A stretch of DNA of 64,000 nucleotides from the NCBI RefSeq assembly GCF_022549215.1, contig NZ_JAKZFC010000004.1, forward strand, positions 1 to 64,000, written 5' to 3'. The first letter of the stretch is position 1, and the number at the start of each line of letters is the position of its first letter. Position numbers and translations under genes: made by a program. The notes beneath the pieces are model-generated. The model saw only the letters and a list, made by a program, of their open reading frames with translations. It was not told where the DNA came from and made no database searches. The stretch is from Solibacillus palustris (GTDB taxonomy: Bacteria > Bacillota > Bacilli > Bacillales_A > Planococcaceae). Below are positions 1 through 64,000 of the stretch, piece after piece.

Positions 1-1
1 G

Positions 2-3000
2 ATATTAGCAGGCAGAATTCATAAAGAGATGAATATAGATATTCCACTGAAAGAAATATTTAGTCGAGAAAACATAAAAGGTCTTAGTGAATATATCTTA
101 ACCAATAGTAAGAAACAATACGAAGAAATAGAAAAAGTAGAAGAAAAAGAGTACTATGAAGCATCCTCTGTACAAAAAAGAATGTATATGCTGCAAGAGT
201 ATGATAGAGATAGTATTGCCTATAATATGCCAGGAATTTTAGAGATAACAGGTAAACTGGATATAAATAGATTAAATAAAGCATTTGCAAAATTAATTGA
301 AAGACATGAAACATTAAGGACAAGTTTTTATGCTAAAGAAGATAAGATTGTACAAAAAGTCCATTCAGCAGAAGAGATAAAATTTGAAACAGAAGAAGTA
401 GAAGTTCAAAGTGAGGAAGAAATAAAAGTAAAAGCAAAGGAATTCATAAAACCATTTGACTTAGAGGAGGCTCCATTACTAAGAGTTTCTGTATTAAGTC
501 CAGAGAAAGACAGACATATTATGCTATTTGATATGCATCACATAATATCGGACGGAGTTTCCTTGAGTATATTAACAAATGAATTTAGCGAGCTTTATGC
601 AGGGAAAGATTTAGCAGAACTCAAGGTGCAATACAAGGATTATTCATCTTGGCAATTGAAGAAAAGAGAAGGTGAAGAATTTAGAAAACAGGAAGAATAT
701 TGGCTAAAGGAATTTAGTGGAGAGTTGCCAGTATTAAATCTACCTACGGACTACACAAGGCCAAAAGTGAAAGATTTTAGCGGCGAAAGTATCAGCTTTG
801 TTTTGGATAAGGAAATAACAAAAAAATTAAAAAATATTGCTAAAGAAGCCAGCAGCACTCTGTACATGATTTTATTAGCTAACATTAATATTTTACTATC
901 TAGATACAGCGGTCAAGAAGATATAGTAGTTGGAAGTGCAATAGCTGGAAGAAATCATAGAGACTTAGAAAACATAATTGGTATGTTTGTAAATACTTTA
1001 GCAATAAGAACTAATGTAGATAGTGAGATAAATTTTAAAGATTATTTGAAATCTGTTAGAGAAAAGACATTAAGTGCTTTTGAAAACCAAGACTACCAAT
1101 TTGAAGAATTAGTTGAAAAGGCAGCAGTAAGTAGAGAATTAAATAGAAATCCAATATTTGATGTGATGTTTGTTCTACAAAACACGGAAGAAGAAAAGTT
1201 AGAAGCAGAGGATTTAACTTTTAAGCCTTATCATACAAGTTATGATGTGGAAAAATTCGATATAACAATTAATGCAGTAGAGGAAAATGATGAAATTAAC
1301 TTTCATTTAAGTTATGCAACAAGCCTATATAAGCATGAAACTATAGAAAGAATGGTAAGTCATTTCTTAAATATAGTAAAAGAAATTGTAAGAAATTCTA
1401 AGGCTAAACTAAAGGATATAGAAATACTAGACGAAAATGAAAAGAATAAATTAATTGTAGAGTTTAATGATACGGTAACAGATTATCCAAGAGAAAAGGT
1501 AATACATGAATTATTTGAAGAACAAGTAAACAATGTACCAGATAATATTGCAGTGGTATTTGAGAACAAGAAACTAACATATAAAGAACTTAATGAAAGA
1601 TCTAATTCCTTGGCAAGAGTTTTAAAAGAAAAAGGTGTAGGACCAGACGTTATTGTAGGAATAATAACAGAACGTTCGGTGGAAGTGATTGTAGGTATAA
1701 TGGCTATACTAAAGGCAGGTGGAGCATATTTACCTATAGATTTTGAATATCCGCAAAATAGAATAAAATATATGATTGAAAACAGTAATATCAGAATACT
1801 ATTAGCTCAAAATGATGTAAGAAAATATACTGATTTCGGTTGCGAGATATTGGATTTAAGCAATGAAAACTTATTCAGCGAAGATAATAGAAACCTTGAC
1901 AACATACATTCGAGTAATCATTTAGCTTATGTTATATATACTTCGGGAACTACTGGAATACCAAAAGGTGTAGAAGTTATTCAAAGAAATGTAGTAAGAC
2001 TTGTTAAAAATACTAACTATATAGAGATTAAGGATCATGATAAGATCCTTCAAACAGGTTCAATAGCTTTTGATGCATCAACCTTTGAAATTTGGGGAGC
2101 ACTATTAAACGGGGCAACTTTACATCTAGTAAGTAATGAAATCATATTAAATGCCAATAACTTAGAACAATATTTATCAAAAAACAGAATAACGATCTTA
2201 TGGTTAACATCAGCTTTATTTAATAAGTTAGTTGAAGATCATAACAATCTATTTAAATATCTAAAATACTTATTAGTTGGTGGGGATGTAGTTTCCTTAA
2301 AACATGTCATGATAGTAAAGAAACAAGCCCCAAATATTAAAGTGATTAATGGATACGGTCCAACTGAAAATACAACATTTTCAACGTACTATGAAATTTA
2401 TGACACAACAAGTACACTACCTATTGGAAAGCCGATAGCAAATTCAACTGCTTATATTTTGGATAAACATAATAAATTAGTTCCAATTGGTGTGCCAGGA
2501 GAATTATGTGTTGGTGGAGATGGGGTTGCTAGAGGTTACTTGAATAATGAGGAATTAACTAAAGCTAAATTTGTAAAGAATCCATATAAGTATGGAGAAA
2601 AACTGTATAGAACGGGAGATATAACAAGGTGGTTACCGGACGGTAATATAGAGTTTTTAGGAAGAATAGATAAGCAAGTTAAAATTAGAGGCTTTAGAAT
2701 AGAGCTTGACGGAATTGAAAATAGATTATCAGAAATAGTAGGAATAAAAGCAGCAGTAGTAGTAGATAAGGGTGAAGCTGAGAATAAGTATTTATGCGCT
2801 TATTATGTGGCAGAAAAGGAGTATAGTGTAGCTGAATTAAGAGAAAATCTAAAAAATAATTTACCAGACTATATGATACCATCATACTTTATAAAGTTAA
2901 AGGAAATGCCTTTAACATCCAATGGTAAAGTAGATAGGAGGTCATTACCAGAACCAGAAGGAGAAATCAATACAGGAGCAGAATATGAAGCTCCAAGAAA

Positions 3001-4639
3001 TGAATTGGAAAAGCAATTGGTAACCGTATGGGAAAGTGTTCTGGGATTAAATCATATAGGAATTAATGATGATTTTTTTGTATTAGGCGGGCATTCTTTA
3101 AAAGCAACAAAATTAGTAGGTAGAATTCATAAGGAGTTAAATGTACAAGTTCCATTAAAAGAAGTTTTTAATTTCAGAAGTATCAAAGGACTCAGTGAAT
3201 ATATAGTAGCTGCTGGCAAAGAAGAATATAAGTCTATAGGTTTAGCTGAGAAAAAGGATTATTATGAAGTTTCATCAGCACAAAAGAGAATGTATATTTT
3301 ACAAGAATTTGATAAAGACAGTATAGCTTATAATATTCCAATGGCTGTAGAAATCGCTGGTGATTTTCAATTAGAAAGAATGAACGAAATATTTTTGGAG
3401 TTAATGAACAGGCATGAAACCTTAAGAACAACTTTTCATACTAAAAACCGAGAAATAGTACAACTAATTCACAGTATAGAAGAGATTCAGTTCAACATTG
3501 ATAAAATGGATCTTAGTGATAAAGATGAAGTAATTAAAGAGGATCAATTACGAGAGCGAATTAAAGAATTTGTAAAACCATTTGATTTGGAAAAACTTCC
3601 ATTATTCAGAGTATCTATCATACGATTAGAAAAAAATGAATTTTTAATGTTGCTGGATATGCATCATATTATTTCAGATGGAACTTCAATGGCAATCCTA
3701 ACAAAAGAGTTTGCCGACTTATATGCAAATAAAAAATTAGAAGACTTAAGGATTCAATATAAAGATTATTCTACATGGCAGCTAAATCGCAGGAAAAAAA
3801 TAGAGTTTAAAAGGCAAGAAGAGTATTGGTTAAAAGAGTTTAGTGGTACCATACCAACATTAAATTTGCCTACCGTGGATTATACTAGACCTGAAATTAA
3901 TCATTTTAATGGGGATAATATACAATTTATTTTGGATAAAGAAACCACTCATAACATAATTGAGGTTGCCAAAGAAACAGGAAGTACTCTATATATGATT
4001 CTATTAGCTAATATCAATATATTGTTATCAAAGTATAGTGGACAAGAGGAAATCATAGTTGGAACACCAATAGCCGGTAGAAATCATAGAGATTTAGAAA
4101 ACTTAGTGGGAATGTTTGTAAACACCTTGGCTATAAGGACTATGGTGAAAGAAGAATTAAGCTTTAAGGACTATTTGAAAATGGTTAAAGAAAAGACATT
4201 AAAAGCTTATGAAAACCAAGATTATCAATTTGAAGAATTAGTTGATAAGGTAGATGCCAGACGTTCACTAAATAAAAATCCAATATTTGATATTATGTTT
4301 GTACTACAAAATTTTGAAGAAAGCAGCATTAAACTAGATAATATAACGTTAAAACCATATGACTTAAATGGTTTTGAAAATACTGGAAGGTTTGACATAA
4401 CGATAGAAGCTTTTCAAAGTGATGATGAAATTCACTTTAAAGTAAGTTATTTAACTAGTTTATATGATCAACAAACGATAGAAAGAATGGTTCAATTACT
4501 ACAAGATTTAATGAAATTAACAAGTACTAATTTAGGCAAAGTAATAGGTGATATTGAGTTATTGACTAATGATGAGAAAAGCTTTTTTGAAAAGGAAGTT
4601 GACTACTACAATTCAAACGAATTTGAATTCACATTTTAA
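2..4639 (+). CDS. Nonribosomal peptide synthetase, 5' end outside window (PCP-C-A-PCP-C)
   Basis: The frame is open from base 2, so the true start lies upstream; the ATG at 29 is internal. Visible domains in order: the C-terminal part of a peptidyl carrier domain (to about nt 120), a condensation domain (about 150-1440) with HHIISDG at 536-556, an adenylation domain (about 1460-2960) with YTSGTTG, a carrier domain whose GGHSL serine codon is at 3095-3097, and a second condensation domain (about 3250-4560) with intact HHIISDG at 3662-3682. The adenylation pocket, aligned by eye to GrsA, reads D-A-F-W-L-G-G-T-F-K, one conservative change from the known valine code, so a Val or similar aliphatic residue is inferred. 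The protein stops after a condensation domain with no adenylation domain, so it should hand its chain to the next protein. There is no thioesterase domain. Sure about the family, moderate on substrate. Confidence 0.95.
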   Translation: MLAGRIHKEMNIDIPLKEIFSRENIKGLSEYILTNSKKQYEEIEKVEEKEYYEASSVQKRMYMLQEYDRDSIAYNMPGILEITGKLDINRLNKAFAKLIERHETLRTSFYAKEDKIVQKVHSAEEIKFETEEVEVQSEEEIKVKAKEFIKPFDLEEAPLLRVSVLSPEKDRHIMLFDMHHIISDGVSLSILTNEFSELYAGKDLAELKVQYKDYSSWQLKKREGEEFRKQEEYWLKEFSGELPVLNLPTDYTRPKVKDFSGESISFVLDKEITKKLKNIAKEASSTLYMILLANINILLSRYSGQEDIVVGSAIAGRNHRDLENIIGMFVNTLAIRTNVDSEINFKDYLKSVREKTLSAFENQDYQFEELVEKAAVSRELNRNPIFDVMFVLQNTEEEKLEAEDLTFKPYHTSYDVEKFDITINAVEENDEINFHLSYATSLYKHETIERMVSHFLNIVKEIVRNSKAKLKDIEILDENEKNKLIVEFNDTVTDYPREKVIHELFEEQVNNVPDNIAVVFENKKLTYKELNERSNSLARVLKEKGVGPDVIVGIITERSVEVIVGIMAILKAGGAYLPIDFEYPQNRIKYMIENSNIRILLAQNDVRKYTDFGCEILDLSNENLFSEDNRNLDNIHSSNHLAYVIYTSGTTGIPKGVEVIQRNVVRLVKNTNYIEIKDHDKILQTGSIAFDASTFEIWGALLNGATLHLVSNEIILNANNLEQYLSKNRITILWLTSALFNKLVEDHNNLFKYLKYLLVGGDVVSLKHVMIVKKQAPNIKVINGYGPTENTTFSTYYEIYDTTSTLPIGKPIANSTAYILDKHNKLVPIGVPGELCVGGDGVARGYLNNEELTKAKFVKNPYKYGEKLYRTGDITRWLPDGNIEFLGRIDKQVKIRGFRIELDGIENRLSEIVGIKAAVVVDKGEAENKYLCAYYVAEKEYSVAELRENLKNNLPDYMIPSYFIKLKEMPLTSNGKVDRRSLPEPEGEINTGAEYEAPRNELEKQLVTVWESVLGLNHIGINDDFFVLGGHSLKATKLVGRIHKELNVQVPLKEVFNFRSIKGLSEYIVAAGKEEYKSIGLAEKKDYYEVSSAQKRMYILQEFDKDSIAYNIPMAVEIAGDFQLERMNEIFLELMNRHETLRTTFHTKNREIVQLIHSIEEIQFNIDKMDLSDKDEVIKEDQLRERIKEFVKPFDLEKLPLFRVSIIRLEKNEFLMLLDMHHIISDGTSMAILTKEFADLYANKKLEDLRIQYKDYSTWQLNRRKKIEFKRQEEYWLKEFSGTIPTLNLPTVDYTRPEINHFNGDNIQFILDKETTHNIIEVAKETGSTLYMILLANINILLSKYSGQEEIIVGTPIAGRNHRDLENLVGMFVNTLAIRTMVKEELSFKDYLKMVKEKTLKAYENQDYQFEELVDKVDARRSLNKNPIFDIMFVLQNFEESSIKLDNITLKPYDLNGFENTGRFDITIEAFQSDDEIHFKVSYLTSLYDQQTIERMVQLLQDLMKLTSTNLGKVIGDIELLTNDEKSFFEKEVDYYNSNEFEFTF

Positions 4640-4673
4640 AAGATTAGCGGCTTAAAAACAGAAAGGAGGATAA

Positions 4674-5094
4674 ATGGGGAAGATAAAGAATATTGAATAT
4701 AATTATAGGTCAAGATTATGAAAAAGTTAACTTAAGAATGTAGACATGTTTATTCAAAGAAGTCATTAGTAAGAAAAAAATAATAAAAGCTTATGTATAT
4801 CAATCAATCTTTTGATATGCATGAGCTTTACACTTCAAAGGAATTTTTTAATAAGGTTAATGTTTATTATTGCATGAAGAATATTATGTATTTAATTTTT
4901 CCTTTATGGATCAATTAGATAAATCAATTGTGCTCCTTTTCGATAAACCGTCACTTAATAACAACTATTCTAGAATAAGTTGGGTTCAAAAGAAGTCAAT
5001 TATACAATGATTTTGGCACAATCTTGGGGAAATATGAAATCTGACTTAATTGACAAGAAAGAACTATTGACTAATGAAGAAAAAGCTTTTTTGC
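4674..5094 (+). pseudogene. Decayed copy of the N-terminal half-condensation region of the next NRPS
   Basis: This gap between the two NRPS genes is a degenerate near-copy of the first part of the downstream gene (from 5126). It keeps its own AAAGGAGG site (4662-4669) and ATG. It then has recognisable matches to the downstream gene in the same order: a stretch at 4685-4735 matching 5150-5195, one at 4755-4885 matching 5462-5600, and an end near 5065-5094 resembling the condensation-domain tail LLTN-EKAF. Stops, frameshifts and deletions break it throughout. It is therefore a relic of a former NRPS start, not a leader. Confidence 0.8.
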
Positions 5095-5125
5095 GGCTTA
5101 GAATCCTGAAAGGGGATATGGTTTT

Positions 5126-8100
5126 ATGAATAACAATGTGAAAGCAAGAGAATATTGGAACAAAATGATAGGTGAAGATTACGAAAAAGTAAACTTCAAT
5201 AAAGAATACAATGGGAATAAAAGGGAGAATAATCAGGTTGAATTGAAACTAGCCCCAGAGAAATCGGAGTATTTATTAAAAATCTGTAAGAATGATGACA
5301 TGCTTATTCACATGTTTATCCTAACAGTACTTAAAGTAGTATTAACTAAATATTTACAAAGCACAAAATTAGTCATTGGAATTCCACAATATATTAAAAA
5401 AAGTGATGTAGAGAGTAATAACCCATTTATCGTTTTAAATAATAAAATGAATATAGAAGATTCATTTAAAGAAGTCATTAATAATACAAAAAAGCAAATG
5501 TTAGAAGCTTATGTATATCAATTTTTTGATATAAATGAGCTTTATACCTCTAAGAATTTTTATCAAAAGGTGAATATATATTATTGCATGAAGAATATTC
5601 ATAGCAAAAGTCAGATAGACAATATTCTTAGTTTAAATGAAAACGAGCTTACATTAGTTTTAGATAAAAATAATAACGAAATTGAGCTAACGTTTCATTA
5701 CTGGGATCAATCACTATCCACTGACGTTAAAATAATTGGAAATATTTTTGAAAATGTATTAGATACTATTTTAAAAAATATATCAATACAGGTAAAAGAT
5801 ATAGAAATAGTAAGTAATGATGAAAAGCAAAAACTATTAGTCGAGTTCAATGATACAAAAATAACCTATTCAGAAAATAAAACCATACCTCAATTGTTTG
5901 AGGAACAAGTAGAAAAAACGCCTAATCATATAGCGATAGCATATGTTGGTGAGAAATTAACGTATAAAGAACTTAATGAAAAAGCGAATGCTTTTGCGCG
6001 AGTGTTAAAAGAAAAGGGCGTTGGTCCAGAGGTAATAGTTGCGGTTATGGTAAATCGGTCAATAGAAATGGTTATAGGGATGATGGCTGTATTAAAAGCA
6101 GGTGGAGCATACTTACCAATTGACCCTAAATATCCACAAAATAGAATTGAATATATGCTAAAAAATAGTGGAGTAAAAATCTTATTAACACAAAGTAGCT
6201 TAATAAACCTGTGTAAATTTGGGTGTGAAGTAATCGATTTAAATAATGAAAAGTTATATCAAGGAGATAATAGCAATTTTCATGAAATAACAAATAATAC
6301 AAATCTAGCATATGTCATATTTACCTCTGGAACAACTGGAAATCCTAAGGGGGTTGCTATAGAGCATAAGGGAATAATAAATTTAACAAATACCTTTAAA
6401 AAAGACTTTGGGATCAATTCCAATTTGAAGATATTACAATTTGCAAGTATATCTTTTGATGCCTTTGCTTGGGAACTATATATGGCTGTTTTGTTTGGAG
6501 CAGAATTACATATTACAACCGAAGAAATCATAATGAATCCAATAAAATTAAGTCAATATATAAAGGATCATGAGATAAATATATTAACAGTGCCGCCATT
6601 TGTAGCCAATGAACTAGATTTTGAAGATTCTAAAGTTGAATTGATTATTACAGCTGGAAGTGATGCAAAAAGGAATATGGTTAGCAAGCTTTCTAAAAAA
6701 AGTAGATATATCAATGCTTATGGACCAACTGAATGTACAATTTGTGCAACCATGTGGAAGTCTGAAAGTGAAGAATGTAACACAATTCCAATTGGAAAAC
6801 CTATAAGGAATACAAGGGTTTATATCGTTGATAAGGAACATCATTTGTTGCCAACAGGTGTAGCAGGTGAGTTATGCATTAGTGGAGATGGAATTGCTAG
6901 AGGTTACTTAGCTAATCAAGCCTTAACCGATCAAAAATTTGTGAATAACCCCTTTGAGTTAGGTAAGAAAATGTACAAAACAGGTGATTTAGCAAGATGG
7001 TTACCTGATGGAAACATAGAGTTTTTAGGAAGAATAGACCATCAAGTGAAAATAAGAGGGTTCAGAATTGAGCTTCCAGAGATAGAAAATCGGTTGTTGG
7101 AAATTGAAGGTGTTAAAGAGGTAATTGTTTTAGATAAAGGCGATAGTGAGAGTAAATATGTATGTGCCTATTATGTATCAGAAAAAACATATAAGGTAAA
7201 TGAGCTGAGAGAAGAACTAAAAAAATATTTGCCGGATTATATGATACCTTCGTATTTTATAAAACTAAGTGAAATGCCTCTAACCACCAATGGAAAAATT
7301 GATAGAAAAGCATTACCGGGACCAAATAGTGAAATTAATACAGGTGCAATATATGAAGAACCAAGAAATGAAATTGAAAATGTATTAGTAAAAGTATGGG
7401 AGCAAGTGTTAGGAGTTAATAGAATAAGTATTAGTGATAATTATTTTAGTTTAGGTGGGAACTCACTAAATGCTATCAAGATAGCTTCAATACTTCAAGA
7501 AGAGAACATAACTATTACACTAAGCGATATATTTATGTATCAGGATATAAAAAGTATTTGTAATAATTACGTTGCACAACATAACGATAATGATCAAAGT
7601 AATGATTCTAATGATTCAGATATGACTGATGAATGTAATAGTGAGGCATTTATACAAGGATATATAGACTTGACTAGAAATAAAGTAAACACAGAATATC
7701 ATGAATTTACAAAAAAAATAATAAATAGAAACGTAATGAATAAATACAAACTTGCAGAAATACAAAAAATGAGTCAAAAAATAGGTTTGACAAAGTCAGG
7801 AACAAAAGTCGAATTTAATTTCGAAGTAGATATACAAAGATTGGAAAGTGCAGTAAGTTCTTTAATAAATCGAGAGGAGATGCTTAGAGCGGCAATAGTA
7901 GAAAAACAATCTGAGATGTATTTATATGAATACGATACGATAGAAAATGTAAAATTGCCATATCTAGATTTAAGTAAAATAGAGAAAGATAAAAGAGCAT
8001 TTGTATTAAAGGAAGTAATAAAAGATATAAATATAAAGGTCCATGAAAATAGTAATTATACAAAAAATAAAATTTACTATGCGTTTATCCTAGTTAAAAA

Positions 8101-8959
8101 TGCAAGTAATAGATTTGTTTTATATCTGATGGTAAATCACTTAATATTTGATGGTATGAGTTCAGAAATAGTAAAGAATTTAATCTATAAAGAGTATATG
8201 AATGATGGCAGCAACAGATTACAGAGAGATTCTAAAGCTACTTATTTGGATTATATAAATCAAATTAAAAAAGGCCCTCAAGAGATTATGGAAGAAGATA
8301 TAATAAAGGAATTTAATTTAAATGAGTTTGAGGAAGTTTCTAAAATTTACAACGAAAAGTTAACTGAAATAAAACATAAATTAGTTTTTAAACAACTTGA
8401 ATTTGATGTACCGCACGAGATTTTAAATAATCAGGATCAGATGTGGGAATTTGCGTTTGGAAAATTTATTGAAATTTATAGAAAAAATTTAGATATAGTG
8501 AATTTACCAGTAAGCATTTTAAACATGGGAAGAAGATTTGGAGAAAAAAATTACTTCACAGTAATTGGAGAATTTTTAGATATTGTTCCATACACTTGTA
8601 CAAAAGGTGATTCTAACTTAGGAAATATAAGTAGCATTATGAAATTAGCAGGTGAAAAGAATATAAATTTTTTAACTATAATGAAGGATGAGGAATTATC
8701 AAAAAAGTATAAAAAAGTTGGTCGAATTTTAAATCAATCTAAAATTATGGACTTTGATGTACCAATATTTAATTATTTGGGAGTATATAATGCTGATTAT
8801 AAAATAGCACAATTGTTTCAATTAAGTGATGATACTAAGCATACTAAAGAAGTTAAAACGCAAAGAGGAGCTAATTGCTATGTAAGCGAGAATAAATTAA
8901 TCATGTTTATTGATATATTAGAAGATATACCTGGTAATAAAGTGCTAGTAACCATCTAG
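5126..8959 (+). CDS. Nonribosomal peptide synthetase (half-C, A, PCP, terminal C/E-like domain)
   Basis: 1277 aa. Residues 1-237 match only the C-terminal lobe of a condensation domain (EYWNKMIG... to the DEKQKLLVEFNDT junction), with no HHxxxDG lobe. The adenylation domain spans about 240-735. Its pocket residues by alignment to GrsA are D-A-W-T-I-A-A-I-C-K, identical to the GrsA/TycA phenylalanine code. The carrier domain has GGNSL with Ser780. Residues about 836-1277 form a condensation-superfamily terminal domain with a changed core motif NHLIFDG (1004-1010) and an FNYLG motif near the end, as in epimerization domains. There is no thioesterase domain. The ATG follows AGGGGAT with about 9 nt spacing. 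The role in extending or terminating the peptide after NRPS 1 is inferred from order. Confidence 0.94.
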   Translation: MNNNVKAREYWNKMIGEDYEKVNFNKEYNGNKRENNQVELKLAPEKSEYLLKICKNDDMLIHMFILTVLKVVLTKYLQSTKLVIGIPQYIKKSDVESNNPFIVLNNKMNIEDSFKEVINNTKKQMLEAYVYQFFDINELYTSKNFYQKVNIYYCMKNIHSKSQIDNILSLNENELTLVLDKNNNEIELTFHYWDQSLSTDVKIIGNIFENVLDTILKNISIQVKDIEIVSNDEKQKLLVEFNDTKITYSENKTIPQLFEEQVEKTPNHIAIAYVGEKLTYKELNEKANAFARVLKEKGVGPEVIVAVMVNRSIEMVIGMMAVLKAGGAYLPIDPKYPQNRIEYMLKNSGVKILLTQSSLINLCKFGCEVIDLNNEKLYQGDNSNFHEITNNTNLAYVIFTSGTTGNPKGVAIEHKGIINLTNTFKKDFGINSNLKILQFASISFDAFAWELYMAVLFGAELHITTEEIIMNPIKLSQYIKDHEINILTVPPFVANELDFEDSKVELIITAGSDAKRNMVSKLSKKSRYINAYGPTECTICATMWKSESEECNTIPIGKPIRNTRVYIVDKEHHLLPTGVAGELCISGDGIARGYLANQALTDQKFVNNPFELGKKMYKTGDLARWLPDGNIEFLGRIDHQVKIRGFRIELPEIENRLLEIEGVKEVIVLDKGDSESKYVCAYYVSEKTYKVNELREELKKYLPDYMIPSYFIKLSEMPLTTNGKIDRKALPGPNSEINTGAIYEEPRNEIENVLVKVWEQVLGVNRISISDNYFSLGGNSLNAIKIASILQEENITITLSDIFMYQDIKSICNNYVAQHNDNDQSNDSNDSDMTDECNSEAFIQGYIDLTRNKVNTEYHEFTKKIINRNVMNKYKLAEIQKMSQKIGLTKSGTKVEFNFEVDIQRLESAVSSLINREEMLRAAIVEKQSEMYLYEYDTIENVKLPYLDLSKIEKDKRAFVLKEVIKDINIKVHENSNYTKNKIYYAFILVKNASNRFVLYLMVNHLIFDGMSSEIVKNLIYKEYMNDGSNRLQRDSKATYLDYINQIKKGPQEIMEEDIIKEFNLNEFEEVSKIYNEKLTEIKHKLVFKQLEFDVPHEILNNQDQMWEFAFGKFIEIYRKNLDIVNLPVSILNMGRRFGEKNYFTVIGEFLDIVPYTCTKGDSNLGNISSIMKLAGEKNINFLTIMKDEELSKKYKKVGRILNQSKIMDFDVPIFNYLGVYNADYKIAQLFQLSDDTKHTKEVKTQRGANCYVSENKLIMFIDILEDIPGNKVLVTI

Positions 8960-8995
8960 TAATGTCATTCAACTTTTTTAAGGAGAAAAATTATA

Positions 8996-11305
8996 ATGTG
9001 GAAGAAAAAAATTAGAAATAGCAAACTATCATTTGTGTTAATTGCCGTAATATTAATGGTTACCTCTGGCTTACTTTCAACATCTCGTATCTTTATAGAT
9101 AGTATAAATAGTTCCATAACAGATTACTATAGTAACCCTGCGTTTCCTGATGTATATTTATTTAATTCATCAGATAAAGAATTGGAAATGCTCGAAGAAC
9201 AAGCTGGTGAAGGAAAACTAATAAAAGATTTCCAAGAATACAAAGCCATGTATTCATCCATGAACATAAATAAATGGAACCATGAAAAGTTTAATGAAGA
9301 TAGAAACCTTATCATATCTATAAAAGATATAGAAGATTTAAACTGGAAATTAACAATTTTAGAGGGAGAACACTTGTCGTCCCCAGAAGCAGGGGAGATT
9401 TGGATTTCTAAAATATTAGCAGATAAGAAAGGCTTGAAATTGAATGATGTTATTGAAATTGATAAAGCGGGTGAAAGTCAGTTTAAAATTTCGGCCATAA
9501 TAAATGATTCACAAAATTCATCCTTAGCTAATCCTGCCAAAATAATGTATATCAATGAAAGAGATGTTCAGTTGTTCGATGAAGAAGTTAGAGGGGGATT
9601 TGTTGTATTCAAATATGCAAGTGAAAAGGAAGCTGTGGCGGATTATCTTCATGAGAATTTTACAAGTAATGAATATTATATGGAAAAGTATTATCTCATA
9701 TTAAATCAACTAGCTGATACTGGTTTAGTATCGGTTATTATGACTTTTGCAGGTATATTAACGTTAATAAGTGGGATTATTGTCGTCTTATTTACTTTGA
9801 AAAGTAATTTAATGAAAGAAATTAAATCGATTGGAACTTACAAAGCACTAGGATTTACGGCATCCGCAATCAAGAAAATATATAGTAAAGCTTATCTTTT
9901 TGTAGGTATTATTTCAACATCGATCGGTGTGGCCATTAGTTTTCCAGCGGCTTATATTTTACAAAAAAACATCCTGAAGTATTTTGGTGATTTTGGATAT
10001 AATAGTAGATATTTTATTATAGGTGGAATAATCATCGTACTCTTTAATGTGATTATTCAAATATTTGTGGCTTTAGAATTAAGAAAAATTAATAAAATAT
10101 CACCAGTAGAAGCAATTTCGGTCACGAACACTCCCAAAAGCGGTAAAAGAAGTTGGACCCTATTTAAACATACAAATAACCCGATTGCGTTATCCATTAA
10201 TGATATATTAAAAAATAAAAGATTATCATTAAACGTATGTATCATAACCACCATCTACATGTTTACTACGTTACTTTTTATCAATACGGATCATATGTTT
10301 GCCGTTTCAAAAGATCATGCAAACATTTGGCTCAATCTACATAAAACATCGGCCACCATAAATACCAACATCACATCTCAAGAAATGGAAACTGAGATTA
10401 TAGATTATTTTATTAACGACAAACGAGTTGAACATTATGGGTATGGACTCTATCTAAATGCTGGGAATTATATAAAATACGATAGTGAAAAGTATGGTGT
10501 ATTGGATGTTTATGCGATTGAATCTTTTTCAACGTATGATCATTTAGGATTTGAAATTTATGAAGGTAGATTACCAGAAAAATATAATGAAATCAATATA
10601 AGTCTTCAAATGTTAAGGGATACAAATTTGAAAATTGGCGACAAAATGAACTTTAAGATTCATAGTAAAGATGAAGAATTTTTAATAGTAGGGTCTTTTG
10701 GCAGCATAAAATATGGCGGGCGTAATGTAAGGCTGCTAAATGAAGCGATGGAACACTATAACTTAAAACCCTATTATAACACCGTAGCTGTTCAGTTGAA
10801 AAATCAAGAATCTTATGATGATTTCAAAAAAGATTTTGAACTTCATTTCAAGGATACATTAGTACAAGCTAATTTAGGAAATTATAATGAGCTACTGAAT
10901 GATATGACTTCTATGGTACCCCCGGTAGTATCGACAATCTCGATTTTCATGCTTATCCTCAGTGCTTTGAATATCATTTCAATCATTGCCATCATTATTA
11001 TAGATGAAAGAAGGAATTTGGGAATTCAAAAGGCATTAGGGTTTACAAGTAAGTTTCTTAAGGTCAGGATACTTTCGAGAATTGCCATCTTAACAACAAT
11101 AGGTATAGCTGTCGCTATATTCATTCACAATGGGATATCAAAACCACTAATTGAACTTGTCATCACGAGTCCTAATGCGATCATTTTTTCACCTTTAAAA
11201 ACCATCATATACTGTGCTCTTATCTTTATCGTAATGTTAATATTTGCATTTTTAGGAACTTCAAAAGTAGAACGTATAAATGCCATAGAATTAATGGAGG
11301 AGTAA
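8996..11305 (+). CDS. FtsX/MacB-type ABC transporter permease
   Basis: 769 aa. One N-terminal membrane segment (about residues 10-32) is followed by a large extracytoplasmic region. A cluster of membrane segments follows near 240-370, then a second extracytoplasmic domain (about 430-640) and three C-terminal membrane segments (about 650-765) ending ...RINAIELMEE. This is the duplicated FtsX layout of peptide-efflux and lipoprotein-release permeases. It starts 36 nt after the NRPS stop with AAGGAG in front and runs 4 nt short of the ATPase gene, so the two form one transporter. Export of, or self-resistance to, the cluster's peptide is inferred from position only. Confidence 0.9.
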   Translation: MWKKKIRNSKLSFVLIAVILMVTSGLLSTSRIFIDSINSSITDYYSNPAFPDVYLFNSSDKELEMLEEQAGEGKLIKDFQEYKAMYSSMNINKWNHEKFNEDRNLIISIKDIEDLNWKLTILEGEHLSSPEAGEIWISKILADKKGLKLNDVIEIDKAGESQFKISAIINDSQNSSLANPAKIMYINERDVQLFDEEVRGGFVVFKYASEKEAVADYLHENFTSNEYYMEKYYLILNQLADTGLVSVIMTFAGILTLISGIIVVLFTLKSNLMKEIKSIGTYKALGFTASAIKKIYSKAYLFVGIISTSIGVAISFPAAYILQKNILKYFGDFGYNSRYFIIGGIIIVLFNVIIQIFVALELRKINKISPVEAISVTNTPKSGKRSWTLFKHTNNPIALSINDILKNKRLSLNVCIITTIYMFTTLLFINTDHMFAVSKDHANIWLNLHKTSATINTNITSQEMETEIIDYFINDKRVEHYGYGLYLNAGNYIKYDSEKYGVLDVYAIESFSTYDHLGFEIYEGRLPEKYNEINISLQMLRDTNLKIGDKMNFKIHSKDEEFLIVGSFGSIKYGGRNVRLLNEAMEHYNLKPYYNTVAVQLKNQESYDDFKKDFELHFKDTLVQANLGNYNELLNDMTSMVPPVVSTISIFMLILSALNIISIIAIIIIDERRNLGIQKALGFTSKFLKVRILSRIAILTTIGIAVAIFIHNGISKPLIELVITSPNAIIFSPLKTIIYCALIFIVMLIFAFLGTSKVERINAIELMEE

Positions 11306-11309
11306 GAAA

Positions 11310-12068
11310 ATGAAGAGAGCGATCATCAAAACAACCCATTTATGTAAAAGCTTTAGTATAGGGAAAGAAAAATTAGATATTATTAATAATATGAATTTAG
11401 AGATATACGAGGGTGACTTTACCATTATCATGGGGAGCTCCGGTGCAGGAAAATCAACATTGCTTTATGCGATAAGCACAATGGACCAATATAGTCAGGG
11501 AAAGGTAGAGCTTCTTGGCAAAGATATAACCTCTTTCAATGAAAATCAAATTGCTAAAATCAGAAAAAACGATATGGCATTTATTTTTCAAGGAATTAAT
11601 TTATTACCTGATATGACTTTATTTGAGAATGTGTCTTTCAATGGATACAGCCCATCAAAAAGCAAAAAATCAGTCAATCAAAAAGCACAATTGTTATTAA
11701 AAAAATTAGGTTTAGAAAAGGATGTATATAAATATCCATCTGAAGTATCTGGTGGGCAAAAACAGCGAACGGCAATAGCTAGAGCCTTGATCAATGAGCC
11801 TAAAATTATTTTTGCGGATGAGCCAACAGGAGCTTTGAATTCATCCATGGGAATGGTCGTTCTTGATATATTAACACAACTGAATAACGAAGGACAAAGT
11901 ATTGTCATGGTAACGCATGACTTAAAAGCAGCATCGAGAGGAAATAGGATCTTATATTTAAAAGATGGAAGAATAGATGGAGAATTGAGTTTAGATCATT
12001 TAGGAGAAGGTAGTTTAAAAGAAAGGGAGGAAGTTGTATATAAGTTCTTAAATGAAAAAAATTGGTGA
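11310..12068 (+). CDS. ABC transporter ATP-binding protein (MacB/LolD family)
   Basis: 252 aa with all ATPase motifs: Walker A GSSGAGKST, Q-loop FIFQGINLLPDMT, signature VSGGQKQR, Walker B IIFADEPTGAL and an H-loop VMVTHD. The length and the Q-loop neighbourhood fit the MacB/LolD/BceA class that pairs with FtsX-type permeases. The gene starts 4 nt after the permease stop, with GGAGGAG inside the permease tail as its ribosome site. It energises the transporter encoded just upstream. Confidence 0.95.
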   Translation: MKRAIIKTTHLCKSFSIGKEKLDIINNMNLEIYEGDFTIIMGSSGAGKSTLLYAISTMDQYSQGKVELLGKDITSFNENQIAKIRKNDMAFIFQGINLLPDMTLFENVSFNGYSPSKSKKSVNQKAQLLLKKLGLEKDVYKYPSEVSGGQKQRTAIARALINEPKIIFADEPTGALNSSMGMVVLDILTQLNNEGQSIVMVTHDLKAASRGNRILYLKDGRIDGELSLDHLGEGSLKEREEVVYKFLNEKNW

Positions 12069-12151
12069 TTAATAATTAAATGATGCATAGGCCATAAAAA
12101 TAAAAACGAAGTGTCATATTGGATACTTTTGTTATGAGGAAGATGAATAGT

Positions 12152-13468
12152 ATGGAAAAGGCATTCCAAAATGAAATAATTACAATTACAGATGAAAAAA
12201 GTATCAATCGAATGGTTACAAAGAATGTGTTTATACTTATTCTTGGTCAGTTAGTTTCTTTACTTGGAAGCAGCATTTATAGTTTTGCAATGGGATTGTA
12301 TATTTTAAGTACGACAGGCTCGGGATTGTACTTTTCTATTACTATAGCATTAGGAGTTATACCAAAAATTATATTTGGACCAATCTCAGGTGTTGTTGCG
12401 GATAGAGTTGATAGGAAAAAGATGGTTGTAATTATGGATATATTAAGCGGAATTGTTATTATTGCTATATTTGCATTAAGCAGTTTCGATAGCTTGAGAT
12501 TAATATATATATATATATCAACCTTTTTAATAGCAACATGTACTATTTTTTCTGAAACACCAATGGAAGCTTCCATTCCAAATTTGGTAGATGAAAAAAG
12601 ACTAACGAAAGTTACTTCTCTAAATCAGGCTGTTTTATCCATTTCAAGCATTGCAGGACCTAGTATTGGTGGAGTAGTTTATGCTTTAATTGATATTAGA
12701 CTGTTTTTATTATTCAATGGAATATCTTTTATTTTTGCAGGTTTAATGGAAATTTTCCTAGATTTTAAGGTTAAGAATAAAATATATGGTATCGATAAAA
12801 AAAGTAATAAAGATAATGATGATTGTGTAAAAAACACCTTTATAGAAGATTTTAAAGAAGGAATTGCCTATATTAGGTCACAGACATGGTTAGTCGTATT
12901 AGGAAGTTTTACAGTGTTTTTTAATATGTTCTTTATAATTGGAATTACCGTCACGGTACCTTATATATCTGTTAATATTTGGGGTTTTTCATCGAGTCAA
13001 CTAGGTATATTAGAGGCTATGTTTCCTTTAGGTATGCTTATTGGTACAGTTATAACGTTTTTATTACCAGAGGCTAAAAGTAATTATAAAAGGATAATGA
13101 GCTGTATAGCAGTCGCTTCAATTGGAATGCTTTTTACTGGGATTTTGACATGCGATTTGATCATTACTCTGGATACTATTTTATATTTTATCATTTCAAT
13201 TATTATATTTATCATTCTGGCAATATGTTCAGTTTCATATAACATACCTTTTTTTGTATCACTACAAAAGAATGTGCCAAATGAAATGTTAGGCAGAGTA
13301 AGAAGTGTAATCTTAACCTTTGTTACGGGGTTAACTCCAGTAGGTGCAGTTATTGGAGGAGTTTTAGTAGATATAGTATCTCCATGGTTATTACCAATGG
13401 TATGTGGAATTATTATGGTGGTACTTACAATTATGATGAGTAGAATGAAAGCACTAAAGGATATTTAA
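12152..13468 (+). CDS. MFS transporter, probable drug/peptide exporter
   Basis: About 439 aa with 11-12 hydrophobic segments and the MFS loop motif GVVADRVDRKKMVV between segments 2 and 3. A central charged loop of about 40 residues (NKIYGIDKKSNKDND...) separates the halves. This resembles the DHA3 exporter group (EntS/MefA-like). I chose the ATG at 12152, about 11 nt after TGAGGA; TTG 12119 and ATG 12143 are in frame but poorly spaced. It follows the ABC genes on the same strand with an 83-nt gap. Export of the NRPS product is inferred from the neighbourhood. Note the microsatellite-like run of alternating TA near 12505-12515 inside the gene. Confidence 0.88.
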   Translation: MEKAFQNEIITITDEKSINRMVTKNVFILILGQLVSLLGSSIYSFAMGLYILSTTGSGLYFSITIALGVIPKIIFGPISGVVADRVDRKKMVVIMDILSGIVIIAIFALSSFDSLRLIYIYISTFLIATCTIFSETPMEASIPNLVDEKRLTKVTSLNQAVLSISSIAGPSIGGVVYALIDIRLFLLFNGISFIFAGLMEIFLDFKVKNKIYGIDKKSNKDNDDCVKNTFIEDFKEGIAYIRSQTWLVVLGSFTVFFNMFFIIGITVTVPYISVNIWGFSSSQLGILEAMFPLGMLIGTVITFLLPEAKSNYKRIMSCIAVASIGMLFTGILTCDLIITLDTILYFIISIIIFIILAICSVSYNIPFFVSLQKNVPNEMLGRVRSVILTFVTGLTPVGAVIGGVLVDIVSPWLLPMVCGIIMVVLTIMMSRMKALKDI

Positions 13469-13507
13469 GGCGTACCCCTATCATTCATATAGTTCATTTC
13501 TGCCCAA

Positions 13508-13611
13508 AAGTTTCCGTCACAATTTTCTAGTGGACAGCAACAAAGAGTAGATTTTGCTAGAGCTTGTGATAAATGAACTACAGATTGTTTTGGCAGTCGA
13601 GCCTACGAGAA
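13508..13611 (+). pseudogene. Relic of an ABC-transporter ATPase (signature and Walker B)
   Basis: In one frame this reads KFPSQFSSGQQQRVDFARA before a stop at 13574. That is clearly the ABC signature region (normally PSQLSGGQQQRVAIARA). About 25 nt later a broken LAVEPTRIL stands where ADEPTGNLD is expected. There is no start and no Walker A. The rest of the gap 13469-13957 holds no gene that I can support. Confidence 0.7.
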
Positions 13612-13910
13612 TCCTGATTATAAGTAATGTGTGTATGTTACTGGATGTATTAAAGAGAATCAATATTGAAAAATGTAAAACGGTCATTTAAGGTATGTAT
13701 AATACAAATATGTAATTATATGTTGAATGGTTAATAAAAATACGTGATGGTAGGGTTAAAGTAGATAGTATATTTATAATTAAACTTATTGTAAAAGTCA
13801 TATTAATTAAAAAGTCTTGAGAATCCTATTCATGGCTGTCACGAAATTTACATCATTAATAGGGATTTTTCTCTTGCTTTTTATATTTCTTTATTGGGAG
13901 ACACTCAAAA

Positions 13911-13945
13911 ATGGCGCGAGCCATTGATACATCAACATTTATAGA
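13911..13945 (+). repeat. 35-bp direct repeat, copy A (upstream of the PPTase gene)
   Basis: The segment around GAGCCATTGATACATCAAC recurs with only a few substitutions at 15351-15384. In both places it lies directly in front of a gene's ribosome site (the PPTase here, the thioesterase there). Confidence 0.8.
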
Positions 13946-13957
13946 GGGAGGTTAGAA

Positions 13958-14653
13958 ATGCTAGATTCAAAGTCAATTATCTATGCATTAAAAATAGATT
14001 TTAATATTGAGCAAACTCAATACAATCAATTATTAACAAAACTCACATGCGAGAGACAAAGAAAGGTGAAACAATTTCGAAAAAGAGAGGATGCTATCCG
14101 ATGTATTTTTGCTGATATATTGGCAAGATATGTTGTCCATAAATTTAATGGATGCACGGTAGATGAAGTCCAAAAGAAGGTAGGGGTAAATGGTAAACCA
14201 ATCTTAACTTTCCCAAGGAACGTACATTTTAATGTATCACACGCTGGGATTTGGCTTGTATGTATAGTAGATGAAAAGCCAGTAGGAATCGATATTGAAA
14301 GAATTCAGGAAATTGACATCGATATTGCACAAAGCTTTTTTACTAAAGAAGAATATGCTTACATAATATATCCAATGACAATAGATGAACAGCAAAAGCG
14401 TTTTTTCCAAATTTGGACTATGAAGGAATGCTATGTTAAAGCAACTGGAGAGGGTCTAAGTAAGAATTTGCTTTCCTTTTCCGTACATTTTAATAATCAA
14501 TACAGTCCCACAATCATAGATAATTCTATCAAGCAACAACTTGATTGGCAATTTGAACAATATATGATAGATGAAAGTTACATTCTATCAGTAGCAAGTC
14601 ATAAAAAATCTAAAAAAATTAAATTTTTGGAATCGGGAATATTTTTAAATTAA
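13958..14653 (+). CDS. 4'-phosphopantetheinyl transferase, Sfp family
   Basis: 231 aa, the usual Sfp length. It transfers phosphopantetheine from CoA to the carrier-domain serines of the NRPS proteins. Visible motifs: NVSHAGIW (P-site region), VGIDIERI with the metal-binding Asp/Glu, and FFQIWTMKECYVKATGEGL, the WxxKExxxKxxG motif. The ATG is preceded by GAGGGAGG with good spacing. It sits apart from the transporter genes, behind relic DNA, but on the same strand, consistent with a cluster that has been rearranged. Activation of the two NRPS proteins here is the obvious inferred role. Confidence 0.93.
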   Translation: MLDSKSIIYALKIDFNIEQTQYNQLLTKLTCERQRKVKQFRKREDAIRCIFADILARYVVHKFNGCTVDEVQKKVGVNGKPILTFPRNVHFNVSHAGIWLVCIVDEKPVGIDIERIQEIDIDIAQSFFTKEEYAYIIYPMTIDEQQKRFFQIWTMKECYVKATGEGLSKNLLSFSVHFNNQYSPTIIDNSIKQQLDWQFEQYMIDESYILSVASHKKSKKIKFLESGIFLN

Positions 14654-14821
14654 TATTGGGGCATTCCTGTTAGAAAGAATTTCAGGGGCTTGAAATAGAA
14701 AAAGTCCTCTTGTATGATGCTTGAGTATTAAACGCTAAATTGACTCATACCCATACTGGAGGATTCCATACATGTAATCTAATATGAATCAAAAAATTAT
14801 TTAAGTTTCTAAAATACGCTT

Positions 14822-15300
14822 GTGATCGGGATTGATATCCCCAAACATAAACACTATTCTTGTGTGATTGAAAACTGAAGAAGTGGCTTTAAAAATCTTT
14901 TCCGTGTTCACAAACATGTGATGTATTGAATCTTATTATGGAAAAGACCAAGCAAGCGCATAATAAAACAACTGAAATTCTCGTTTGTTTTGAGCCTAAT
15001 AACAACTACTGGATGAATTCAGCTGCTTATCTAAGTGGGTATGGCGGCATCCCATATGTCATGGTGAATCCTCATCACGTCAATCGTTTAAAGGAGTTTA
15101 ACCATAACATTCGAACGGAGAATGACCAAAAATGCGCTTGTTATTACCCGCTTAATGGGTGAAGGATGCTTCAGTTACCCAAGACTTCTTGAAGGGATTG
15201 AAGCAGGAAGCAGCACTCACGCGAGGAAGAACAGCAAGCCTTATTACGGAAAACTTGATGTGTTTTTATCCTGGTGGTGTAGTATAAAAGAAGTGAGCTT
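14822..15300 (+). pseudogene. IS110-family transposase remnant (N-terminal part, frameshifted)
   Basis: Across several frames the DNA encodes VIGIDIPKHKHYSCVIEN then stop, then FEPNNNYWMNSAAYLSGYG, PYVMVNPHHVNRLKE and NDQKCALVITRLMGEGCFSYPRLLEGIEA. These are the DEDD-domain landmarks of IS110 transposases (VGIDVAKHKH..., MEPTGHYW, VNPxHVK, KTDxxDA). There are at least one stop and two frameshifts. The C-terminal Tnp20 half with the catalytic serine is missing. About 140 nt upstream (14680-14820), with no ORF, may be the old left end of the element. Confidence 0.85.
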
Positions 15301-15350
15301 AGCTTGAAAAGAGTTGGGTATAAGCAGCCAAAATAATTTTGACACCCAGG

Positions 15351-15384
15351 ATGGTGTGAGCCATTGATATATCAACATTTAAAT
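15351..15384 (+). repeat. 35-bp direct repeat, copy B (upstream of the thioesterase gene)
   Basis: This is the second copy of the repeat at 13911-13945, sharing GAGCCATTGATA and ATCAACATTTA. It overlaps the artificial in-frame extension upstream of the thioesterase, which supports a later start for that gene. Confidence 0.8.
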
Positions 15385-15402
15385 AGGAAGGGTATGGACA
15401 AT

Positions 15403-16095
15403 ATGACAAAAACAACATTGATATGTTTCCCTTATGCAGGTGGGTCTTCTGCAATATATAAGCCAATTGACGGATTTTTATCAGAAAAAATAGAACTTGT
15501 CACCATGGAACTTCCCGGGCGGGGTAGTCGTTTTTCAGAAAAAACATTTACTACTATTGATGAGATGGTAAATGATGCTTTACTTTGGTTCAATGAAAAT
15601 CAACCCCGAAACTATGCGCTTCTTGGCTATAGCATGGGCAGTATAGTTGCATATGAGTTTTATTATAAAATATTACAAAATAGATTTAAGCCGCCTCTAC
15701 ATATGTTTTTAGCAGCCTGTGAACCTGTGGGAGTTAAAAGAAAACCAAAGGGTATTGCACAAATGTCAGATTCAGAGTTTATAAATTTTTTAATGAATAT
15801 GAATGGCACTCCAAAAGAGGTTTTTGCTAATCAAGAACTACTTGATATCATAATTCCTAGTATTCGTGCAGACTTTTTAGCCGTTGATGAATATAATTAT
15901 AAACCACGTAATTTACAAATAGGTTGTGATGTTACAGTATTTGCTGGAGAAGATGATAGTATCTCAAGAGAAAATATTCTATTGTGGGATAAATATGTTC
16001 GAAACGGTTGTAAATATAAATTCTTTAAGGGAGATCATTTTTTTATTAGAGATTCACATAACGAAATTGCTGAGATTATTAATAAAGCTCTGTAA
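15403..16095 (+). CDS. Type II (external) thioesterase of the NRPS cluster
   Basis: About 230 aa, alpha/beta-hydrolase of the GrsT/SrfAD class. It begins with the typical CFPYAGGSSAIY and has the nucleophile elbow GYSMGS (Ser), MELPGRGSRF, an acid-loop candidate AGEDDSIS and a late histidine GDHFF. Such enzymes remove misprimed or stalled groups from carrier domains. I chose ATG 15403, about 10 nt after AGGAAGGG; ATG 15394 is closer to the site, and an in-frame TTG at 15364 lies inside the 35-bp repeat and is unlikely. As neither NRPS protein seen has its own thioesterase domain, a role in release cannot be excluded. Confidence 0.92.
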   Translation: MTKTTLICFPYAGGSSAIYKPIDGFLSEKIELVTMELPGRGSRFSEKTFTTIDEMVNDALLWFNENQPRNYALLGYSMGSIVAYEFYYKILQNRFKPPLHMFLAACEPVGVKRKPKGIAQMSDSEFINFLMNMNGTPKEVFANQELLDIIIPSIRADFLAVDEYNYKPRNLQIGCDVTVFAGEDDSISRENILLWDKYVRNGCKYKFFKGDHFFIRDSHNEIAEIINKAL

Positions 16096-16103
16096 TTTTG
16101 AGT

Positions 16104-16154
16104 GTAGATGAGCCTTTAAGTTTTGGATTGTCAGCACTAGACCCAATTATATAA
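16104..16154 (+). pseudogene. Short relic of an ABC ATPase (Walker B/D-loop)
   Basis: Reads VDEPLSFGLSALDPI before a stop, a broken version of the DEPLSALDP motif of ABC ATPases, just after the thioesterase stop. No flanking coding sequence survives. The rest of 16096-16770 shows only a possible minus-strand micro-ORF, a short stop-bounded frame at 16415-16531 without a ribosome site, and a terminator. Confidence 0.55.
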
Positions 16155-16194
16155 AATAAGAAATCAGGAAATTTTCGAGGTATTTGTAGAAAAA

Positions 16195-16323
16195 TTACAA
16201 GCTACTATTAAATCTAATTATCAAATAACTACGAGTGATGAATTGTATAGGGGTGTTAACTCCTATTGGTGCAATTAATACCCAAGCAATTATTTTCCAT
16301 TTAGTAGTTTGGTCTAATGTCAT
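16195..16323 (-). CDS. Possible 42-aa membrane-like peptide
   Basis: ATG at 16323 (minus strand) preceded by a strong AGGAGG about 6 nt away. It encodes MTLDQTTKWKIIAWVLIAPI and then 22 more residues, ending at TAA. Residues 9-23 are hydrophobic and would make one short membrane segment. I recognise no family. It stands among relics, so it could be the head of a broken gene. The ribosome site is the main support. Confidence 0.35.
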   Translation of the reverse strand: MTLDQTTKWKIIAWVLIAPIGVNTPIQFITRSYLIIRFNSSL

Positions 16324-16650
16324 ATAAAACCTCCTATTTTAATCCTAATATTCGATAAAAACTAACTACTTCAAATAGGATTATTTTTTATTATATCTTG
16401 AGTATTAATAAAAATGAACCCAAACACTGCTTTAGGAACAATGTTATGTACAACTCGCGGAAAAATACAGCGTAATAAAATTGCTGTTAAAACGAAACAA
16501 GAAGACAATATCTTACGCTTTATGACTTAAAGTCCGCAAATTTAGATTATGGTTATTTCCACCCTGGTGGATTAATGTAAATACAAGTTTCTAAAATTAA
16601 ATAACTTTAAATTTTAGTTCTTATAAGTTATTAGGTGAGTATACAGGTAA

Positions 16651-16697
16651 AACTTCGTATTTTGATCAAACTTTGTTCGAAATACGAAGTTTTTTTA
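16651..16697. terminator. Rho-independent terminator or boundary hairpin left of the recombinase trio
   Basis: Perfect 12-bp arms AACTTCGTATTT (16651-16662) and AAATACGAAGTT (16680-16691), followed on the plus strand by a T run to 16697. Confidence 0.7.
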
Positions 16698-16770
16698 TCC
16701 GGAAATTTAGACTTGTTTGTAAATTTTTATCACTATTTATTTGAAAATGTCTTAAATTTCAAGTGTTTGT

Positions 16771-17730
16771 TCATAATTTTTTCTTTAAATAATCTAAGAT
16801 TAATTCATTGTTAGGTATGATAAAATTTCTATTTCTTACGTAATGTGGATTGATATATTCCTTTGTTGTAATTAAACTTTCGTGACCTAATAATTGCCTG
16901 ATAATGTCCATAGGGGCACCTTGGTCTGCCATTAAAGTAGCAAAGGTATGCCTCAATCCATGTATATTAATTGGAGGCAAATTTGCTAATTGTAAATATT
17001 TTTTCAACAAAAGCTCTACATCATTACGTGTATATTGTTTTTGGGAATCTTTCATAAATAAATAATCTGAAGCCTTTCGGTTTAAACTTAATGTATACTT
17101 ATGAATCTCAATTCCCATTCCTGGCCGGAGAAAAATCATTCGTTGGTGTTTAGTTTTAGTTTTTACTAATAAAAATTTGTCGTTTTCAAAATCAATATCT
17201 TCACATTTTAAATTTAAAATTTCTGAAATCCTACAACCTGTTGAAATTAGAAGCGTAAAGAGAAGAATGTCTGTCATTAAATTGTTGGAATGGGTAATAA
17301 TAGAGTTCAGTAATTTTAGTATATTACCTCTGGTTAATACCTTTGAGAATTTCTTTTCAGGTAAATAATCTTTCAACTGAAATTTGATTTGAATCATAGG
17401 GTTTTCAAAATAATAATTGTTTTCCAAAAATCTAAAAAAACTCATTAAGGCTTTATATTTATCTTTCAGAACATGGTAGCTTTTATCTTTCAATAATAAG
17501 AAATAGTTGTCAATTACAATGCTATTAATGGACATATATCTAAGTGGTTTACCGGAAGAATCTATTAATAAAATTACCTTATCTAAATAAATATCCTTTG
17601 GATTAGTATTCATTTCATTTGATAAATAGGAGATGAATTTCTTTAACGAATAGTTATAATTGGTTAGGGTTTTTTTAGATAAACGTACATTACTGTTATA
17701 AATTTTAAGCTCATCGAGTACTGTTTTCAC
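16771..17730 (-). CDS. Tyrosine recombinase, third gene of a recombinase trio (RitC-like)
   Basis: 319 aa. The catalytic set is complete: STGCRISE (Arg I), HGLRHTF (His-x-x-Arg), GHESLITTKEY (His/Tyr). An N-terminal SAM-like core-binding domain occupies about residues 1-120. Its start overlaps the end of the middle recombinase by 4 nt, so the three are translated as one operon. Three different adjacent tyrosine recombinases in this arrangement define RIT (recombinase in trio) elements. The sizes differ from Tn554 tnpA/tnpB/tnpC, although the group is related. Confidence 0.9.
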   Translation of the reverse strand: MKTVLDELKIYNSNVRLSKKTLTNYNYSLKKFISYLSNEMNTNPKDIYLDKVILLIDSSGKPLRYMSINSIVIDNYFLLLKDKSYHVLKDKYKALMSFFRFLENNYYFENPMIQIKFQLKDYLPEKKFSKVLTRGNILKLLNSIITHSNNLMTDILLFTLLISTGCRISEILNLKCEDIDFENDKFLLVKTKTKHQRMIFLRPGMGIEIHKYTLSLNRKASDYLFMKDSQKQYTRNDVELLLKKYLQLANLPPINIHGLRHTFATLMADQGAPMDIIRQLLGHESLITTKEYINPHYVRNRNFIIPNNELILDYLKKKL

Positions 17731-18818
17731 TTCTTATCCTCACTAATTGTACTTAGTAGAATTTCGAAAGGGTAGGGGAATTTATTGATAATTTCATCTC
17801 TTAGATCTTCGCCACGTAATTTAGTATAAGTCATTGTCGTTTTAGGATCAGAATGTCCTAAAATCTCTGTAAGATGGTGCTCCTTTATTCCAATTTTCAG
17901 ACAAAAAACGGCAAATGTATGTCGAAATGAATGGACTTTAATAGAAGAAAGTTCTGGTTGATGTTTTCGAATTCTTTCTACTAAATGCTCAATTGTTCGA
18001 ATAGGAAAATTTCTATTTCGTACAATTCCTTCATCTCTAGCGAATAAAAACCCTTCACATTGTGGATGCCAATTTGACATGCCGCTTTTTTGCAAATACA
18101 TTAAAATCTCCCCTTTTAATTCAGGAAACATTGGGATAACTCTGTCTTTCTTTCCTTTGCCATTATATATATAAATCAGATTTTCCATCACATTGAAATC
18201 TTTAACTTTAATTTTGGAAACTTCACTGACTCTGCAACCTGTTAATAATAAAAACATAATTATGGCTCTACAGCGATAAGGCTTAAACAAATGTTCGACA
18301 GTTTCTAATATTTTTTTTATTTGTGCTTCCTTAATATATCGGGGAAGTAATGAAGTTTTTTCTAATTGGAATTTGTTACGGAAATCTTTATTGGTATAAT
18401 CCATCTCGTATGCAAATTTTAAAAAGCTTTTCATAATGGCGTAATATTTATTAATTGTTCGTACGGAAAACGAATGTTCATATTCATTATCTTTCGTAAT
18501 TATTTCGTTTATGATAATTTCATTTAGCTCATTTACTTGCAAATTAGGATAGTTAAGTAATAAAAATTTTTTTATTCTCAAAATGAAGTTGTTATAAGTT
18601 TTAAGTGTTTCTTCAGATCGTTTATTAAGCTTTACCAAATTAATAAGATGTTCTTGATACTTTTCTAATACATATAAAGCAGTTTTTTCATTATCAATAA
18701 TACTTTCTCTGTTAGGTGCACTACCTAAAAAATCCAATAATGAATTTTCAGAAACTCCTAGTTGATTACAAATTTCTTCTAACGATATATTTAGTGATTT
18801 TTCAATTGCCATGGTCAA
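17727..18818 (-). CDS. Tyrosine recombinase, second gene of the trio (RitB-like)
   Basis: 363 aa with a complete catalytic set: LTGCRVSEVSKIKVKD, HSFRHTFAVF, LGHSDPKTTMTY. It carries a helix-turn-helix-like start (LEEICNQLGVSENSLLDFLG, residues about 15-34) before the core-binding domain, which is unusual for a simple integrase. It overlaps both neighbours by 4 nt. It would act with them on the element's ends. Confidence 0.9.
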   Translation of the reverse strand: MTMAIEKSLNISLEEICNQLGVSENSLLDFLGSAPNRESIIDNEKTALYVLEKYQEHLINLVKLNKRSEETLKTYNNFILRIKKFLLLNYPNLQVNELNEIIINEIITKDNEYEHSFSVRTINKYYAIMKSFLKFAYEMDYTNKDFRNKFQLEKTSLLPRYIKEAQIKKILETVEHLFKPYRCRAIIMFLLLTGCRVSEVSKIKVKDFNVMENLIYIYNGKGKKDRVIPMFPELKGEILMYLQKSGMSNWHPQCEGFLFARDEGIVRNRNFPIRTIEHLVERIRKHQPELSSIKVHSFRHTFAVFCLKIGIKEHHLTEILGHSDPKTTMTYTKLRGEDLRDEIINKFPYPFEILLSTISEDKK

Positions 18819-20122
18819 CCTCCATTAAAAAGTTTTTTATCCATAAATAGTTTCTTCATGTGATTAATATCTCGATAAAAATAATAGTGTGTTGAAATTA
18901 AATGTTTATGACCAACGGATTCTTTTACTTGATCAATATGGATATTATGATTGAGCGCATTGGTAATAAAGGTGTGTCTAAGTGTTTTAGGAGTAAAACG
19001 AATTTCATTAAACACTTTTAAATTAAATTTTCTGAAAAGATGAGTAATATGATCGCTACGTATTTGTGCACCTGTACCTGAGGCGGCTAAAAACAAAGCC
19101 TTTGAATTGAGTTGGGGTAAATAATTTTCTCTGATTTGTAAATATTGTTTGATAAATGAAAGAGTGGTTTCTGTTAAGGTCAGCGTCCTTTGATTTGATT
19201 TTTTACACTTTAAAACAATTAATTTCTCATGAAAATAAATATCGTCAATATTCAAATTTTCAATTTCAATGGGTCTACATCCAGTCTCGAGAATAATCAG
19301 AAATATAGAAATATCCTGTAAAATATTCTTAGAAAGTTCAAATATTTTTTCTATTACCAATAAGATATTTTGAATTGAAGCGTATTCATTGCTTCTTTTT
19401 CCATTTTGAATAAGTCTCTTTGGTATGTGATAACTAAAATGAATTTGATTTTCTTCAGATAAAAATCGCAAAAATAATCTGACTGCTTTTAAATATGAGT
19501 ATGCTGTGGAAGTAGCAATTTTTTCTAAATTCACTTCCTTTGTTAAATGCTTTTCAAACTGATGGATACTCAATTGCCAAAATTCATTCGGATGTCGCTT
19601 ACCTTGTTGATAGTTTGAATAAGACAAAAAGTATTTAATGCTTGCTCGATAAATGTGAATTGTAGTTAATGCATAACGTTTGATTTCCAAATATTTTTCG
19701 AACTTTCTGATAATACAGTCTTCCAAGTTCATTTTCGAAAAAGAATTCCGACTATGTTTAGGGGGCATATAGTATAGATTTGATATTTCTTTTTTTCTAA
19801 GGAAGCTACAAAAAATTTTTAAATATTTCAAAATTATGAGTCCTTTAGAATTTTCGAGTTCACTTTGTGTAAATAATAATTGAACATGTTTTTGTATTTT
19901 TAAAATGTGAACTAACTCTAATTTACTCATCTGTATTCCAGCGTTTTTTTGGGGGAAAAGATCCTTTTCCTTTTTCAATACCATATATATTTCATAGGTG
20001 AAATACTCAAAAAAATCTGAATTTTTGATACGATATTCTAGTCCGAATTCTTCTATCAATGAAAGATAAGCATTATCATTAATGTTTGAAATCGGCAGTT
20101 GATGCTGCTTTTTCTGTTCCAT
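18815..20122 (-). CDS. Tyrosine recombinase, first gene of the trio (RitA-like), His-x-x-Arg altered
   Basis: 435 aa, the longest of the three and first in the operon. Arg I is in ETGCRPIEIENL. The usual HxLRHT box reads KTLRHTF, so the box I histidine is replaced by lysine. GHKHLISTHYYFY supplies the later histidine and candidate tyrosine. An N-terminal extension of about 130 residues precedes the core-binding domain. The start overlaps nothing upstream. The altered box may lower activity or leave this subunit in a structural role; that is inference. Confidence 0.88.
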   Translation of the reverse strand: MEQKKQHQLPISNINDNAYLSLIEEFGLEYRIKNSDFFEYFTYEIYMVLKKEKDLFPQKNAGIQMSKLELVHILKIQKHVQLLFTQSELENSKGLIILKYLKIFCSFLRKKEISNLYYMPPKHSRNSFSKMNLEDCIIRKFEKYLEIKRYALTTIHIYRASIKYFLSYSNYQQGKRHPNEFWQLSIHQFEKHLTKEVNLEKIATSTAYSYLKAVRLFLRFLSEENQIHFSYHIPKRLIQNGKRSNEYASIQNILLVIEKIFELSKNILQDISIFLIILETGCRPIEIENLNIDDIYFHEKLIVLKCKKSNQRTLTLTETTLSFIKQYLQIRENYLPQLNSKALFLAASGTGAQIRSDHITHLFRKFNLKVFNEIRFTPKTLRHTFITNALNHNIHIDQVKESVGHKHLISTHYYFYRDINHMKKLFMDKKLFNGG

Positions 20123-20421
20123 TTAATCCCACTTTCTTATCGGTATTAGTTGTTACAAAAAATCCCTTATTTTGTATTGCAAACGAAATTTGTAACCTTT
20201 ATAATGAAAATAATAATTAATTTAACTTTTGGCCTTAACCAAACGGTGGAGGCAATTTATTAGCACTTTTGATAAGTGTTCAAACGATTCTATTCCTATT
20301 CGTAGGATTCGTCTGTCCATTTATCAAAAGTGCTTTTTTGTTTTGAAATAAAAAATGGACAAAATTATAAACTCACAGCTTGTTTCACCTATTTCTGTCC
20401 ATTTAGTTAGAAAAATAAACA

Positions 20422-20455
20422 AAAGTTGCGGGGAATTTAAGTTCCCCGCAACTTT
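20422..20455. repeat. Perfect 14-bp hairpin, GC-rich
   Basis: Arms AAAGTTGCGGGGAA (20422-20435) and TTCCCCGCAACTTT (20442-20455) with a 6-nt loop. No T run follows, so a terminator is unlikely. It stands out as G/C-rich in AT-rich surroundings. Confidence 0.75.
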
Positions 20456-20572
20456 AAGGGGGAATGTAATGAGAAATTTATCTCATTTTCTTACAGAAGT
20501 AGCATTCACAAGTGAACGGTGATATTTTGGAATGCAACTTATTAAAGTATTGGTTTAAGTTGAAAAACTTAT

Positions 20573-20600
20573 ATTCTTGGCCGAAATATCGGCCAAGAAT
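20573..20600. promoter_or_regulatory. Perfect palindrome with TTGGCC core (operator or site-specific element), copy 1
   Basis: 12-bp arms ATTCTTGGCCGA and TCGGCCAAGAAT around spacer AATA, 50 bp in front of the 302-aa gene. A related palindrome with the same spacer lies at 27807-27826. Confidence 0.7.
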
Positions 20601-20649
20601 TACTGTGAAGTTTCGTTACTTTAGTATCTGTATCAGGTGATGATTTAAG

Positions 20650-21558
20650 ATGCAAAAGCTAACAAAACATTATGCTGACTATCTAATAATGATAGTGGAA
20701 TTAATAAAAGGTGAAATAGATTTTGAGGGATATTTCAAAAAAAGAGGAATAAATCAAAAAGTTATTTTGAACGAAGTTAAATTTATATTAAATAATCCGA
20801 TTATGTTTAACTTGTTTCTTTCTAAGATATCAATTGGAGTACGTTGCATGGCGATGAAAGCCATTTTTGATTTAAATAATAGACAGATTGTTGATTTAAG
20901 TTATTCTTTGAGTCAAACTTATAATTCAAAGACAACAATTGGTGATTTTATTAATGATTATTTAGATGAATCAATAAGTAGCAACTTAAATAAAAAAAGG
21001 ACATATAATGCTGAATTATATTATGATTTGTCAATTATTTTGGATATACCATTTAGATACCTTATAGACCCTGTAGTACTATATAAAATGACAGGATCAT
21101 TTGATGAATATGATAGAGAAAAAATTAAATTATACAAATTTAAAGATTTAGTAGTAGAGTTACTTATGATATCAAAAAACTTAACAGGGAACGAAAGGAA
21201 AATTTCGGGTATTAAAATTAAAAAAGAAGATTTTTTTGAGTTCGGGGAAGATTTAAAGACGCGAATAGATATAAGGGAAAAGCATTTTACGATCGAAATT
21301 CACATTGAAAATGAATCTGATATAGAATACTCAAAAATTTTAAAACTAAAAAAATTATTAAAAGTTCATTGTAAAGTTTATATTCGAGATGGATTTCTAC
21401 GGGAAAATAAAAAATTAGTTTTTTTAGTAATTTTAGACGATAGTATTAATCCTGATATTTCTTATTTAAGGAACGAACTATTGTTCGAGAATTTATTATT
21501 AATGAAAGATACATTGAAAGAATATAATAACAGTTTATTTAATAAGAAGCCCTTCTAA
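20650..21558 (+). CDS. Uncharacterised 302-aa protein of the island
   Basis: I do not recognise a family. The start is well supported (AGGTGATG then ATG at 20650). The protein is rich in Lys, Ile, Asn and Asp, has no clear membrane segment or signal peptide, and has a central stretch (about 160-300) alternating beta-like and charged segments (FTIEIHIENESDIEY, VHCKVYIRDG, KLVFLVILDDS). It lies between the divergent recombinase trio and relic DNA, preceded by the TTGGCC palindrome, with no tightly linked partner. It may be cargo of the mobile DNA. Confidence 0.75.
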   Translation: MQKLTKHYADYLIMIVELIKGEIDFEGYFKKRGINQKVILNEVKFILNNPIMFNLFLSKISIGVRCMAMKAIFDLNNRQIVDLSYSLSQTYNSKTTIGDFINDYLDESISSNLNKKRTYNAELYYDLSIILDIPFRYLIDPVVLYKMTGSFDEYDREKIKLYKFKDLVVELLMISKNLTGNERKISGIKIKKEDFFEFGEDLKTRIDIREKHFTIEIHIENESDIEYSKILKLKKLLKVHCKVYIRDGFLRENKKLVFLVILDDSINPDISYLRNELLFENLLLMKDTLKEYNNSLFNKKPF

Positions 21559-22207
21559 AATATAAATTTCGGGATAATTGCTGAGTAGTGACGTGTAGGT
21601 AGTTCTCAATCGCCTGTATTTCTATAATCAGCATATTATTATTACGCAAATTGCAAATAGGTATACTACTTGCGTAGAAGTTGCCGTGTTGGAGATTCTG
21701 AAAGCGGTAAATGCACCCTTTTTTAGACGTAGCGACGTGGACCTAGTAATACGTCGTTAATCTAACTTTGACCGGTTTGTATGATGACCGTTGCAATAAT
21801 TATCGTTAAGACATCGCTATAAGCTTCGCCGTATATGCGCTTGATGTCCAAATGGTGAGATCGACGAACGGGATCGGAGTGGACGAACTGGCGCTTTACG
21901 GAGCGCGTGGAACCTATCATACAAAGCACTATAAGACAAATCGAAGTTTTGCTTAACTAGCGAGGGCAGTAATAGATTAGTAGATACGTTGAGTAGATAT
22001 CTATACTGATCCATGTACTTGCGTTTGCCGAGCTTACATGACCGATTAATTACGTTGAAATACGTACTTGTCGGCATGTAGGTAGGCGAACTGCGTCCAA
22101 GCCGCAGTTCTATGATGGCGAGGCGTTGAGTTAATGTCAAGCAAGTAAATAAAAATTTTCTAATAACTATTGTTAAGTAGAACGACATTTTTAGACCTCC
22201 GAAGACT
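21559..22207. other. Relic DNA with no supportable gene
   Basis: This stretch is less AT-rich than its surroundings. It contains a 149-codon open frame on the minus strand (21817-22266), whose ATG falls inside another decayed reading frame. It has no plausible ribosome site in place and no family that I recognise. I read the whole stretch as scrambled remnants of a mobile element rather than a gene. Confidence 0.5.
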
Positions 22208-22351
22208 TTACCAACCATGGTCAGTATTTTTTTCTTCCCATTCTTTATTTTCTTGTTCTGCTTCAAAATCTTTTTGTCTCTGTTCGTCTGCTTGTTGTTC
22301 TGCTAATTTCTTGGCATTTAGTTCTTCCTCTAAGCAATATAGACAGGCTTT
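22208..22351 (-). pseudogene. C-terminal fragment of a charged protein (relic)
   Basis: The minus strand reads KACLYCLEEELNAKKLAEQQ, continues as a Glu/Gln/Lys-rich helix and ends ...EKNTDHGW then TAA at 22210-22208. The frame is closed by TAG just upstream and has no in-frame start, so only a tail survives. The composition fits the tail of a replication, mobilisation or phage protein, but I cannot name it. Confidence 0.45.
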
Positions 22352-22438
22352 CTATCGGCGATTTAAAATATTTAAAAGGGGGAGCAGGCTCAAAATTGTT
22401 AGCTAAAGACATTTTGAATTGCGTTAAATAAGCTTATT

Positions 22439-22471
22439 AAGCTGACTATGCACAAGGCTGTCAGCTTTTTT
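22439..22471 (+). terminator. Rho-independent terminator
   Basis: AAGCTGAC (22439-22446) pairs with GTCAGCTT (22460-22467), followed by T residues. It lies in relic DNA before the large NTPase gene and insulates it from upstream transcription. Confidence 0.65.
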
Positions 22472-22760
22472 GTTTTGTAAATGGGTGAAAGAAAATGATG
22501 ACTTGTTTTGAGGAGTATAACACTGTGTAATTTATAAATACTATTTAAACTTTGAGAAATCAACGTTTTTATTTGGTTCAAACGTTAAGGGAATAGTTAC
22601 CCAACGACGCTTACAGCTACAATAAAAAAACAGATCTTGTTTATAAATTAGCTATATACCGATTAATAATTGATAATATTATAAAATCCAACTGTATTTC
22701 GTTATTTTTTTGTCGAATTATAGTATAATATTTCCAATAAGAAGATTAGGAGCTGAGTAT

Positions 22761-25700
22761 ATGAAAAATGTCGTTTTATTACCCAACGTTATAAATATGG
22801 AGCCCCCTGCAACACTACCTTATAGTATTGAAAAAGAATATACGAGAGACAGTATATTAAGGAATATTTCTTCAAACCTTAACGATAAAAATACAGCAAT
22901 TGTTCTATTAGGAGATAAATTTTCTGGCAAAACAACAGTTTTAAAGCAATTTTATCATCAAAATATCCACCGTACTGGTATATATTTTGTACAAAACGAT
23001 AGCTACAAAGATAGAATCGACTATATTCTTGGAGATATATGTAAGCAGCTCTTACCTATGTGCAGTGTTAAAGTACAGGAAAAAATAAGTAATAACGATT
23101 TAGATTATTTTAATGCAGACCGAATTAATGATGCATTTAGAAAAATTTATCTAGATTTATGTAATAAGGCTAGAAAAGAATCCTCTAAGTATTATATTAT
23201 ATTCGACGGTATTGATAAACTAAGTCCAGATGTGGCTACAGAATTAATAAGTTTAATTCCACCTGGAGATTTTAATGGGGTTTATATAATCATTAGTTTT
23301 GAAACTAATTATCCAATTAACTTAAATTTTAATTATTTACCCGTCACAGTATTTAATTTTTCAGCTGCTGAAACCGAGTATATTTTAAAGGACATTATAT
23401 ATGATAAAGCATTGATTAATAACATTCATGAATTTTGTGATGGCTTACCAGCATATATAAATGAATTAAGTATTAAGGCTGAAAATGACCCAGATATTAT
23501 TCGTAAAGGTTTTAGTGAAGGGATACCTAAGGATTTTTCTGAATATACAGATAGCTTGTGGTGCAAAATTGAACATCGCTCTAATACGTATGAACTTGAT
23601 TTACTAGCAATATTAACTTTCTCTAAAGAAAAATTGAAACTAAACACTTTATGTGATTTCTTACCTGTATCTATTGAAGATATTTATGAAATGAACTCTG
23701 AAAATGATTTTATTCGATTAGAAGATGAATATATTTCTATTCCAAATATTTATTATGAGTACTTAAAACATAAATTAGTAGAACGTGAATTATTTGCCAA
23801 TGAATTCTTAATAAATTTTTATGAAAAGCAAGATTTAATGGACGTTAAAACTATTTCTATGCTATCAGACTTATATCTTGAAAATAACAATTATTCAAAA
23901 CTGAGAGATTTAATGTCGATACAAACAATTCAATACAACATACAAGAGTTCAATGATACTCAAAATATAAATAATAGCTTAAAACTTTTGTCTAAAATGA
24001 GCTTTAGAGAACAAGATTGGGCAACCTATCAAAAAGCTACAATAATTACAGGCATATTAAATGAGATTAAAGGGACACCCCCAACTTTAGAGCATGAAAT
24101 AAGAACTTTACTAACTCTTAGAAAGTTTGATGAGGCTATAAAAACTACTTATATGTGCTCTCTAAACGAGGATCGAGCTTATTTACTGTCCGTAATTTGT
24201 AGAGAATATACTAAAATAAATGAACCTGTACCCAACGCTATTATCCAAGAAATAAACGACTATTTAGATAAAACAAAATTATTTACAGAATTTAATAAAG
24301 AACTAATTGATAAACTTACTAGTATAAGCACTAATCTATTTCCTGCCGATATGAATCTATCCTTAGATATAATTAAAAAAATAGTTGAAAAAAGTTCTGC
24401 CGATATTTCTAAAGAAAAACTACTAGATTATATGCTTTTAAAATTATTTTTAAAACTAGGGGATGAAATTTCAGAAGAAAGTGGAATTGAAGAAATAACT
24501 ACTTCCATTGATAATAGTGAAATTAAAAATTACTTAAATTTTATAACCACTTCGAGTATTGAAAGTTTTGATCATGTAAAAGAACGTATTCTGCAAATCA
24601 CAGATACCTCTGCAAAAATGTTTTATTTAATCAACTGGTCTATTAATCATAAAAATAACGAACAAATTCTTGAGGCCATTGAATTTACTCTAGATTTATT
24701 TATTAATAATATAGATCATTCTTTAAGCATTCGAGATTTAAGGATATTAATAGAGTCTTTGATTGAGAATATAGATAATAATGATAAAGAGCATGTAAAA
24801 ATAATATTAGTAAAGGCGAAGGATGCTAAAGAAAAATTAACTGTAGGAATTAAAAAAGAGAATATTAAATTCTCTATAATTGTCTCTAAAATTGAAACTT
24901 ATATTAATAAAAGTTCGGCTCAAAATCAATTTCTTGAGTTAATTAATTATGTTAATTCTATAGAAGAGCTAGATACAAAATGCTTGGGCTTGGTTATATT
25001 ACTTCAAGAAACTTTAAATATCCTAGGTGAAGAAAATATAGAGTATTACAACATGCTGAAAAACGATTTTAATTCAAGTTTCAATAAATTGATTATCAAC
25101 GCTGCTGATCATTATTCTATTACATCAGAAATTTTTTACGAGTTATCTAAATGTGAACTAAACTTAACTTTTATATATTTTAATAAAATTAATACAGAAA
25201 AAAATAGATTTAGAATTTACCAACATATCCTAAAGGGGATAGTTGAAACTAATCAATTCAAACTTGAACATTTAATAAAAATTTTCCAATTATTTAGAGA
25301 TCCTGGAAATCAAGACTTTTTGGTATTTAGGCTTTTACAAACTTTACAAGAAGATGAGTATATTCTTTCTAGGGATGAAATTTCAAGATTGAAGTCAGTA
25401 GTATTAAAAATAAAGCTGACACAATCAAAAGTAATATCATTCTCCATGCTCTATAATTTATCTAGAAATTTTCTTGATTTACAGGAAGAAATATATGATC
25501 AAATGAATATTGCCATCGAGAATCTTTCTGTTCATCAAGATAGAAATAAAATTCTATACTATATCATAAAAAATATAAGCACTGATTCAGTAGAAAAAGC
25601 TAATAAAATTTATGATACATTGCTAGCTCAAGATTCTAGCATATTTACCGATTCTAGGTTATCAGTAATGCATACACACTTTATTTCGATCCTAATTAAA

Positions 25701-27704
25701 ATGATTCCAGAACTAACAAAAAATCAACAACTTGAATTTTATATAAAATCTATACTGTCTCATATAGAAAAAGCTAATTTTATAGTAGATAAAGCAATGC
25801 TATTAAATGAGCTTGGAATAATGCTAATTAAAACTAATAAACACGAACTGCTTAATTTGTTTGCTAAAAAATATTTTGATATATTTACTAATTACTCGGA
25901 AAACACAGCTATTTTATTTGATTTAATGCGGGAAAATAGTGTTTTATTATATTTTAAAAATGAAAATCTATACTTTGAATTACTTGAAAAAGTAACATAT
26001 AGAGAATATAAAGAGACAAGTATCCTAAATAATATTATTTATTTAAGTTCAAAGAAATTAGCTACCGATATAAATGATTTAGAAAGCCTAGCCGTGCATA
26101 TAAATTTTGAAACAGCAAAAAAGATTGAGACTTTAATTGGTCATTTAAAAATTGACTCTAATATTTCTTTAGCACTGAATATTTTTGCACAAGTTCTTGA
26201 AAATTCTATTACAAGAAGCGAATATTCAATCAGAGAAGTTGAGATTTCAAATTTCTATAACAGTTTAATTAATCAAATAGCAGAAATATTCCCTGATTCA
26301 GTCAATATTCAACATAATGGATATCTTATTCTATCTAAAGCTAGATTTAGTAAATTTAGAGGATTACGTCTAAAAAACGAAGGAGTTAGAAAAAAACTCC
26401 CTATACCAAATGAACTTTTTAATGAAGCCAAAAGCATAAATAACATAGCTGATAGAATCTTCGTATATACCTATATTGCGAAGTTTTGTTATCGTGAAGA
26501 TTCCAACTTATCAGAGTTAATTCTAAGTGAGGCAGAAAAAGAATTAGAAAAGATTTTAAACTATACGGATAAAATCGATAGAGCAGAACTTATAGCTGAA
26601 ACATATTATCAGTTAGGCTTAAATAATTCTGCAAGACAAGCTATCATGAAAATTTTAGAGATGCTCCACTATCAAAAAATTACTAAAGGCGACTATAATA
26701 ACAAAGATTTAGAAAATTTAATTGAACTTTCTCACAAAATACATCCAGAATTTGCACAGTCTCTGAGTAAAGGCTTCGACTCACCTAATGAAAAAATTGA
26801 AATTAAAAGAACATTACAAACGATGAACTTCCATAGTACCCCTTCTAAAATCAAAGAAGCTAAAAATGTAACTGGACCTTCTTTAAAAGCATTTTATATT
26901 AAAACTTTAAAGTCCTTAAACTCTGGGCGAGGTCATCTATACGATGAAACCTTAATTATGGAAACTTTAAATACCTTAAAAGTTCTAGAACTTGATATCA
27001 TCTTCTTAGCATTGGAATGGTATATCGAAAATATTAATAAATCCAGAGCAGAGACAAATGGTGTATCTAAACTAAATGATCAATTTAGCATAATTCAACA
27101 TATCTTAGATTTTATTATAGGTATGGATGCTTACATTGTTAATAATGGGAATAAAAACGCATCAGTAAATAATCTTTATTCATTATATGATGATAAACAA
27201 ATCAAACATATACGATACGGTGAAGGAAATGAGGCCCTAAGGTATCTTATAGAGTGGATTAATAACAATGCAAAAGAGTCCTTAACTATATTCGAACCAT
27301 ACTTCTCACTTGATGAGCTTCATATATTTTTAAAGATTTTCCTAAAAGATAATATTACTATTATTTCTGCAGCCAAGGATGAACCTAAAGAGGAAATTCA
27401 AAATGCATATATAAACAAGTGGAAAGAGCTGAGTAATCAGGCACCCCCATCTATAAGTTTTATAACATTGTCAGCTCCAAATGCAAAGACACCTATGCAT
27501 GACAGATATATAATTGGAGATGAACTCAGTTTAGAATTGGGTACATCTATAAATGGATTTAATACTAATGATTTTAAGATTAAGGAAGTAGATTCTTCTG
27601 AAACTCAAAATACATTACAGAATACGATCATGCCCTATTTATTAAATCCTCCTAGAATTTTCGAAGGGAACACAATAAAGATTTACAAATTTCAGATTGA
27701 TTAA
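22761..27704 (+). CDS. STAND-like P-loop NTPase with helical repeats and C-terminal PLD-like (HDR) domain
   Basis: 1647 aa from ATG 22761, preceded by TAGGAGCTGAG. N-terminal NTPase: Walker A GDKFSGKTT (51-59), Walker B YYIIFDGID (Asp149, Asp152), then a GLP motif (DGLPAYINELS) as in STAND/AP-ATPases. About residues 330-1450 form a long, low-complexity array of alpha-helical repeat-like units without obvious enzyme motifs, a likely sensor. The C-terminus (about 1480-1647) has FEPYFSLDEL, then MHDRYIIGDE (His1580-Asp-Arg) and LELGTSING, the half-site pattern of phospholipase-D-like/MIT-C-type domains. Layout and island location suggest an antiphage NTPase whose effector is the C-terminal domain; that function is inference. 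No gene overlaps it or sits in operon with it. Confidence 0.85.
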   Translation: MKNVVLLPNVINMEPPATLPYSIEKEYTRDSILRNISSNLNDKNTAIVLLGDKFSGKTTVLKQFYHQNIHRTGIYFVQNDSYKDRIDYILGDICKQLLPMCSVKVQEKISNNDLDYFNADRINDAFRKIYLDLCNKARKESSKYYIIFDGIDKLSPDVATELISLIPPGDFNGVYIIISFETNYPINLNFNYLPVTVFNFSAAETEYILKDIIYDKALINNIHEFCDGLPAYINELSIKAENDPDIIRKGFSEGIPKDFSEYTDSLWCKIEHRSNTYELDLLAILTFSKEKLKLNTLCDFLPVSIEDIYEMNSENDFIRLEDEYISIPNIYYEYLKHKLVERELFANEFLINFYEKQDLMDVKTISMLSDLYLENNNYSKLRDLMSIQTIQYNIQEFNDTQNINNSLKLLSKMSFREQDWATYQKATIITGILNEIKGTPPTLEHEIRTLLTLRKFDEAIKTTYMCSLNEDRAYLLSVICREYTKINEPVPNAIIQEINDYLDKTKLFTEFNKELIDKLTSISTNLFPADMNLSLDIIKKIVEKSSADISKEKLLDYMLLKLFLKLGDEISEESGIEEITTSIDNSEIKNYLNFITTSSIESFDHVKERILQITDTSAKMFYLINWSINHKNNEQILEAIEFTLDLFINNIDHSLSIRDLRILIESLIENIDNNDKEHVKIILVKAKDAKEKLTVGIKKENIKFSIIVSKIETYINKSSAQNQFLELINYVNSIEELDTKCLGLVILLQETLNILGEENIEYYNMLKNDFNSSFNKLIINAADHYSITSEIFYELSKCELNLTFIYFNKINTEKNRFRIYQHILKGIVETNQFKLEHLIKIFQLFRDPGNQDFLVFRLLQTLQEDEYILSRDEISRLKSVVLKIKLTQSKVISFSMLYNLSRNFLDLQEEIYDQMNIAIENLSVHQDRNKILYYIIKNISTDSVEKANKIYDTLLAQDSSIFTDSRLSVMHTHFISILIKMIPELTKNQQLEFYIKSILSHIEKANFIVDKAMLLNELGIMLIKTNKHELLNLFAKKYFDIFTNYSENTAILFDLMRENSVLLYFKNENLYFELLEKVTYREYKETSILNNIIYLSSKKLATDINDLESLAVHINFETAKKIETLIGHLKIDSNISLALNIFAQVLENSITRSEYSIREVEISNFYNSLINQIAEIFPDSVNIQHNGYLILSKARFSKFRGLRLKNEGVRKKLPIPNELFNEAKSINNIADRIFVYTYIAKFCYREDSNLSELILSEAEKELEKILNYTDKIDRAELIAETYYQLGLNNSARQAIMKILEMLHYQKITKGDYNNKDLENLIELSHKIHPEFAQSLSKGFDSPNEKIEIKRTLQTMNFHSTPSKIKEAKNVTGPSLKAFYIKTLKSLNSGRGHLYDETLIMETLNTLKVLELDIIFLALEWYIENINKSRAETNGVSKLNDQFSIIQHILDFIIGMDAYIVNNGNKNASVNNLYSLYDDKQIKHIRYGEGNEALRYLIEWINNNAKESLTIFEPYFSLDELHIFLKIFLKDNITIISAAKDEPKEEIQNAYINKWKELSNQAPPSISFITLSAPNAKTPMHDRYIIGDELSLELGTSINGFNTNDFKIKEVDSSETQNTLQNTIMPYLLNPPRIFEGNTIKIYKFQID

Positions 27705-27806
27705 ATGTTTGACAGTAAATCCCTCCAGGGACGTAATAATGTTGTTTTAGAAAATAGCACAAATAAAAATACAAGGTTAGAATAAGAATTTCCACAGCAA
27801 AACTTC

Positions 27807-27826
27807 TTGGCCAAAATATTGGCCAA
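27807..27826. promoter_or_regulatory. TTGGCC palindrome, copy 2
   Basis: TTGGCCAA, spacer AATA, TTGGCCAA. It matches the core and spacer of the palindrome at 20573-20600 and lies about 60 bp in front of the excisionase operon. A shared regulator or a site-specific recombination role is possible. Confidence 0.65.
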
Positions 27827-27849
27827 ATGAAAATAATGTTTTTTTTTAG

Positions 27850-27882
27850 AAACCCTCTTAAGAGAAAAACTTAGGAGGGTTT
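27850..27882 (+). promoter_or_regulatory. Hairpin that sequesters the ribosome site of the small island operon
   Basis: AAACCCTC (27850-27857) pairs with GAGGGTTT (27875-27882), and inner TAAG/CTTA add to the stem. The GGAGG site of the next ORF (27874-27878) lies in the 3' arm, so translation could be controlled by folding. Confidence 0.5.
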
Positions 27883-27885
27883 ATT

Positions 27886-28065
27886 TTGGTTAAAAAAGAT
27901 TTAGGAAAGTCAAAAAGTAAACAGCAAAAAGCAATGGCAATTTTGAAGTTGTGGGAGGAAGAACTAAAAATTAAGAATGAGGTTAATGAGAACAAAGTCT
28001 ATTCAAAAGAGAAAAATGAAAGCCTAAAAATCAATGACTCAAAATGTTTAAAAAAGACAAAGTGA
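27886..28065 (+). CDS. Small basic protein of the integrase operon (59 aa)
   Basis: TTG start 7 nt after AGGAGGG. It encodes 59 residues beginning MVKKDLGKSKSKQQKAMAIL, highly charged (Lys/Glu/Asn) with one predicted amphipathic helix (LKLWEEELKIK). The stop is 3 nt before the excisionase start, so it is co-transcribed with it. I recognise no family; a DNA-binding accessory or replication helper is possible. It is too short for simple length-filtered gene calls. Confidence 0.6.
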   Translation: MVKKDLGKSKSKQQKAMAILKLWEEELKIKNEVNENKVYSKEKNESLKINDSKCLKKTK

Positions 28066-28068
28066 CGT

Positions 28069-28266
28069 GTGAAAAATTGTATGAAGCAATCTGAAATCGA
28101 CTTGTATCCTATTGTCTTAACCGCCATTGAAATTAGTGAAATATTAAAAATTTCCAAACCAACTGCTTATGAACTCATGAATAGACATGACTTTCCACTA
28201 ATAAAAATAGGAAGGTGCAAAAGAGTGCTAAGAGATGAGTTCTTTTTATGGTTAAGTAATCGCTAA
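28069..28266 (+). CDS. Excisionase / helix-turn-helix DNA-binding protein
   Basis: 65 aa. The MerR-type excisionase fold is readable: LTAIEISEILKISKPTAYEL (helix-turn-helix), then FPLIKIGRCKRVLRDEFFLWLS (wing and helix 4). Such proteins steer an adjacent tyrosine integrase toward excision. The start is GTG 28069 or ATG 28081; neither has a strong ribosome site, so translational coupling to the preceding ORF is likely. It is followed by a hairpin (AGTGGTC...GACCACT, about 28297-28325) and then the integrase. Confidence 0.88.
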   Translation: MKNCMKQSEIDLYPIVLTAIEISEILKISKPTAYELMNRHDFPLIKIGRCKRVLRDEFFLWLSNR

Positions 28267-28368
28267 TAACTCGCTGCCATTATAAAAGTTTGAACGAGTG
28301 GTCAGACTGAGTATCAGACCACTTGTTTACTTTTTGTTGTGCAAAAATGATTTGGAGGTATGTACTAA

Positions 28369-29502
28369 TTGGCGCACATCAGAAAAAGAGGTAAAACTTA
28401 TTCGTATGCAATTGATATTGGTCATGACCCGTTAACTGGGAAACGTAAGCAAATAAGCAAAGGCGGATTTATTAAAAAGAAGGATGCCGAGGCAGCTGCG
28501 CGGAAGATTGAATTGCTGTTAGACGAAAATCGATTTATAGTTCTCAGCAAAGAGATCTTCTCGGAGTATATTGTCAATTGGTTTGAAAACCATTACAAAA
28601 ATCGAATTAAACAAACATCTGCAACAAATAGTCAGTACATCATAGAGAAACATATCTTAGCTGAAAATCCATTTGCAACGAAAGAAATTGCCAAGGTAAC
28701 GACTGCTGATATTGACCTTTTCTATAGCCTAAAATTAAAAGAGAATTATAGTACCAGCTATATTCGAAAGATGCATCAACTTTTAAATCAGGCATTCGGA
28801 CAAGCCGTTAAATGGAAGAAGATTGCGGTTAACCCAGTAGCTGATGCCGATCCACCTTCTGTGAAGTATGAAGAGATGTCCATCTGGTCACTCGATGCGA
28901 TTCACGAATTTCTTCAACATTGTAAAGGGGAGAGACACTATTTAACCTTTTTACTTGCGATTTATACTGGCATGCGAAGAGGAGAAATTTTAGGCTTACA
29001 GTGGCGTGACATTGATTTTGATAAAAAGATGATTCACGTAAGTAGATCGTTAGCGCATGTCTCGAAAAGTGGTTATCTATTGACGACATTGAAAACGAAA
29101 AACTCGAGACGACAAATCCCGATTCCAGAATTTGTACTACATGAATTACGCATGCATAAACAACGCCAAGAAGAGTGGAAGGGATTAGTAGGGGAGCTAT
29201 ATGAAGATAACGACTTAGTCATATGTACCAATACCGGGACCTTACAAGATCCACGAAATGTTGTGCGTGTCATGAAGCGCCTTGTTAAAAGCACGAAGGT
29301 ACCAAACATTCGTTTTCATGACATTCGGCACACGCATGCATCAATTTTAATTTCAGAAGGTGTGGATATCGTAAAAATTTCGAGGCGATTAGGTCATGCC
29401 AACCCTAAAATTACGTTAGAGTTTTATGCACATTTATTGCCGAATGCAGATAATGACATTGCAGACATTTTTCACAAAGCCATCCAAACTAACACTAAAT
29501 AA
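28369..29502 (+). CDS. Tyrosine-type site-specific integrase of the tRNA island
   Basis: 377 aa from TTG 28369, 10 nt after GGAGG. The N-terminal arm-binding domain (residues 1-45: HIRKRGKTYSYAIDIGHDP) is AP2-like, as in ICE and phage integrases. The core-binding domain is about 60-165. The catalytic domain has YTGMRRGEILGL (Arg), FHDIRHTHASIL (His-x-x-Arg), LGHANPKITLEFYAH (His, Tyr). It reads toward the 3' end of the tRNA-Val 124 bp away, the usual arrangement for integration at a tRNA 3' end. TGCGGACAAAT repeats just after the stop may be arm sites. Confidence 0.95.
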   Translation: MAHIRKRGKTYSYAIDIGHDPLTGKRKQISKGGFIKKKDAEAAARKIELLLDENRFIVLSKEIFSEYIVNWFENHYKNRIKQTSATNSQYIIEKHILAENPFATKEIAKVTTADIDLFYSLKLKENYSTSYIRKMHQLLNQAFGQAVKWKKIAVNPVADADPPSVKYEEMSIWSLDAIHEFLQHCKGERHYLTFLLAIYTGMRRGEILGLQWRDIDFDKKMIHVSRSLAHVSKSGYLLTTLKTKNSRRQIPIPEFVLHELRMHKQRQEEWKGLVGELYEDNDLVICTNTGTLQDPRNVVRVMKRLVKSTKVPNIRFHDIRHTHASILISEGVDIVKISRRLGHANPKITLEFYAHLLPNADNDIADIFHKAIQTNTK

Positions 29503-29581
29503 TTGGAAAAAATCTTGCGGACAAATTGCGGACAAATCCTAAAATAGAGATGTAAGATAATAAGTCATTAAAAAAGAAAAA

Positions 29582-29613
29582 CCTGAAAACGTTGATATAA
29601 CAACGTTTTCAGG
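29582..29613. terminator. Bidirectional terminator between integrase and tRNA
   Basis: 13-bp perfect arms CCTGAAAACGTTG and CAACGTTTTCAGG with a 6-nt loop. On the minus strand it is followed by a T-rich tract, so it ends the tRNA transcript, and it can also stop integrase readthrough. Confidence 0.8.
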
Positions 29614-29625
29614 CACTTTAAATGA

Positions 29626-29698
29626 TGGTCCCGACAAGTCTCGAACTTGCGACCCCCACCTTGTCGAGGTGGTGCTCTCCCAACTGAGCTACAAGACC
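29626..29698 (-). tRNA. tRNA-Val (anticodon GAC), unusual C33
   Basis: 73 nt folding as a full cloverleaf. The acceptor is GGTCTTG with CGGGACC (two G-U pairs). The D stem is GCTC/GAGC. The anticodon stem CCACC/GGTGG has loop TCGACAA, giving anticodon GAC. The T arm is GCAAG-TTCGAGA-CTTGT, and the discriminator is A. No CCA is encoded. Position 33 is C instead of the near-universal U. A TGCTATGAT extended -10 lies on the minus strand about 40 nt upstream (29734-29742). It is the likely attachment target of the adjacent integrase. It may be a functional gene or a degrading copy. Confidence 0.85.
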
Positions 29699-29827
29699 GT
29701 GATAAGTTACAAAATAACTTGTTCTTATATATCATCATAGCATGTAAGGTGGAAGAGGTACATAGAAAACTACTAAATTTTACTTTTTATGATTCAAAAT
29801 GGAATGTTTGCGCTTTCCTCCTACACA

Positions 29828-30046
29828 CTAACGTCTTTTCTTTTTATCGTCTTTTAGTAATAGTTCCTTCTTAATTAATTTTTCTAAGATTACATGGACG
29901 TGATATTTGTTCTCTTCAATTTGAATGACATTTATAACTTTCCCATTACGGCCTTTAATTCTAATGCTTTCATCGACTTCTGGTATACGTTGTAAACATT
30001 GACTAAGTACAGATGTGTTTTTTTCAAAATAATGAATTGCAATCAT
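29828..30046 (-). CDS. Small conserved-looking protein, unknown function
   Basis: 72 aa, MIAIHYFEKNTSVLSQCLQR... ending in a run of basic residues (KDDKKKRR). An AAGGAGCG ribosome site sits 7 nt before ATG 30046. The middle (VDESIRIKGRNGKVINVIQI) looks like a small beta-barrel. No family recognised. It is read away from the structured repeat at 30160 and toward the tRNA. Codon use is like the right-hand chromosome, so it probably marks the chromosomal side of the island junction. Confidence 0.65.
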   Translation of the reverse strand: MIAIHYFEKNTSVLSQCLQRIPEVDESIRIKGRNGKVINVIQIEENKYHVHVILEKLIKKELLLKDDKKKRR

Positions 30047-30159
30047 TTCGATACGCTCCTTGTAAACTCAAATATAAGATTGAGTGAATTTTTTTTCAAT
30101 TTATGATGATTTCGGAGCGTATAGAACCGACAGAAAAAGGAAAATCAATTGCGCCTCTG

Positions 30160-30392
30160 CTAACTTTCGTCCAGATTTTTTTCAAGTTCTGGGCCACATG
30201 ACGTGGATCAGTCAGCCGTTGTCACACGATGTGACGACTTTAGGCTGACATCCTCTTTAAAACTCCTCTAAAAAATCTGTGACATCCGCCCGGGCTTGGG
30301 CCAACACGATGTTGGTCACTCAGGCGTTGCCGCACGACGCGGCGTTCTTAGCCTGAGTTCCCCTAGGGGGACTTCTACTGAATCAAGTTAAA
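30160..30392. repeat. Intergenic repeat of covarying hairpins (possible structured RNA), copy 1
   Basis: An outer helix, CAGATTTTTT (30172-30181) with AAAAAATCTG (30270-30279), encloses a two-hairpin unit. A second version of that unit follows at about 30298-30362. Unit 1 has CCAC/GTGG, GTCAC/GTGAC and TCAGCC/GGCTGA. Unit 2 has CCAAC/GTTGG, GCCGC/GCGGC and CAGGC/GCCTG. The loops stay ACGAT/ACGAC-like while stems change on both sides. The element ends with GAATCAAGTTAA, also present in the related copy near 61213-61392. It fills the 30047-30461 gap. Confidence 0.7.
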
Positions 30393-30461
30393 AACTTTGA
30401 AAATAGTTTCCACCTTTCAATAATATGATAGGGTAATCGAATGAATTGAGGTGGAGAAGAA

Positions 30462-31724
30462 ATGAAGAAAAAATGGGGTTTAATAGCTGTACTAACATTT
30501 GGTTTGTATGTTGTGGCGATGTATTTCTATTTTTTTTATAGCCAAAATAGCGGGATACCAGCCACTCTTAAAGGAACGGCAGCGGATCCAAGTACTTTTC
30601 TAACAGCGCAGGAATTGGTGTTAAGTGAGGATTTATCAAAAATAAGAAATTTCCTATTTTTTATAGCAACGCCGTTTGAATGGTTGCTTTACATTGTTAT
30701 TATGAGTACGGGTATCTCACGTTTATTCGAAAGATGGAGCCCCGAACAACAAAAATGGGCCATTTGGAGAAATGCAATGTATATATTTTTGCTATCCTTT
30801 CTATTGTTCATCCTCCAATTACCGCTAGACTATTACCAGTATACGTTAAGCAAAAGCTATGGTATAAGTACGCAGCTTTTTTCCTCATGGATGAGGGATA
30901 ATGTGATTGATTTTTGGTTGGATTTTGGGATGTCGGTTATCATCGTAACGGTTCTCTATTGGCTCATCAAAAAAAGTATGAAGAGATGGTGGTTATATGC
31001 ATGGGCATTAACTGTTCCATTTTCAATTTTCCTTCTGTTCATCCAACCAGTCGTGATCGACCCAATATACAATGATTTTTCTCCACTAAAAGATAAGGTA
31101 TTAGAGACGAAGATTCTTTCACTCGCAGAGCAAGCGGATATTCCTTCAGAGCATGTGTATGAAGTGAATATGTCGGAGAAGACGAATGCTTTTAATGCCT
31201 ATGTGACAGGGATTGGTGAAAATTCTAGGATTGTGCTGTGGGATACGACATTAAACCGATTAACGGATGAAGAAATACTCTTTATAATGGCTCATGAGAT
31301 GGGCCACTACGTGAAAAAGGATATTTACCTAAACATCACAGTATACTTGTTGATGACGCTCATTGGACTATGGTTAATTGCAAAAATCATGCCTTGGATG
31401 ATCAGTCGTTATGGATCGATATTAAAAATTAAACAAATGAGCAATATTCATTCATTGCCATTGTTTTTATTGATTTCATCTTTTCTATTATTCTTCTCAA
31501 ACCCATTGTCAAATGTAGTTTCACGCTATCAAGAGGTCCGAGCCGATGAATATGCAATGGAACTAGTAGAAAATCCCGAGGCTGCGGTCTCGACGTTTCA
31601 ACAGTTAACCAAAGCTGGACTTGGCGAAGTAAACCCATCAGCACTTGTCAAATGGTTTCGCTACTCCCATCCGCCAATGTTAGATAGAATCAATAAAGTA
31701 GCCGATCAAGCTAAAGAGGAATAG
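30462..31724 (+). CDS. M48-family membrane zinc metallopeptidase (Ste24/CAAX protease-like)
   Basis: 420 aa with about six to seven membrane segments. The zinc motif is HEMGHYVKKD (HExxH), with a downstream Glu in VRADEYAMELV as third ligand. The conserved YEVNMSEKTNAFNAYVTGIG stretch precedes it, as in Ste24 enzymes and Bacillus YhfN. It acts in the membrane on misfolded or prenyl-like substrates; the bacterial substrate is unknown. GAGGTGG lies 8 nt before the ATG. A terminator follows at 31791, so it is monocistronic. Confidence 0.92.
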   Translation: MKKKWGLIAVLTFGLYVVAMYFYFFYSQNSGIPATLKGTAADPSTFLTAQELVLSEDLSKIRNFLFFIATPFEWLLYIVIMSTGISRLFERWSPEQQKWAIWRNAMYIFLLSFLLFILQLPLDYYQYTLSKSYGISTQLFSSWMRDNVIDFWLDFGMSVIIVTVLYWLIKKSMKRWWLYAWALTVPFSIFLLFIQPVVIDPIYNDFSPLKDKVLETKILSLAEQADIPSEHVYEVNMSEKTNAFNAYVTGIGENSRIVLWDTTLNRLTDEEILFIMAHEMGHYVKKDIYLNITVYLLMTLIGLWLIAKIMPWMISRYGSILKIKQMSNIHSLPLFLLISSFLLFFSNPLSNVVSRYQEVRADEYAMELVENPEAAVSTFQQLTKAGLGEVNPSALVKWFRYSHPPMLDRINKVADQAKEE

Positions 31725-31790
31725 AACTAAGATTGTTTCTTGTACTGGTTTCAGCTATAGGATGTATCAAGGTTCAGTTTGAACAAATCG

Positions 31791-31844
31791 AAAAGCGCAT
31801 CAAACCCTTTCATCTTAAGGATTTGATGCGTTTTCCCTTTTTTT
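31791..31844 (+). terminator. Rho-independent terminator after the M48 gene
   Basis: GCGCATCAAA and TTTGATGCG pair across a short loop, followed by TTTTCCCTTTTTTT. Confidence 0.75.
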
Positions 31845-31875
31845 GAGAAATCGTCAGAACCAAACACCGCTTTAG

Positions 31876-32142
31876 ATGCACACAGACCTAACACCGGATA
31901 TGGTGTTTTACGGGGACATTCATATGACACTGTTAAGAAGCTATGCTACGAAGATTTTGTGTAACGCACGCAGCGTTGGGATAGAACTCGTCGATGCGAC
32001 GTATGTCATTTTGGACGGTTCTTTTGGTACGAATACGATTCAATTTGTTCGTGTTCCATATGACCGAGCAGCTGAATTACAAGCTGCACGTGAGCTATGG
32101 TTGGATTCTGTGTCTTTATTTGTATTTTCAGAAAAGTCTTGA
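31876..32142 (+). CDS. Doubtful 88-aa ORF, possible gene fragment
   Basis: Open frame MHTDLTPDMVFYGDIHMTLL... to ...VFSEKS. The ATG directly follows an in-frame stop and has no ribosome site. The promoter of the next gene lies inside its end. The amino-acid mix is protein-like (VDATYVILDGSFG), so it may be the residue of a real gene. I recognise no family and would not rely on it. Confidence 0.3.
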   Translation: MHTDLTPDMVFYGDIHMTLLRSYATKILCNARSVGIELVDATYVILDGSFGTNTIQFVRVPYDRAAELQAARELWLDSVSLFVFSEKS

Positions 32143-32167
32143 CATTGTTTTTGCTACAATTTATATT
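32139..32167 (+). promoter_or_regulatory. Sigma-A promoter of the arsR-like operon
   Basis: TTGACA (32139-32144), 17-nt spacer, TATATT (32162-32167). Confidence 0.7.
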
Positions 32168-32169
32168 TT

Positions 32170-32189
32170 ATATAACTAAATGGTTATAT
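32170..32189. promoter_or_regulatory. Operator palindrome for the ArsR-like repressor
   Basis: ATATAAC (32170-32176) and GTTATAT (32183-32189), 7-bp perfect arms with a 6-bp spacer, placed just after the -10 box. This is the classic position for autorepression. Confidence 0.65.
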
Positions 32190-32210
32190 GTATAAAGTGA
32201 GGGAATGATC

Positions 32211-32537
32211 ATGCCAAATGTTTATCGGGCATTAGGTGATTCAACGCGCCGCCGTATATTACGTATGCTTAAAGAGGGAAGCAAAACCCAAAAGGAGATC
32301 GTTGAGGCATTTGATATCTCTCAACCAGCCATTAAGAAGCATTTGAGTATTTTATTGGAGGAAAAAATTATTTCAGAGAGCATGAATGGAAAGTATCGTA
32401 TCTATTCAATAAATCTTAACATGCTCCAAATTGCCTCCCAGGAGATGCTTCAATTTATTGGAGAACTGCTTGATGATAGGCTCTTAAGTTTAAAAAATTA
32501 TGTTGAAGAAGGAGCGTTTAGCGATGAAGAAGATTGA
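32211..32537 (+). CDS. ArsR-family winged-helix transcriptional regulator
   Basis: 108 aa. Helix-turn-helix core: YRALGDSTRRRILRMLKEGS then KTQKEIVEAFDISQPAIKKHLS. It has none of the metal-binding cysteines of ArsR/SmtB sensors and resembles the SdpR/YczG-type regulators that accompany SRPBCC proteins. ATG 32211 is 7 nt after GTGAGGG; an ATG at 32205 is too close. The last 14 nt overlap the SRPBCC gene, so the pair is co-translated. Autorepression through the palindrome at 32170 is likely. Confidence 0.92.
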   Translation: MPNVYRALGDSTRRRILRMLKEGSKTQKEIVEAFDISQPAIKKHLSILLEEKIISESMNGKYRIYSINLNMLQIASQEMLQFIGELLDDRLLSLKNYVEEGAFSDEED

Positions 32538-33222
32538 AAATTCTATTAAGAGAAAAATTGTTGTTCATGCACCTTTGAAGCAAGTTTGGGATGCTTTAAC
32601 GAAGCCCGAGCATTTAAACAATTGGTATACAAAAAATGCTGATATCGATTTTCGCATTGGTGGAAACTGTTATATGAATCATGGCTGGGGGGCAACTTCT
32701 GAAGGGATATTCACAGAAATAGATCCAATGAAATTCTTTGTAATTCGTAGCCTGGATGGAGATTTTACGACCATTACATCTTTAGAAAAAGTTGAAAATG
32801 GTATTCTGGTGAGTATTGAATATCAGGCTTCATTTATTAGTGAAATGAATCAATCTACAAAGGAAAATATGTTGTTTGGTACAAGTCAATTTTTAGAAAA
32901 TTTAAAGAGCGTCTATGAAAATGGTATTGATAATCGTGCAAAGTTTTGGAGAACATGGATTGGTATATCACACACAACAAATGATGGGAATAGGGGCATA
33001 AAGGTTTTACAGGTAAAAGAAGGTTCGGTAGCTGCAGCAGCTGGAATTGAACCTAAAGATACTATATTGGAGATGGATGGTGAAGAAATAGAAGGCTATG
33101 AATCCTTTGAAAGAATATTAAATGAAAAAGATATCAATTCCAATGTTCTATTAACAATAGAAAGTAATAGTGAAAAGGTACACGTAAACTGTCTTGTAGC
33201 TGCTTATCCTGTACCTTATTAA
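32524..33222 (+). CDS. SRPBCC (AHSA1-type) protein fused to a PDZ domain
   Basis: About 232 aa from ATG 32524, after GAAGGAGCG. Residues 1-140 are an AHSA1/polyketide-cyclase-like ligand fold (KIVVHAPLKQVWDALTKPEHLNNWYT, FRIGGNCYMNHGWG). Residues about 150-228 are a PDZ domain (KVLQVKEGSVAAAAGIEPKD, ILEMDGEEIEGYESFERIL). AHSA1-like proteins next to ArsR regulators are common; the PDZ tail is not usual. No signal peptide, so it is cytoplasmic. Function is unknown: perhaps binding of a small hydrophobic ligand plus a peptide C-terminus. Confidence 0.85.
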   Translation: MKKIENSIKRKIVVHAPLKQVWDALTKPEHLNNWYTKNADIDFRIGGNCYMNHGWGATSEGIFTEIDPMKFFVIRSLDGDFTTITSLEKVENGILVSIEYQASFISEMNQSTKENMLFGTSQFLENLKSVYENGIDNRAKFWRTWIGISHTTNDGNRGIKVLQVKEGSVAAAAGIEPKDTILEMDGEEIEGYESFERILNEKDINSNVLLTIESNSEKVHVNCLVAAYPVPY

Positions 33223-33338
33223 TAATCATCAGATTCGACAAAATTCAACGCTCTTTCTCGATTGATGAAAATTATTTCAAACTTTTACTTTTCCTTTTTC
33301 AGCTAAAGATCCATTTAATGAAACTCATCTGATAAACC

Positions 33339-33401
33339 CTAGATCCCGTAACCTTGTCCACGAATGGTCTGCATGCCGCCATATAATTTAATGCAACGCT
33401 A
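33339..33401 (-). pseudogene. Tail fragment of an OmpR/PhoB-type response regulator
   Basis: The minus strand reads CIKLYGGMQTIRGQGYGI then stop, like the C-terminal wing (KTIRGVGYRF) of OmpR-class regulators. A stop lies a few codons upstream, so nothing else survives. Otherwise the stretch 33223-33535 shows no gene. Confidence 0.35.
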
Positions 33402-33535
33402 GTGATCTTCTAGGGTGATTTGATTTTCTAGTATTATTGTTAGTTAATATTTACATTTCTTATCACAACCTTAATAATTCGTTTAGTTCAATGCGTTATT
33501 ATAGGATAAATACTAAATTAATAGAGGTGAACAAG

Positions 33536-34249
33536 TTGGATGCACAGGAGCTGAAAATTAAGGACTACTTGTTAGAAGGCATTGTTACAGAGCAATTTAA
33601 GCAAGATAAAAAAATGCCAAGCGAATATATGTTGGTAGAGCAATTTAATGTACCACGTATAAAAGTACGAAACGTCTATAACTTGCTTGAAAAGATGGGT
33701 TATATATATTCGCGACAAGGAATTGGTCGTTTTATGAAGCATCAGCGTAAGCAGTTGGATGTTGTCATGACAGGGGATGTAAGTTTCACAGAAAAGATGA
33801 TGAATCAAACAGCACATTATAAGTCGATTGTGACAAAAGTCGAACAGGTGTCACCTGAGCATTCAATTTATAGCAAGCCATATGTCGATGCATCCAATAC
33901 ATTATATTTAATTGAACGTCTCCGATTTATCGAGGACGAACCGGCAGCGATTCATCGTTCCTATGTCGTTGTAGAAAACTTTTCTGAAATTAAGCAGGCC
34001 AGCAACCGCATTTCTTCGATGTATGCATTTTATAAGCAACATGGTTTTACGGATTTTCATAGCTCCTTTTCACAGCTAGAGGTAGCTTTTCCGACAGAGC
34101 TAGACCGCGTTATGCTCGGCTGCGAAATGCTAGTTCCTCTAGTACGTGTTGAGTCAGATAATTGGGCGAATGATCAGCAAATTTTACTTGAGTATACCGA
34201 AATACTTTATCGCACAGATCGTTTTTCCTTCCAACTTTTAGAGAAGTAG
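33536..34249 (+). CDS. phnF: GntR/HutC-family regulator PhnF of the phosphonate operon
   Basis: About 237 aa from TTG 33536 (GAGGTG 6 nt upstream); an in-frame extension to 33437 lacks a ribosome site. The N-terminal winged helix includes MPSEYMLVEQFNVPRIKVRN and YIYSRQGIGRFM. The C-terminal UTRA ligand domain includes YLIERLRFIEDEPAAIHRSYVV. PhnF proteins repress phn genes and respond to phosphate or phosphonate-linked ligands. It is followed by terminators and then, on the same strand, phnG. Confidence 0.88.
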   Translation: MDAQELKIKDYLLEGIVTEQFKQDKKMPSEYMLVEQFNVPRIKVRNVYNLLEKMGYIYSRQGIGRFMKHQRKQLDVVMTGDVSFTEKMMNQTAHYKSIVTKVEQVSPEHSIYSKPYVDASNTLYLIERLRFIEDEPAAIHRSYVVVENFSEIKQASNRISSMYAFYKQHGFTDFHSSFSQLEVAFPTELDRVMLGCEMLVPLVRVESDNWANDQQILLEYTEILYRTDRFSFQLLEK

Positions 34250-34278
34250 CAAGCAATATAAAAAAGAAGAAAAGAGAT

Positions 34279-34312
34279 CAACTCCCGCTATTTGGCGTGA
34301 GTTGTGTTTTTC
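34279..34312 (+). terminator. Terminator after phnF
   Basis: CAACTC...GAGTTG stem with an inner CGC/GCG pair, followed by TGTTTTTCT. Confidence 0.7.
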
Positions 34313-34320
34313 TAGTGCAC

Positions 34321-34367
34321 AAAATCCCATCACTTTGACTACTGTCAAAATGATGGGATTTTATTTT
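34321..34367. terminator. Second strong hairpin terminator after phnF
   Basis: AAAATCCCATCA (34321-34332) pairs with TGATGGGATTTT (34351-34362). Inner GAC/GTC extend the stem, and a T run follows. It separates phnF from the phnG promoter region. Confidence 0.75.
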
Positions 34368-34402
34368 TGGGAAATAAGCACTTTTCCATTACGTCGAGCA
34401 AG

Positions 34403-34476
34403 TTGGCGCCAATTTTGTAAATGGAAATTTACACAACATTCATGAAACCTTGACACTGTATGACTTGGCAACAAGT
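34403..34476. promoter_or_regulatory. phnG operon control region: palindromes, Pho-box-like repeats and -35
   Basis: Within 75 bp there are several elements. TTGGCGCCAA is a perfect palindrome (34403-34412). TGTAAAT and ATTTACA are 7-bp arms (34416-34422, 34427-34433). Three TTNACA-like hexamers lie 11 bp apart: TTTACA at 34428, TTCATG at 34439, TTGACA at 34450. ACTTG and CAAGT form an inverted repeat (34463-34476) between the -35-like TTGACA and the start. The hexamers resemble a PhoP box, and the last inverted repeat is a candidate PhnF operator. No activity can be read from sequence. Confidence 0.5.
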
Positions 34477-34505
34477 TACTATGGGTGTTGAAAGGAGCTG
34501 GTTAT

Positions 34506-34943
34506 GTGAAACGAGCACAACGAACAAAGCTACTCATCGAAGTAGGACGTCAAGAGGCACAGTATTTAGCACAACAAATAGTAGAACAATATGAGGTCAT
34601 TGAACTACAAGCTCCGAAACAAGGGCTTGTTATGATCAAACAACGTGAATCTGCACAAAACACATTATTTTACATTGGAGAGACACTTGTTACAGAAACT
34701 AAAGTGAAAATTGGTAACGCATATGGCATTGGTATTGTTCGAGAAAATGAACCAGAGCTGTCGACGGCCTTAGCTATTATTGACGCAGCTTACACAGGCG
34801 AATTACCGGAGACACAATTATGGGCTACTACATTTGATACATTGCAGCAACGGTTATTAGAGCAACAGCAACATATAAAACGCTCGATTGAACGTACGAA
34901 AGTTCAATTCGACACGATGATTACAGAGCAGGGGGCAAAATAA
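34506..34943 (+). CDS. phnG: PhnG, C-P lyase core subunit
   Basis: About 145 aa from GTG 34506, with AAGGAGC about 9 nt upstream. An in-frame GTG at 34485 overlaps that site. The sequence matches PhnG over its length, including KIGNAYGIGIVRENEPELS and ALAIIDAAY. PhnG is a subunit of the PhnGHIJ core, which with PhnL exchanges the adenine of ATP for the phosphonate to give ribose 1-phosphonate 5-triphosphate. Its stop overlaps the phnH start by 1 nt. Confidence 0.92.
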   Translation: MKRAQRTKLLIEVGRQEAQYLAQQIVEQYEVIELQAPKQGLVMIKQRESAQNTLFYIGETLVTETKVKIGNAYGIGIVRENEPELSTALAIIDAAYTGELPETQLWATTFDTLQQRLLEQQQHIKRSIERTKVQFDTMITEQGAK

Positions 34944-35521
34944 TGGATTTAACACACTTTACACAAGACATTTTTCGAAAGTTAGTCGATTGCTTTGCGC
35001 GTCCAGGTACGACGGCGCCAATGCCAATGCTAGCAAAGGTAAACATCAACGGATTATATGATGAAACGATGTCTGTCGTGATGGCGCTTTTAGATGGTGA
35101 AGTGAGCTTCTATATTGCTTCAACTAATGAACAGCTTCAAAAGGATGTGCGCATGCTAACAGGAGCCAAAATAACAAATTTGGCTGAGGCAGATTTTATT
35201 GTAATTCCACATGATGCAACAGCTCAGCAAGTTGAGTCCGTGTTCCATAATGCAAAATCAGGAGACTTAATTGACCCACAAAAATCAGCAACGATCTTAT
35301 ATGAAGTCGCACCAAATGCATCTAGAAATAATTTTTCGCTACAAGGGCCAGGTATTAAATCAAAATATGATATAGCAGTGGGGATTTCTCAGCAACTTAT
35401 GGAAATTCGGGCAAAGCGTAATAAAGAGTTTCCGCTTGGTATCGATTTAATCATGATCGACAAGCAACAAGAAGTCTATGCGATACCGCGAACAACAGTT
35501 ATGACGGAGGTGGCAAACTGA
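34943..35521 (+). CDS. phnH: PhnH, C-P lyase core subunit
   Basis: 192 aa, usual PhnH length. It begins with the family-typical FRKLVDCFARPGTTAPMP and carries LDGEVSFYI and GPGIKSKYDIAVG. It forms the PhnGHIJ complex. ATG overlaps the phnG stop (TAATG), and its own stop overlaps the phnI start, so stoichiometric coupled translation is expected. Confidence 0.94.
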   Translation: MDLTHFTQDIFRKLVDCFARPGTTAPMPMLAKVNINGLYDETMSVVMALLDGEVSFYIASTNEQLQKDVRMLTGAKITNLAEADFIVIPHDATAQQVESVFHNAKSGDLIDPQKSATILYEVAPNASRNNFSLQGPGIKSKYDIAVGISQQLMEIRAKRNKEFPLGIDLIMIDKQQEVYAIPRTTVMTEVAN

Positions 35522-36603
35522 TGGCATATGTAGCAGTCCGTGGCGGAAAAGAAGCAATTGAGGCGTCACTTGAACATTTATTTTATGAACGTGTGAAGCA
35601 TGGAGAAAATGTTCAGATCGAAACACTAATCGCAACAATGCGCGGCTTTTTAGATCAGATTATGTCAGAAAGTAGCATATTTAGCGAACGTTTGGCGGCT
35701 TTAGCAATGAAGCAAAGTGAGGGCAATTTTGAAGAAGCAGTATTTTTATTACGTGCACATCGCTCAACATTACCACGTATTCATTATTCAACGGTAACGG
35801 ATCCGCGCGATATGTTCGTGCTCCGTCGTATTTCAGCTAGCTTTAAAGATATTCCAGGTGGACAAATTTTAGGGGCATCGCATGATTATTTCCATCGTTT
35901 ATTAGATTTTACCTTAGAGGGTGAAACGCAGGCAGATGTGCTTTTAAAGAAAGCGGGCTTCGAGCAGGCAGAGTTACCAGAGATGAGTAATTTACCATTA
36001 GAGCGTTTGCCAAAAGTGATGGATTATTTACGGCAGGAAGGCTTGCTGCGCGAGTTTCCAGAAAGTAATGCTGAACCGAGCGATGTTACAAAAGAGGCGT
36101 TTGAATTTCCGACAAATCGTTCGCAGCGTCTGCAAACATTGACACGTGGTATTACAGGAACTGTGACATCTTTAGGCTATGCAGGCTTGCGTGGTTACGG
36201 CGCATCACACCCAAACGTAGGGGAAGTACGTGTCGGCTGGCAACCTATTCATCTAGTGATTGATGACGAGGAAGATCCTTATTATATCGGCTCATTTAAG
36301 CTTACTGAGGTAGAATCTTTTATCCCAGTTAATGTTGAAAAGAATGGGAAGCAAGAGCTAGAGTTTGATGTTGGCTACGGTGCATGCTTCGGGCAAAATG
36401 AGACGAAAGCAATTGCAATGTCAATTGTTGACCATGCATTAGAAGTAGGAGGAGATACGCCAATTCATGATGAGGAATTTGTACTACGTCATGTTGATAT
36501 TATCGAATCTACCGGCTTCATTTCACACTTGAAGATGCCGCATTATGTAACGTTCCAATCGAAGCTTGAGCAAATTCGTAGCATTAAAAAGGAGGAGCAA
36601 TGA
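35521..36603 (+). CDS. phnI: PhnI, nucleosidase-type C-P lyase core subunit
   Basis: 360 aa, full length. Conserved stretches include MAYVAVRGGKEAIEASLE at the start, LRRISASFKDIPGGQILGAS, the LGYAGLRGYGASHPNVGEVR block and FDVGYGACFGQNETKAIAM. PhnI has the nucleosidase activity of the core and supplies the site where phosphonate replaces the base. It overlaps phnH by 1 nt and phnJ by 4 nt. Confidence 0.95.
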   Translation: MAYVAVRGGKEAIEASLEHLFYERVKHGENVQIETLIATMRGFLDQIMSESSIFSERLAALAMKQSEGNFEEAVFLLRAHRSTLPRIHYSTVTDPRDMFVLRRISASFKDIPGGQILGASHDYFHRLLDFTLEGETQADVLLKKAGFEQAELPEMSNLPLERLPKVMDYLRQEGLLREFPESNAEPSDVTKEAFEFPTNRSQRLQTLTRGITGTVTSLGYAGLRGYGASHPNVGEVRVGWQPIHLVIDDEEDPYYIGSFKLTEVESFIPVNVEKNGKQELEFDVGYGACFGQNETKAIAMSIVDHALEVGGDTPIHDEEFVLRHVDIIESTGFISHLKMPHYVTFQSKLEQIRSIKKEEQ

Positions 36604-37445
36604 TGAGTGTTCCATTTGCATTATTAGATGAGCAATCAAAGCGTGAAATTCGACGTGCAGTGTTGAAGGGAATTTCGATCCCAGGCTATCAGGTGCCATT
36701 CGCTTCACGAGAGCTACCAATTGCACGCGGTTGGGGAACAGGTGGGCTACAAGTAACACTAGCATTAATCGGTAAAGAGGATGTGCTGAAAGTAATCGAC
36801 CAAGGCTCAGATGATTCCGTCAATGCGGTGAATATTAAAAAGTTGGTACAAAATACAACAGGTGTGGACACGACAATTCGTACGCAAGAGGCAACATTGA
36901 TCCAATCGCGACATCGTATTCCTGAAGTACCGTTACGTGCAGATCAAATTTTAGTACTACAAGTGCCAGAGCCAGAACCACTTCGACAAATTGAGCATAG
37001 TGAATATAAAACAAAACGCTATCATGCGGAGAAGGAATATAGCGGTGCATATTTAATGCTATTTGAGCAAATTATGCGTTACAACCAAACATCGCAAGGG
37101 GCGGATTATCCAGTAATGGTAAATGGCCGTTATGTAATGAATCCAAGTCCAATCCCGCGCTTTGACAATCCAAAAATTAATAATAGTGACGCACTTATTT
37201 TATTCGGTGCGGGCCGTGAAAAGAAAATTTATGCAGTGCCACCACATACGCATGTTGTTTCATTAGCATTTGACGATTATCCATTTGTCGTAGAGCAGTT
37301 TGTAGGAAAGGCATGTCGTGAAACGGGCTTAAAGAATGTATTCCTTGATGAGCTGACAAATGAAGTGACAGGTGAGAAGTACTATATGACAAATGATACA
37401 AGCTATATGGATGAAATTTTACAGCAAAAGGCGGCGACAAAATAA
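36600..37445 (+). CDS. phnJ: PhnJ-type C-P lyase with three of four iron-sulfur cysteines missing
   Basis: 281 aa and plainly PhnJ along its length: FALLDEQSKREIRRA, SIPGYQVPFASRELP (containing the glycine that is the glycyl-radical site Gly32 in E. coli), GWGTGGLQ, LFGAGREKKIYAVPPHTH. The C-terminal CX2CX21CX5C motif that binds the 4Fe-4S cluster and supplies the thiyl radical is altered. Here it reads KACRETGLKNVFLDE and KYYMTNDTSYM, with Thr, Thr and Met at the second to fourth Cys positions. The whole protein has one Cys. The reading frame is intact and flanked by coupled genes, so it is probably expressed. Whether it cleaves C-P bonds by the known mechanism is open. Confidence 0.93.
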   Translation: MMSVPFALLDEQSKREIRRAVLKGISIPGYQVPFASRELPIARGWGTGGLQVTLALIGKEDVLKVIDQGSDDSVNAVNIKKLVQNTTGVDTTIRTQEATLIQSRHRIPEVPLRADQILVLQVPEPEPLRQIEHSEYKTKRYHAEKEYSGAYLMLFEQIMRYNQTSQGADYPVMVNGRYVMNPSPIPRFDNPKINNSDALILFGAGREKKIYAVPPHTHVVSLAFDDYPFVVEQFVGKACRETGLKNVFLDELTNEVTGEKYYMTNDTSYMDEILQQKAATK

Positions 37446-38281
37446 TGCTAGAGCAACCAGTATTAACAGTGCGAAATTTATCAAAGCAATACGGTGAAGG
37501 CTGTGAGCATTGTGTTGACACGCAGACACAGCTTGAAAAAAACTACTGTCCAGTATGTAAAACGATATATGCGTGTCGCGATGTATCATTTGATTTATAT
37601 CGTGGTGAAATTTTAGGTATTGTCGGTGAAAGTGGTAGTGGAAAATCAACACTGATGAAAAGCTTATACTTCGATGAAACAATCACGTCTGGAGAAGGGT
37701 ATTTAGCCGATTATGAAAATGGTGAAACGAATATTTTCACAGAATCAAACCAAATGAAGCGTGCCATTCGCAATGATATTTTAGGGATGGTTTATCAAAA
37801 TCCAATGCTTGGCTTAAAGATGAATTTTTCTTCGTTAAGTAATATTGCTGAAAAGCAAATCGCGGCGGGCAATCGTCATGTGCGTCAAATGGAAAACCGT
37901 AGTTATGAGCTTTTAGAGCGTGTCAATATTCCTTTGCATCGTAGTAAAGAAGCGCCGAAAAATTTCTCTGGTGGTATGCAGCAGCGTGTACAAATTGCCA
38001 AAGCGTTATCCAATAATCCACCTGTTTTATTACTTGATGAAGTAACGACGGGGCTTGATTTGTCTGTACAGGCAGATGTGTTGGATTTAATTAAGCAAAT
38101 ACAACGCGAGCTGCAAATTTCGATGATTGTCGTATCGCATGATTTAGCTGTAATTCGTATGTTAGCAGACCGCACAATTGTTATGCTAAACGGTCAAATT
38201 ATTGAGCACGGCTTAACGGATCAAGTATTAGAAGACCCGCAACATAAATTTACGCAGCAGCTTGTGTACTCATTACTTTAA
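37445..38281 (+). CDS. phnK: PhnK, C-P lyase ABC-type ATPase with N-terminal cysteine insertion
   Basis: 278 aa. Walker A GESGSGKST, Q-loop MVYQNPM, signature FSGGMQQR, Walker B LLLDEVTTGLD (Val in place of the usual Pro), H-loop VVSHD. PhnK docks on PhnJ in the C-P lyase complex. Between the first strand and Walker A there is an insertion absent from E. coli PhnK, with Cys20, Cys23, Cys35, Cys38 and Cys44 (CEHC...CPVC...C), resembling a zinc ribbon or iron-sulfur site. It starts on the last base of the phnJ stop codon (TAATG). Confidence 0.93.
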   Translation: MLEQPVLTVRNLSKQYGEGCEHCVDTQTQLEKNYCPVCKTIYACRDVSFDLYRGEILGIVGESGSGKSTLMKSLYFDETITSGEGYLADYENGETNIFTESNQMKRAIRNDILGMVYQNPMLGLKMNFSSLSNIAEKQIAAGNRHVRQMENRSYELLERVNIPLHRSKEAPKNFSGGMQQRVQIAKALSNNPPVLLLDEVTTGLDLSVQADVLDLIKQIQRELQISMIVVSHDLAVIRMLADRTIVMLNGQIIEHGLTDQVLEDPQHKFTQQLVYSLL

Positions 38282-38293
38282 GGAGGTAGTTCC

Positions 38294-39466
38294 ATGTTAG
38301 CAATTAAAAATGGTGTCATCGTAACAGAACAACAATTTTTGCACGGACACGTAGTATTAGTGAACGGTACGACGATTGAGGGGATTTTGCCAGAGTCTTT
38401 AGTAAATCTAGCAAATTATGAGGTTGTTGATGCACAAGGTGGCTATATTTCACCAGGCTTTGTCGATATTCATTCTGATTATATTGAGACAATTGTTAGC
38501 CCACGTCCGACGTCAATGATGGATGTCAATCTTGGTTTACGTGAGAGTGAGCGTATTTTAATGACGCACGGGATTACAACGATTTTTCACTCGTTATCTT
38601 ATTATGGTGACGATAAATATTCGCATAAGCTTATTCGTAATCCAGAAAACGTACAACGCTGCGTTGATGCTATTCATGCGACACATGACGAGCCCCATTT
38701 AATACGTCACCGTCTACATGCACGCTTTGAAATTGATTCTTTAGATCAAATACCCAACCTTGAGCGAAATATTTTAGATGGTAAGGTACATCTCTTGTCG
38801 TTCATGGATCATACACCAGGGCAAGGACAATATCGCAATTTAGAATTATATAAAAATATTATGCGCGGTTACCGTGATATAACAGATGGCGAGGCAACAA
38901 CGCTAATTAAAGAGCAGACAGAAAAGGAAAAAATGTCACTGGACGAAATTGAGCGTATTAGCTGTTTAGCAATTGAGCGTAATATTGCCGTTGCTTCGCA
39001 TGATGACGACGATATAACAAAGCTTGCACTTGTACAGTCTTACGGGACAACGATTAGTGAATTTCCGATTACGTTAGATGTAGCAAAAGAGGCGAAGCGT
39101 ATTGGCATGCAAACAATTGCTGGCGCACCAAATATTTTACTTGGTGGCTCACATTCGGGGAATTTAAGTGCAGCAGAAGCAATTCAAGCACGTGCCATTG
39201 ATATTATTTGCAGTGATTACTATCCGCCTGCTATGTTACACGGTATTTTCGAGTTAGCGAATAAATACGAAGAAGATTTGCATAGCCTCTTCCAGCTTGT
39301 AACGATTAATCCAGCACGTGCGGTCAATATGGCACATGAAATTGGTTCGATTGAAGTGGGTAAAAAAGCCGATTTACTAATAATTGAGCAAATGGAAGAT
39401 GGTTACCCTGTTGTAACGACGACAATTGTAGACGGCAAAACGATTATGAAAACGAACTATCGCTAA
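38294..39466 (+). CDS. phnM: PhnM, ribose 1-methylphosphonate 5-triphosphate diphosphatase
   Basis: 390 aa amidohydrolase. Metal-binding landmarks: GFVDIHSDYIE (HxD-type variant of PhnM), FHSLSYYGDD, ASHDDDD and SDYYPPAMLHG. The enzyme removes pyrophosphate from the triphosphate intermediate before C-P cleavage. It follows phnK by 12 nt with AAGGAGGTAG ahead, same operon. Confidence 0.95.
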   Translation: MLAIKNGVIVTEQQFLHGHVVLVNGTTIEGILPESLVNLANYEVVDAQGGYISPGFVDIHSDYIETIVSPRPTSMMDVNLGLRESERILMTHGITTIFHSLSYYGDDKYSHKLIRNPENVQRCVDAIHATHDEPHLIRHRLHARFEIDSLDQIPNLERNILDGKVHLLSFMDHTPGQGQYRNLELYKNIMRGYRDITDGEATTLIKEQTEKEKMSLDEIERISCLAIERNIAVASHDDDDITKLALVQSYGTTISEFPITLDVAKEAKRIGMQTIAGAPNILLGGSHSGNLSAAEAIQARAIDIICSDYYPPAMLHGIFELANKYEEDLHSLFQLVTINPARAVNMAHEIGSIEVGKKADLLIIEQMEDGYPVVTTTIVDGKTIMKTNYR

Positions 39467-39479
39467 GGAGGCGTCATCA

Positions 39480-40178
39480 TTGATTACAATCGAAAATCTA
39501 CAAAAGTCTTTTACGATTCATCATTTAAATCAAACGTTTCCAGCATTAGAAAACTTAACTTTACACGTGCAAGAGGGTGGTTTTTTAGGCATCGTCGGTA
39601 AAAGCGGTAGCGGTAAGTCAACTATTTTAAAAAGTATTTACCGCACATACGAGCCTCAAGCGGGAAGTATTTGGTATGATTCAGCAGCGTTTGGCGAAAT
39701 CGATTTATTAACAGCTTCTTTACGTGACATTATTTATTTACGTAAACATGAAATTGGCTACGTCTCACAGTTTTTAAATGTAATGCCACGTACGACAGCC
39801 TTAGAGCTTGTAATGCAGTCACTGTATGGTGTTGGCGCAAAAGAGGAAGAGGCACTAGAGAAGGCAAAGTCAGCGCTACGTCATTTTGATATTGATGAAA
39901 AGCTTTGGAATAGCTATCCAAACAATTTTTCTGGAGGCGAAAAGCTCCGTTTGAACATTGCATGTGCAGTCGTAAAAGAGCCGCGTCTATTGCTTTTAGA
40001 TGAGCCAACAGCAAGCTTAGATCATGCATCAAAAATTAAAGTGCGTGAATCAATCGAAAAATTAAAGGCAAGAGGTACGACATTAATTGGAATTTTCCAT
40101 GACTTAGAATTTATGGAAGGACTATGTGACCAAGTATTTACGATGACAAAGCTTTCAGAAGAGAGGACCGCTATATGA
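39480..40178 (+). CDS. phnL: PhnL, C-P lyase ABC-type ATPase
   Basis: 232 aa from TTG 39480 with AAGGAGG about 8 nt upstream. Walker A GKSGSGKST, YVSQFLNVMPRT at the Q-loop, signature FSGGEKLRL, Walker B LLLDEPTASLD, H-loop IFHD. In the known complex PhnL associates with PhnK as a dual ATPase. Overlaps the next gene by 4 nt. Confidence 0.94.
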   Translation: MITIENLQKSFTIHHLNQTFPALENLTLHVQEGGFLGIVGKSGSGKSTILKSIYRTYEPQAGSIWYDSAAFGEIDLLTASLRDIIYLRKHEIGYVSQFLNVMPRTTALELVMQSLYGVGAKEEEALEKAKSALRHFDIDEKLWNSYPNNFSGGEKLRLNIACAVVKEPRLLLLDEPTASLDHASKIKVRESIEKLKARGTTLIGIFHDLEFMEGLCDQVFTMTKLSEERTAI

Positions 40179-40996
40179 CGACAGATTTGCATACGCACAG
40201 CCGCTATTCGGACGGTTCTTCAACACTTGAAGAGCTATTTATAGAAGCTAAAAAAGCAGGCATTACACAGCTTGGTGTCGTTGACCATGATACGATAAAG
40301 CACCATGCAGAGGGCCGCAGATTGGCTGTGCAATATGGTATCGATTTTGTTGCAGGTATAGAGATTTCTGCGTTCGATTATAAGCGAAATCGAAAGGTGC
40401 ACCTACTTGGCTACGGGTTTACAGGAGACTGTGCAAATATGGAAGAGCTTTGTCGGCCATTACTTGCGCGCCGTCATGCCCATTCAATTTGGCAGCTTGA
40501 ACGTATCAAGGAAGTCGGTTTCCAGCTTGATCTAGAGCGAGCGCTACACTATGCCGAGACGTGTGGAACACTATATAAGCAGCACATTATGCATGCATTA
40601 ACTGATGCACCGTATAATTCAAAAAGTTATCAAACGATATACCGTTCTTTATTTAAAAATAATGGTGTAGCATCAGGTGATATACGATACGTTGATGCCT
40701 TTGATGCGATGCACGCTATTCATGCGGACGGCGGAATTGCAGTGCTAGCACATCCAGGACAGCTACAATCATTTGAAATTGCTGAAGAGCTTATTGCTAA
40801 TGGCTTAGATGGTATCGAAGTCATTCATCCAGATCACTCAATGGAGGATATCGACTTGGCTAACAAGCTTGCTGAGAAATATCGCTTAATTAAAACAGGT
40901 GGCTCCGATTATCATGCTCAATACGGTAATTCTGTAAAGCTAGGTCAATATACTTGTCAGCCTTTACAAACTGCTGAATTGTTAAGCAAACGTTAA
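40175..40996 (+). CDS. PHP-domain phosphoesterase of the C-P lyase operon (PhnPP-like)
   Basis: 273 aa PHP-family metal phosphoesterase: DLHTHSRYSDGSS, VVDHDT, AGIEISAF, VLAHPG and TGGSDYHAQYG. In the known pathway the cyclic ribose phosphate made by PhnJ is opened by PhnP. A PHP enzyme from Eggerthella (PhnPP) is reported to hydrolyse both ester bonds in turn. With no phnP or phnN in this operon, the same job is the natural reading here. It is the last gene of the coupled catalytic block. Confidence 0.85.
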   Translation: MTTDLHTHSRYSDGSSTLEELFIEAKKAGITQLGVVDHDTIKHHAEGRRLAVQYGIDFVAGIEISAFDYKRNRKVHLLGYGFTGDCANMEELCRPLLARRHAHSIWQLERIKEVGFQLDLERALHYAETCGTLYKQHIMHALTDAPYNSKSYQTIYRSLFKNNGVASGDIRYVDAFDAMHAIHADGGIAVLAHPGQLQSFEIAEELIANGLDGIEVIHPDHSMEDIDLANKLAEKYRLIKTGGSDYHAQYGNSVKLGQYTCQPLQTAELLSKR

Positions 40997-41102
40997 GTAT
41001 TTTAAAGACAACACAAACAATATTTTCAAATGAAAAAAATGATGTTTTAATGGCACTATAGGTAAGTGCCTATAAAATCGAACATAAAAAGGGAGATTAA
41101 TA

Positions 41103-42134
41103 ATGAACAAAAAGTGGTTAACGGCTTTAATGGCAATGCTATGTGTACTTTTTTTATCAGCATGTAATTCTTCGAGCAACGATGCAGCATCGACAGATGC
41201 ATCAACTGGTCCAGTAACACTTGTATGGTATCCAAATGAATCTGGCTCAGAACTGTCGGCTTCTCGTGATGCATTTTCAGCATTAATTAAAGAGGCTACT
41301 GGTCGTGATGTAGAGCATAAATTAACGACAGACTATGCGATTGCGATCGAATCAATCGCCAATGGTAATGCACATATCGCGTTTATGGGTCCACAAGGTT
41401 ATATCGAAGCAAATAACAAAAGCAAAGATGTACAAGCATTAGTCGTACCATCTGGTGAATCAGGCACGTTAGACGATGCTGTTTATTATAGCTGGTTAGC
41501 TGTACCGAAAGAAAAAGCTGAAGATTATAAAGTAGATGGCGAATTTTCAATGGATGCAATTGAAGGGAAATCAATCTCATTCGTATCAACATCTTCTACT
41601 TCAGGATTTAAAGTACCAACAAGTTCTATTATTTCTCACTTTAGCGATAAAAACTTAACAGAAGAAAAACTGATGGAAGGTAACGATGTGTTCCCGACAG
41701 TATTATTCGGTGACTCTCACCAAGGCTCAGCGGTAAATATGTTAATGGAACGTTCAGATGTATCGGCATTTTGTGACACTTGTGTAAGCTCATATGTTGA
41801 GCTAGTTGAAGGTGAAGCAAATAAACCAGGCGCAGTTTATCGTGTAAAGGACGATGCAGCCGCACCATTTAATACTTTAACAGGTGAAGAATTCACATTG
41901 ATTCAAGTAACGGCAGTATTAAATTCCCCATTCGTAGTAAACAAATCTGTGTTAACAGAAGAGGAAATTACGAAGCTTAAAGAAGCTTTCATTTCAGATG
42001 AAACAGCAAATAACACAGAGATTTTCGTACCAGAAGATTCAGGTGAAGCCGGTTTATTCTCTAAATCAGCGGATGAGCGTTTTTTAGAAGTAGAGGATGC
42101 TTGGTTTAACCCAATTCGCGAGCTATCTAAATAA
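41103..42134 (+). CDS. phnD: PhnD, phosphonate-binding lipoprotein of the ABC importer
   Basis: 343 aa. Lipoprotein signal MNKKWLTALMAMLCVLFLSAC with the lipidated Cys21, then a Ser/Ala/Asp-rich linker. The mature domain has the PhnD family pattern (LVWYPNESGSEL, IANGNAHIAFMGPQGYIEA, GDSHQGSAVNML). It captures phosphonate outside the membrane. GGGAG lies about 7 nt before ATG. A 106-nt gap with a small hairpin (GGCACT/AGTGCC, near 41052) separates it from the catalytic genes. Confidence 0.94.
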   Translation: MNKKWLTALMAMLCVLFLSACNSSSNDAASTDASTGPVTLVWYPNESGSELSASRDAFSALIKEATGRDVEHKLTTDYAIAIESIANGNAHIAFMGPQGYIEANNKSKDVQALVVPSGESGTLDDAVYYSWLAVPKEKAEDYKVDGEFSMDAIEGKSISFVSTSSTSGFKVPTSSIISHFSDKNLTEEKLMEGNDVFPTVLFGDSHQGSAVNMLMERSDVSAFCDTCVSSYVELVEGEANKPGAVYRVKDDAAAPFNTLTGEEFTLIQVTAVLNSPFVVNKSVLTEEEITKLKEAFISDETANNTEIFVPEDSGEAGLFSKSADERFLEVEDAWFNPIRELSK

Positions 42135-42146
42135 GTAAGAAATAGG

Positions 42147-42183
42147 CGGGCGGACTTTGTCATGATGATAAAGCCGCCCTTTA
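42147..42183 (+). terminator. Hairpin between phnD and phnC (attenuator or mRNA stabiliser)
   Basis: GGGCGG..CTTT pairs with AAAG.CGCCC and is followed by TTTATT. Such a hairpin after a binding-protein gene commonly allows higher phnD than phnC/E expression. Confidence 0.55.
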
Positions 42184-42244
42184 TTCAAAAAATGACTAGG
42201 TTACACCTTTAATTTTAAGCCAATACAAAAGGAGAGCGAACAAT

Positions 42245-43099
42245 ATGGTTACTTCTGCGGTGAAAGAAAAACAACGAATTCAACAAAAGCAAACGTTTAG
42301 TTATCCACAAGTGGAAGGCTATGAGGATTTACCAACCACAGTTTTAAAGTTAACTAATCTTGTGAAAAGCTATGATCGCCAAACGACTGTGCTTGACGGT
42401 ATTAATCTAGAGCTTCAAGAAGGAGAGTTTGTATCGATTATCGGAAAATCTGGTGCTGGTAAATCGACACTACTACGCTGTATAAATCGTATGATTGAGC
42501 CGTCAAGCGGTACCATTTTATTCAATAATACATCGCTTACTAAGCTTAATAAACGTGAACTACGTAAAGAGCGTACAAAAATCGGAATGATATTCCAACA
42601 TTATAATTTAGTTTCACGATTAACCGTTTTTGAAAATGTATTACATGGTCGCTTCGGTTATAAATCATCATTAAAAGGCATTTTAGGTATATACAGTGAA
42701 GAGGAAAAACTACTTGCCCTACAAATTTTAGATAAGTTAGGAATGAAAGAGCATATTTATAAGCGATGTGACCAGCTAAGTGGTGGACAAAAGCAACGCG
42801 TCGGCATTGCCCGTGCACTTGTACAGGAGCCAACACTGTTACTATGTGACGAACCAATCGCTTCACTCGATCCGAACGCGTCAAAGGTAATCATGGATCA
42901 TTTAAAAGAAATTTCACAATCGATGGGTATTACAGTGTTAGTCAACTTGCACCAAGTCGATGTGGCAATGCGTTATTCAGACCGGATTATCGGGTTAAGT
43001 AAAGGTGAAAAAGTGTTCGACGGTAAACCAAAGAATTTAACGCAGCATAACATTAAAGATATTTACGGCTCAGAAGTGGATGAATTAATTTTTGAATAA
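42245..43099 (+). CDS. phnC: PhnC, phosphonate importer ATPase
   Basis: 284 aa. Walker [21 protein letters not shown] at the Q-loop, signature LSGGQKQRV, Walker [15 protein letters not shown]-loop VNLHQVD, all as in PhnC. About 25 extra residues at the N-terminus precede the ATPase fold. AAAGGAGAG lies before ATG. It pairs with the two PhnE permeases. Confidence 0.95.
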
Positions 43100-43123
43100 A
43101 ATGATGCAAAGTGGAGGCATAGC

Positions 43124-43912
43124 ATGACGGATATAAATATTTTACGAGTGAAAAAATGGCGTATGACAGGTATTTTCGTAGTGATTATTGGGCTATTATA
43201 TGGCTCGTCGGTGCTGACAAAATTTAATCTTGTAGAAGGCATCGCATCGATTCCGGGGACATTTGCTTGGATGGTTGCAAATCTCATTCCTTCAGCCGAA
43301 TCATTAGAAAATTTACCGCGTGTACTTGAAAGTTTATGGGAGACGATCATTTTATCGGTGCTCGTAACGACAACGGCTGCGATATTTGCCTTGCTATTTG
43401 CTTTAATGGGTGCTAAAACGACACAAGTGAACCATACATTTGGCTTTATTGTACGTTTTATTGCATCGGTATTTCGAAATATCCCAGTCGTAGCATGGGC
43501 TTTAGTGCTTGTTATATCATTTGGTCATAATGTGATTACAGGCTATTTTGCGTTATTTTTCTCAACGTTCGGTATTTTAGTGCGTATGTTTATTGAGACG
43601 ATTGATGAGACGAGTTCGGATGGGGTAGAGGCGCTAACATCAACGGGTGCGAGCTACTTCCAAATGGTGTTTCGAGGCGTTATTCCAGATACGCTACCCC
43701 AAATGCTAAGCTGGGTATTTTATATGATTGAGACAAATATTCGTAGCGCTACTTTAGTCGGTATTTTAACAGGTACTGGTATCGGCTTTTTATTTGATAT
43801 GTACTATAAGCGAATGGACTACGGCATGCTTGGGCTTATTACAATTGCCATCATTATTATCGTAATGGCGATCGAATTTTCATCGAATTACGTAAGGAGA
43901 GCGATTTCATAA
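43124..43912 (+). CDS. phnE: PhnE, phosphonate importer permease 1
   Basis: 262 aa with five to six membrane segments and the permease EAA-like loop (DGVEALTSTGASYFQMVFRG). It follows phnC by 24 nt, with GGAGG in front, and its stop overlaps the start of the second permease. Confidence 0.93.
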   Translation: MTDINILRVKKWRMTGIFVVIIGLLYGSSVLTKFNLVEGIASIPGTFAWMVANLIPSAESLENLPRVLESLWETIILSVLVTTTAAIFALLFALMGAKTTQVNHTFGFIVRFIASVFRNIPVVAWALVLVISFGHNVITGYFALFFSTFGILVRMFIETIDETSSDGVEALTSTGASYFQMVFRGVIPDTLPQMLSWVFYMIETNIRSATLVGILTGTGIGFLFDMYYKRMDYGMLGLITIAIIIIVMAIEFSSNYVRRAIS

Positions 43913-44757
43913 TGCAAGTAATTTCAATCATGCAAGGCGTAAAACAAAAAAATAACCGCATTCAAATAAAATTAATGACAAAATCAAGCCTGGTCATGCG
44001 TATTGTACTTTGGTCATTTGCGGTCTTCACAATAATGGGACCTTTTTTATTAAATTATGGCACAGTCGATTGGGGAACAGCGGCATCATTAACACTAAAT
44101 AATTTAAAAATGATGTTCCTGCAGCCCGCGTTTAACCAAATAACATTTACAGGTACGCTCATTCAAATCTCTATTACATTAGCACTTGCGCTATTAGCGA
44201 CTGTTTTAGGGGCAATCATTGCATTTTTCTTAGCCATTTTTAGTGCGAAAAACTTAGCCCCCGCATGGCTATCTAATGTAATTATCGCGGGCAATTCATT
44301 TGTTCGTGCAGTGCCGACAGTTCTTTGGGTATTAATCTTTGCAATTGTTGCAGGATTAGGTGCCGTTGCTTGTGTTATCGGGATGATTTTTCATACAGTT
44401 GCCTATTTAACAAAAGCTTTTGCAGAATCATTTGAGGAATTAGATGAAGGAACAATCGAAGCGTTACGTGCATCGGGTGCCAATTGGTGGCATATTATTT
44501 TTGGCGCAGTAGTACCACAATCTTCTTCGTACATTGTATCATGGACGTTTTTACGCTTTGAATCAAATTATGGCGTAGCAGTAGCAATGGGAGCAGCAGC
44601 TGCTGCAGGTGGTATTGGTTTCGATCTATTTATGTCTTCAAGCTTCTACTATGACTTGCATGAGGTTGGAATGATTACTTACTGTGCATTAATTGTAGCG
44701 ATTATTTTGGAGCTCATTTCTATACGTATTAAAAAGAAGCTCATGGCACAAAATTGA
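43912..44757 (+). CDS. phnE: PhnE, phosphonate importer permease 2
   Basis: 281 aa, paralogous to the preceding permease: EAA-like loop GTIEALRASGANWWHIIFGA and six membrane segments, with an alanine/glycine-rich segment (AVAMGAAAAAGGIG). The two form a heterodimeric channel. Last gene of the phn operon, followed by the terminator at 44902. Confidence 0.93.
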   Translation: MQVISIMQGVKQKNNRIQIKLMTKSSLVMRIVLWSFAVFTIMGPFLLNYGTVDWGTAASLTLNNLKMMFLQPAFNQITFTGTLIQISITLALALLATVLGAIIAFFLAIFSAKNLAPAWLSNVIIAGNSFVRAVPTVLWVLIFAIVAGLGAVACVIGMIFHTVAYLTKAFAESFEELDEGTIEALRASGANWWHIIFGAVVPQSSSYIVSWTFLRFESNYGVAVAMGAAAAAGGIGFDLFMSSSFYYDLHEVGMITYCALIVAIILELISIRIKKKLMAQN

Positions 44758-44901
44758 TGAAATGCAGCATTGAATAGTGAAACTCTAGGCGCCAGGCATA
44801 GACACAATTTATTGGTATGAAACGAGTAATCCCATATCTATCATGGGTTTGCACGTTTTTGTATTGTGTGAGTACCGTGTACCGATAATAAATAAAAAAA
44901 C

Positions 44902-44934
44902 AAGGATTTGAGTACTTTTACTCAAATCCTTTTT
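44902..44934. terminator. Bidirectional terminator after the phn operon
   Basis: AAGGATTTGAG (44902-44912) pairs with CTCAAATCCTT (44921-44931). T run on the plus strand, A run on the other side. It ends both the phn operon and the convergent hydrolase gene. Confidence 0.85.
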
Positions 44935-45693
44935 CTAATAATAAATATTTAATGATTGTCCTGCTTCAAGATTATTGGAATTTAGTTGGTTCCATTGCTT
45001 AATGGAAGTGACCTTAACATGATGAGCTTCTGCAATTAGAGTTAGTGAATCGCCAGCTTCTACTTGTATCGTTTTTTTGCTTTGTATCGGATAATCGTAC
45101 TGCGCTAAGTCATATTGTGCAATGAGAGCGTTGAGTTTTTCATTGTATTTGGAATCTGTGGCGTAGGTGCCTGTTAAGAAGTGGGTCGCATCTTTATATG
45201 AAGCTGTGTTACTTTTGAATACGTTCATATAAAATTGTTTATTCCACGAGACGCCGTTTCGAAGTAAGTTCACATAATCTTTTAATGACTCTTCATAGGA
45301 AGTATACTTGCGGAAATCAGCTTGAATCGTTGTCATATTGCCTTCACCATCATCTTCTAACGTTTCAAGGACGACCGAATTGTTTTGATATTTTCCCTTG
45401 ATGCCAAATAAATTATAGTTTGGGGATGCAGCGAGTCCACTTTGTCCACTTTTACTCTCAAGAATGGCTTGCGCAATCATAACAGATGCATATAAATCAT
45501 TGTCAGCACCAAGCTTGCGAGCAGTTTCAGCAATTTCGCCTATAAATGCTTCAACAGTAGGGGTTTCCTCGATCTGTTGAGGAGTAGCTGTGTTCGTTGG
45601 CGTAAACAAAAAACGGTCGAGTCCGAAAACTAAGAGCCCAAGGATGGCACCAAGAAATAGGGTAGCTAGCAGAACTTTTCGAATGAATGCCAT
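44935..45693 (-). CDS. Membrane-anchored glucosaminidase (GH73) with LysM domain
   Basis: 252 aa. N-terminal membrane anchor (residues 5-25), linker, then a GH73 N-acetylglucosaminidase domain (about 50-195: ASVMIAQAILESKSGQSGLA with the catalytic Glu, NYNLFGIKGKY, SYEESLKDYVNLLRNG), and one C-terminal LysM (about 208-252: VEAGDSLTLIAEAHHV). It cuts peptidoglycan from the outer face of the membrane. The only possible start, ATG 45693, has no adjacent ribosome site; the AAAGGAGG is 36 nt upstream across a hairpin. Confidence 0.92.
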   Translation of the reverse strand: MAFIRKVLLATLFLGAILGLLVFGLDRFLFTPTNTATPQQIEETPTVEAFIGEIAETARKLGADNDLYASVMIAQAILESKSGQSGLAASPNYNLFGIKGKYQNNSVVLETLEDDGEGNMTTIQADFRKYTSYEESLKDYVNLLRNGVSWNKQFYMNVFKSNTASYKDATHFLTGTYATDSKYNEKLNALIAQYDLAQYDYPIQSKKTIQVEAGDSLTLIAEAHHVKVTSIKQWNQLNSNNLEAGQSLNIYY

Positions 45694-45704
45694 GCGAATT
45701 TACA

Positions 45705-45736
45705 GATGTTGAAAGCTTACAACATCTTCCTCCTTT
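45705..45736 (-). promoter_or_regulatory. Hairpin and two-codon upstream ORF in the glucosaminidase leader
   Basis: Minus strand: AAAGGAGG (45736-45729), then ATG-TTG-TAA (45725-45717). That tiny ORF sits inside a perfect stem GATGTTG/CAACATC. Folding the stem would bring the ribosome site to about 13 nt from the true ATG. Confidence 0.5.
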
Positions 45737-45961
45737 CTATTGTCATAAAATATTATTGTTATTAAGTAAAGTTTATCATTATTATAACGAAATTGAGTGT
45801 GAAATAGTTTCAAAGAATGGATTTTTAACCTAGACCTTTTCATCCGCAAAAAGGATCATTGGAAGCATTTGTTTTGATACGTTGATTGCTGTAACATAGT
45901 AATTTCAAAAGGTAAATTGTGTAGTAAAAAAGTTAGATCATACTAGGTGAGGTGTGGAAAT

Positions 45962-46384
45962 ATGTACGAGCTAAAAACGAAGGAAACGGATGAAAATGTA
46001 ATTGAATTTATTGAAAACGTTGAGAGCCCAAAAAAACGTGAAGATGCGTATAGATTGCTCCAATTATTTACGGAAGTGACAGGCTTTGAAGCGAAAATGT
46101 GGGGGCCGAGTATTATTGGATTCGGAGCATACCATTACGTTTATAAAACAGGTCATGAAGGGGACGCACCCCTTGTTGGTTTTTCACCACGTAAAGCAAA
46201 AATCAGTCTGTATTTTGCACCGGGTGATACGGCACGTGAAACGCTCCTTGCGAAATTTGGTAAGCATACGACTGGCAAAGCATGTGTCTACATTAATAAA
46301 GTTGACGATATTGATACAGATATTTTAAAAGAGTTAATCCATCAATCGATTCTGTTTTTACAAAGTCAGTATCCTGAAAAATAG
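45962..46384 (+). CDS. DUF1801-family protein
   Basis: About 140 aa from ATG 45962 (AGGTGAGGTG upstream). It matches the DUF1801/YdhG-like fold: FIENVESPKKREDAYRLLQL, KMWGPSIIGFGAYHYVYKTG, GFSPRKAKISLYF and a C-terminal KLVDDIDTDILKELIHQS-like segment. Usually a small cytoplasmic protein of unknown role. Monocistronic. The following 46385-46581 shows no further gene. Confidence 0.85.
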   Translation: MYELKTKETDENVIEFIENVESPKKREDAYRLLQLFTEVTGFEAKMWGPSIIGFGAYHYVYKTGHEGDAPLVGFSPRKAKISLYFAPGDTARETLLAKFGKHTTGKACVYINKVDDIDTDILKELIHQSILFLQSQYPEK

Positions 46385-46581
46385 CGGAACGGGTATTCAA
46401 ACGAACTTGACGTATCAATGTGACAACCGCTAACAACTTTGCATCGTGCGTCCCTAAATTCAAATCACCTTTGTAAATTTCAGCATTTAGCGACCAGTCG
46501 TGCACACAATTCTCTTGCAATTTATAAAATAGAGAATAAGGGAAACATTTATCTTTTTCGTATTAAAAAGAGGTGTTTAGT

Positions 46582-47307
46582 GTGCTATATGAGACGTTTC
46601 AATCATTAGAAAATGGCTTTCGATTATTTGATTGGTATCACCTCAGCTGGTTGATGTTAACGGTGCTTGTTATTTGTATTATGTATAATATTTATAGTAG
46701 TGCGGATTTAAAATTGAAAAGAAAAATAAGAATACGATGGGCGCTTGTAATTTTGTTGCTGGAGAGCATAAAAAATTTAGTATTAGTCTGGCAAGGAGAA
46801 TTTTGGTACGGTTCGTTACCACTACATCTTTGCGGGCTGGGCATTTTTATTGTATTGGCACATGCTTTTTTGAAAGGTCACCACCTAGATATGATTCTCT
46901 ATTTTTTGACGATGCCAGGTGCATTCATGTCACTCGTAACACCAGATTGGACGAATGTGTCAGCATTTAATTACTTGCATTTTCATAGTTTTTTATTTCA
47001 TGTATTATTATTTGCCTATCCTGTGACAATGCTATTATCAAAAGAATTAACGTTATCCATACGTAAAATGTGGCAGCCAATTTTATTCTTATGCGTGACC
47101 GTTCCAGTTATTTACGTCTTGAATGTGTTGTGGGAAACGAATTTTATGTTTATCAACCAAGCTGCGGAAGGGACACCATTGATGCTACTCGAGCAATATT
47201 TAGGGAGGCAGTATTATATCCTAGGCTTCATTGGTCTTGTAATGGTTTTTTGGCTCCTATTGCTTTTGCCAATAATAGTTTGTAATAGCTATAGGAGAAC
47301 CTATTAG
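46582..47307 (+). CDS. TIGR02206/YwaF-type integral membrane protein
   Basis: About 241 aa from GTG 46582, 6 nt after GAGGTG; the GTG at 46573 overlaps that site. Six membrane segments, with the family signature LRLFDWYHLSWL-like opening (FRLFDWYHLSWLML) and WYGSLPLHLCGLGIFIV. Function unknown. A terminator hairpin follows, convergent with the LLM gene. Confidence 0.87.
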   Translation: MLYETFQSLENGFRLFDWYHLSWLMLTVLVICIMYNIYSSADLKLKRKIRIRWALVILLLESIKNLVLVWQGEFWYGSLPLHLCGLGIFIVLAHAFLKGHHLDMILYFLTMPGAFMSLVTPDWTNVSAFNYLHFHSFLFHVLLFAYPVTMLLSKELTLSIRKMWQPILFLCVTVPVIYVLNVLWETNFMFINQAAEGTPLMLLEQYLGRQYYILGFIGLVMVFWLLLLLPIIVCNSYRRTY

Positions 47308-47331
47308 CAATTGAAAATATTGAACAAAGAA

Positions 47332-47368
47332 AGCAGCTAATAAATCGCTATTAGATTTATTAGCTGCT
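47332..47368. terminator. Bidirectional hairpin terminator
   Basis: 15-bp perfect arms AGCAGCTAATAAATC and GATTTATTAGCTGCT with a 7-nt loop, between convergent genes. Confidence 0.8.
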
Positions 47369-47398
47369 AAATATTTTGTGTAAAAATTTTTTTAAATC

Positions 47399-48454
47399 CT
47401 ATTTCCCCGTAAACTTCTTCACCGCAGGAATGATATCATTACCAATAATCTCAATGTTTTTCATTACTTTTTCTAATGGCACACCACCAAAGTCAATTTG
47501 TGCCATAAAGCGTTGCATGCCGTATAGCTCGTATTGATAGTGCAGCTTTTCAATAATTTGATTAGTTGAACCAACCATTAACGCATCTGTTACGGAAGTA
47601 GATGCCTCGAATTGTCCACGAGGGTAGCCTTGACCGCGAATCGCCTGCATACCACCATTTAAGTGTGGGTACATGCCTTCTAATGCTTCAGCTTCTGTTT
47701 CGGCTACATAGAATAAGCTCGTTGTTGCAATCGGTAGTTTTGATGCATCATGGCCACTGCGCGTTGCTGCTTCACGATATGCATCCACAGAAGGAGCGAA
47801 TGCCATAGCAGGACCACCTAATGTTGTTAGCATCATTGGAATACCCATATTGCCGGCTTTAATCGCGCTTTCCGGCGGACCACCAACTGCACGCCAAATA
47901 GGCAGAGACCCATTAAGTGGCTGAGGTAAAATATGTGCATTGTTTAAAGGTGCGCGGAAATTCCCGTTGTAATTGACGATTTCCTTGTCATTTAATTGCT
48001 TTAATAACGCTAATTTATCCTCAAAAATCTCCTCATAATCACGTAGGCTCACACCGAATAATTCATGTGCACCAACTCGTGAACCTCGTCCTGCAACGAT
48101 TTCTGCACGTCCATTTGATATTAAATCAAGTGTTGCAAAATCCTCATACACACGTACCGGATCGGCGACACTAAGAACCGTTGCCGAGCTTGCAAGTTTA
48201 ATTTTCGAAGTTGCCTGAGCAATTGCGCCAAGAACAACGGAATGGGCTTGCGTTGCGAAGTATTGCTGATGGCTTTCACCGACAGCAAATACATCTATGC
48301 CCGCTTGCTCTGCTAGTTTACTTGTTTCGATAATTTCATGGATACGCTCCTGTGTTGAAATGCGCGTGCCAGTTAAAGGATTCGGGATATGATCGCCTAA
48401 TGTGTAAAGACCAAATTCCAAGCCGTTTTTTTCATTAATTCGATAGTTTTCCAT
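47399..48454 (-). CDS. LLM-class flavin-dependent oxidoreductase
   Basis: About 351 aa. Luciferase-like monooxygenase fold: EFGLYTLGDHIPNP, ETSKLAEQAGIDVFAVGESHQ, LASSATVLSVADPVRVYEDFATLD, GRAEIVAGRGSRVGAHELFG. I chose ATG 48454, preceded by AAGGAG in the minus strand; the longer TTG start at 48475 places that site inside the gene. Third gene of an operon with a MarR regulator and a ring-cleaving dioxygenase, so redox handling of quinone or aromatic compounds is likely. Confidence 0.92.
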   Translation of the reverse strand: MENYRINEKNGLEFGLYTLGDHIPNPLTGTRISTQERIHEIIETSKLAEQAGIDVFAVGESHQQYFATQAHSVVLGAIAQATSKIKLASSATVLSVADPVRVYEDFATLDLISNGRAEIVAGRGSRVGAHELFGVSLRDYEEIFEDKLALLKQLNDKEIVNYNGNFRAPLNNAHILPQPLNGSLPIWRAVGGPPESAIKAGNMGIPMMLTTLGGPAMAFAPSVDAYREAATRSGHDASKLPIATTSLFYVAETEAEALEGMYPHLNGGMQAIRGQGYPRGQFEASTSVTDALMVGSTNQIIEKLHYQYELYGMQRFMAQIDFGGVPLEKVMKNIEIIGNDIIPAVKKFTGK

Positions 48455-48467
48455 TTGGAAACACTCC

Positions 48468-49406
48468 TTATTCAATCGGTTTTAATTTTGCTGTAATTTC
48501 TGCTCGTTTTGGCTCTAAAAAGTCTGGCAAATCTAGCTGTTCGCCTAACGTTTCGATGTTCCCATCTATTAAAAATCCTGGGCCGTCTGTCGCAATTTCA
48601 AATAAAATGCCGTTCGATTCACGGAAGTATAAGCTCTTGAAGTAGAAACGATCAACAATACCAGAGCTCATAAAGCCGCGTTTTTTCACCTGTTCGTTCC
48701 AATAAATCAATTCTTCCTCGTTTTTTACGCGAATTGCTAAATGGTGAATGCTTCCTCGGCCAGGTTTTTCAGAGATGCCATCTTGCTCAATAATATAAAT
48801 TTCGCCGAATAATTCATTATCAATCGATTGCATAAGCGTAGTTGTAGCTGTTTCCGTTGCTACGCTATAGCCAAAAATTTCACTTAATGTGGCTTTCAAT
48901 TTGTGCATATTTTTAACAGTTATTTCTACTGTACCCATCCCTTGAATTTGGTGCTCAGTTGGAACAGGGGAGCCTTCATATGTTTCCCAATGCGCAACCT
49001 TCGTGTTTGGTGAAGCAATAAGTGCCATACGTAATCCTTCAGAATCCTCAAAAAGGAGAGCAGGTCGACCAGCATACATTGTGATTTCACTCTGTTCAAC
49101 ACCAAAAGAAGTCAGGCGTTGTTGCCAATAAACTAAACTTTCTTCACTCGGTACGATCAAGCCGATTTTCGTAATAGCATTCGTCCCACGGTGTGTACGA
49201 CCAACTAATGGAATTTCAAAAAAGGATAGCTCTGTGCCAGGGCTGCCAGTTTTATCACCGTAAAATAAGTGATACATAGATGTGTCGTCTTGGTTCACTG
49301 TCAGCTTCACTCTACGTAATCCTAAAACTTCGCGGTAGTAGTGATTATTTGATTTTGCATTTTTTGTAATCATTGAAATGTGATGATGTCCTGGAATTGT
49401 GTACAT
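48468..49406 (-). CDS. VOC-family ring-cleaving dioxygenase (MhqO/MhqA-like)
   Basis: 312 aa, two vicinal-oxygen-chelate repeats. First repeat begins PGHHHISMITKNAKSNNHYY with VNQDDTSMYHLFYGD. The second has SIHHLAIRVKNEEELIYWNE and SNGILFEIATDGPGF with the Glu ligand. Matches the hydroquinone-linked dioxygenases MhqO/MhqA of Bacillus. It starts 12 nt after the MarR gene and runs to within 13 nt of the LLM gene, so one operon. Confidence 0.9.
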   Translation of the reverse strand: MYTIPGHHHISMITKNAKSNNHYYREVLGLRRVKLTVNQDDTSMYHLFYGDKTGSPGTELSFFEIPLVGRTHRGTNAITKIGLIVPSEESLVYWQQRLTSFGVEQSEITMYAGRPALLFEDSEGLRMALIASPNTKVAHWETYEGSPVPTEHQIQGMGTVEITVKNMHKLKATLSEIFGYSVATETATTTLMQSIDNELFGEIYIIEQDGISEKPGRGSIHHLAIRVKNEEELIYWNEQVKKRGFMSSGIVDRFYFKSLYFRESNGILFEIATDGPGFLIDGNIETLGEQLDLPDFLEPKRAEITAKLKPIE

Positions 49407-49418
49407 ATAAAAATCCTC

Positions 49419-49847
49419 CTAATGTTTTTGACTGTTTTTTTCAACGCGTGATACTAAATCATATAACTGTTTCTGTTGATCTCTTGTTAATACATCATCA
49501 AAAAACGATGATTGAAATTGAATTTGTGCATCCAATGCGTTTGTTAATAATAGTTTTCCTTTTTCGGTTAGCGCAATATGTTTTGTTTTCCATTGCTGTG
49601 TTCGTGTAATAAGCTCATCCTGCTCAAGACGTGTCAGCATACGGGAAATACCACCTTCTGTAACCGTTACTTTTTTTGCAAGCTCACTTTGGGTAATCGG
49701 CTGGGCAATTGAAATTTGGAGCAGCACATCAAATTGTGCGGTCGTCAAATCGTATTGTTTTAAAAATTCGTTTGATAATAAATTGCTTTGGTGTGTAAAC
49801 CGCATCATTCGTAACCAAATGAGTGTGCCGAGCGTATTATTTTTCAA
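49419..49847 (-). CDS. MarR-family regulator (MhqR-like)
   Basis: About 143 aa, TTG start at 49847 with AAAGGACG about 9 nt upstream; ATG 49871 is an alternative. Winged helix: [41 protein letters not shown]. In Bacillus, MhqR represses mhqNOP/mhqED under quinone stress. The operon here, regulator-dioxygenase-LLM oxidoreductase, fits the same role. Confidence 0.9.
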
Positions 49848-49983
49848 TGTTCCACGTCCTTTCTTAATCATCACTTTACTACTCAAGTGATAACAAGTCA
49901 ACGAAAATATCTTGAAATCAAAATAAATTTCATTTGTAACTTATTGGATGGTCAAACGTCAAATGCAAAAAGGGGATGAAACG

Positions 49984-51105
49984 ATGAAAAAATGGTTGCT
50001 TCTGTTAGGTATTATGCTTTTAGTAGCATGCTCGGATAAGGAACCAATAAATGAAATTAAGCGCGTGCAATTAGAAAAAGTAAATACACCCGAGGAAATT
50101 CAAGTTTTTGAACAGCCCGAGCTTGCGTTCATTTCAGAACAATTACAAAAAGTGAAATGGCAACCAAACGTGAAAGCAGAGATGGCACGAATAGAAGATA
50201 TACAATTACAATTATTTATTGAACGCGAGCCAAACATGCCAGAATATATCATTACCTACCGCATCTGGATTGAAAAAAATCAGTCCTTGACAATCATTAG
50301 TTCGGATGAAAAAGAAGGTTACGGACGACTAGATTCCAAAAAAGCCAAGCCCCTTGTGAAATTTTTATTTGAGAAAATGGATTCACTAAAACCGGTCATA
50401 GACAAGCATGGGCAAATCGAAAACGGTGAGGTGTTTGAGCAATTTGTACAGCAAGTAAACAACAAAAAGCCAGCAAGTGTAAATATTACACATTACACGA
50501 TTGAAGGCGACCCGATTTACTACCGTACCGATTACGATGGCACAAAATTTCATTTAGAAATCGATAAGCGTGAAGATAAGTTCGGAAATGGTGGGTTTGA
50601 ATATTACAGCTGTGAAGTGTTGACTGATGTTCATAATGGAGAATTGTTAGAATATTACTTATCGCAATGTGAGGATACGGAGGCAAAACTTCATTTACTT
50701 GTAATGCCATTTAATACTGACAACGAACAATTTACAAAATCTCATCTTCCTGAAATGTCACTTACAATCGGTGAACGGGCTCTCGCTGTTCAAAAGGGAG
50801 CGTATTCTTGGACATTGCCAACAAATAATCATGTAGAAATGATGACTATAAGTGTAGACCATGCCGCACCCAATCAAATGGTCAACATGGCTAACGGAGT
50901 GAAGGTGGATAAATTCGCTTCCCGAAACATCCAATTTGAAGTAGAGCCGAGCCGTGTGGAATACCGTGTGTGGAATGATGAAAAAATGCTGGGCACATAC
51001 CCATCACTAAAAGACATTGATACATCCGAGCCGTTTATTTTAGAGGTTTTTGCGTATTGGTGCGAAAACTACGCAAGCTATGTAACCGCAATGCAATTTG
51101 AATAG
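49984..51105 (+). CDS. Putative lipoprotein, unknown function
   Basis: About 374 aa from ATG 49984 (AAAGGGGATG upstream). Lipoprotein signal KKWLLLLGIMLLVACSDKEP with the lipidated Cys. The mature part is mixed alpha/beta with many charged residues and no domain that I recognise. Extracellular, membrane-tethered. Divergent from the MarR operon. Confidence 0.8.
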   Translation: MKKWLLLLGIMLLVACSDKEPINEIKRVQLEKVNTPEEIQVFEQPELAFISEQLQKVKWQPNVKAEMARIEDIQLQLFIEREPNMPEYIITYRIWIEKNQSLTIISSDEKEGYGRLDSKKAKPLVKFLFEKMDSLKPVIDKHGQIENGEVFEQFVQQVNNKKPASVNITHYTIEGDPIYYRTDYDGTKFHLEIDKREDKFGNGGFEYYSCEVLTDVHNGELLEYYLSQCEDTEAKLHLLVMPFNTDNEQFTKSHLPEMSLTIGERALAVQKGAYSWTLPTNNHVEMMTISVDHAAPNQMVNMANGVKVDKFASRNIQFEVEPSRVEYRVWNDEKMLGTYPSLKDIDTSEPFILEVFAYWCENYASYVTAMQFE

Positions 51106-51107
51106 TG

Positions 51108-51147
51108 AAAGGGTGTCTTTGTAATTGTTCAAGGACACCTTTTTTAT
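51108..51147 (+). terminator. Terminator after the lipoprotein gene
   Basis: AAAGGGTGTC and GGACACCTTTT pair, followed by a T run. Confidence 0.75.
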
Positions 51148-51182
51148 TTAAAAGCTATTCATATTTTTTCCAGTACATAAAC

Positions 51183-51220
51183 AAAGGCCAATCAATCCAA
51201 AGCAGGATTCATTGACCTTT
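51183..51220 (-). terminator. Hairpin after metC
   Basis: AAAGGCCAATCAATCC pairs imperfectly with GGATTCATTGACCTTT; on the minus strand it ends in TTTGTTT. Confidence 0.5.
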
Positions 51221-51232
51221 GATTAATGTATG

Positions 51233-52402
51233 TTATTTAACTGCCACATTACTAGCGACAGCTAGTGCTTGTGCAAAATCTTCGAGTAAATCATCTTCGT
51301 TTTCTAAGCCAACTGAAAAGCGAAGTAAACCGTCTGTAATACCACGTTTTGCCCGTTCTTCTGGTTCCATTGCTGCGTGACTCATTTTTGCAGGGTACGA
51401 TAAGATCGATTCCACACCGCCAAGACTTACCGCGAATACTGGGATTTGCATCGCATCAACAAAAGCTTTCGCGACCGCATAGCTCGGTAAACTAAATGAT
51501 AAAACGGCACCAGTTGAAGTGGATTGACCATTGTGAATAGCAGCACCCGGATGTGATGCTAACCCTGGATAATACACCTTTTCAACAAGTGGCTGCTGCT
51601 CTAAAAATTCAGCAATACGTCCGGCAACGCGTGTTTGTTCGTTGAAGCGCACCGCCGTTGTTTTCATGTTTTGAATTAATGTAAAACTATCTTGCACACC
51701 TAATACTGAACCAAATGAGTTTTGAATGAAGTAAATTTGATTGCCTAACTCCCCATCCTTCGTAACAACTAAGCCCGCTAAAATATCCGAATGCCCTGAT
51801 AAAAACTTCGTAGCCGAGTGTATTACAACATCGACCCCTAAATCAAGTGGACGCTGGTGAAGTGGTGTCATAAAGGTATTATCTAAAAACGTCATAGCAC
51901 CGTGTTGTTTAGCAATGTCAACAACAGCGCGAATATCGATAATACCTAGTGTAGGGTTAGAAGGGGTTTCCATATAAATGAGCTTTGTTTCGGGCGTTAC
52001 TGCAGCTTTTACCGCTTCGACATCAGTAAAATCTACAAATGTGTGTGTAATGCCGTAGCGAGGTAATACTTTTGTGACGAAGCGATAGGTACCGCCGTAA
52101 ACATCTTCTGTAATCACAATATGATCACCTGCAGATAATATCATAAAGCATGCTGATACAGCCGCCATTCCAGTAGAAAATGCAAAGCCACGATTTCCGC
52201 CTTCTAGTTCGGCAATGGCCATTTCAAGTGCTGCACGTGTTGGATTACCTGAACGTGCGTAATCATATTCACCAAATTCATCGATCGATTCTTGATGGAA
52301 AGTCGAGCTTAAATAAACAGGAACATTCACTGCACCTTTTTTATCGACATAGCCTTCACGAATTGCCCCATGTATTAGCGCCGTTTCAAGACGTTTACTC
52401 AT
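51233..52402 (-). CDS. metC: Cystathionine beta-lyase / trans-sulfuration PLP enzyme
   Basis: 389 aa, Cys/Met-metabolism PLP family. PLP lysine in SATKFLSGHSDILAGL; also STGMAAVSACFMIL, TEDVYGGTYRF, YMETPSNPTLGIID, SLGGVESILSYPAKMSHA. It overlaps the upstream metI gene by 4 nt, the B. subtilis metI-metC order, so it should split cystathionine to homocysteine. A gamma-lyase/synthase activity cannot be excluded from sequence. Confidence 0.88.
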   Translation of the reverse strand: MSKRLETALIHGAIREGYVDKKGAVNVPVYLSSTFHQESIDEFGEYDYARSGNPTRAALEMAIAELEGGNRGFAFSTGMAAVSACFMILSAGDHIVITEDVYGGTYRFVTKVLPRYGITHTFVDFTDVEAVKAAVTPETKLIYMETPSNPTLGIIDIRAVVDIAKQHGAMTFLDNTFMTPLHQRPLDLGVDVVIHSATKFLSGHSDILAGLVVTKDGELGNQIYFIQNSFGSVLGVQDSFTLIQNMKTTAVRFNEQTRVAGRIAEFLEQQPLVEKVYYPGLASHPGAAIHNGQSTSTGAVLSFSLPSYAVAKAFVDAMQIPVFAVSLGGVESILSYPAKMSHAAMEPEERAKRGITDGLLRFSVGLENEDDLLEDFAQALAVASNVAVK

Positions 52403-53514
52403 GCAAATTCACCTCGTAATTTGTCGAATACTTGCTGTAAATCGGCAATTAAATCTTCCGCTTCTTCAATACCAACAGAGAAGCGTAGTAAACGGTCACA
52501 AACACCACGTGCTACACGCTCCTCATATGGCATATCCGCATGTGTTTGCGTTGCTGGGTATGTAATAAAGCTTTCGACACCGCCTAAGCTTTCTGCGAAT
52601 GTAATTAGGTTTACTCCCTTTAAGAAAGGATTAATCATTGCCGCATCTTTCACTCGGAATGACAGCATGCCACCTTTACCTGTGTATAAAACGTCTGTAA
52701 CAAGTGCTTCATTGTTTAAAAATGCCGCTACTTTTTTCGCGTTGGCATCATGTTGCTTTAATCGTAAGTGCAGCGTTTTTAACCCGCGAATTAATAACCA
52801 AGAATCCATTGGCGCTAACACCATACCAATCCCATTGTGGAAGAATGCTAATTTTTCACATAGTGCTTCCCCTTTGGCAACAACTAATCCTGCTAATACA
52901 TCATTGTGTCCACCAATATATTTAGTAGCACTATGTAGCACAATATCAGCACCTAGCTCAATAGGACGTTGGAAGTATGGTGTGTAAAATGTATTATCTA
53001 CGATTAAAAGTAGGTTGTGCTTTTTTGCAAGCGTTGCATACACCATTAAATCAATTTCCTGCATTAACGGGTTCGTTGGTGTTTCGATGAATAGTGCTTT
53101 TGTGTTTTCCGTAATTAAACTTTCAACTTCTTCGACATTCGTAAAAGTATTATAAACTGGCTTAATGTTATAGTTTTCTGCAAACGTTTTAAACAAACGA
53201 TAAGTCCCGCCATATAAGTCTTCAGGAACGATTAATTCGTCATTTGGCTTGAATAACGACATGACAAGCTGGACAGCTGCCATACCAGAGCTACAGGCAA
53301 AACCTTGGTCGCCGCTTTCTAAATCTGCGATGCCTTGTTCTAAAATGGTACGTGTTGGGTTTTTCGTACGTGTATAGTCAAATCCTGTAGATTCACCAAT
53401 ACCCTCGTGCTTATAGGCAGTAGACATATAAATAGGGGGATTGACTGCACCTGTTTTTGCATCTGATAAATTTCCAAGTTGGACAAGCTTTGTTTCGATA
53501 GAGCGTTGTGACAT
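52399..53514 (-). CDS. metI: Cystathionine gamma-synthase / O-acetylhomoserine sulfhydrylase
   Basis: 371 aa, very like B. subtilis MetI: KLVQLGNLSDAKTGAVNPPI, GFDYTRTKNPTRTILEQ, SSGMAAVQLVMSLF, PLP lysine in SATKYIGGHNDVLAGL. Joins acyl-homoserine with cysteine or sulfide. First gene of the metIC operon. The 200-nt leader (53515-53710, minus strand) shows no S-box (SAM riboswitch) that I can recognise, unlike B. subtilis. Confidence 0.9.
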   Translation of the reverse strand: MSQRSIETKLVQLGNLSDAKTGAVNPPIYMSTAYKHEGIGESTGFDYTRTKNPTRTILEQGIADLESGDQGFACSSGMAAVQLVMSLFKPNDELIVPEDLYGGTYRLFKTFAENYNIKPVYNTFTNVEEVESLITENTKALFIETPTNPLMQEIDLMVYATLAKKHNLLLIVDNTFYTPYFQRPIELGADIVLHSATKYIGGHNDVLAGLVVAKGEALCEKLAFFHNGIGMVLAPMDSWLLIRGLKTLHLRLKQHDANAKKVAAFLNNEALVTDVLYTGKGGMLSFRVKDAAMINPFLKGVNLITFAESLGGVESFITYPATQTHADMPYEERVARGVCDRLLRFSVGIEEAEDLIADLQQVFDKLRGEFA

Positions 53515-53681
53515 GAAAACACTTCCTTAGAATATACTTATAATTTCGAATGAATCGATTATTACATCAATTTAACAAAAAACACTGTATGAAACAATAG
53601 TCTACGATAGGAATTCAGAAAAAGTTGTGGAAAAGTAAAGCAGTTGGGAATAGCGCGCTAGTAAGATAGGGAAATAAAAAC

Positions 53682-53714
53682 CCCCTAAATTGCAAAAGAG
53701 CATCTTAGGGGGTG
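53682..53714 (-). terminator. Terminator of mscL
   Basis: ACCCCCTAA and TTAGGGGGT pair; on the minus strand this is followed by TTTTTATTT. Confidence 0.85.
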
Positions 53715-53719
53715 GAGGA

Positions 53720-54112
53720 TTATTTTGATTGTGGTTGCTTTAATAAGTCGCGAATCTCTTTTAGTAATTCTTCTTTCACATCTACCTCAGGTGTCGGCTC
53801 TTCTACAACTGCTTCTTCCTTCTTGCGATTTAATTTTGTAATTAAACGCAATGCCATAAAGATTGCAAAAGCAATAATGAAGAAATCAATGATCGATTGA
53901 ACAAATACACCAAGTGCCACCTGTGCATCACCTGAACCAAATGTCCATTTTTTTGTTAAGTCAATGCCACCTGTTAGCATACCAACTAAAGGCATAATAA
54001 TATTTTCTACTAATGAAGTAACAATTTTACCGAATGCAGCCCCAATAACAACTGCTACTGCTAAATCGATTACATTCCCCTTCATCGCAAATGCTTTAAA
54101 ATCTTTCCACAT
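53720..54112 (-). CDS. mscL: Large-conductance mechanosensitive channel MscL
   Basis: 130 aa, standard Msc[42 protein letters not shown], second membrane helix [16 protein letters not shown], and a C-terminal charged helix. Opens under membrane tension to release solutes on osmotic downshock. AAGGAGC lies upstream. Monocistronic with its own terminator. Confidence 0.97.
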
Positions 54113-54251
54113 AAAAACAGCTCCTTAAAATGTAAATTGTTGCGAATTATTATTGTACAGGTTGTTTTTAACAACTTCAACTAGGAATCTAGTATTCACT
54201 TCTATTATAATAGAGGAAGAATCTCACCAAGAAAAAAGGTTGGAGGCATAT

Positions 54252-54941
54252 ATGGCTAAAAAGAAACAAAAAAAACCAATATTAACACCGAATGTAAAGC
54301 TTTTTTTAATTGTATTATTAATTCCAATTGCATTAACACTCTACATATTTGCCTATTTTAGTTGGCAGCAAATTCGTGAATTACCATTTATGGATTATTT
54401 CGCTGAAAAGTCGGTGTACCAGCAAATTCAAGAGCAGTTCGATTTAGCGATTCCGATTGAATACATTCCGGTATATGTAGCGGCAGAAGAAGAATATGGT
54501 GTTCCTTGGACACTTTTAGCTGCACATCATCGAGTTGAAACACGTTTTTCAACAATGAAAACACTTGTCTCACCAGTTGGGGCAGAGGGGCATCTGCAGT
54601 TTATGCCGTGTACCTTTGTTGGCTGGAAGCATCCATCTTGCAAAGGGTTAGGTCAAGGTGAAATTCCTGAAAAAGATAAAACGAACCCAAATATTATCAA
54701 AAAATACGGGGGATATGGGGTAGACGCAAATGGTGATGGAGTAGCAGACCCATTTGATATTGAAGATGCCGTTTTTAGTGCCGCCAAATTTTTATCTCTT
54801 GCCGGTGTAAAGGACGGTCAATTTAAAAAGGCCATTTTCCAATACAACCATAGTGACGAATATGTTCAGGATGTATTACACTTCTACAACCAATATAAAG
54901 AATACGATGAGCAATTAAAATTAGTAGCACTCAAAAAATAA
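54252..54941 (+). CDS. Membrane-anchored lytic transglycosylase-like protein
   Basis: About 229 aa from ATG 54252 with GGTTGGAGG upstream. N-terminal membrane helix (about 17-40), then a lysozyme-like domain: VPWTLLAAHHRVETRFS (catalytic Glu), GAEGHLQFMPCTFVGW, an EF-hand-like DANGDGVADPFDIEDA and AIFQYNHSDEYVQDVLHFY. Cuts glycan strands outside the membrane. The calcium-loop-like motif is typical of this subfamily. Confidence 0.9.
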   Translation: MAKKKQKKPILTPNVKLFLIVLLIPIALTLYIFAYFSWQQIRELPFMDYFAEKSVYQQIQEQFDLAIPIEYIPVYVAAEEEYGVPWTLLAAHHRVETRFSTMKTLVSPVGAEGHLQFMPCTFVGWKHPSCKGLGQGEIPEKDKTNPNIIKKYGGYGVDANGDGVADPFDIEDAVFSAAKFLSLAGVKDGQFKKAIFQYNHSDEYVQDVLHFYNQYKEYDEQLKLVALKK

Positions 54942-54965
54942 GTTCTTGATTATTGTCACAAAAAA

Positions 54966-54999
54966 GGGAATGTCCCAGAAAATATTCCAGGACATTCCC
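54966..54999. terminator. Hairpin terminator between convergent genes
   Basis: GGGAATGTCC and GGACATTCCC, 10-bp perfect arms; the T run is on the minus strand. Confidence 0.8.
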
Positions 55000-55019
55000 A
55001 TTAATGAAAGATGCAAAGA

Positions 55020-55277
55020 CTATGTTGCTTTACGCATGGATTTCATGATAAGGCTTACGATGAAAATCAATACGACTGCACCGATTAATGCTGGGAAGAC
55101 ATAGAAGTCAGATACTCTCCAACCCCAGTTACCTAAAACCATACTACCTATCCAAGAACCAATGACACCTGCAACGATATTACCAATAATTCCACCCGGA
55201 ACGTCTTTACCTAAAATAACACCTGCTAACCATCCAAGAATACCTCCGATGATTAAAAACCAAATGAAACTCATCAT
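55020..55277 (-). CDS. GlsB/YeaQ/YmgE-family stress membrane protein
   Basis: 85 aa, three membrane segments with the glycine-rich pattern of transglycosylase-associated proteins: WFLIIGGILGWLAGVILGKD, GIIGNIVAGVIGSWIGSMVLG. AAAGGAG is about 10 nt before the ATG. Associated with general stress; mechanism unknown. Confidence 0.92.
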   Translation of the reverse strand: MMSFIWFLIIGGILGWLAGVILGKDVPGGIIGNIVAGVIGSWIGSMVLGNWGWRVSDFYVFPALIGAVVLIFIVSLIMKSMRKAT

Positions 55278-55388
55278 TTTCCTTCACTCCTTTGAAAAAT
55301 ATGAAAGATAATTGCATCTAATAAATTATTTCCAATATACCGAAGGATTAAACATGTTTTATTAAAAAATATATTTACAATTGATGTT

Positions 55389-55934
55389 TTATATGATATT
55401 TGCACCTAAAGATGATTCAAAATGACTAATTACCCATTCATGCCCAATTTTATTAAAACTTGCAACTGCATCTTTATATACAGTTATGTTGTAACCTAAG
55501 TTATAACTGTCAACTGCAGTATGTAGTACGCAAATATCGGTACATACGCCGACTAATACAACTTCGTTTACATTTCGCTCACGCAGCAATATATTTAAAT
55601 TTGTACCAGCAAATGCACTATAACGATTTTTATCAAATGAAATGACATCGTGTTGATATTTTTCATACATGTCCTTTACTGTTCCGTATAGCTCACGTCC
55701 GTGTGTACCTTCAATATTATGTGGAGGGAAAAGCTTTGTCTCAGGGTGAAACAGATCATTTTCCTTATGCAAATCATTTGCGAAAAATACATATTGTTTT
55801 TCTTGAACAAATTGTTCGATTAAAGATGCAATTTTCTGTTCAATTGCTTGACCGGGTCGTCCACAGGTTAGTTTGCCGTCTGTTGCGACGAAATCATAAG
55901 TGTAATCAATAACAATTAATGCTTTATTTCTCAT
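55389..55934 (-). CDS. pncA: Nicotinamidase PncA
   Basis: About 181 aa, closely similar to B. subtilis PncA (YueJ): ALIVIDYTYDFVATDGKLTCG with the catalytic Asp, metal-site DLHKENDLFHPETKLFPPHN, KNRYSAFAGTNL with the Lys, and GVCTDICVLHTAVD with the nucleophile Cys. Converts nicotinamide to nicotinate in NAD salvage. ATG 55934 has AGGAGG 6 nt upstream; the longer frame to 55958 has none. Confidence 0.92.
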   Translation of the reverse strand: MRNKALIVIDYTYDFVATDGKLTCGRPGQAIEQKIASLIEQFVQEKQYVFFANDLHKENDLFHPETKLFPPHNIEGTHGRELYGTVKDMYEKYQHDVISFDKNRYSAFAGTNLNILLRERNVNEVVLVGVCTDICVLHTAVDSYNLGYNITVYKDAVASFNKIGHEWVISHFESSLGANII

Positions 55935-56082
55935 AATGAACCTCCTAAAGTTTGTCATTCTATTATGCCATGAATGTAGAATTTATGTTTAGTAAACAAA
56001 ATGTAATATAATCATAAAATTTTGATTTTTAAATTCAGATAATATATAGTAATAGCATACACATTCAAATGAGGTGATCATA

Positions 56083-56190
56083 ATGGATATGGCTTTAATG
56101 AAAAAGTTAAATCGTCAAGGTCTATTGTTTGTGGGAATTCACACTTTAATCGTGTTAAATTTTGCATTGGAATTTTTATTACTAAAGTAA
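56083..56190 (+). CDS. 35-aa single-span membrane peptide
   Basis: MDMALMKKLNRQGLLFVGIH... a 35-residue ORF with GAGGTGATC placed ideally upstream and its own terminator. Short basic N-terminus, then one hydrophobic segment to the end (LLFVGIHTLIVLNFALEFLL). A complete small gene by all signals, too short for most gene filters. No family recognised. Confidence 0.7.
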   Translation: MDMALMKKLNRQGLLFVGIHTLIVLNFALEFLLLK

Positions 56191-56203
56191 ATACAGAAAA
56201 TCT

Positions 56204-56233
56204 AAACCTAGCAGACGGATGCTAGGTTTTTTT
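56204..56233 (+). terminator. Terminator of the 35-aa ORF
   Basis: AAACCTAGCA and TGCTAGGTTT with a 6-nt loop, followed by a T run. Confidence 0.85.
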
Positions 56234-56301
56234 ATGTGAGTTAAAGGGAATTAGCGCGTTATGGAGAACTTTTCATTTAGAAACATCTGTGGGGTGAGGA
56301 T

Positions 56302-57477
56302 ATGGAACATTACAATGAAGCATTTAAAAACTTGGAGCATCCATTTGCGTGGTTGGATTTAGATGCGCTCAATCAAAATATCGAGTACGTCAACAATAGC
56401 TGTGGTAATAAACAGGTACGTATTGCGACAAAGTCGATTCGTTCGGTTGCTGTACTGGAGTATATTGCGAAGCGCCTTAATAATTTTGCGGGTTTCATGA
56501 CATTTACTGCAAGTGAATCTTTATTTTTATTAGAAAAGGGCTTTGATAATTTACTTATCGGTTACCCGGTTTATGAAGAAAACGCCATTATGAAGCTTGC
56601 GGAATGGATAAAAAAAGGGAAGTCACTGACATTTATGGTCGACCATGTGCAGCAAGCATCTTTATTAAACGCAATTGCACGAAAAATGGACGTGATATTG
56701 CAAATTTGTATTGATGTTAATGTTTCGACCGATTTTAAAGTACTGTATTTTGGCTCTAAGCGTTCGCCGATTACTAATTTCGCAAAATTAGATGAACTAC
56801 TAAAACAAGTACAAACATTCCCGTATATTAATGTAAACGCGGTTATGGCCTATGATGCACAAATTGCAGGGGTTGCCGATCAAACGACGACTTATTTTGG
56901 GGCAAAAGGTGCGCTTATTCGCACATTAAAAAAACAATCATTGAAAAAGATTACAGCACTACGTCGGCTTGCTGTTTCGTATGTGAAAAGCAGGTATAAC
57001 ATCTCATTTGTGAATGCGGGTGGTTCAGGAAGTATGAAATGGTGCAGCAAGCAATGGGATGTCACAGAAATTACAGTAGGCTCAGCATTTTTTGCTCCTA
57101 AGCTATTTGATCACTATATAAACCTGCAATTGACGCCAGCTGTAGGCTTTGCGTTACGAGTGACACGCCAATTTTCTGATGACATTGTCGTTTGTCATGG
57201 TGGAGGGTATAGTGCGTCTGGTGCTGCTGGAATCGACCGTCTACCCGCATTTTTTGAGCAGGAACGCTTTAGTCTTCTTCCATTAGAAGGTGCTGGCGAG
57301 GTACAAACACCAGTACATGTGAAAGAGGGGAAAGTGGCGATAGGTGATACGATTTATATGCGTCATGCAAAAGCTGGAGAACTATGTGAGCGATTCAATG
57401 TGCTCCATACTATTGAAGGTGGGACATACAAAGGACCACTCAAAACATATCGGGGGGAAGGGCAATGTTTTCTTTAA
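56302..57477 (+). CDS. Alanine-racemase-fold PLP enzyme (amino acid deaminase/aldolase)
   Basis: 391 aa. Fold-III PLP domain near the N-terminus (AWLDLDALNQNIEYV, RIATKSIRSVAVLEYI with the PLP lysine), and a C-terminal beta domain with RLPAFFEQERFSLLPLEGAGEVQTP. Resembles D-threonine-aldolase/amino-acid-deaminase-like proteins found next to sugar-lactone oxidases in bacilli. Substrate unknown. Overlaps the next gene by 13 nt. Confidence 0.85.
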   Translation: MEHYNEAFKNLEHPFAWLDLDALNQNIEYVNNSCGNKQVRIATKSIRSVAVLEYIAKRLNNFAGFMTFTASESLFLLEKGFDNLLIGYPVYEENAIMKLAEWIKKGKSLTFMVDHVQQASLLNAIARKMDVILQICIDVNVSTDFKVLYFGSKRSPITNFAKLDELLKQVQTFPYINVNAVMAYDAQIAGVADQTTTYFGAKGALIRTLKKQSLKKITALRRLAVSYVKSRYNISFVNAGGSGSMKWCSKQWDVTEITVGSAFFAPKLFDHYINLQLTPAVGFALRVTRQFSDDIVVCHGGGYSASGAAGIDRLPAFFEQERFSLLPLEGAGEVQTPVHVKEGKVAIGDTIYMRHAKAGELCERFNVLHTIEGGTYKGPLKTYRGEGQCFL

Positions 57478-58790
57478 ACAAATGGAAAAACGGACAAAAG
57501 TGGAAGAACTGGTCCGAAAACTATGTGGCGTATCCAAGCATGTATTACGCACCACATACAATTGAGGAAGTATGCAAAATCGTCAAGGAACATGTGGTAT
57601 TAAAACGGACGATTCGTGTAACAGGGGCAGCGCATTCATTTAGTCCGATTGCTTTACCGGAACAATCTGCACTGTCACTACATAATATGCGCGGGCTCAT
57701 TGCAGTTAATAAAGAACAACAAACCGCTACATTTTGGGCGGGAACTTATTTATATGAAGTAGGTTCGATGTTAGCGCAGTATGGATTTGCACTGAGCAAT
57801 ATGGGGGATATACAACAGCAAACGTTGGCAGGTGCAATATCGACAGGTACACATGGGACAGGTATTGAATTAGGCTCCTTTTCTTCAATGGTGACAAGTT
57901 GGGGATTTGTAAATGGTGAAGGAGATTACATTCAGCATGAACGCGGAAATGATGCGCTTTCCGAAAGTTTGCATGTATCGGTTGGTATGCTTGGAATTTT
58001 AGTGAAAGTAACGTTAAAGGTTGTGCCACTTTATAGTTTGGCCTACACGTCTGAGCGTAGCAATTTTTATAGCGAGGTGTCCCAGTTCCAACAAACGATT
58101 CGAGATTATCGAAATGCGGAGTGGTTTTACTTCCCGGGAAGTGATTATATCCAAGTGAAAAAAATGCAGTCGGTTGCACCGGTAGATCAACCAAAGCTAG
58201 AAAAGTTCGTTGATCAAGTAAAGATACAAGCGTTAGAAAATGGCGTGTTTTATTTAGCCTCTGAATTTTGCAAGTTTGTGCCAAAAGCAAGTTTAAAGGT
58301 GAGTAAGTTGACTTCCAAAGTGGTCGGGGGAGAACAGAGAACGGGGAAAAGCTATGAAATATATCCGTCACCAAGACATGTGAAGTTTGTCGAGACCGAA
58401 TATGCCGTAGCGCTGTCACAGGCTGAAGCATGTTTAGAAGAAGTACATGCAATGTTTAACAAGAAAAAGTTTGACGTGCATTTTCCAATTGAAATTCGAA
58501 CAACAGCCGGAGAAGTGGGCTATTTAAGTCCAACGCAAGGGCAAGAGAGTGCGTTTATTGCGTTTCATATGTACAAAGGCATGAACGAAGACCCATTTTT
58601 TGATTGGGTACACGAAACGATGCAAAAATATAACGGTCGTCCACATTGGGGTAAAATGAATCGCTATAACAAGGACAACATCGATACGTATTATGTGAAT
58701 GCACAAAATTTTAATGAAATTCGGAAGCAGCAAGATCCACAAGACGTTTTTTTAACACATTATTTCCGTAACATCTTTCCACGGCAGTAG
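57465..58790 (+). CDS. FAD-dependent D-arabinono/L-gulono-1,4-lactone oxidase family
   Basis: 441 aa. FAD-binding PCMH domain with TGAAHSFSPIALPEQSALSL and GAISTGTHGTG, and a C-terminal ALO domain with RPHWGKMNRYN and the last motif FLTHYFRNIF. Similar to B. subtilis YitY-type oxidases. Start overlaps the PLP-enzyme gene, so the two are translated together. Natural substrate unknown; the link between an amino-acid PLP enzyme and a lactone oxidase is unexplained. Confidence 0.9.
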   Translation: MFSLNKWKNGQKWKNWSENYVAYPSMYYAPHTIEEVCKIVKEHVVLKRTIRVTGAAHSFSPIALPEQSALSLHNMRGLIAVNKEQQTATFWAGTYLYEVGSMLAQYGFALSNMGDIQQQTLAGAISTGTHGTGIELGSFSSMVTSWGFVNGEGDYIQHERGNDALSESLHVSVGMLGILVKVTLKVVPLYSLAYTSERSNFYSEVSQFQQTIRDYRNAEWFYFPGSDYIQVKKMQSVAPVDQPKLEKFVDQVKIQALENGVFYLASEFCKFVPKASLKVSKLTSKVVGGEQRTGKSYEIYPSPRHVKFVETEYAVALSQAEACLEEVHAMFNKKKFDVHFPIEIRTTAGEVGYLSPTQGQESAFIAFHMYKGMNEDPFFDWVHETMQKYNGRPHWGKMNRYNKDNIDTYYVNAQNFNEIRKQQDPQDVFLTHYFRNIFPRQ

Positions 58791-58827
58791 AAAATTTGGA
58801 GTTTCGACATAAAATTTTAAAAATTAA

Positions 58828-58842
58828 AATTTTCAAAAAATA
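58828..58842. promoter_or_regulatory. CodY-box-like sequence upstream of ilvD
   Basis: AATTTTCAAAAAATA has two differences from the CodY consensus AATTTTCWGAAAATT. A weaker one follows near 58920. CodY control of branched-chain genes is known in bacilli; binding here is inference. Confidence 0.45.
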
Positions 58843-58936
58843 GTACCAGAAGAGAAAAAGTATGCAAGAATGAGGATGAAAGCGATTCCAAAATTTTTAA
58901 ACTTTTTGAATTGTGTAAAATATTCAAAAAATAGTG

Positions 58937-58966
58937 TTGACGCAGTGGGCAGATTCATACTATGAT
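58937..58966 (+). promoter_or_regulatory. Probable ilvD promoter
   Basis: TTGACG (58937-58942) and TATGAT (58961-58966) with an 18-nt spacer (or TACTAT with 16). It leaves a leader of about 160 nt with no motif that I recognise. The gap 58791-59131 holds no gene. Confidence 0.55.
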
Positions 58967-59131
58967 AACAACAATTTAGTACACCACTTCGTAAAACTTC
59001 ACAGTGATGTTAGTTTACAGCGAAGCAATGTTCGACACTTATGAAAGTAAAAGTTCGAATATTTAGAGTTTTATAGATTTTAGTATAAATATATAGCGTG
59101 AGTAAATGTATTGCGTTGAGGGGCGTTAAAA

Positions 59132-60802
59132 ATGAGAAGTGATATGATTAAACTTGGGGTTGACCGAGCTCCACACCGAAGTCTTTTATACGCTACTGGT
59201 AAAGTAAAGGCGAAAGATTTAGAAAAGCCGTTTATCGGTGTTTGTAACTCTTACATTGATATTATTCCTGGACATGTTCACTTGCGAGAGTTTGCGGATG
59301 TTGTTAAGGAAGCCATTATAGAAGCGGGTGGGATTCCATTTGAATTCAACACAATTGGCGTAGATGACGGTATTGCGATGGGTCACATTGGAATGCGTTA
59401 TTCATTACCATCACGTGAAATTATTGCAGATGCAGCCGAAACAGTTATTAACGCACACTGGCTTGACGGTGTGTTCTACATTCCAAACTGTGACAAGATT
59501 ACTCCAGGAATGTTAATGGCAGCGGTTCGTACAAACGTACCATCTGTATTTGTATCAGGCGGTCCAATGGAGGCAGGTATATCGGCAACGGGTAAAACAC
59601 TTTCTTTAACAAGTGTATTCGAAGGTGTCGGCGCTCACAAAGCTGGTACGATGACTGCGGAAGAATTGCTTGATATTGAAAACAATGCATGTCCGACATG
59701 TGGTTCTTGCTCAGGGATGTTCACAGCGAACTCCATGAACTGTTTAATGGAAATGCTAGGTTTAGCATTACCAGGTAACGGTACCATTGTTGCAACGAGT
59801 GAAAAACGTAAAGAATTAATCTACGAAGCAGCAAAACATTTGGTGCGCATGATTAAAGAAGACGTAAAACCACGCGACATCGTAACAAAAGCAGCAATTG
59901 ATGATGCATTTGCGTTAGATATGGCAATGGGTGGTTCTACAAACACTGTACTTCACACATTAGCGATTGCAAATGAAGCAGAGATTGATTATAACATTGA
60001 AGATATTAATAGAGTTGCAGAGCGCGTACCGTACTTAGCGAAAATTATGCCAGCATCCGATATTTCAATGGATGACATAGCAAAAGCAGGCGGCGTGCAA
60101 GCAATCATTAACGAGTTAACAAAAATTCCAGGTGCGATTCACCCAGACCGTCCTACTATTGCTGGTGTGACAATGCGTGAACTTGTCAAAGATTATGAAA
60201 TCTCAAACGACAAAGTCATTCGCACAAAGGATAATCCATATAGCCCGGTCGGAGGTTTATCGGTATTATTCGGTAACATCGCACCAGAGGGATCAGTTAT
60301 TAAAGTAGGTGCAGTTGATCCTTCAATTAAGACATTTACAGGAGAAGCTATCGTCTTCAATTCACAAGAAGAGGCACAACAGGCAATTGACGAAGGTGTT
60401 GTTCGTGAAGGACATGTCGTAGTTATCCGTTATGAAGGGCCAAAAGGTGGTCCGGGTATGCCTGAAATGCTTGCTCCAACGTCAGCGATTCAAGGTCGCG
60501 GGCTAGGAACGAAAGTCGCATTAATTACGGACGGACGTTTCTCAGGAGCATCGCGCGGTATTTCAATCGGTCATATTTCTCCAGAAGCAGCTGAAGGCGG
60601 TCCAATCGCTTTAGTCAATAACGGAGACATAATTGAGATTGACTTACCGAGTCGTACAATTAATTTAATCATTTCCGGTGAAGAATTAGCAAAGCGTCGT
60701 GAAAGTTTACAACCATTTGAACCAAAAATTAAACGCGGCTGGCTAGCTCGTTACTCAGCATTAGTAACGAATGCTTCTAAAGGCGGCGTCATGAAAATCT
60801 AA
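59132..60802 (+). CDS. ilvD: Dihydroxyacid dehydratase
   Basis: 556 aa, full length. Iron-sulfur cysteines in [10 protein letters not shown] and [17 protein letters not shown], with the substrate motif [20 protein letters not shown]. Third common step of Val/Ile/Leu synthesis. ATG 59132 follows GAGGGGCG. It is separated from ilvB by a T-box leader, so it has its own promoter. Confidence 0.97.
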
Positions 60803-60824
60803 CTTGAATCATATAAGTTAAAAC

Positions 60825-61200
60825 GTTGATGAGGTTAAAGGTTACAGAGTTTTGTATTTAACAGAGAGCCGGTACTGGTGGAAGCCGGCGATACAACTGT
60901 ATCCGACATCCCCTCGGAGTGAGCTATTAAACGCGTTTCGCAATTAGATAGCTCCGGGCATAATCGAAGTGCTCGTTATTAATGAATCGTGCGCAAGAGC
61001 TTAGTTGCACAGTTTTCTCATACGAAAATTGGAGCTTTGCGGTCAACACGGTTTGCGAGGTAGCAAAATGATATGGGTTGCTTTTATTAGAAGCACCTAT
61101 TTATTGAAGCTATAGACAAGGGTGGTACCATGGAAAGTCTTTTTCATCCCTACGCAAGAGGTTTTCTTTTGCGTGCGGAGAAAGGGCTTTTTCTTTTTAT
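60825..61200 (+). promoter_or_regulatory. T-box riboswitch leader of ilvB-ilvN-ilvC, probably Ile-sensing
   Basis: Stem I with an AGAGAGCCGG element at 60862-60872, and a candidate ATC (Ile) specifier at 60908-60910 in the context CGACATCCCCTCGGAGTGAG. The conserved T-box AAGGGTGGTACC is at 61118-61129. A long terminator stem (about 61134-61188) ends in a T run. Uncharged cognate tRNA binding would favour the antiterminator and turn on ilvB. Leu (CTC) is a possible alternative specifier. Confidence 0.85.
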
Positions 61201-61212
61201 CTAAAATTTCAT

Positions 61213-61392
61213 TTAACTTGCTTCAGTTAAAGACTTCTACTTCTATAAGTAGCGGATGAATGAAAAGTATGACCTTCACTTATTGGGGCTCAACAACAGC
61301 TGAATCAAGTTAATGCCCCCGGCGGATGTTACAGATTTTTAAAGGAGTTTTTCGAGTATGCTCGAAAAAAATCTGAACGCAATTACGACAAG
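61213..61392. repeat. Intergenic structured repeat, copy 2 (between T-box and ilvB)
   Basis: Begins TTAACTTGCTTCAGTTAAAG and contains GAATCAAGTTAA, GGCGGATGTTACAGATTTTT and a hairpin TTTTTCGAG/CTCGAAAAA closed by AAAAAATCTG. The same order in reverse complement is found at 30160-30392, including GCGGATGTCACAGATTTTTT. This copy lacks the two-hairpin units. It lengthens the leader between riboswitch and ilvB. Confidence 0.65.
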
Positions 61393-61437
61393 TCGTAATT
61401 GATAATATAATTTTCAACCTAGGAAGGAGAATTTTTC

Positions 61438-63180
61438 ATGAGTGCAAATGTTTCAGCTAATCAAGAAACCGAGTCACAAGTAGAAGAAATCAAAAAAGCA
61501 CGTGATGGTGCTGATATTTTAGTGCAAGCGCTACACGATCAGGATGTAGATATCATTTTCGGTTACCCAGGTGGAGCCGTATTACAAATTTATGATGCAA
61601 TCTACCGCAATCCGATTCGCCATATTTTAACTCGACATGAGCAAGGTGCGATCCACGCAGCAGAGGGGTATGCACGTGTTACGAATAAACCAGGTGTTGT
61701 CATCGCAACATCGGGCCCAGGTGCTACAAACTTAGTAACGGGAATTGCCGATGCGATGATTGATTCGATTCCACTTGTTATTTTTACAGGTCAGGTGGCG
61801 ACTTCAGTAATCGGTACAGATGCTTTCCAAGAAGCCGACATTATGGGCATTACAACGCCAATTACAAAGCATAATTACCAAGTGCAAGACGTACGTGATA
61901 TTCCGCGTATCGTAAAAGAAGCGTTCCATATTGCGAACACAGGTCGTAAAGGGCCGGTAGTTATTGACTTCCCGAAAAATATTTCTCAAACGGTATTCCA
62001 AGATGAAATTCAAACACCAGAAGAAATTTACCTACCGGGTTATCAGCCAACTACAAAGCCGAACTATTTACAAATCCAAAAGGCAATCCAAGCGCTTTCG
62101 TTAGCGAAAAAGCCGTTAGTACTTGCAGGCGCGGGTGTATTATTTGCCGATGCACGTGAGCAATTAACTGAATTTATAGAAAAATACAATTTACCAGTAG
62201 TAAATACCTTACTAGGTCTTGGTAGCATTCATGGCGAGCATGAGCAATTCTATGGAATGGCAGGGATGCATGGTTACGCAACGGCAAACGATGCCATCAC
62301 AAAATGTGATTTATTAATCAATATTGGTGCACGATTTGATGACCGTTTAACAGGTGATTTAGCAACATTTGCACCGAACGCAACGATTGTTCATATCGAT
62401 ATCGATCCAGCTGAAATCGGTAAAAACGTACCGACCGATATTCCAATCGTAGCAGACGCAAAAGAAGCGCTATATGCGTTCTTGAAAAAGGATTTCCAAG
62501 TGGCTGACACATCGGCTTGGATTCAATATTTAAACGATAATCGTGAAAAGTATCCATTATGGTATGAAGAAGCTGGAGAAGAAATTTTACCACAGCAAGC
62601 GATGGAAATCATTCACCGTTTAACAGGTGGAGAAGCCGTTGTAACAACAGATGTAGGGCAACATCAAATGTGGGCAGCACAATACTACCGACTAAACAAT
62701 CCACATGGCTGGGTAACTTCAGGTGGACTTGGTACGATGGGCTTCGGTTTCCCTGCTGCAATCGGTGCACAATTTGCCAAACCGGATAAAAAAGTAATTT
62801 CAATTGTTGGGGATGCCGGTTTCCAAATGACAAACCAAGAACTAGCGCTATTAAAAGAGTTCAACTTACCAGTAAAAGTTGTCATCATAAATAACAGCTG
62901 TTTAGGCATGGTACGTCAATGGCAAGAAACGTTTTACGAGGAACGCTATTCTCAAAGCTTAATGCCGATTCAGCCTGATTTCGTAAAATTAGCGGAAGCA
63001 TATGGCATTCAAGGGGTTCGCATCGAAAAGCTATCTGAAGCAGAAGCGATGTTTGCTGAAGCGATTAATTCTGATGAGCCAGTCGTAATTGATTGCCGGG
63101 TGAAGCAGTTAGTGAGCGTATTCCCAATGGTAGCACCTGGTAAAGGATTACATGAAATGATTGGAGTGAAAAAGCCATGA
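61438..63180 (+). CDS. ilvB: Acetolactate synthase, large catalytic subunit
   Basis: 580 aa ThDP enzyme. ThDP-activating Glu in [18 protein letters not shown], and the ThDP/Mg motif [23 protein letters not shown] with [12 protein letters not shown]. First committed step of branched-chain amino acid synthesis. AGGAAGGAG precedes ATG. Its stop overlaps the small-subunit start by 4 nt. Confidence 0.97.
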
Positions 63181-63692
63181 AACGTGTTATCACTGTGACA
63201 GTAATTAACCAAAGTGGTGTATTAAACCGCGTGACTGGTTTATTAATGAAGCGTCAATTTAATATCGAATCAATTACAGTAGGTCATACGGAGCAATTAA
63301 ACTCCTCAAAAATGACCTTCATCGTAAATGTAGAAGACGAAACAAAAATTGAACAGCTGATTAAACAGTTGTCAAAACAAATTGACGTATTAAAGGTCAA
63401 TGATATTACTGAAAAGGCCATTGTTTTACGTGAATTAGCGTTAATCAAAGTCGTATCACCACCAAACTTACGCTTAGAAATGAACTCAATTGTAGAGCCA
63501 TTCCGCCCACAAGTAGTGGACACATCGAAAAACGTTGTAACGTATGAAGTGGTTGGTCATCCAGAAAAAATTGACGCGTTTATTGAGTTAATCCGCCCAT
63601 ATGGCATTAAAGAATTAACACGTACAGGAGCAACAGCAGCAATCCGCGAAGCACAAAAAGTAGAAGGACCTCAGCTGTCGATTTTGAAATAA
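63177..63692 (+). CDS. ilvN: Acetolactate synthase, small regulatory subunit
   Basis: 171 aa. N-terminal ACT domain ([32 protein letters not shown]) for valine feedback, and the C-terminal ACT-like domain ([24 protein letters not shown]). Overlaps ilvB by 4 nt. Called ilvH in B. subtilis. Confidence 0.96.

Positions 63693-64000
<308 letters not shown>

Follow-up and report, generated by a model that had tools for sequence, protein, structure and literature searches.

The window, that is, the whole 64,000-nucleotide stretch of Solibacillus palustris DNA analysed here, carries on its forward strand a phn operon in which phnJ (36600–37445; assigned by PF06007, alignment to E. coli PhnJ 7z15_D and motif scoring) reads Cys-Thr-Thr-Met at the four metal-site positions. 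The gene set begins with phnF (33437–34249), a putative regulator labelled by position and by eye, a homologue of which lies at the same place in 34/38 variant loci (those whose PhnJ lacks both Cys244 and Cys272, E. coli numbering) and was not found in the other four, one of which lies at the end of a contig. It continues with phnG (34485–34943) and phnH (34943–35521), which exceed the cut-offs of TIGR03293 and TIGR03292, respectively, and with phnI (35521–36603; PF05861, 432 bits), whose product has His230, His336 and His341 at the positions of the E. coli zinc-site residues His219, His328 and His333 in the residue map. Downstream of phnJ, phnK (37445–38281) encodes a protein with an N-terminal CxxC...CxxC insertion that E. 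coli PhnK does not have, and is followed by phnM (38294–39466; above the TIGR02318 cut-off) and phnL (39480–40178). PhnK and PhnL are named by homology and position, as each stays below the cut-off of its best family (212 bits against 303 for TIGR02323, and 255.6 bits, just short of 256.3, for TIGR02324). The PHP-domain protein encoded at 40175–40996 (PF02811) is a homologue only of phosphoribosyl 1,2-cyclic phosphate diphosphodiesterase, since it matches its best family, NF041661, over nearly the full length (E 3e-89, 299 bits) and does not reach the cut-off of 500; that enzyme acts on the product of C-P lyase. The operon closes with phnD for a phosphonate-binding protein with retained head-group residues in its pocket (41103–42134; PF12974, TIGR03431 under its cut-off) and with three ORFs labelled by synteny, the transporter ATPase gene phnC (42245–43099) and the permease genes phnE1 (43124–43912) and phnE2 (43912–44757). 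The order G-H-I-J-K-M-L-PHP-D-C-E-E is complete in 38/38 variant loci, which bears out the intact operon described in an earlier note on this DNA, and the PHP homologue is present in 39/39 variants. Upstream, an ORF for a tyrosine-recombinase-type integrase (28369–29502) lies about 4 kb before phnF, and the segment 32205–33222 holds an ArsR-type regulator ORF followed by an apparent fusion of an AHSA1/START-type domain with a C-terminal PDZ-like domain, all read by eye.

The phnJ ORF shares 4 bases with phnI and 1 base with phnK and encodes 281 amino acids in frame and at full length, as the earlier note had read it; the product matches PF06007 with 441 bits (cut-off 25) over profile positions 4–273 of 275. 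Its residues 5–272 align with residues 8–274 of E. coli PhnJ 7z15_D (E 3e-96). With E. coli PhnJ (PDB 7z15, 4xb6) it shares near-full-length homology as well as Gly32, Arg107, His108 and Gln124, whereas Cys244, Cys266 and Cys272 of the E. coli protein are Thr, Thr and Met in the window protein and the neighbouring PhnK bears the additional Cys4 insertion. The CX2CX21CX5C motif (Cys241/244/266/272) of a radical-SAM, Fe4S4-binding PhnJ is absent, and the single cysteine and the reading Cys/Thr/Thr/Met given in the earlier note are exact. The sole cysteine, Cys239 (37314–37316), corresponds to E. coli Cys241 and is Cys in 39/39 variant rows of our alignment. Thr242 (37323–37325) stands at Cys244, where the variant rows have Thr (20) or Ser (19); Thr264 (37389–37391) stands at Cys266, with Thr in 20, Cys in 18 and Ala in one; and Met270 (37407–37409) stands at Cys272, with Met in 38 and Leu in one. 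The glycine that had been noted as retained is indeed Gly29 (36684–36686), equivalent to E. coli Gly32, where the glycyl radical is reported, and is Gly in 39/39 variant and 47/47 canonical rows. The window protein, encoded inside a phnGHIJKLM operon, is a PhnJ by descent, but not a PhnJ by the motif that defines the accepted chemistry. A PF06007 search of the 4.0 Mb genome (99.98% complete) found no second PhnJ. The same-species genome G001 also reads CTTM, the variant state occurs in 41 genomes, and a change from Cys (TGY) to Met (ATG) requires three base changes, so chance or a read error does not account for the variant. AlphaFold, given 18 sequences, modelled the window PhnJ poorly, with a mean pLDDT of 52 overall and of 63–76 in the blocks of the ribbon.

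Scoring the four cysteine columns in PhnJ of the Bacillota, as the earlier note had suggested, revealed a fixed, clade-wide loss. The variant state was found in 41 genomes of three families, comprising 23 loci scored by alignment column and 18 of 18 further loci. Among 72 PhnJ loci in the column scoring, 47 have all four cysteines (CCCC) and 23 are variants, two broken genes being left unscored. PhnJ occurs in 54/261 genomes of the window's own family (21 variant, 32 CCCC, one broken), in 3/108 genomes of family f9 and in 17/33 genomes of family f42. The latter two families have 20 PhnJ proteins, all variant, in which position 244 holds Ser, 266 Thr (once Ala) and 272 Met; two of these proteins were scored by alignment column and 18 were read from their C-terminal tails. 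PhnJ matched once in every variant genome. The 86 aligned rows split cleanly into 47 CCCC rows, E. coli included, and 39 without both Cys244 and Cys272, with zero intermediates; the rows were grouped by motif, and the four cysteines are therefore invariant in the canonical group by definition. In zero loci is just one of Cys244 and Cys272 lost. Within the 39 variant rows Cys244 is replaced by Thr or Ser and Cys272 by Met, once by Leu, while Cys266 is lost in 21/39 and Cys241 in 0/39. Canonical Bacillota PhnJ proteins, those of the same family included, have all four cysteines, in contrast to the variants, and are about 57–72% identical to the window protein, mostly with the same operon order and with the same PhnK insertion. 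One set of 17 loci comprised 10 named variants, namely Solibacillus faecavium, Caryophanon tenue, Bacillus ndiopicus, Lysinibacillus mangiferihumi, L. yapensis, L. halotolerans, Metasolibacillus meyeri, a Metasolibacillus MAG, Ureibacillus galli and U. massiliensis, and seven CCCC loci; several of these variants overlap with the 41 genomes and were counted once. A sample across the phylum gave CCCC in 20/20 scored loci, with the fragment L168 left unscored, and sampling outside the phylum was very sparse. A plasmid search returned 215 records, 214 of them below 60% identity; these records lie outside the motif scoring. Three further observations concern individual loci. The phnJ genes of L054 (G153) and L057 (G309) are broken by an in-frame TAG. 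A contig titled Treponema denticola MAG (L123) carries a CCCC phnJ 72% identical to that of the window together with the PhnK Cys4 insertion, and reflects either misbinning or transfer. Finally, L093 (G250) is a distant CCCC operon of different gene order, perhaps acquired separately, in genus g18, where the eight other members with PhnJ are all variants.

The variants group into a single clade. A phylogeny built on concatenated PhnG, I, K, L and M with PhnJ residues 1–230, from which the domain bearing the trait itself (PhnJ 231–281) was excluded, placed the 39 full-locus variants on one side of one branch with support 100; it was a quick search under LG+G4 with 85 rows, at least three of the canonical rows being duplicates and long branches occurring among them. 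Inside the clade, a Thr subclade (20 rows) and a Ser subclade (19 rows) each have support 100. A second tree under a mixture model, with 35 chosen rows and without PhnG, recovered the same variant grouping with support 99. Because the variants are one clade in both trees, Cys244 and Cys272 would most simply have been lost once and never regained; repeated independent loss was considered and is unnecessary, although the long-branch warning among the canonical rows stands. The column of Cys266 holds Thr or Ala across the Ser subclade, Thr in the window species and Cys in the 18 others, and from this distribution Cys266 was probably lost at least twice. That the lone Cys241 was never lost beside so variable a neighbour suggests that it retains some role. 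In 13 variant pairs, omega (NG86, calculated with our own script) was 0–0.05 for PhnJ 1–230. For PhnJ 231–281 it was 0.31 in the window and its same-species partner, a value resting on 4 against 3 changes, and 0–0.14 in ten other computable pairs, two pairs giving no value. Omega in canonical pairs was similar or higher. Variant PhnJ is under strong selection, and the view of the earlier note that this is not simple decay is upheld by these values and by the single clade.

Conservation extends to the other active-site residues that were scored. PhnJ has 74 positions that never vary across the 47 canonical rows, and 67 of them are also invariant in the 39 variants; the remaining seven are the three cysteines, which are the only widespread losses, and four positions each changed in two rows. 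Gly32, Gly47-Trp48-Gly49-Thr50, Arg107, His108 and Gln124 of PhnJ and the zinc-site residues His219, His328 and His333 of PhnI are invariant in 39/39 variants, so that every variant has both the PhnI zinc-site histidines and the PhnJ contacts to PRcP (Arg107, His108 and Gln124) that mark a C-P lyase. These contacts to PRcP and zinc are taken from the E. coli structural study (PMC9947105). Variants likewise retain 56/57 canonical invariants in PhnK, 50/60 in PhnI and 36/48 in the PHP protein. In PhnD, the head-group residues of the pocket (Tyr47, Tyr93, Ser127, Thr128, Ser129 and His157 in mature numbering) are as in E. coli in 39/39 variants, and E. coli Glu177 and Asp205 are replaced in variant and canonical groups alike. 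Positions of PhnJ that differ between the groups cluster at the old metal site (window 241, 242, 244, 263 and 270), with further differences at 4, 163 and 166. Leu has become Glu and other residues at 241, Ala/Ser has become Leu at 244 (37/39), Gln has become Leu, Val or Met at 263 (37/39), and Cys has become Met or Leu at 270. Since genome G071 has Leu at window 270, sulfur is dispensable at that position. The pattern resembles repacking of the ribbon in the absence of metal. Some zinc ribbons have lost their metal and retained their fold, with polar and hydrophobic residues in place of cysteines and the domain still under selection; the likeness of the variant PhnJ to such ribbons, drawn at the level of sequence, is a general analogy.

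According to the prevailing scheme, the cluster of PhnJ is bound by Cys241, Cys244 and Cys266 and acts through Gly32 and a thiyl radical on Cys272 (PMC7916636). Judged by their residues, the variants cannot use this scheme as written. The structural study of the E. coli enzyme places the Fe4S4 site about 30 Å from Gly32, unchanged on opening of the complex, models the product PRcP at the PhnI/PhnJ zinc site, and calls the mechanism of C-P lyase an unresolved conundrum (PMC9947105). We give an even chance to the reading that the variant operon encodes a functional C-P lyase in which the PhnJ ribbon would be metal-free and neither a PhnJ-bound Fe4S4 cluster nor Cys272 would be needed; both the continued cleavage of the C-P bond and the absence of metal from the ribbon are inferences. 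We propose the following hypothetical sequence of steps, in which (i) PhnCDE would import the phosphonate; (ii) PhnGHIL would couple it to the ribose of a nucleotide; (iii) PhnM would trim the adduct to 5-phosphoribosyl 1-phosphonate; (iv) this would be converted into the 1,2-cyclic phosphate at the PhnI/PhnJ interface; and (v) the PHP enzyme would open the 1,2-cyclic phosphate. Step (iv) would rely on the invariant zinc-site histidines of PhnI, on Arg107, His108, Gln124 and Gly32 of PhnJ and on the lone Cys241, which as a source of thiol or thiyl is our preferred guess, and would proceed independently of a PhnJ-bound Fe4S4 cluster and of Cys272. Against this metal-free reading count the prevailing mechanism, which requires both Cys272 and the cluster (PMC7916636), the low confidence of the AlphaFold model, and the scores of the PHP protein and PhnK, which fall below the cut-offs of their best families. 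The broader claim is one that we advance tentatively, as possible and somewhat doubtful: C-P bonds would be cut in one lineage of C-P lyases with neither an iron-sulfur cluster nor a Cys272 thiyl, the radical-SAM mechanism of the textbooks would be incorrect or lack generality, and the true centre would be the PhnI/PhnJ zinc site, perhaps with Cys241.

A known parallel is the phosphomethylpyrimidine synthase ThiC, a non-canonical radical-SAM enzyme that a review likens to PhnJ through its four C-terminal cysteines (PMC7916636). However, ThiC is described there as sharing less than 10% identity with PhnJ and keeps its cluster. A search of open-licence papers, covering titles, the openings of abstracts and selected passages, turned up no report of a cysteine-less PhnJ and nothing on growth, methane or enzyme activity in any variant strain.

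The main rival, which we hold to be unlikely, is that the variant complex would use the PhnI/PhnJ zinc site for a non-radical reaction and would no longer cut unactivated C-P bonds. The ribose 2'-OH might, for example, attack the phosphorus as in an RNase, releasing a stabilised carbanion or an alcohol, with only activated phosphonates or phosphate and phosphite esters as substrates. Such a change would fit the loss of Cys244 and Cys272 in all variants alongside the persistence of the zinc-site residues, the PRcP contacts and the PHP homologue. Canonical-invariant positions are also changed in greater number in PhnI (10/60) and in the PHP protein (12/48) than in PhnJ outside its cysteines (four), and His80 of PhnI, which occurs in 29% of canonical rows, is fixed in variants; these changes leave some functional shift possible. 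However, Gly32 is invariant and its surroundings are nearly so (window Pro33 is changed in 2/39), although a non-radical reaction would make a radical glycine needless; the residue may be structural. The PhnD head-group residues are kept as well, and positions 177 and 205 differ from E. coli alike in both groups, so nothing points to the import of another ligand. A review table lists Lysinibacillus sphaericus as degrading glyphosate by C-P lyase, which also speaks against a non-radical reaction, with no PhnJ sequence attached (PMC8625783); the passages of the Lysinibacillus glyphosate papers contain no PhnJ sequence and no proof of C-P lyase either. For Salinicoccus, the product listed in a review table is AMPA, which C-P lyase does not form.

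Another possibility, in our estimate clearly improbable, is that radical chemistry has been kept and is supplied otherwise, either by a shared cluster on Cys241, on Cys266 where present and on ligands from another subunit such as the CxxC...CxxC of PhnK, or by trans-activation of Gly32 by a radical-SAM protein. The four cysteines of PhnK are invariant in 39/39 variants, but equally so in the 45/45 canonical rows other than E. coli, and hence do not track the loss. The Cys4 insertion (window 37500–37580) is N-terminal, before the Walker A region and apparently near the A loop, and is possibly a zinc ribbon; it is fixed in 84/84 rows other than E. coli and absent from PhnK of E. coli and from one alphaproteobacterial and one actinomycete PhnK (L126, L129). 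As a compensating correlate it was rejected, being equally fixed in canonical rows. Across 12 aligned operon proteins (phnF left out), no new cysteine is fixed in both variant subclades and missing from the canonical rows, and relocation of the radical chemistry to new operon cysteines, a form of the relocation that the earlier note had named as one option, is therefore disfavoured as far as these alignments tell. PhnL Cys162 is commoner in the variant subclades (60% and 58%) than in canonical rows (9%), whereas PhnM Cys306 and PhnL Cys216 are fixed in variants and also common in canonical rows (67% and 62%). With Leu at 272 in G071 and 21/39 variants lacking Cys266, there is no common ligand set in PhnJ itself. 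A PFL-activase (TIGR02493) exceeds the cut-off in 3/26 variant genomes tested (of 41) and in 2/16 canonical genomes, the window genome not being among them, and activation of Gly32 by an enzyme of that type is consequently not conserved. With 11 radical-SAM matches above the cut-off, the window genome may nevertheless encode some other radical-SAM partner. Finally, a decayed, non-functional PhnJ or a sequencing error is hardly tenable: residues thought essential are lost and phnJ has a broken frame in two other genomes, but 41 genomes in one clade, the low omega over residues 1–230 and the full operons in all 38 loci stand against it.

C-P lyase is a broad-range bacterial route by which phosphorus is freed from phosphonates, and it converts methylphosphonate into methane (PMC10574752). 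The variants also matter for metagenomics: in a 2025 study the presence of the four conserved cysteines forms part of the argument for methane production (PMC11978286), whereas a PF06007 match alone would class the variants as methane producers. In summary, in one Gram-positive lineage the subunit to which cleavage of the very stable C-P bond is ascribed lacks the cysteines presumed to power it, in a gene set that is intact and conserved, so that the accepted mechanism does not hold generally or else these bacteria use the complex for something new. A natural clade free of the cluster cysteines is a ready-made experiment and makes the question of mechanism directly testable: if the variant works, the Fe4S4/Cys272 chemistry is not essential, and if it does not cut C-P bonds, the complex has a new activity.
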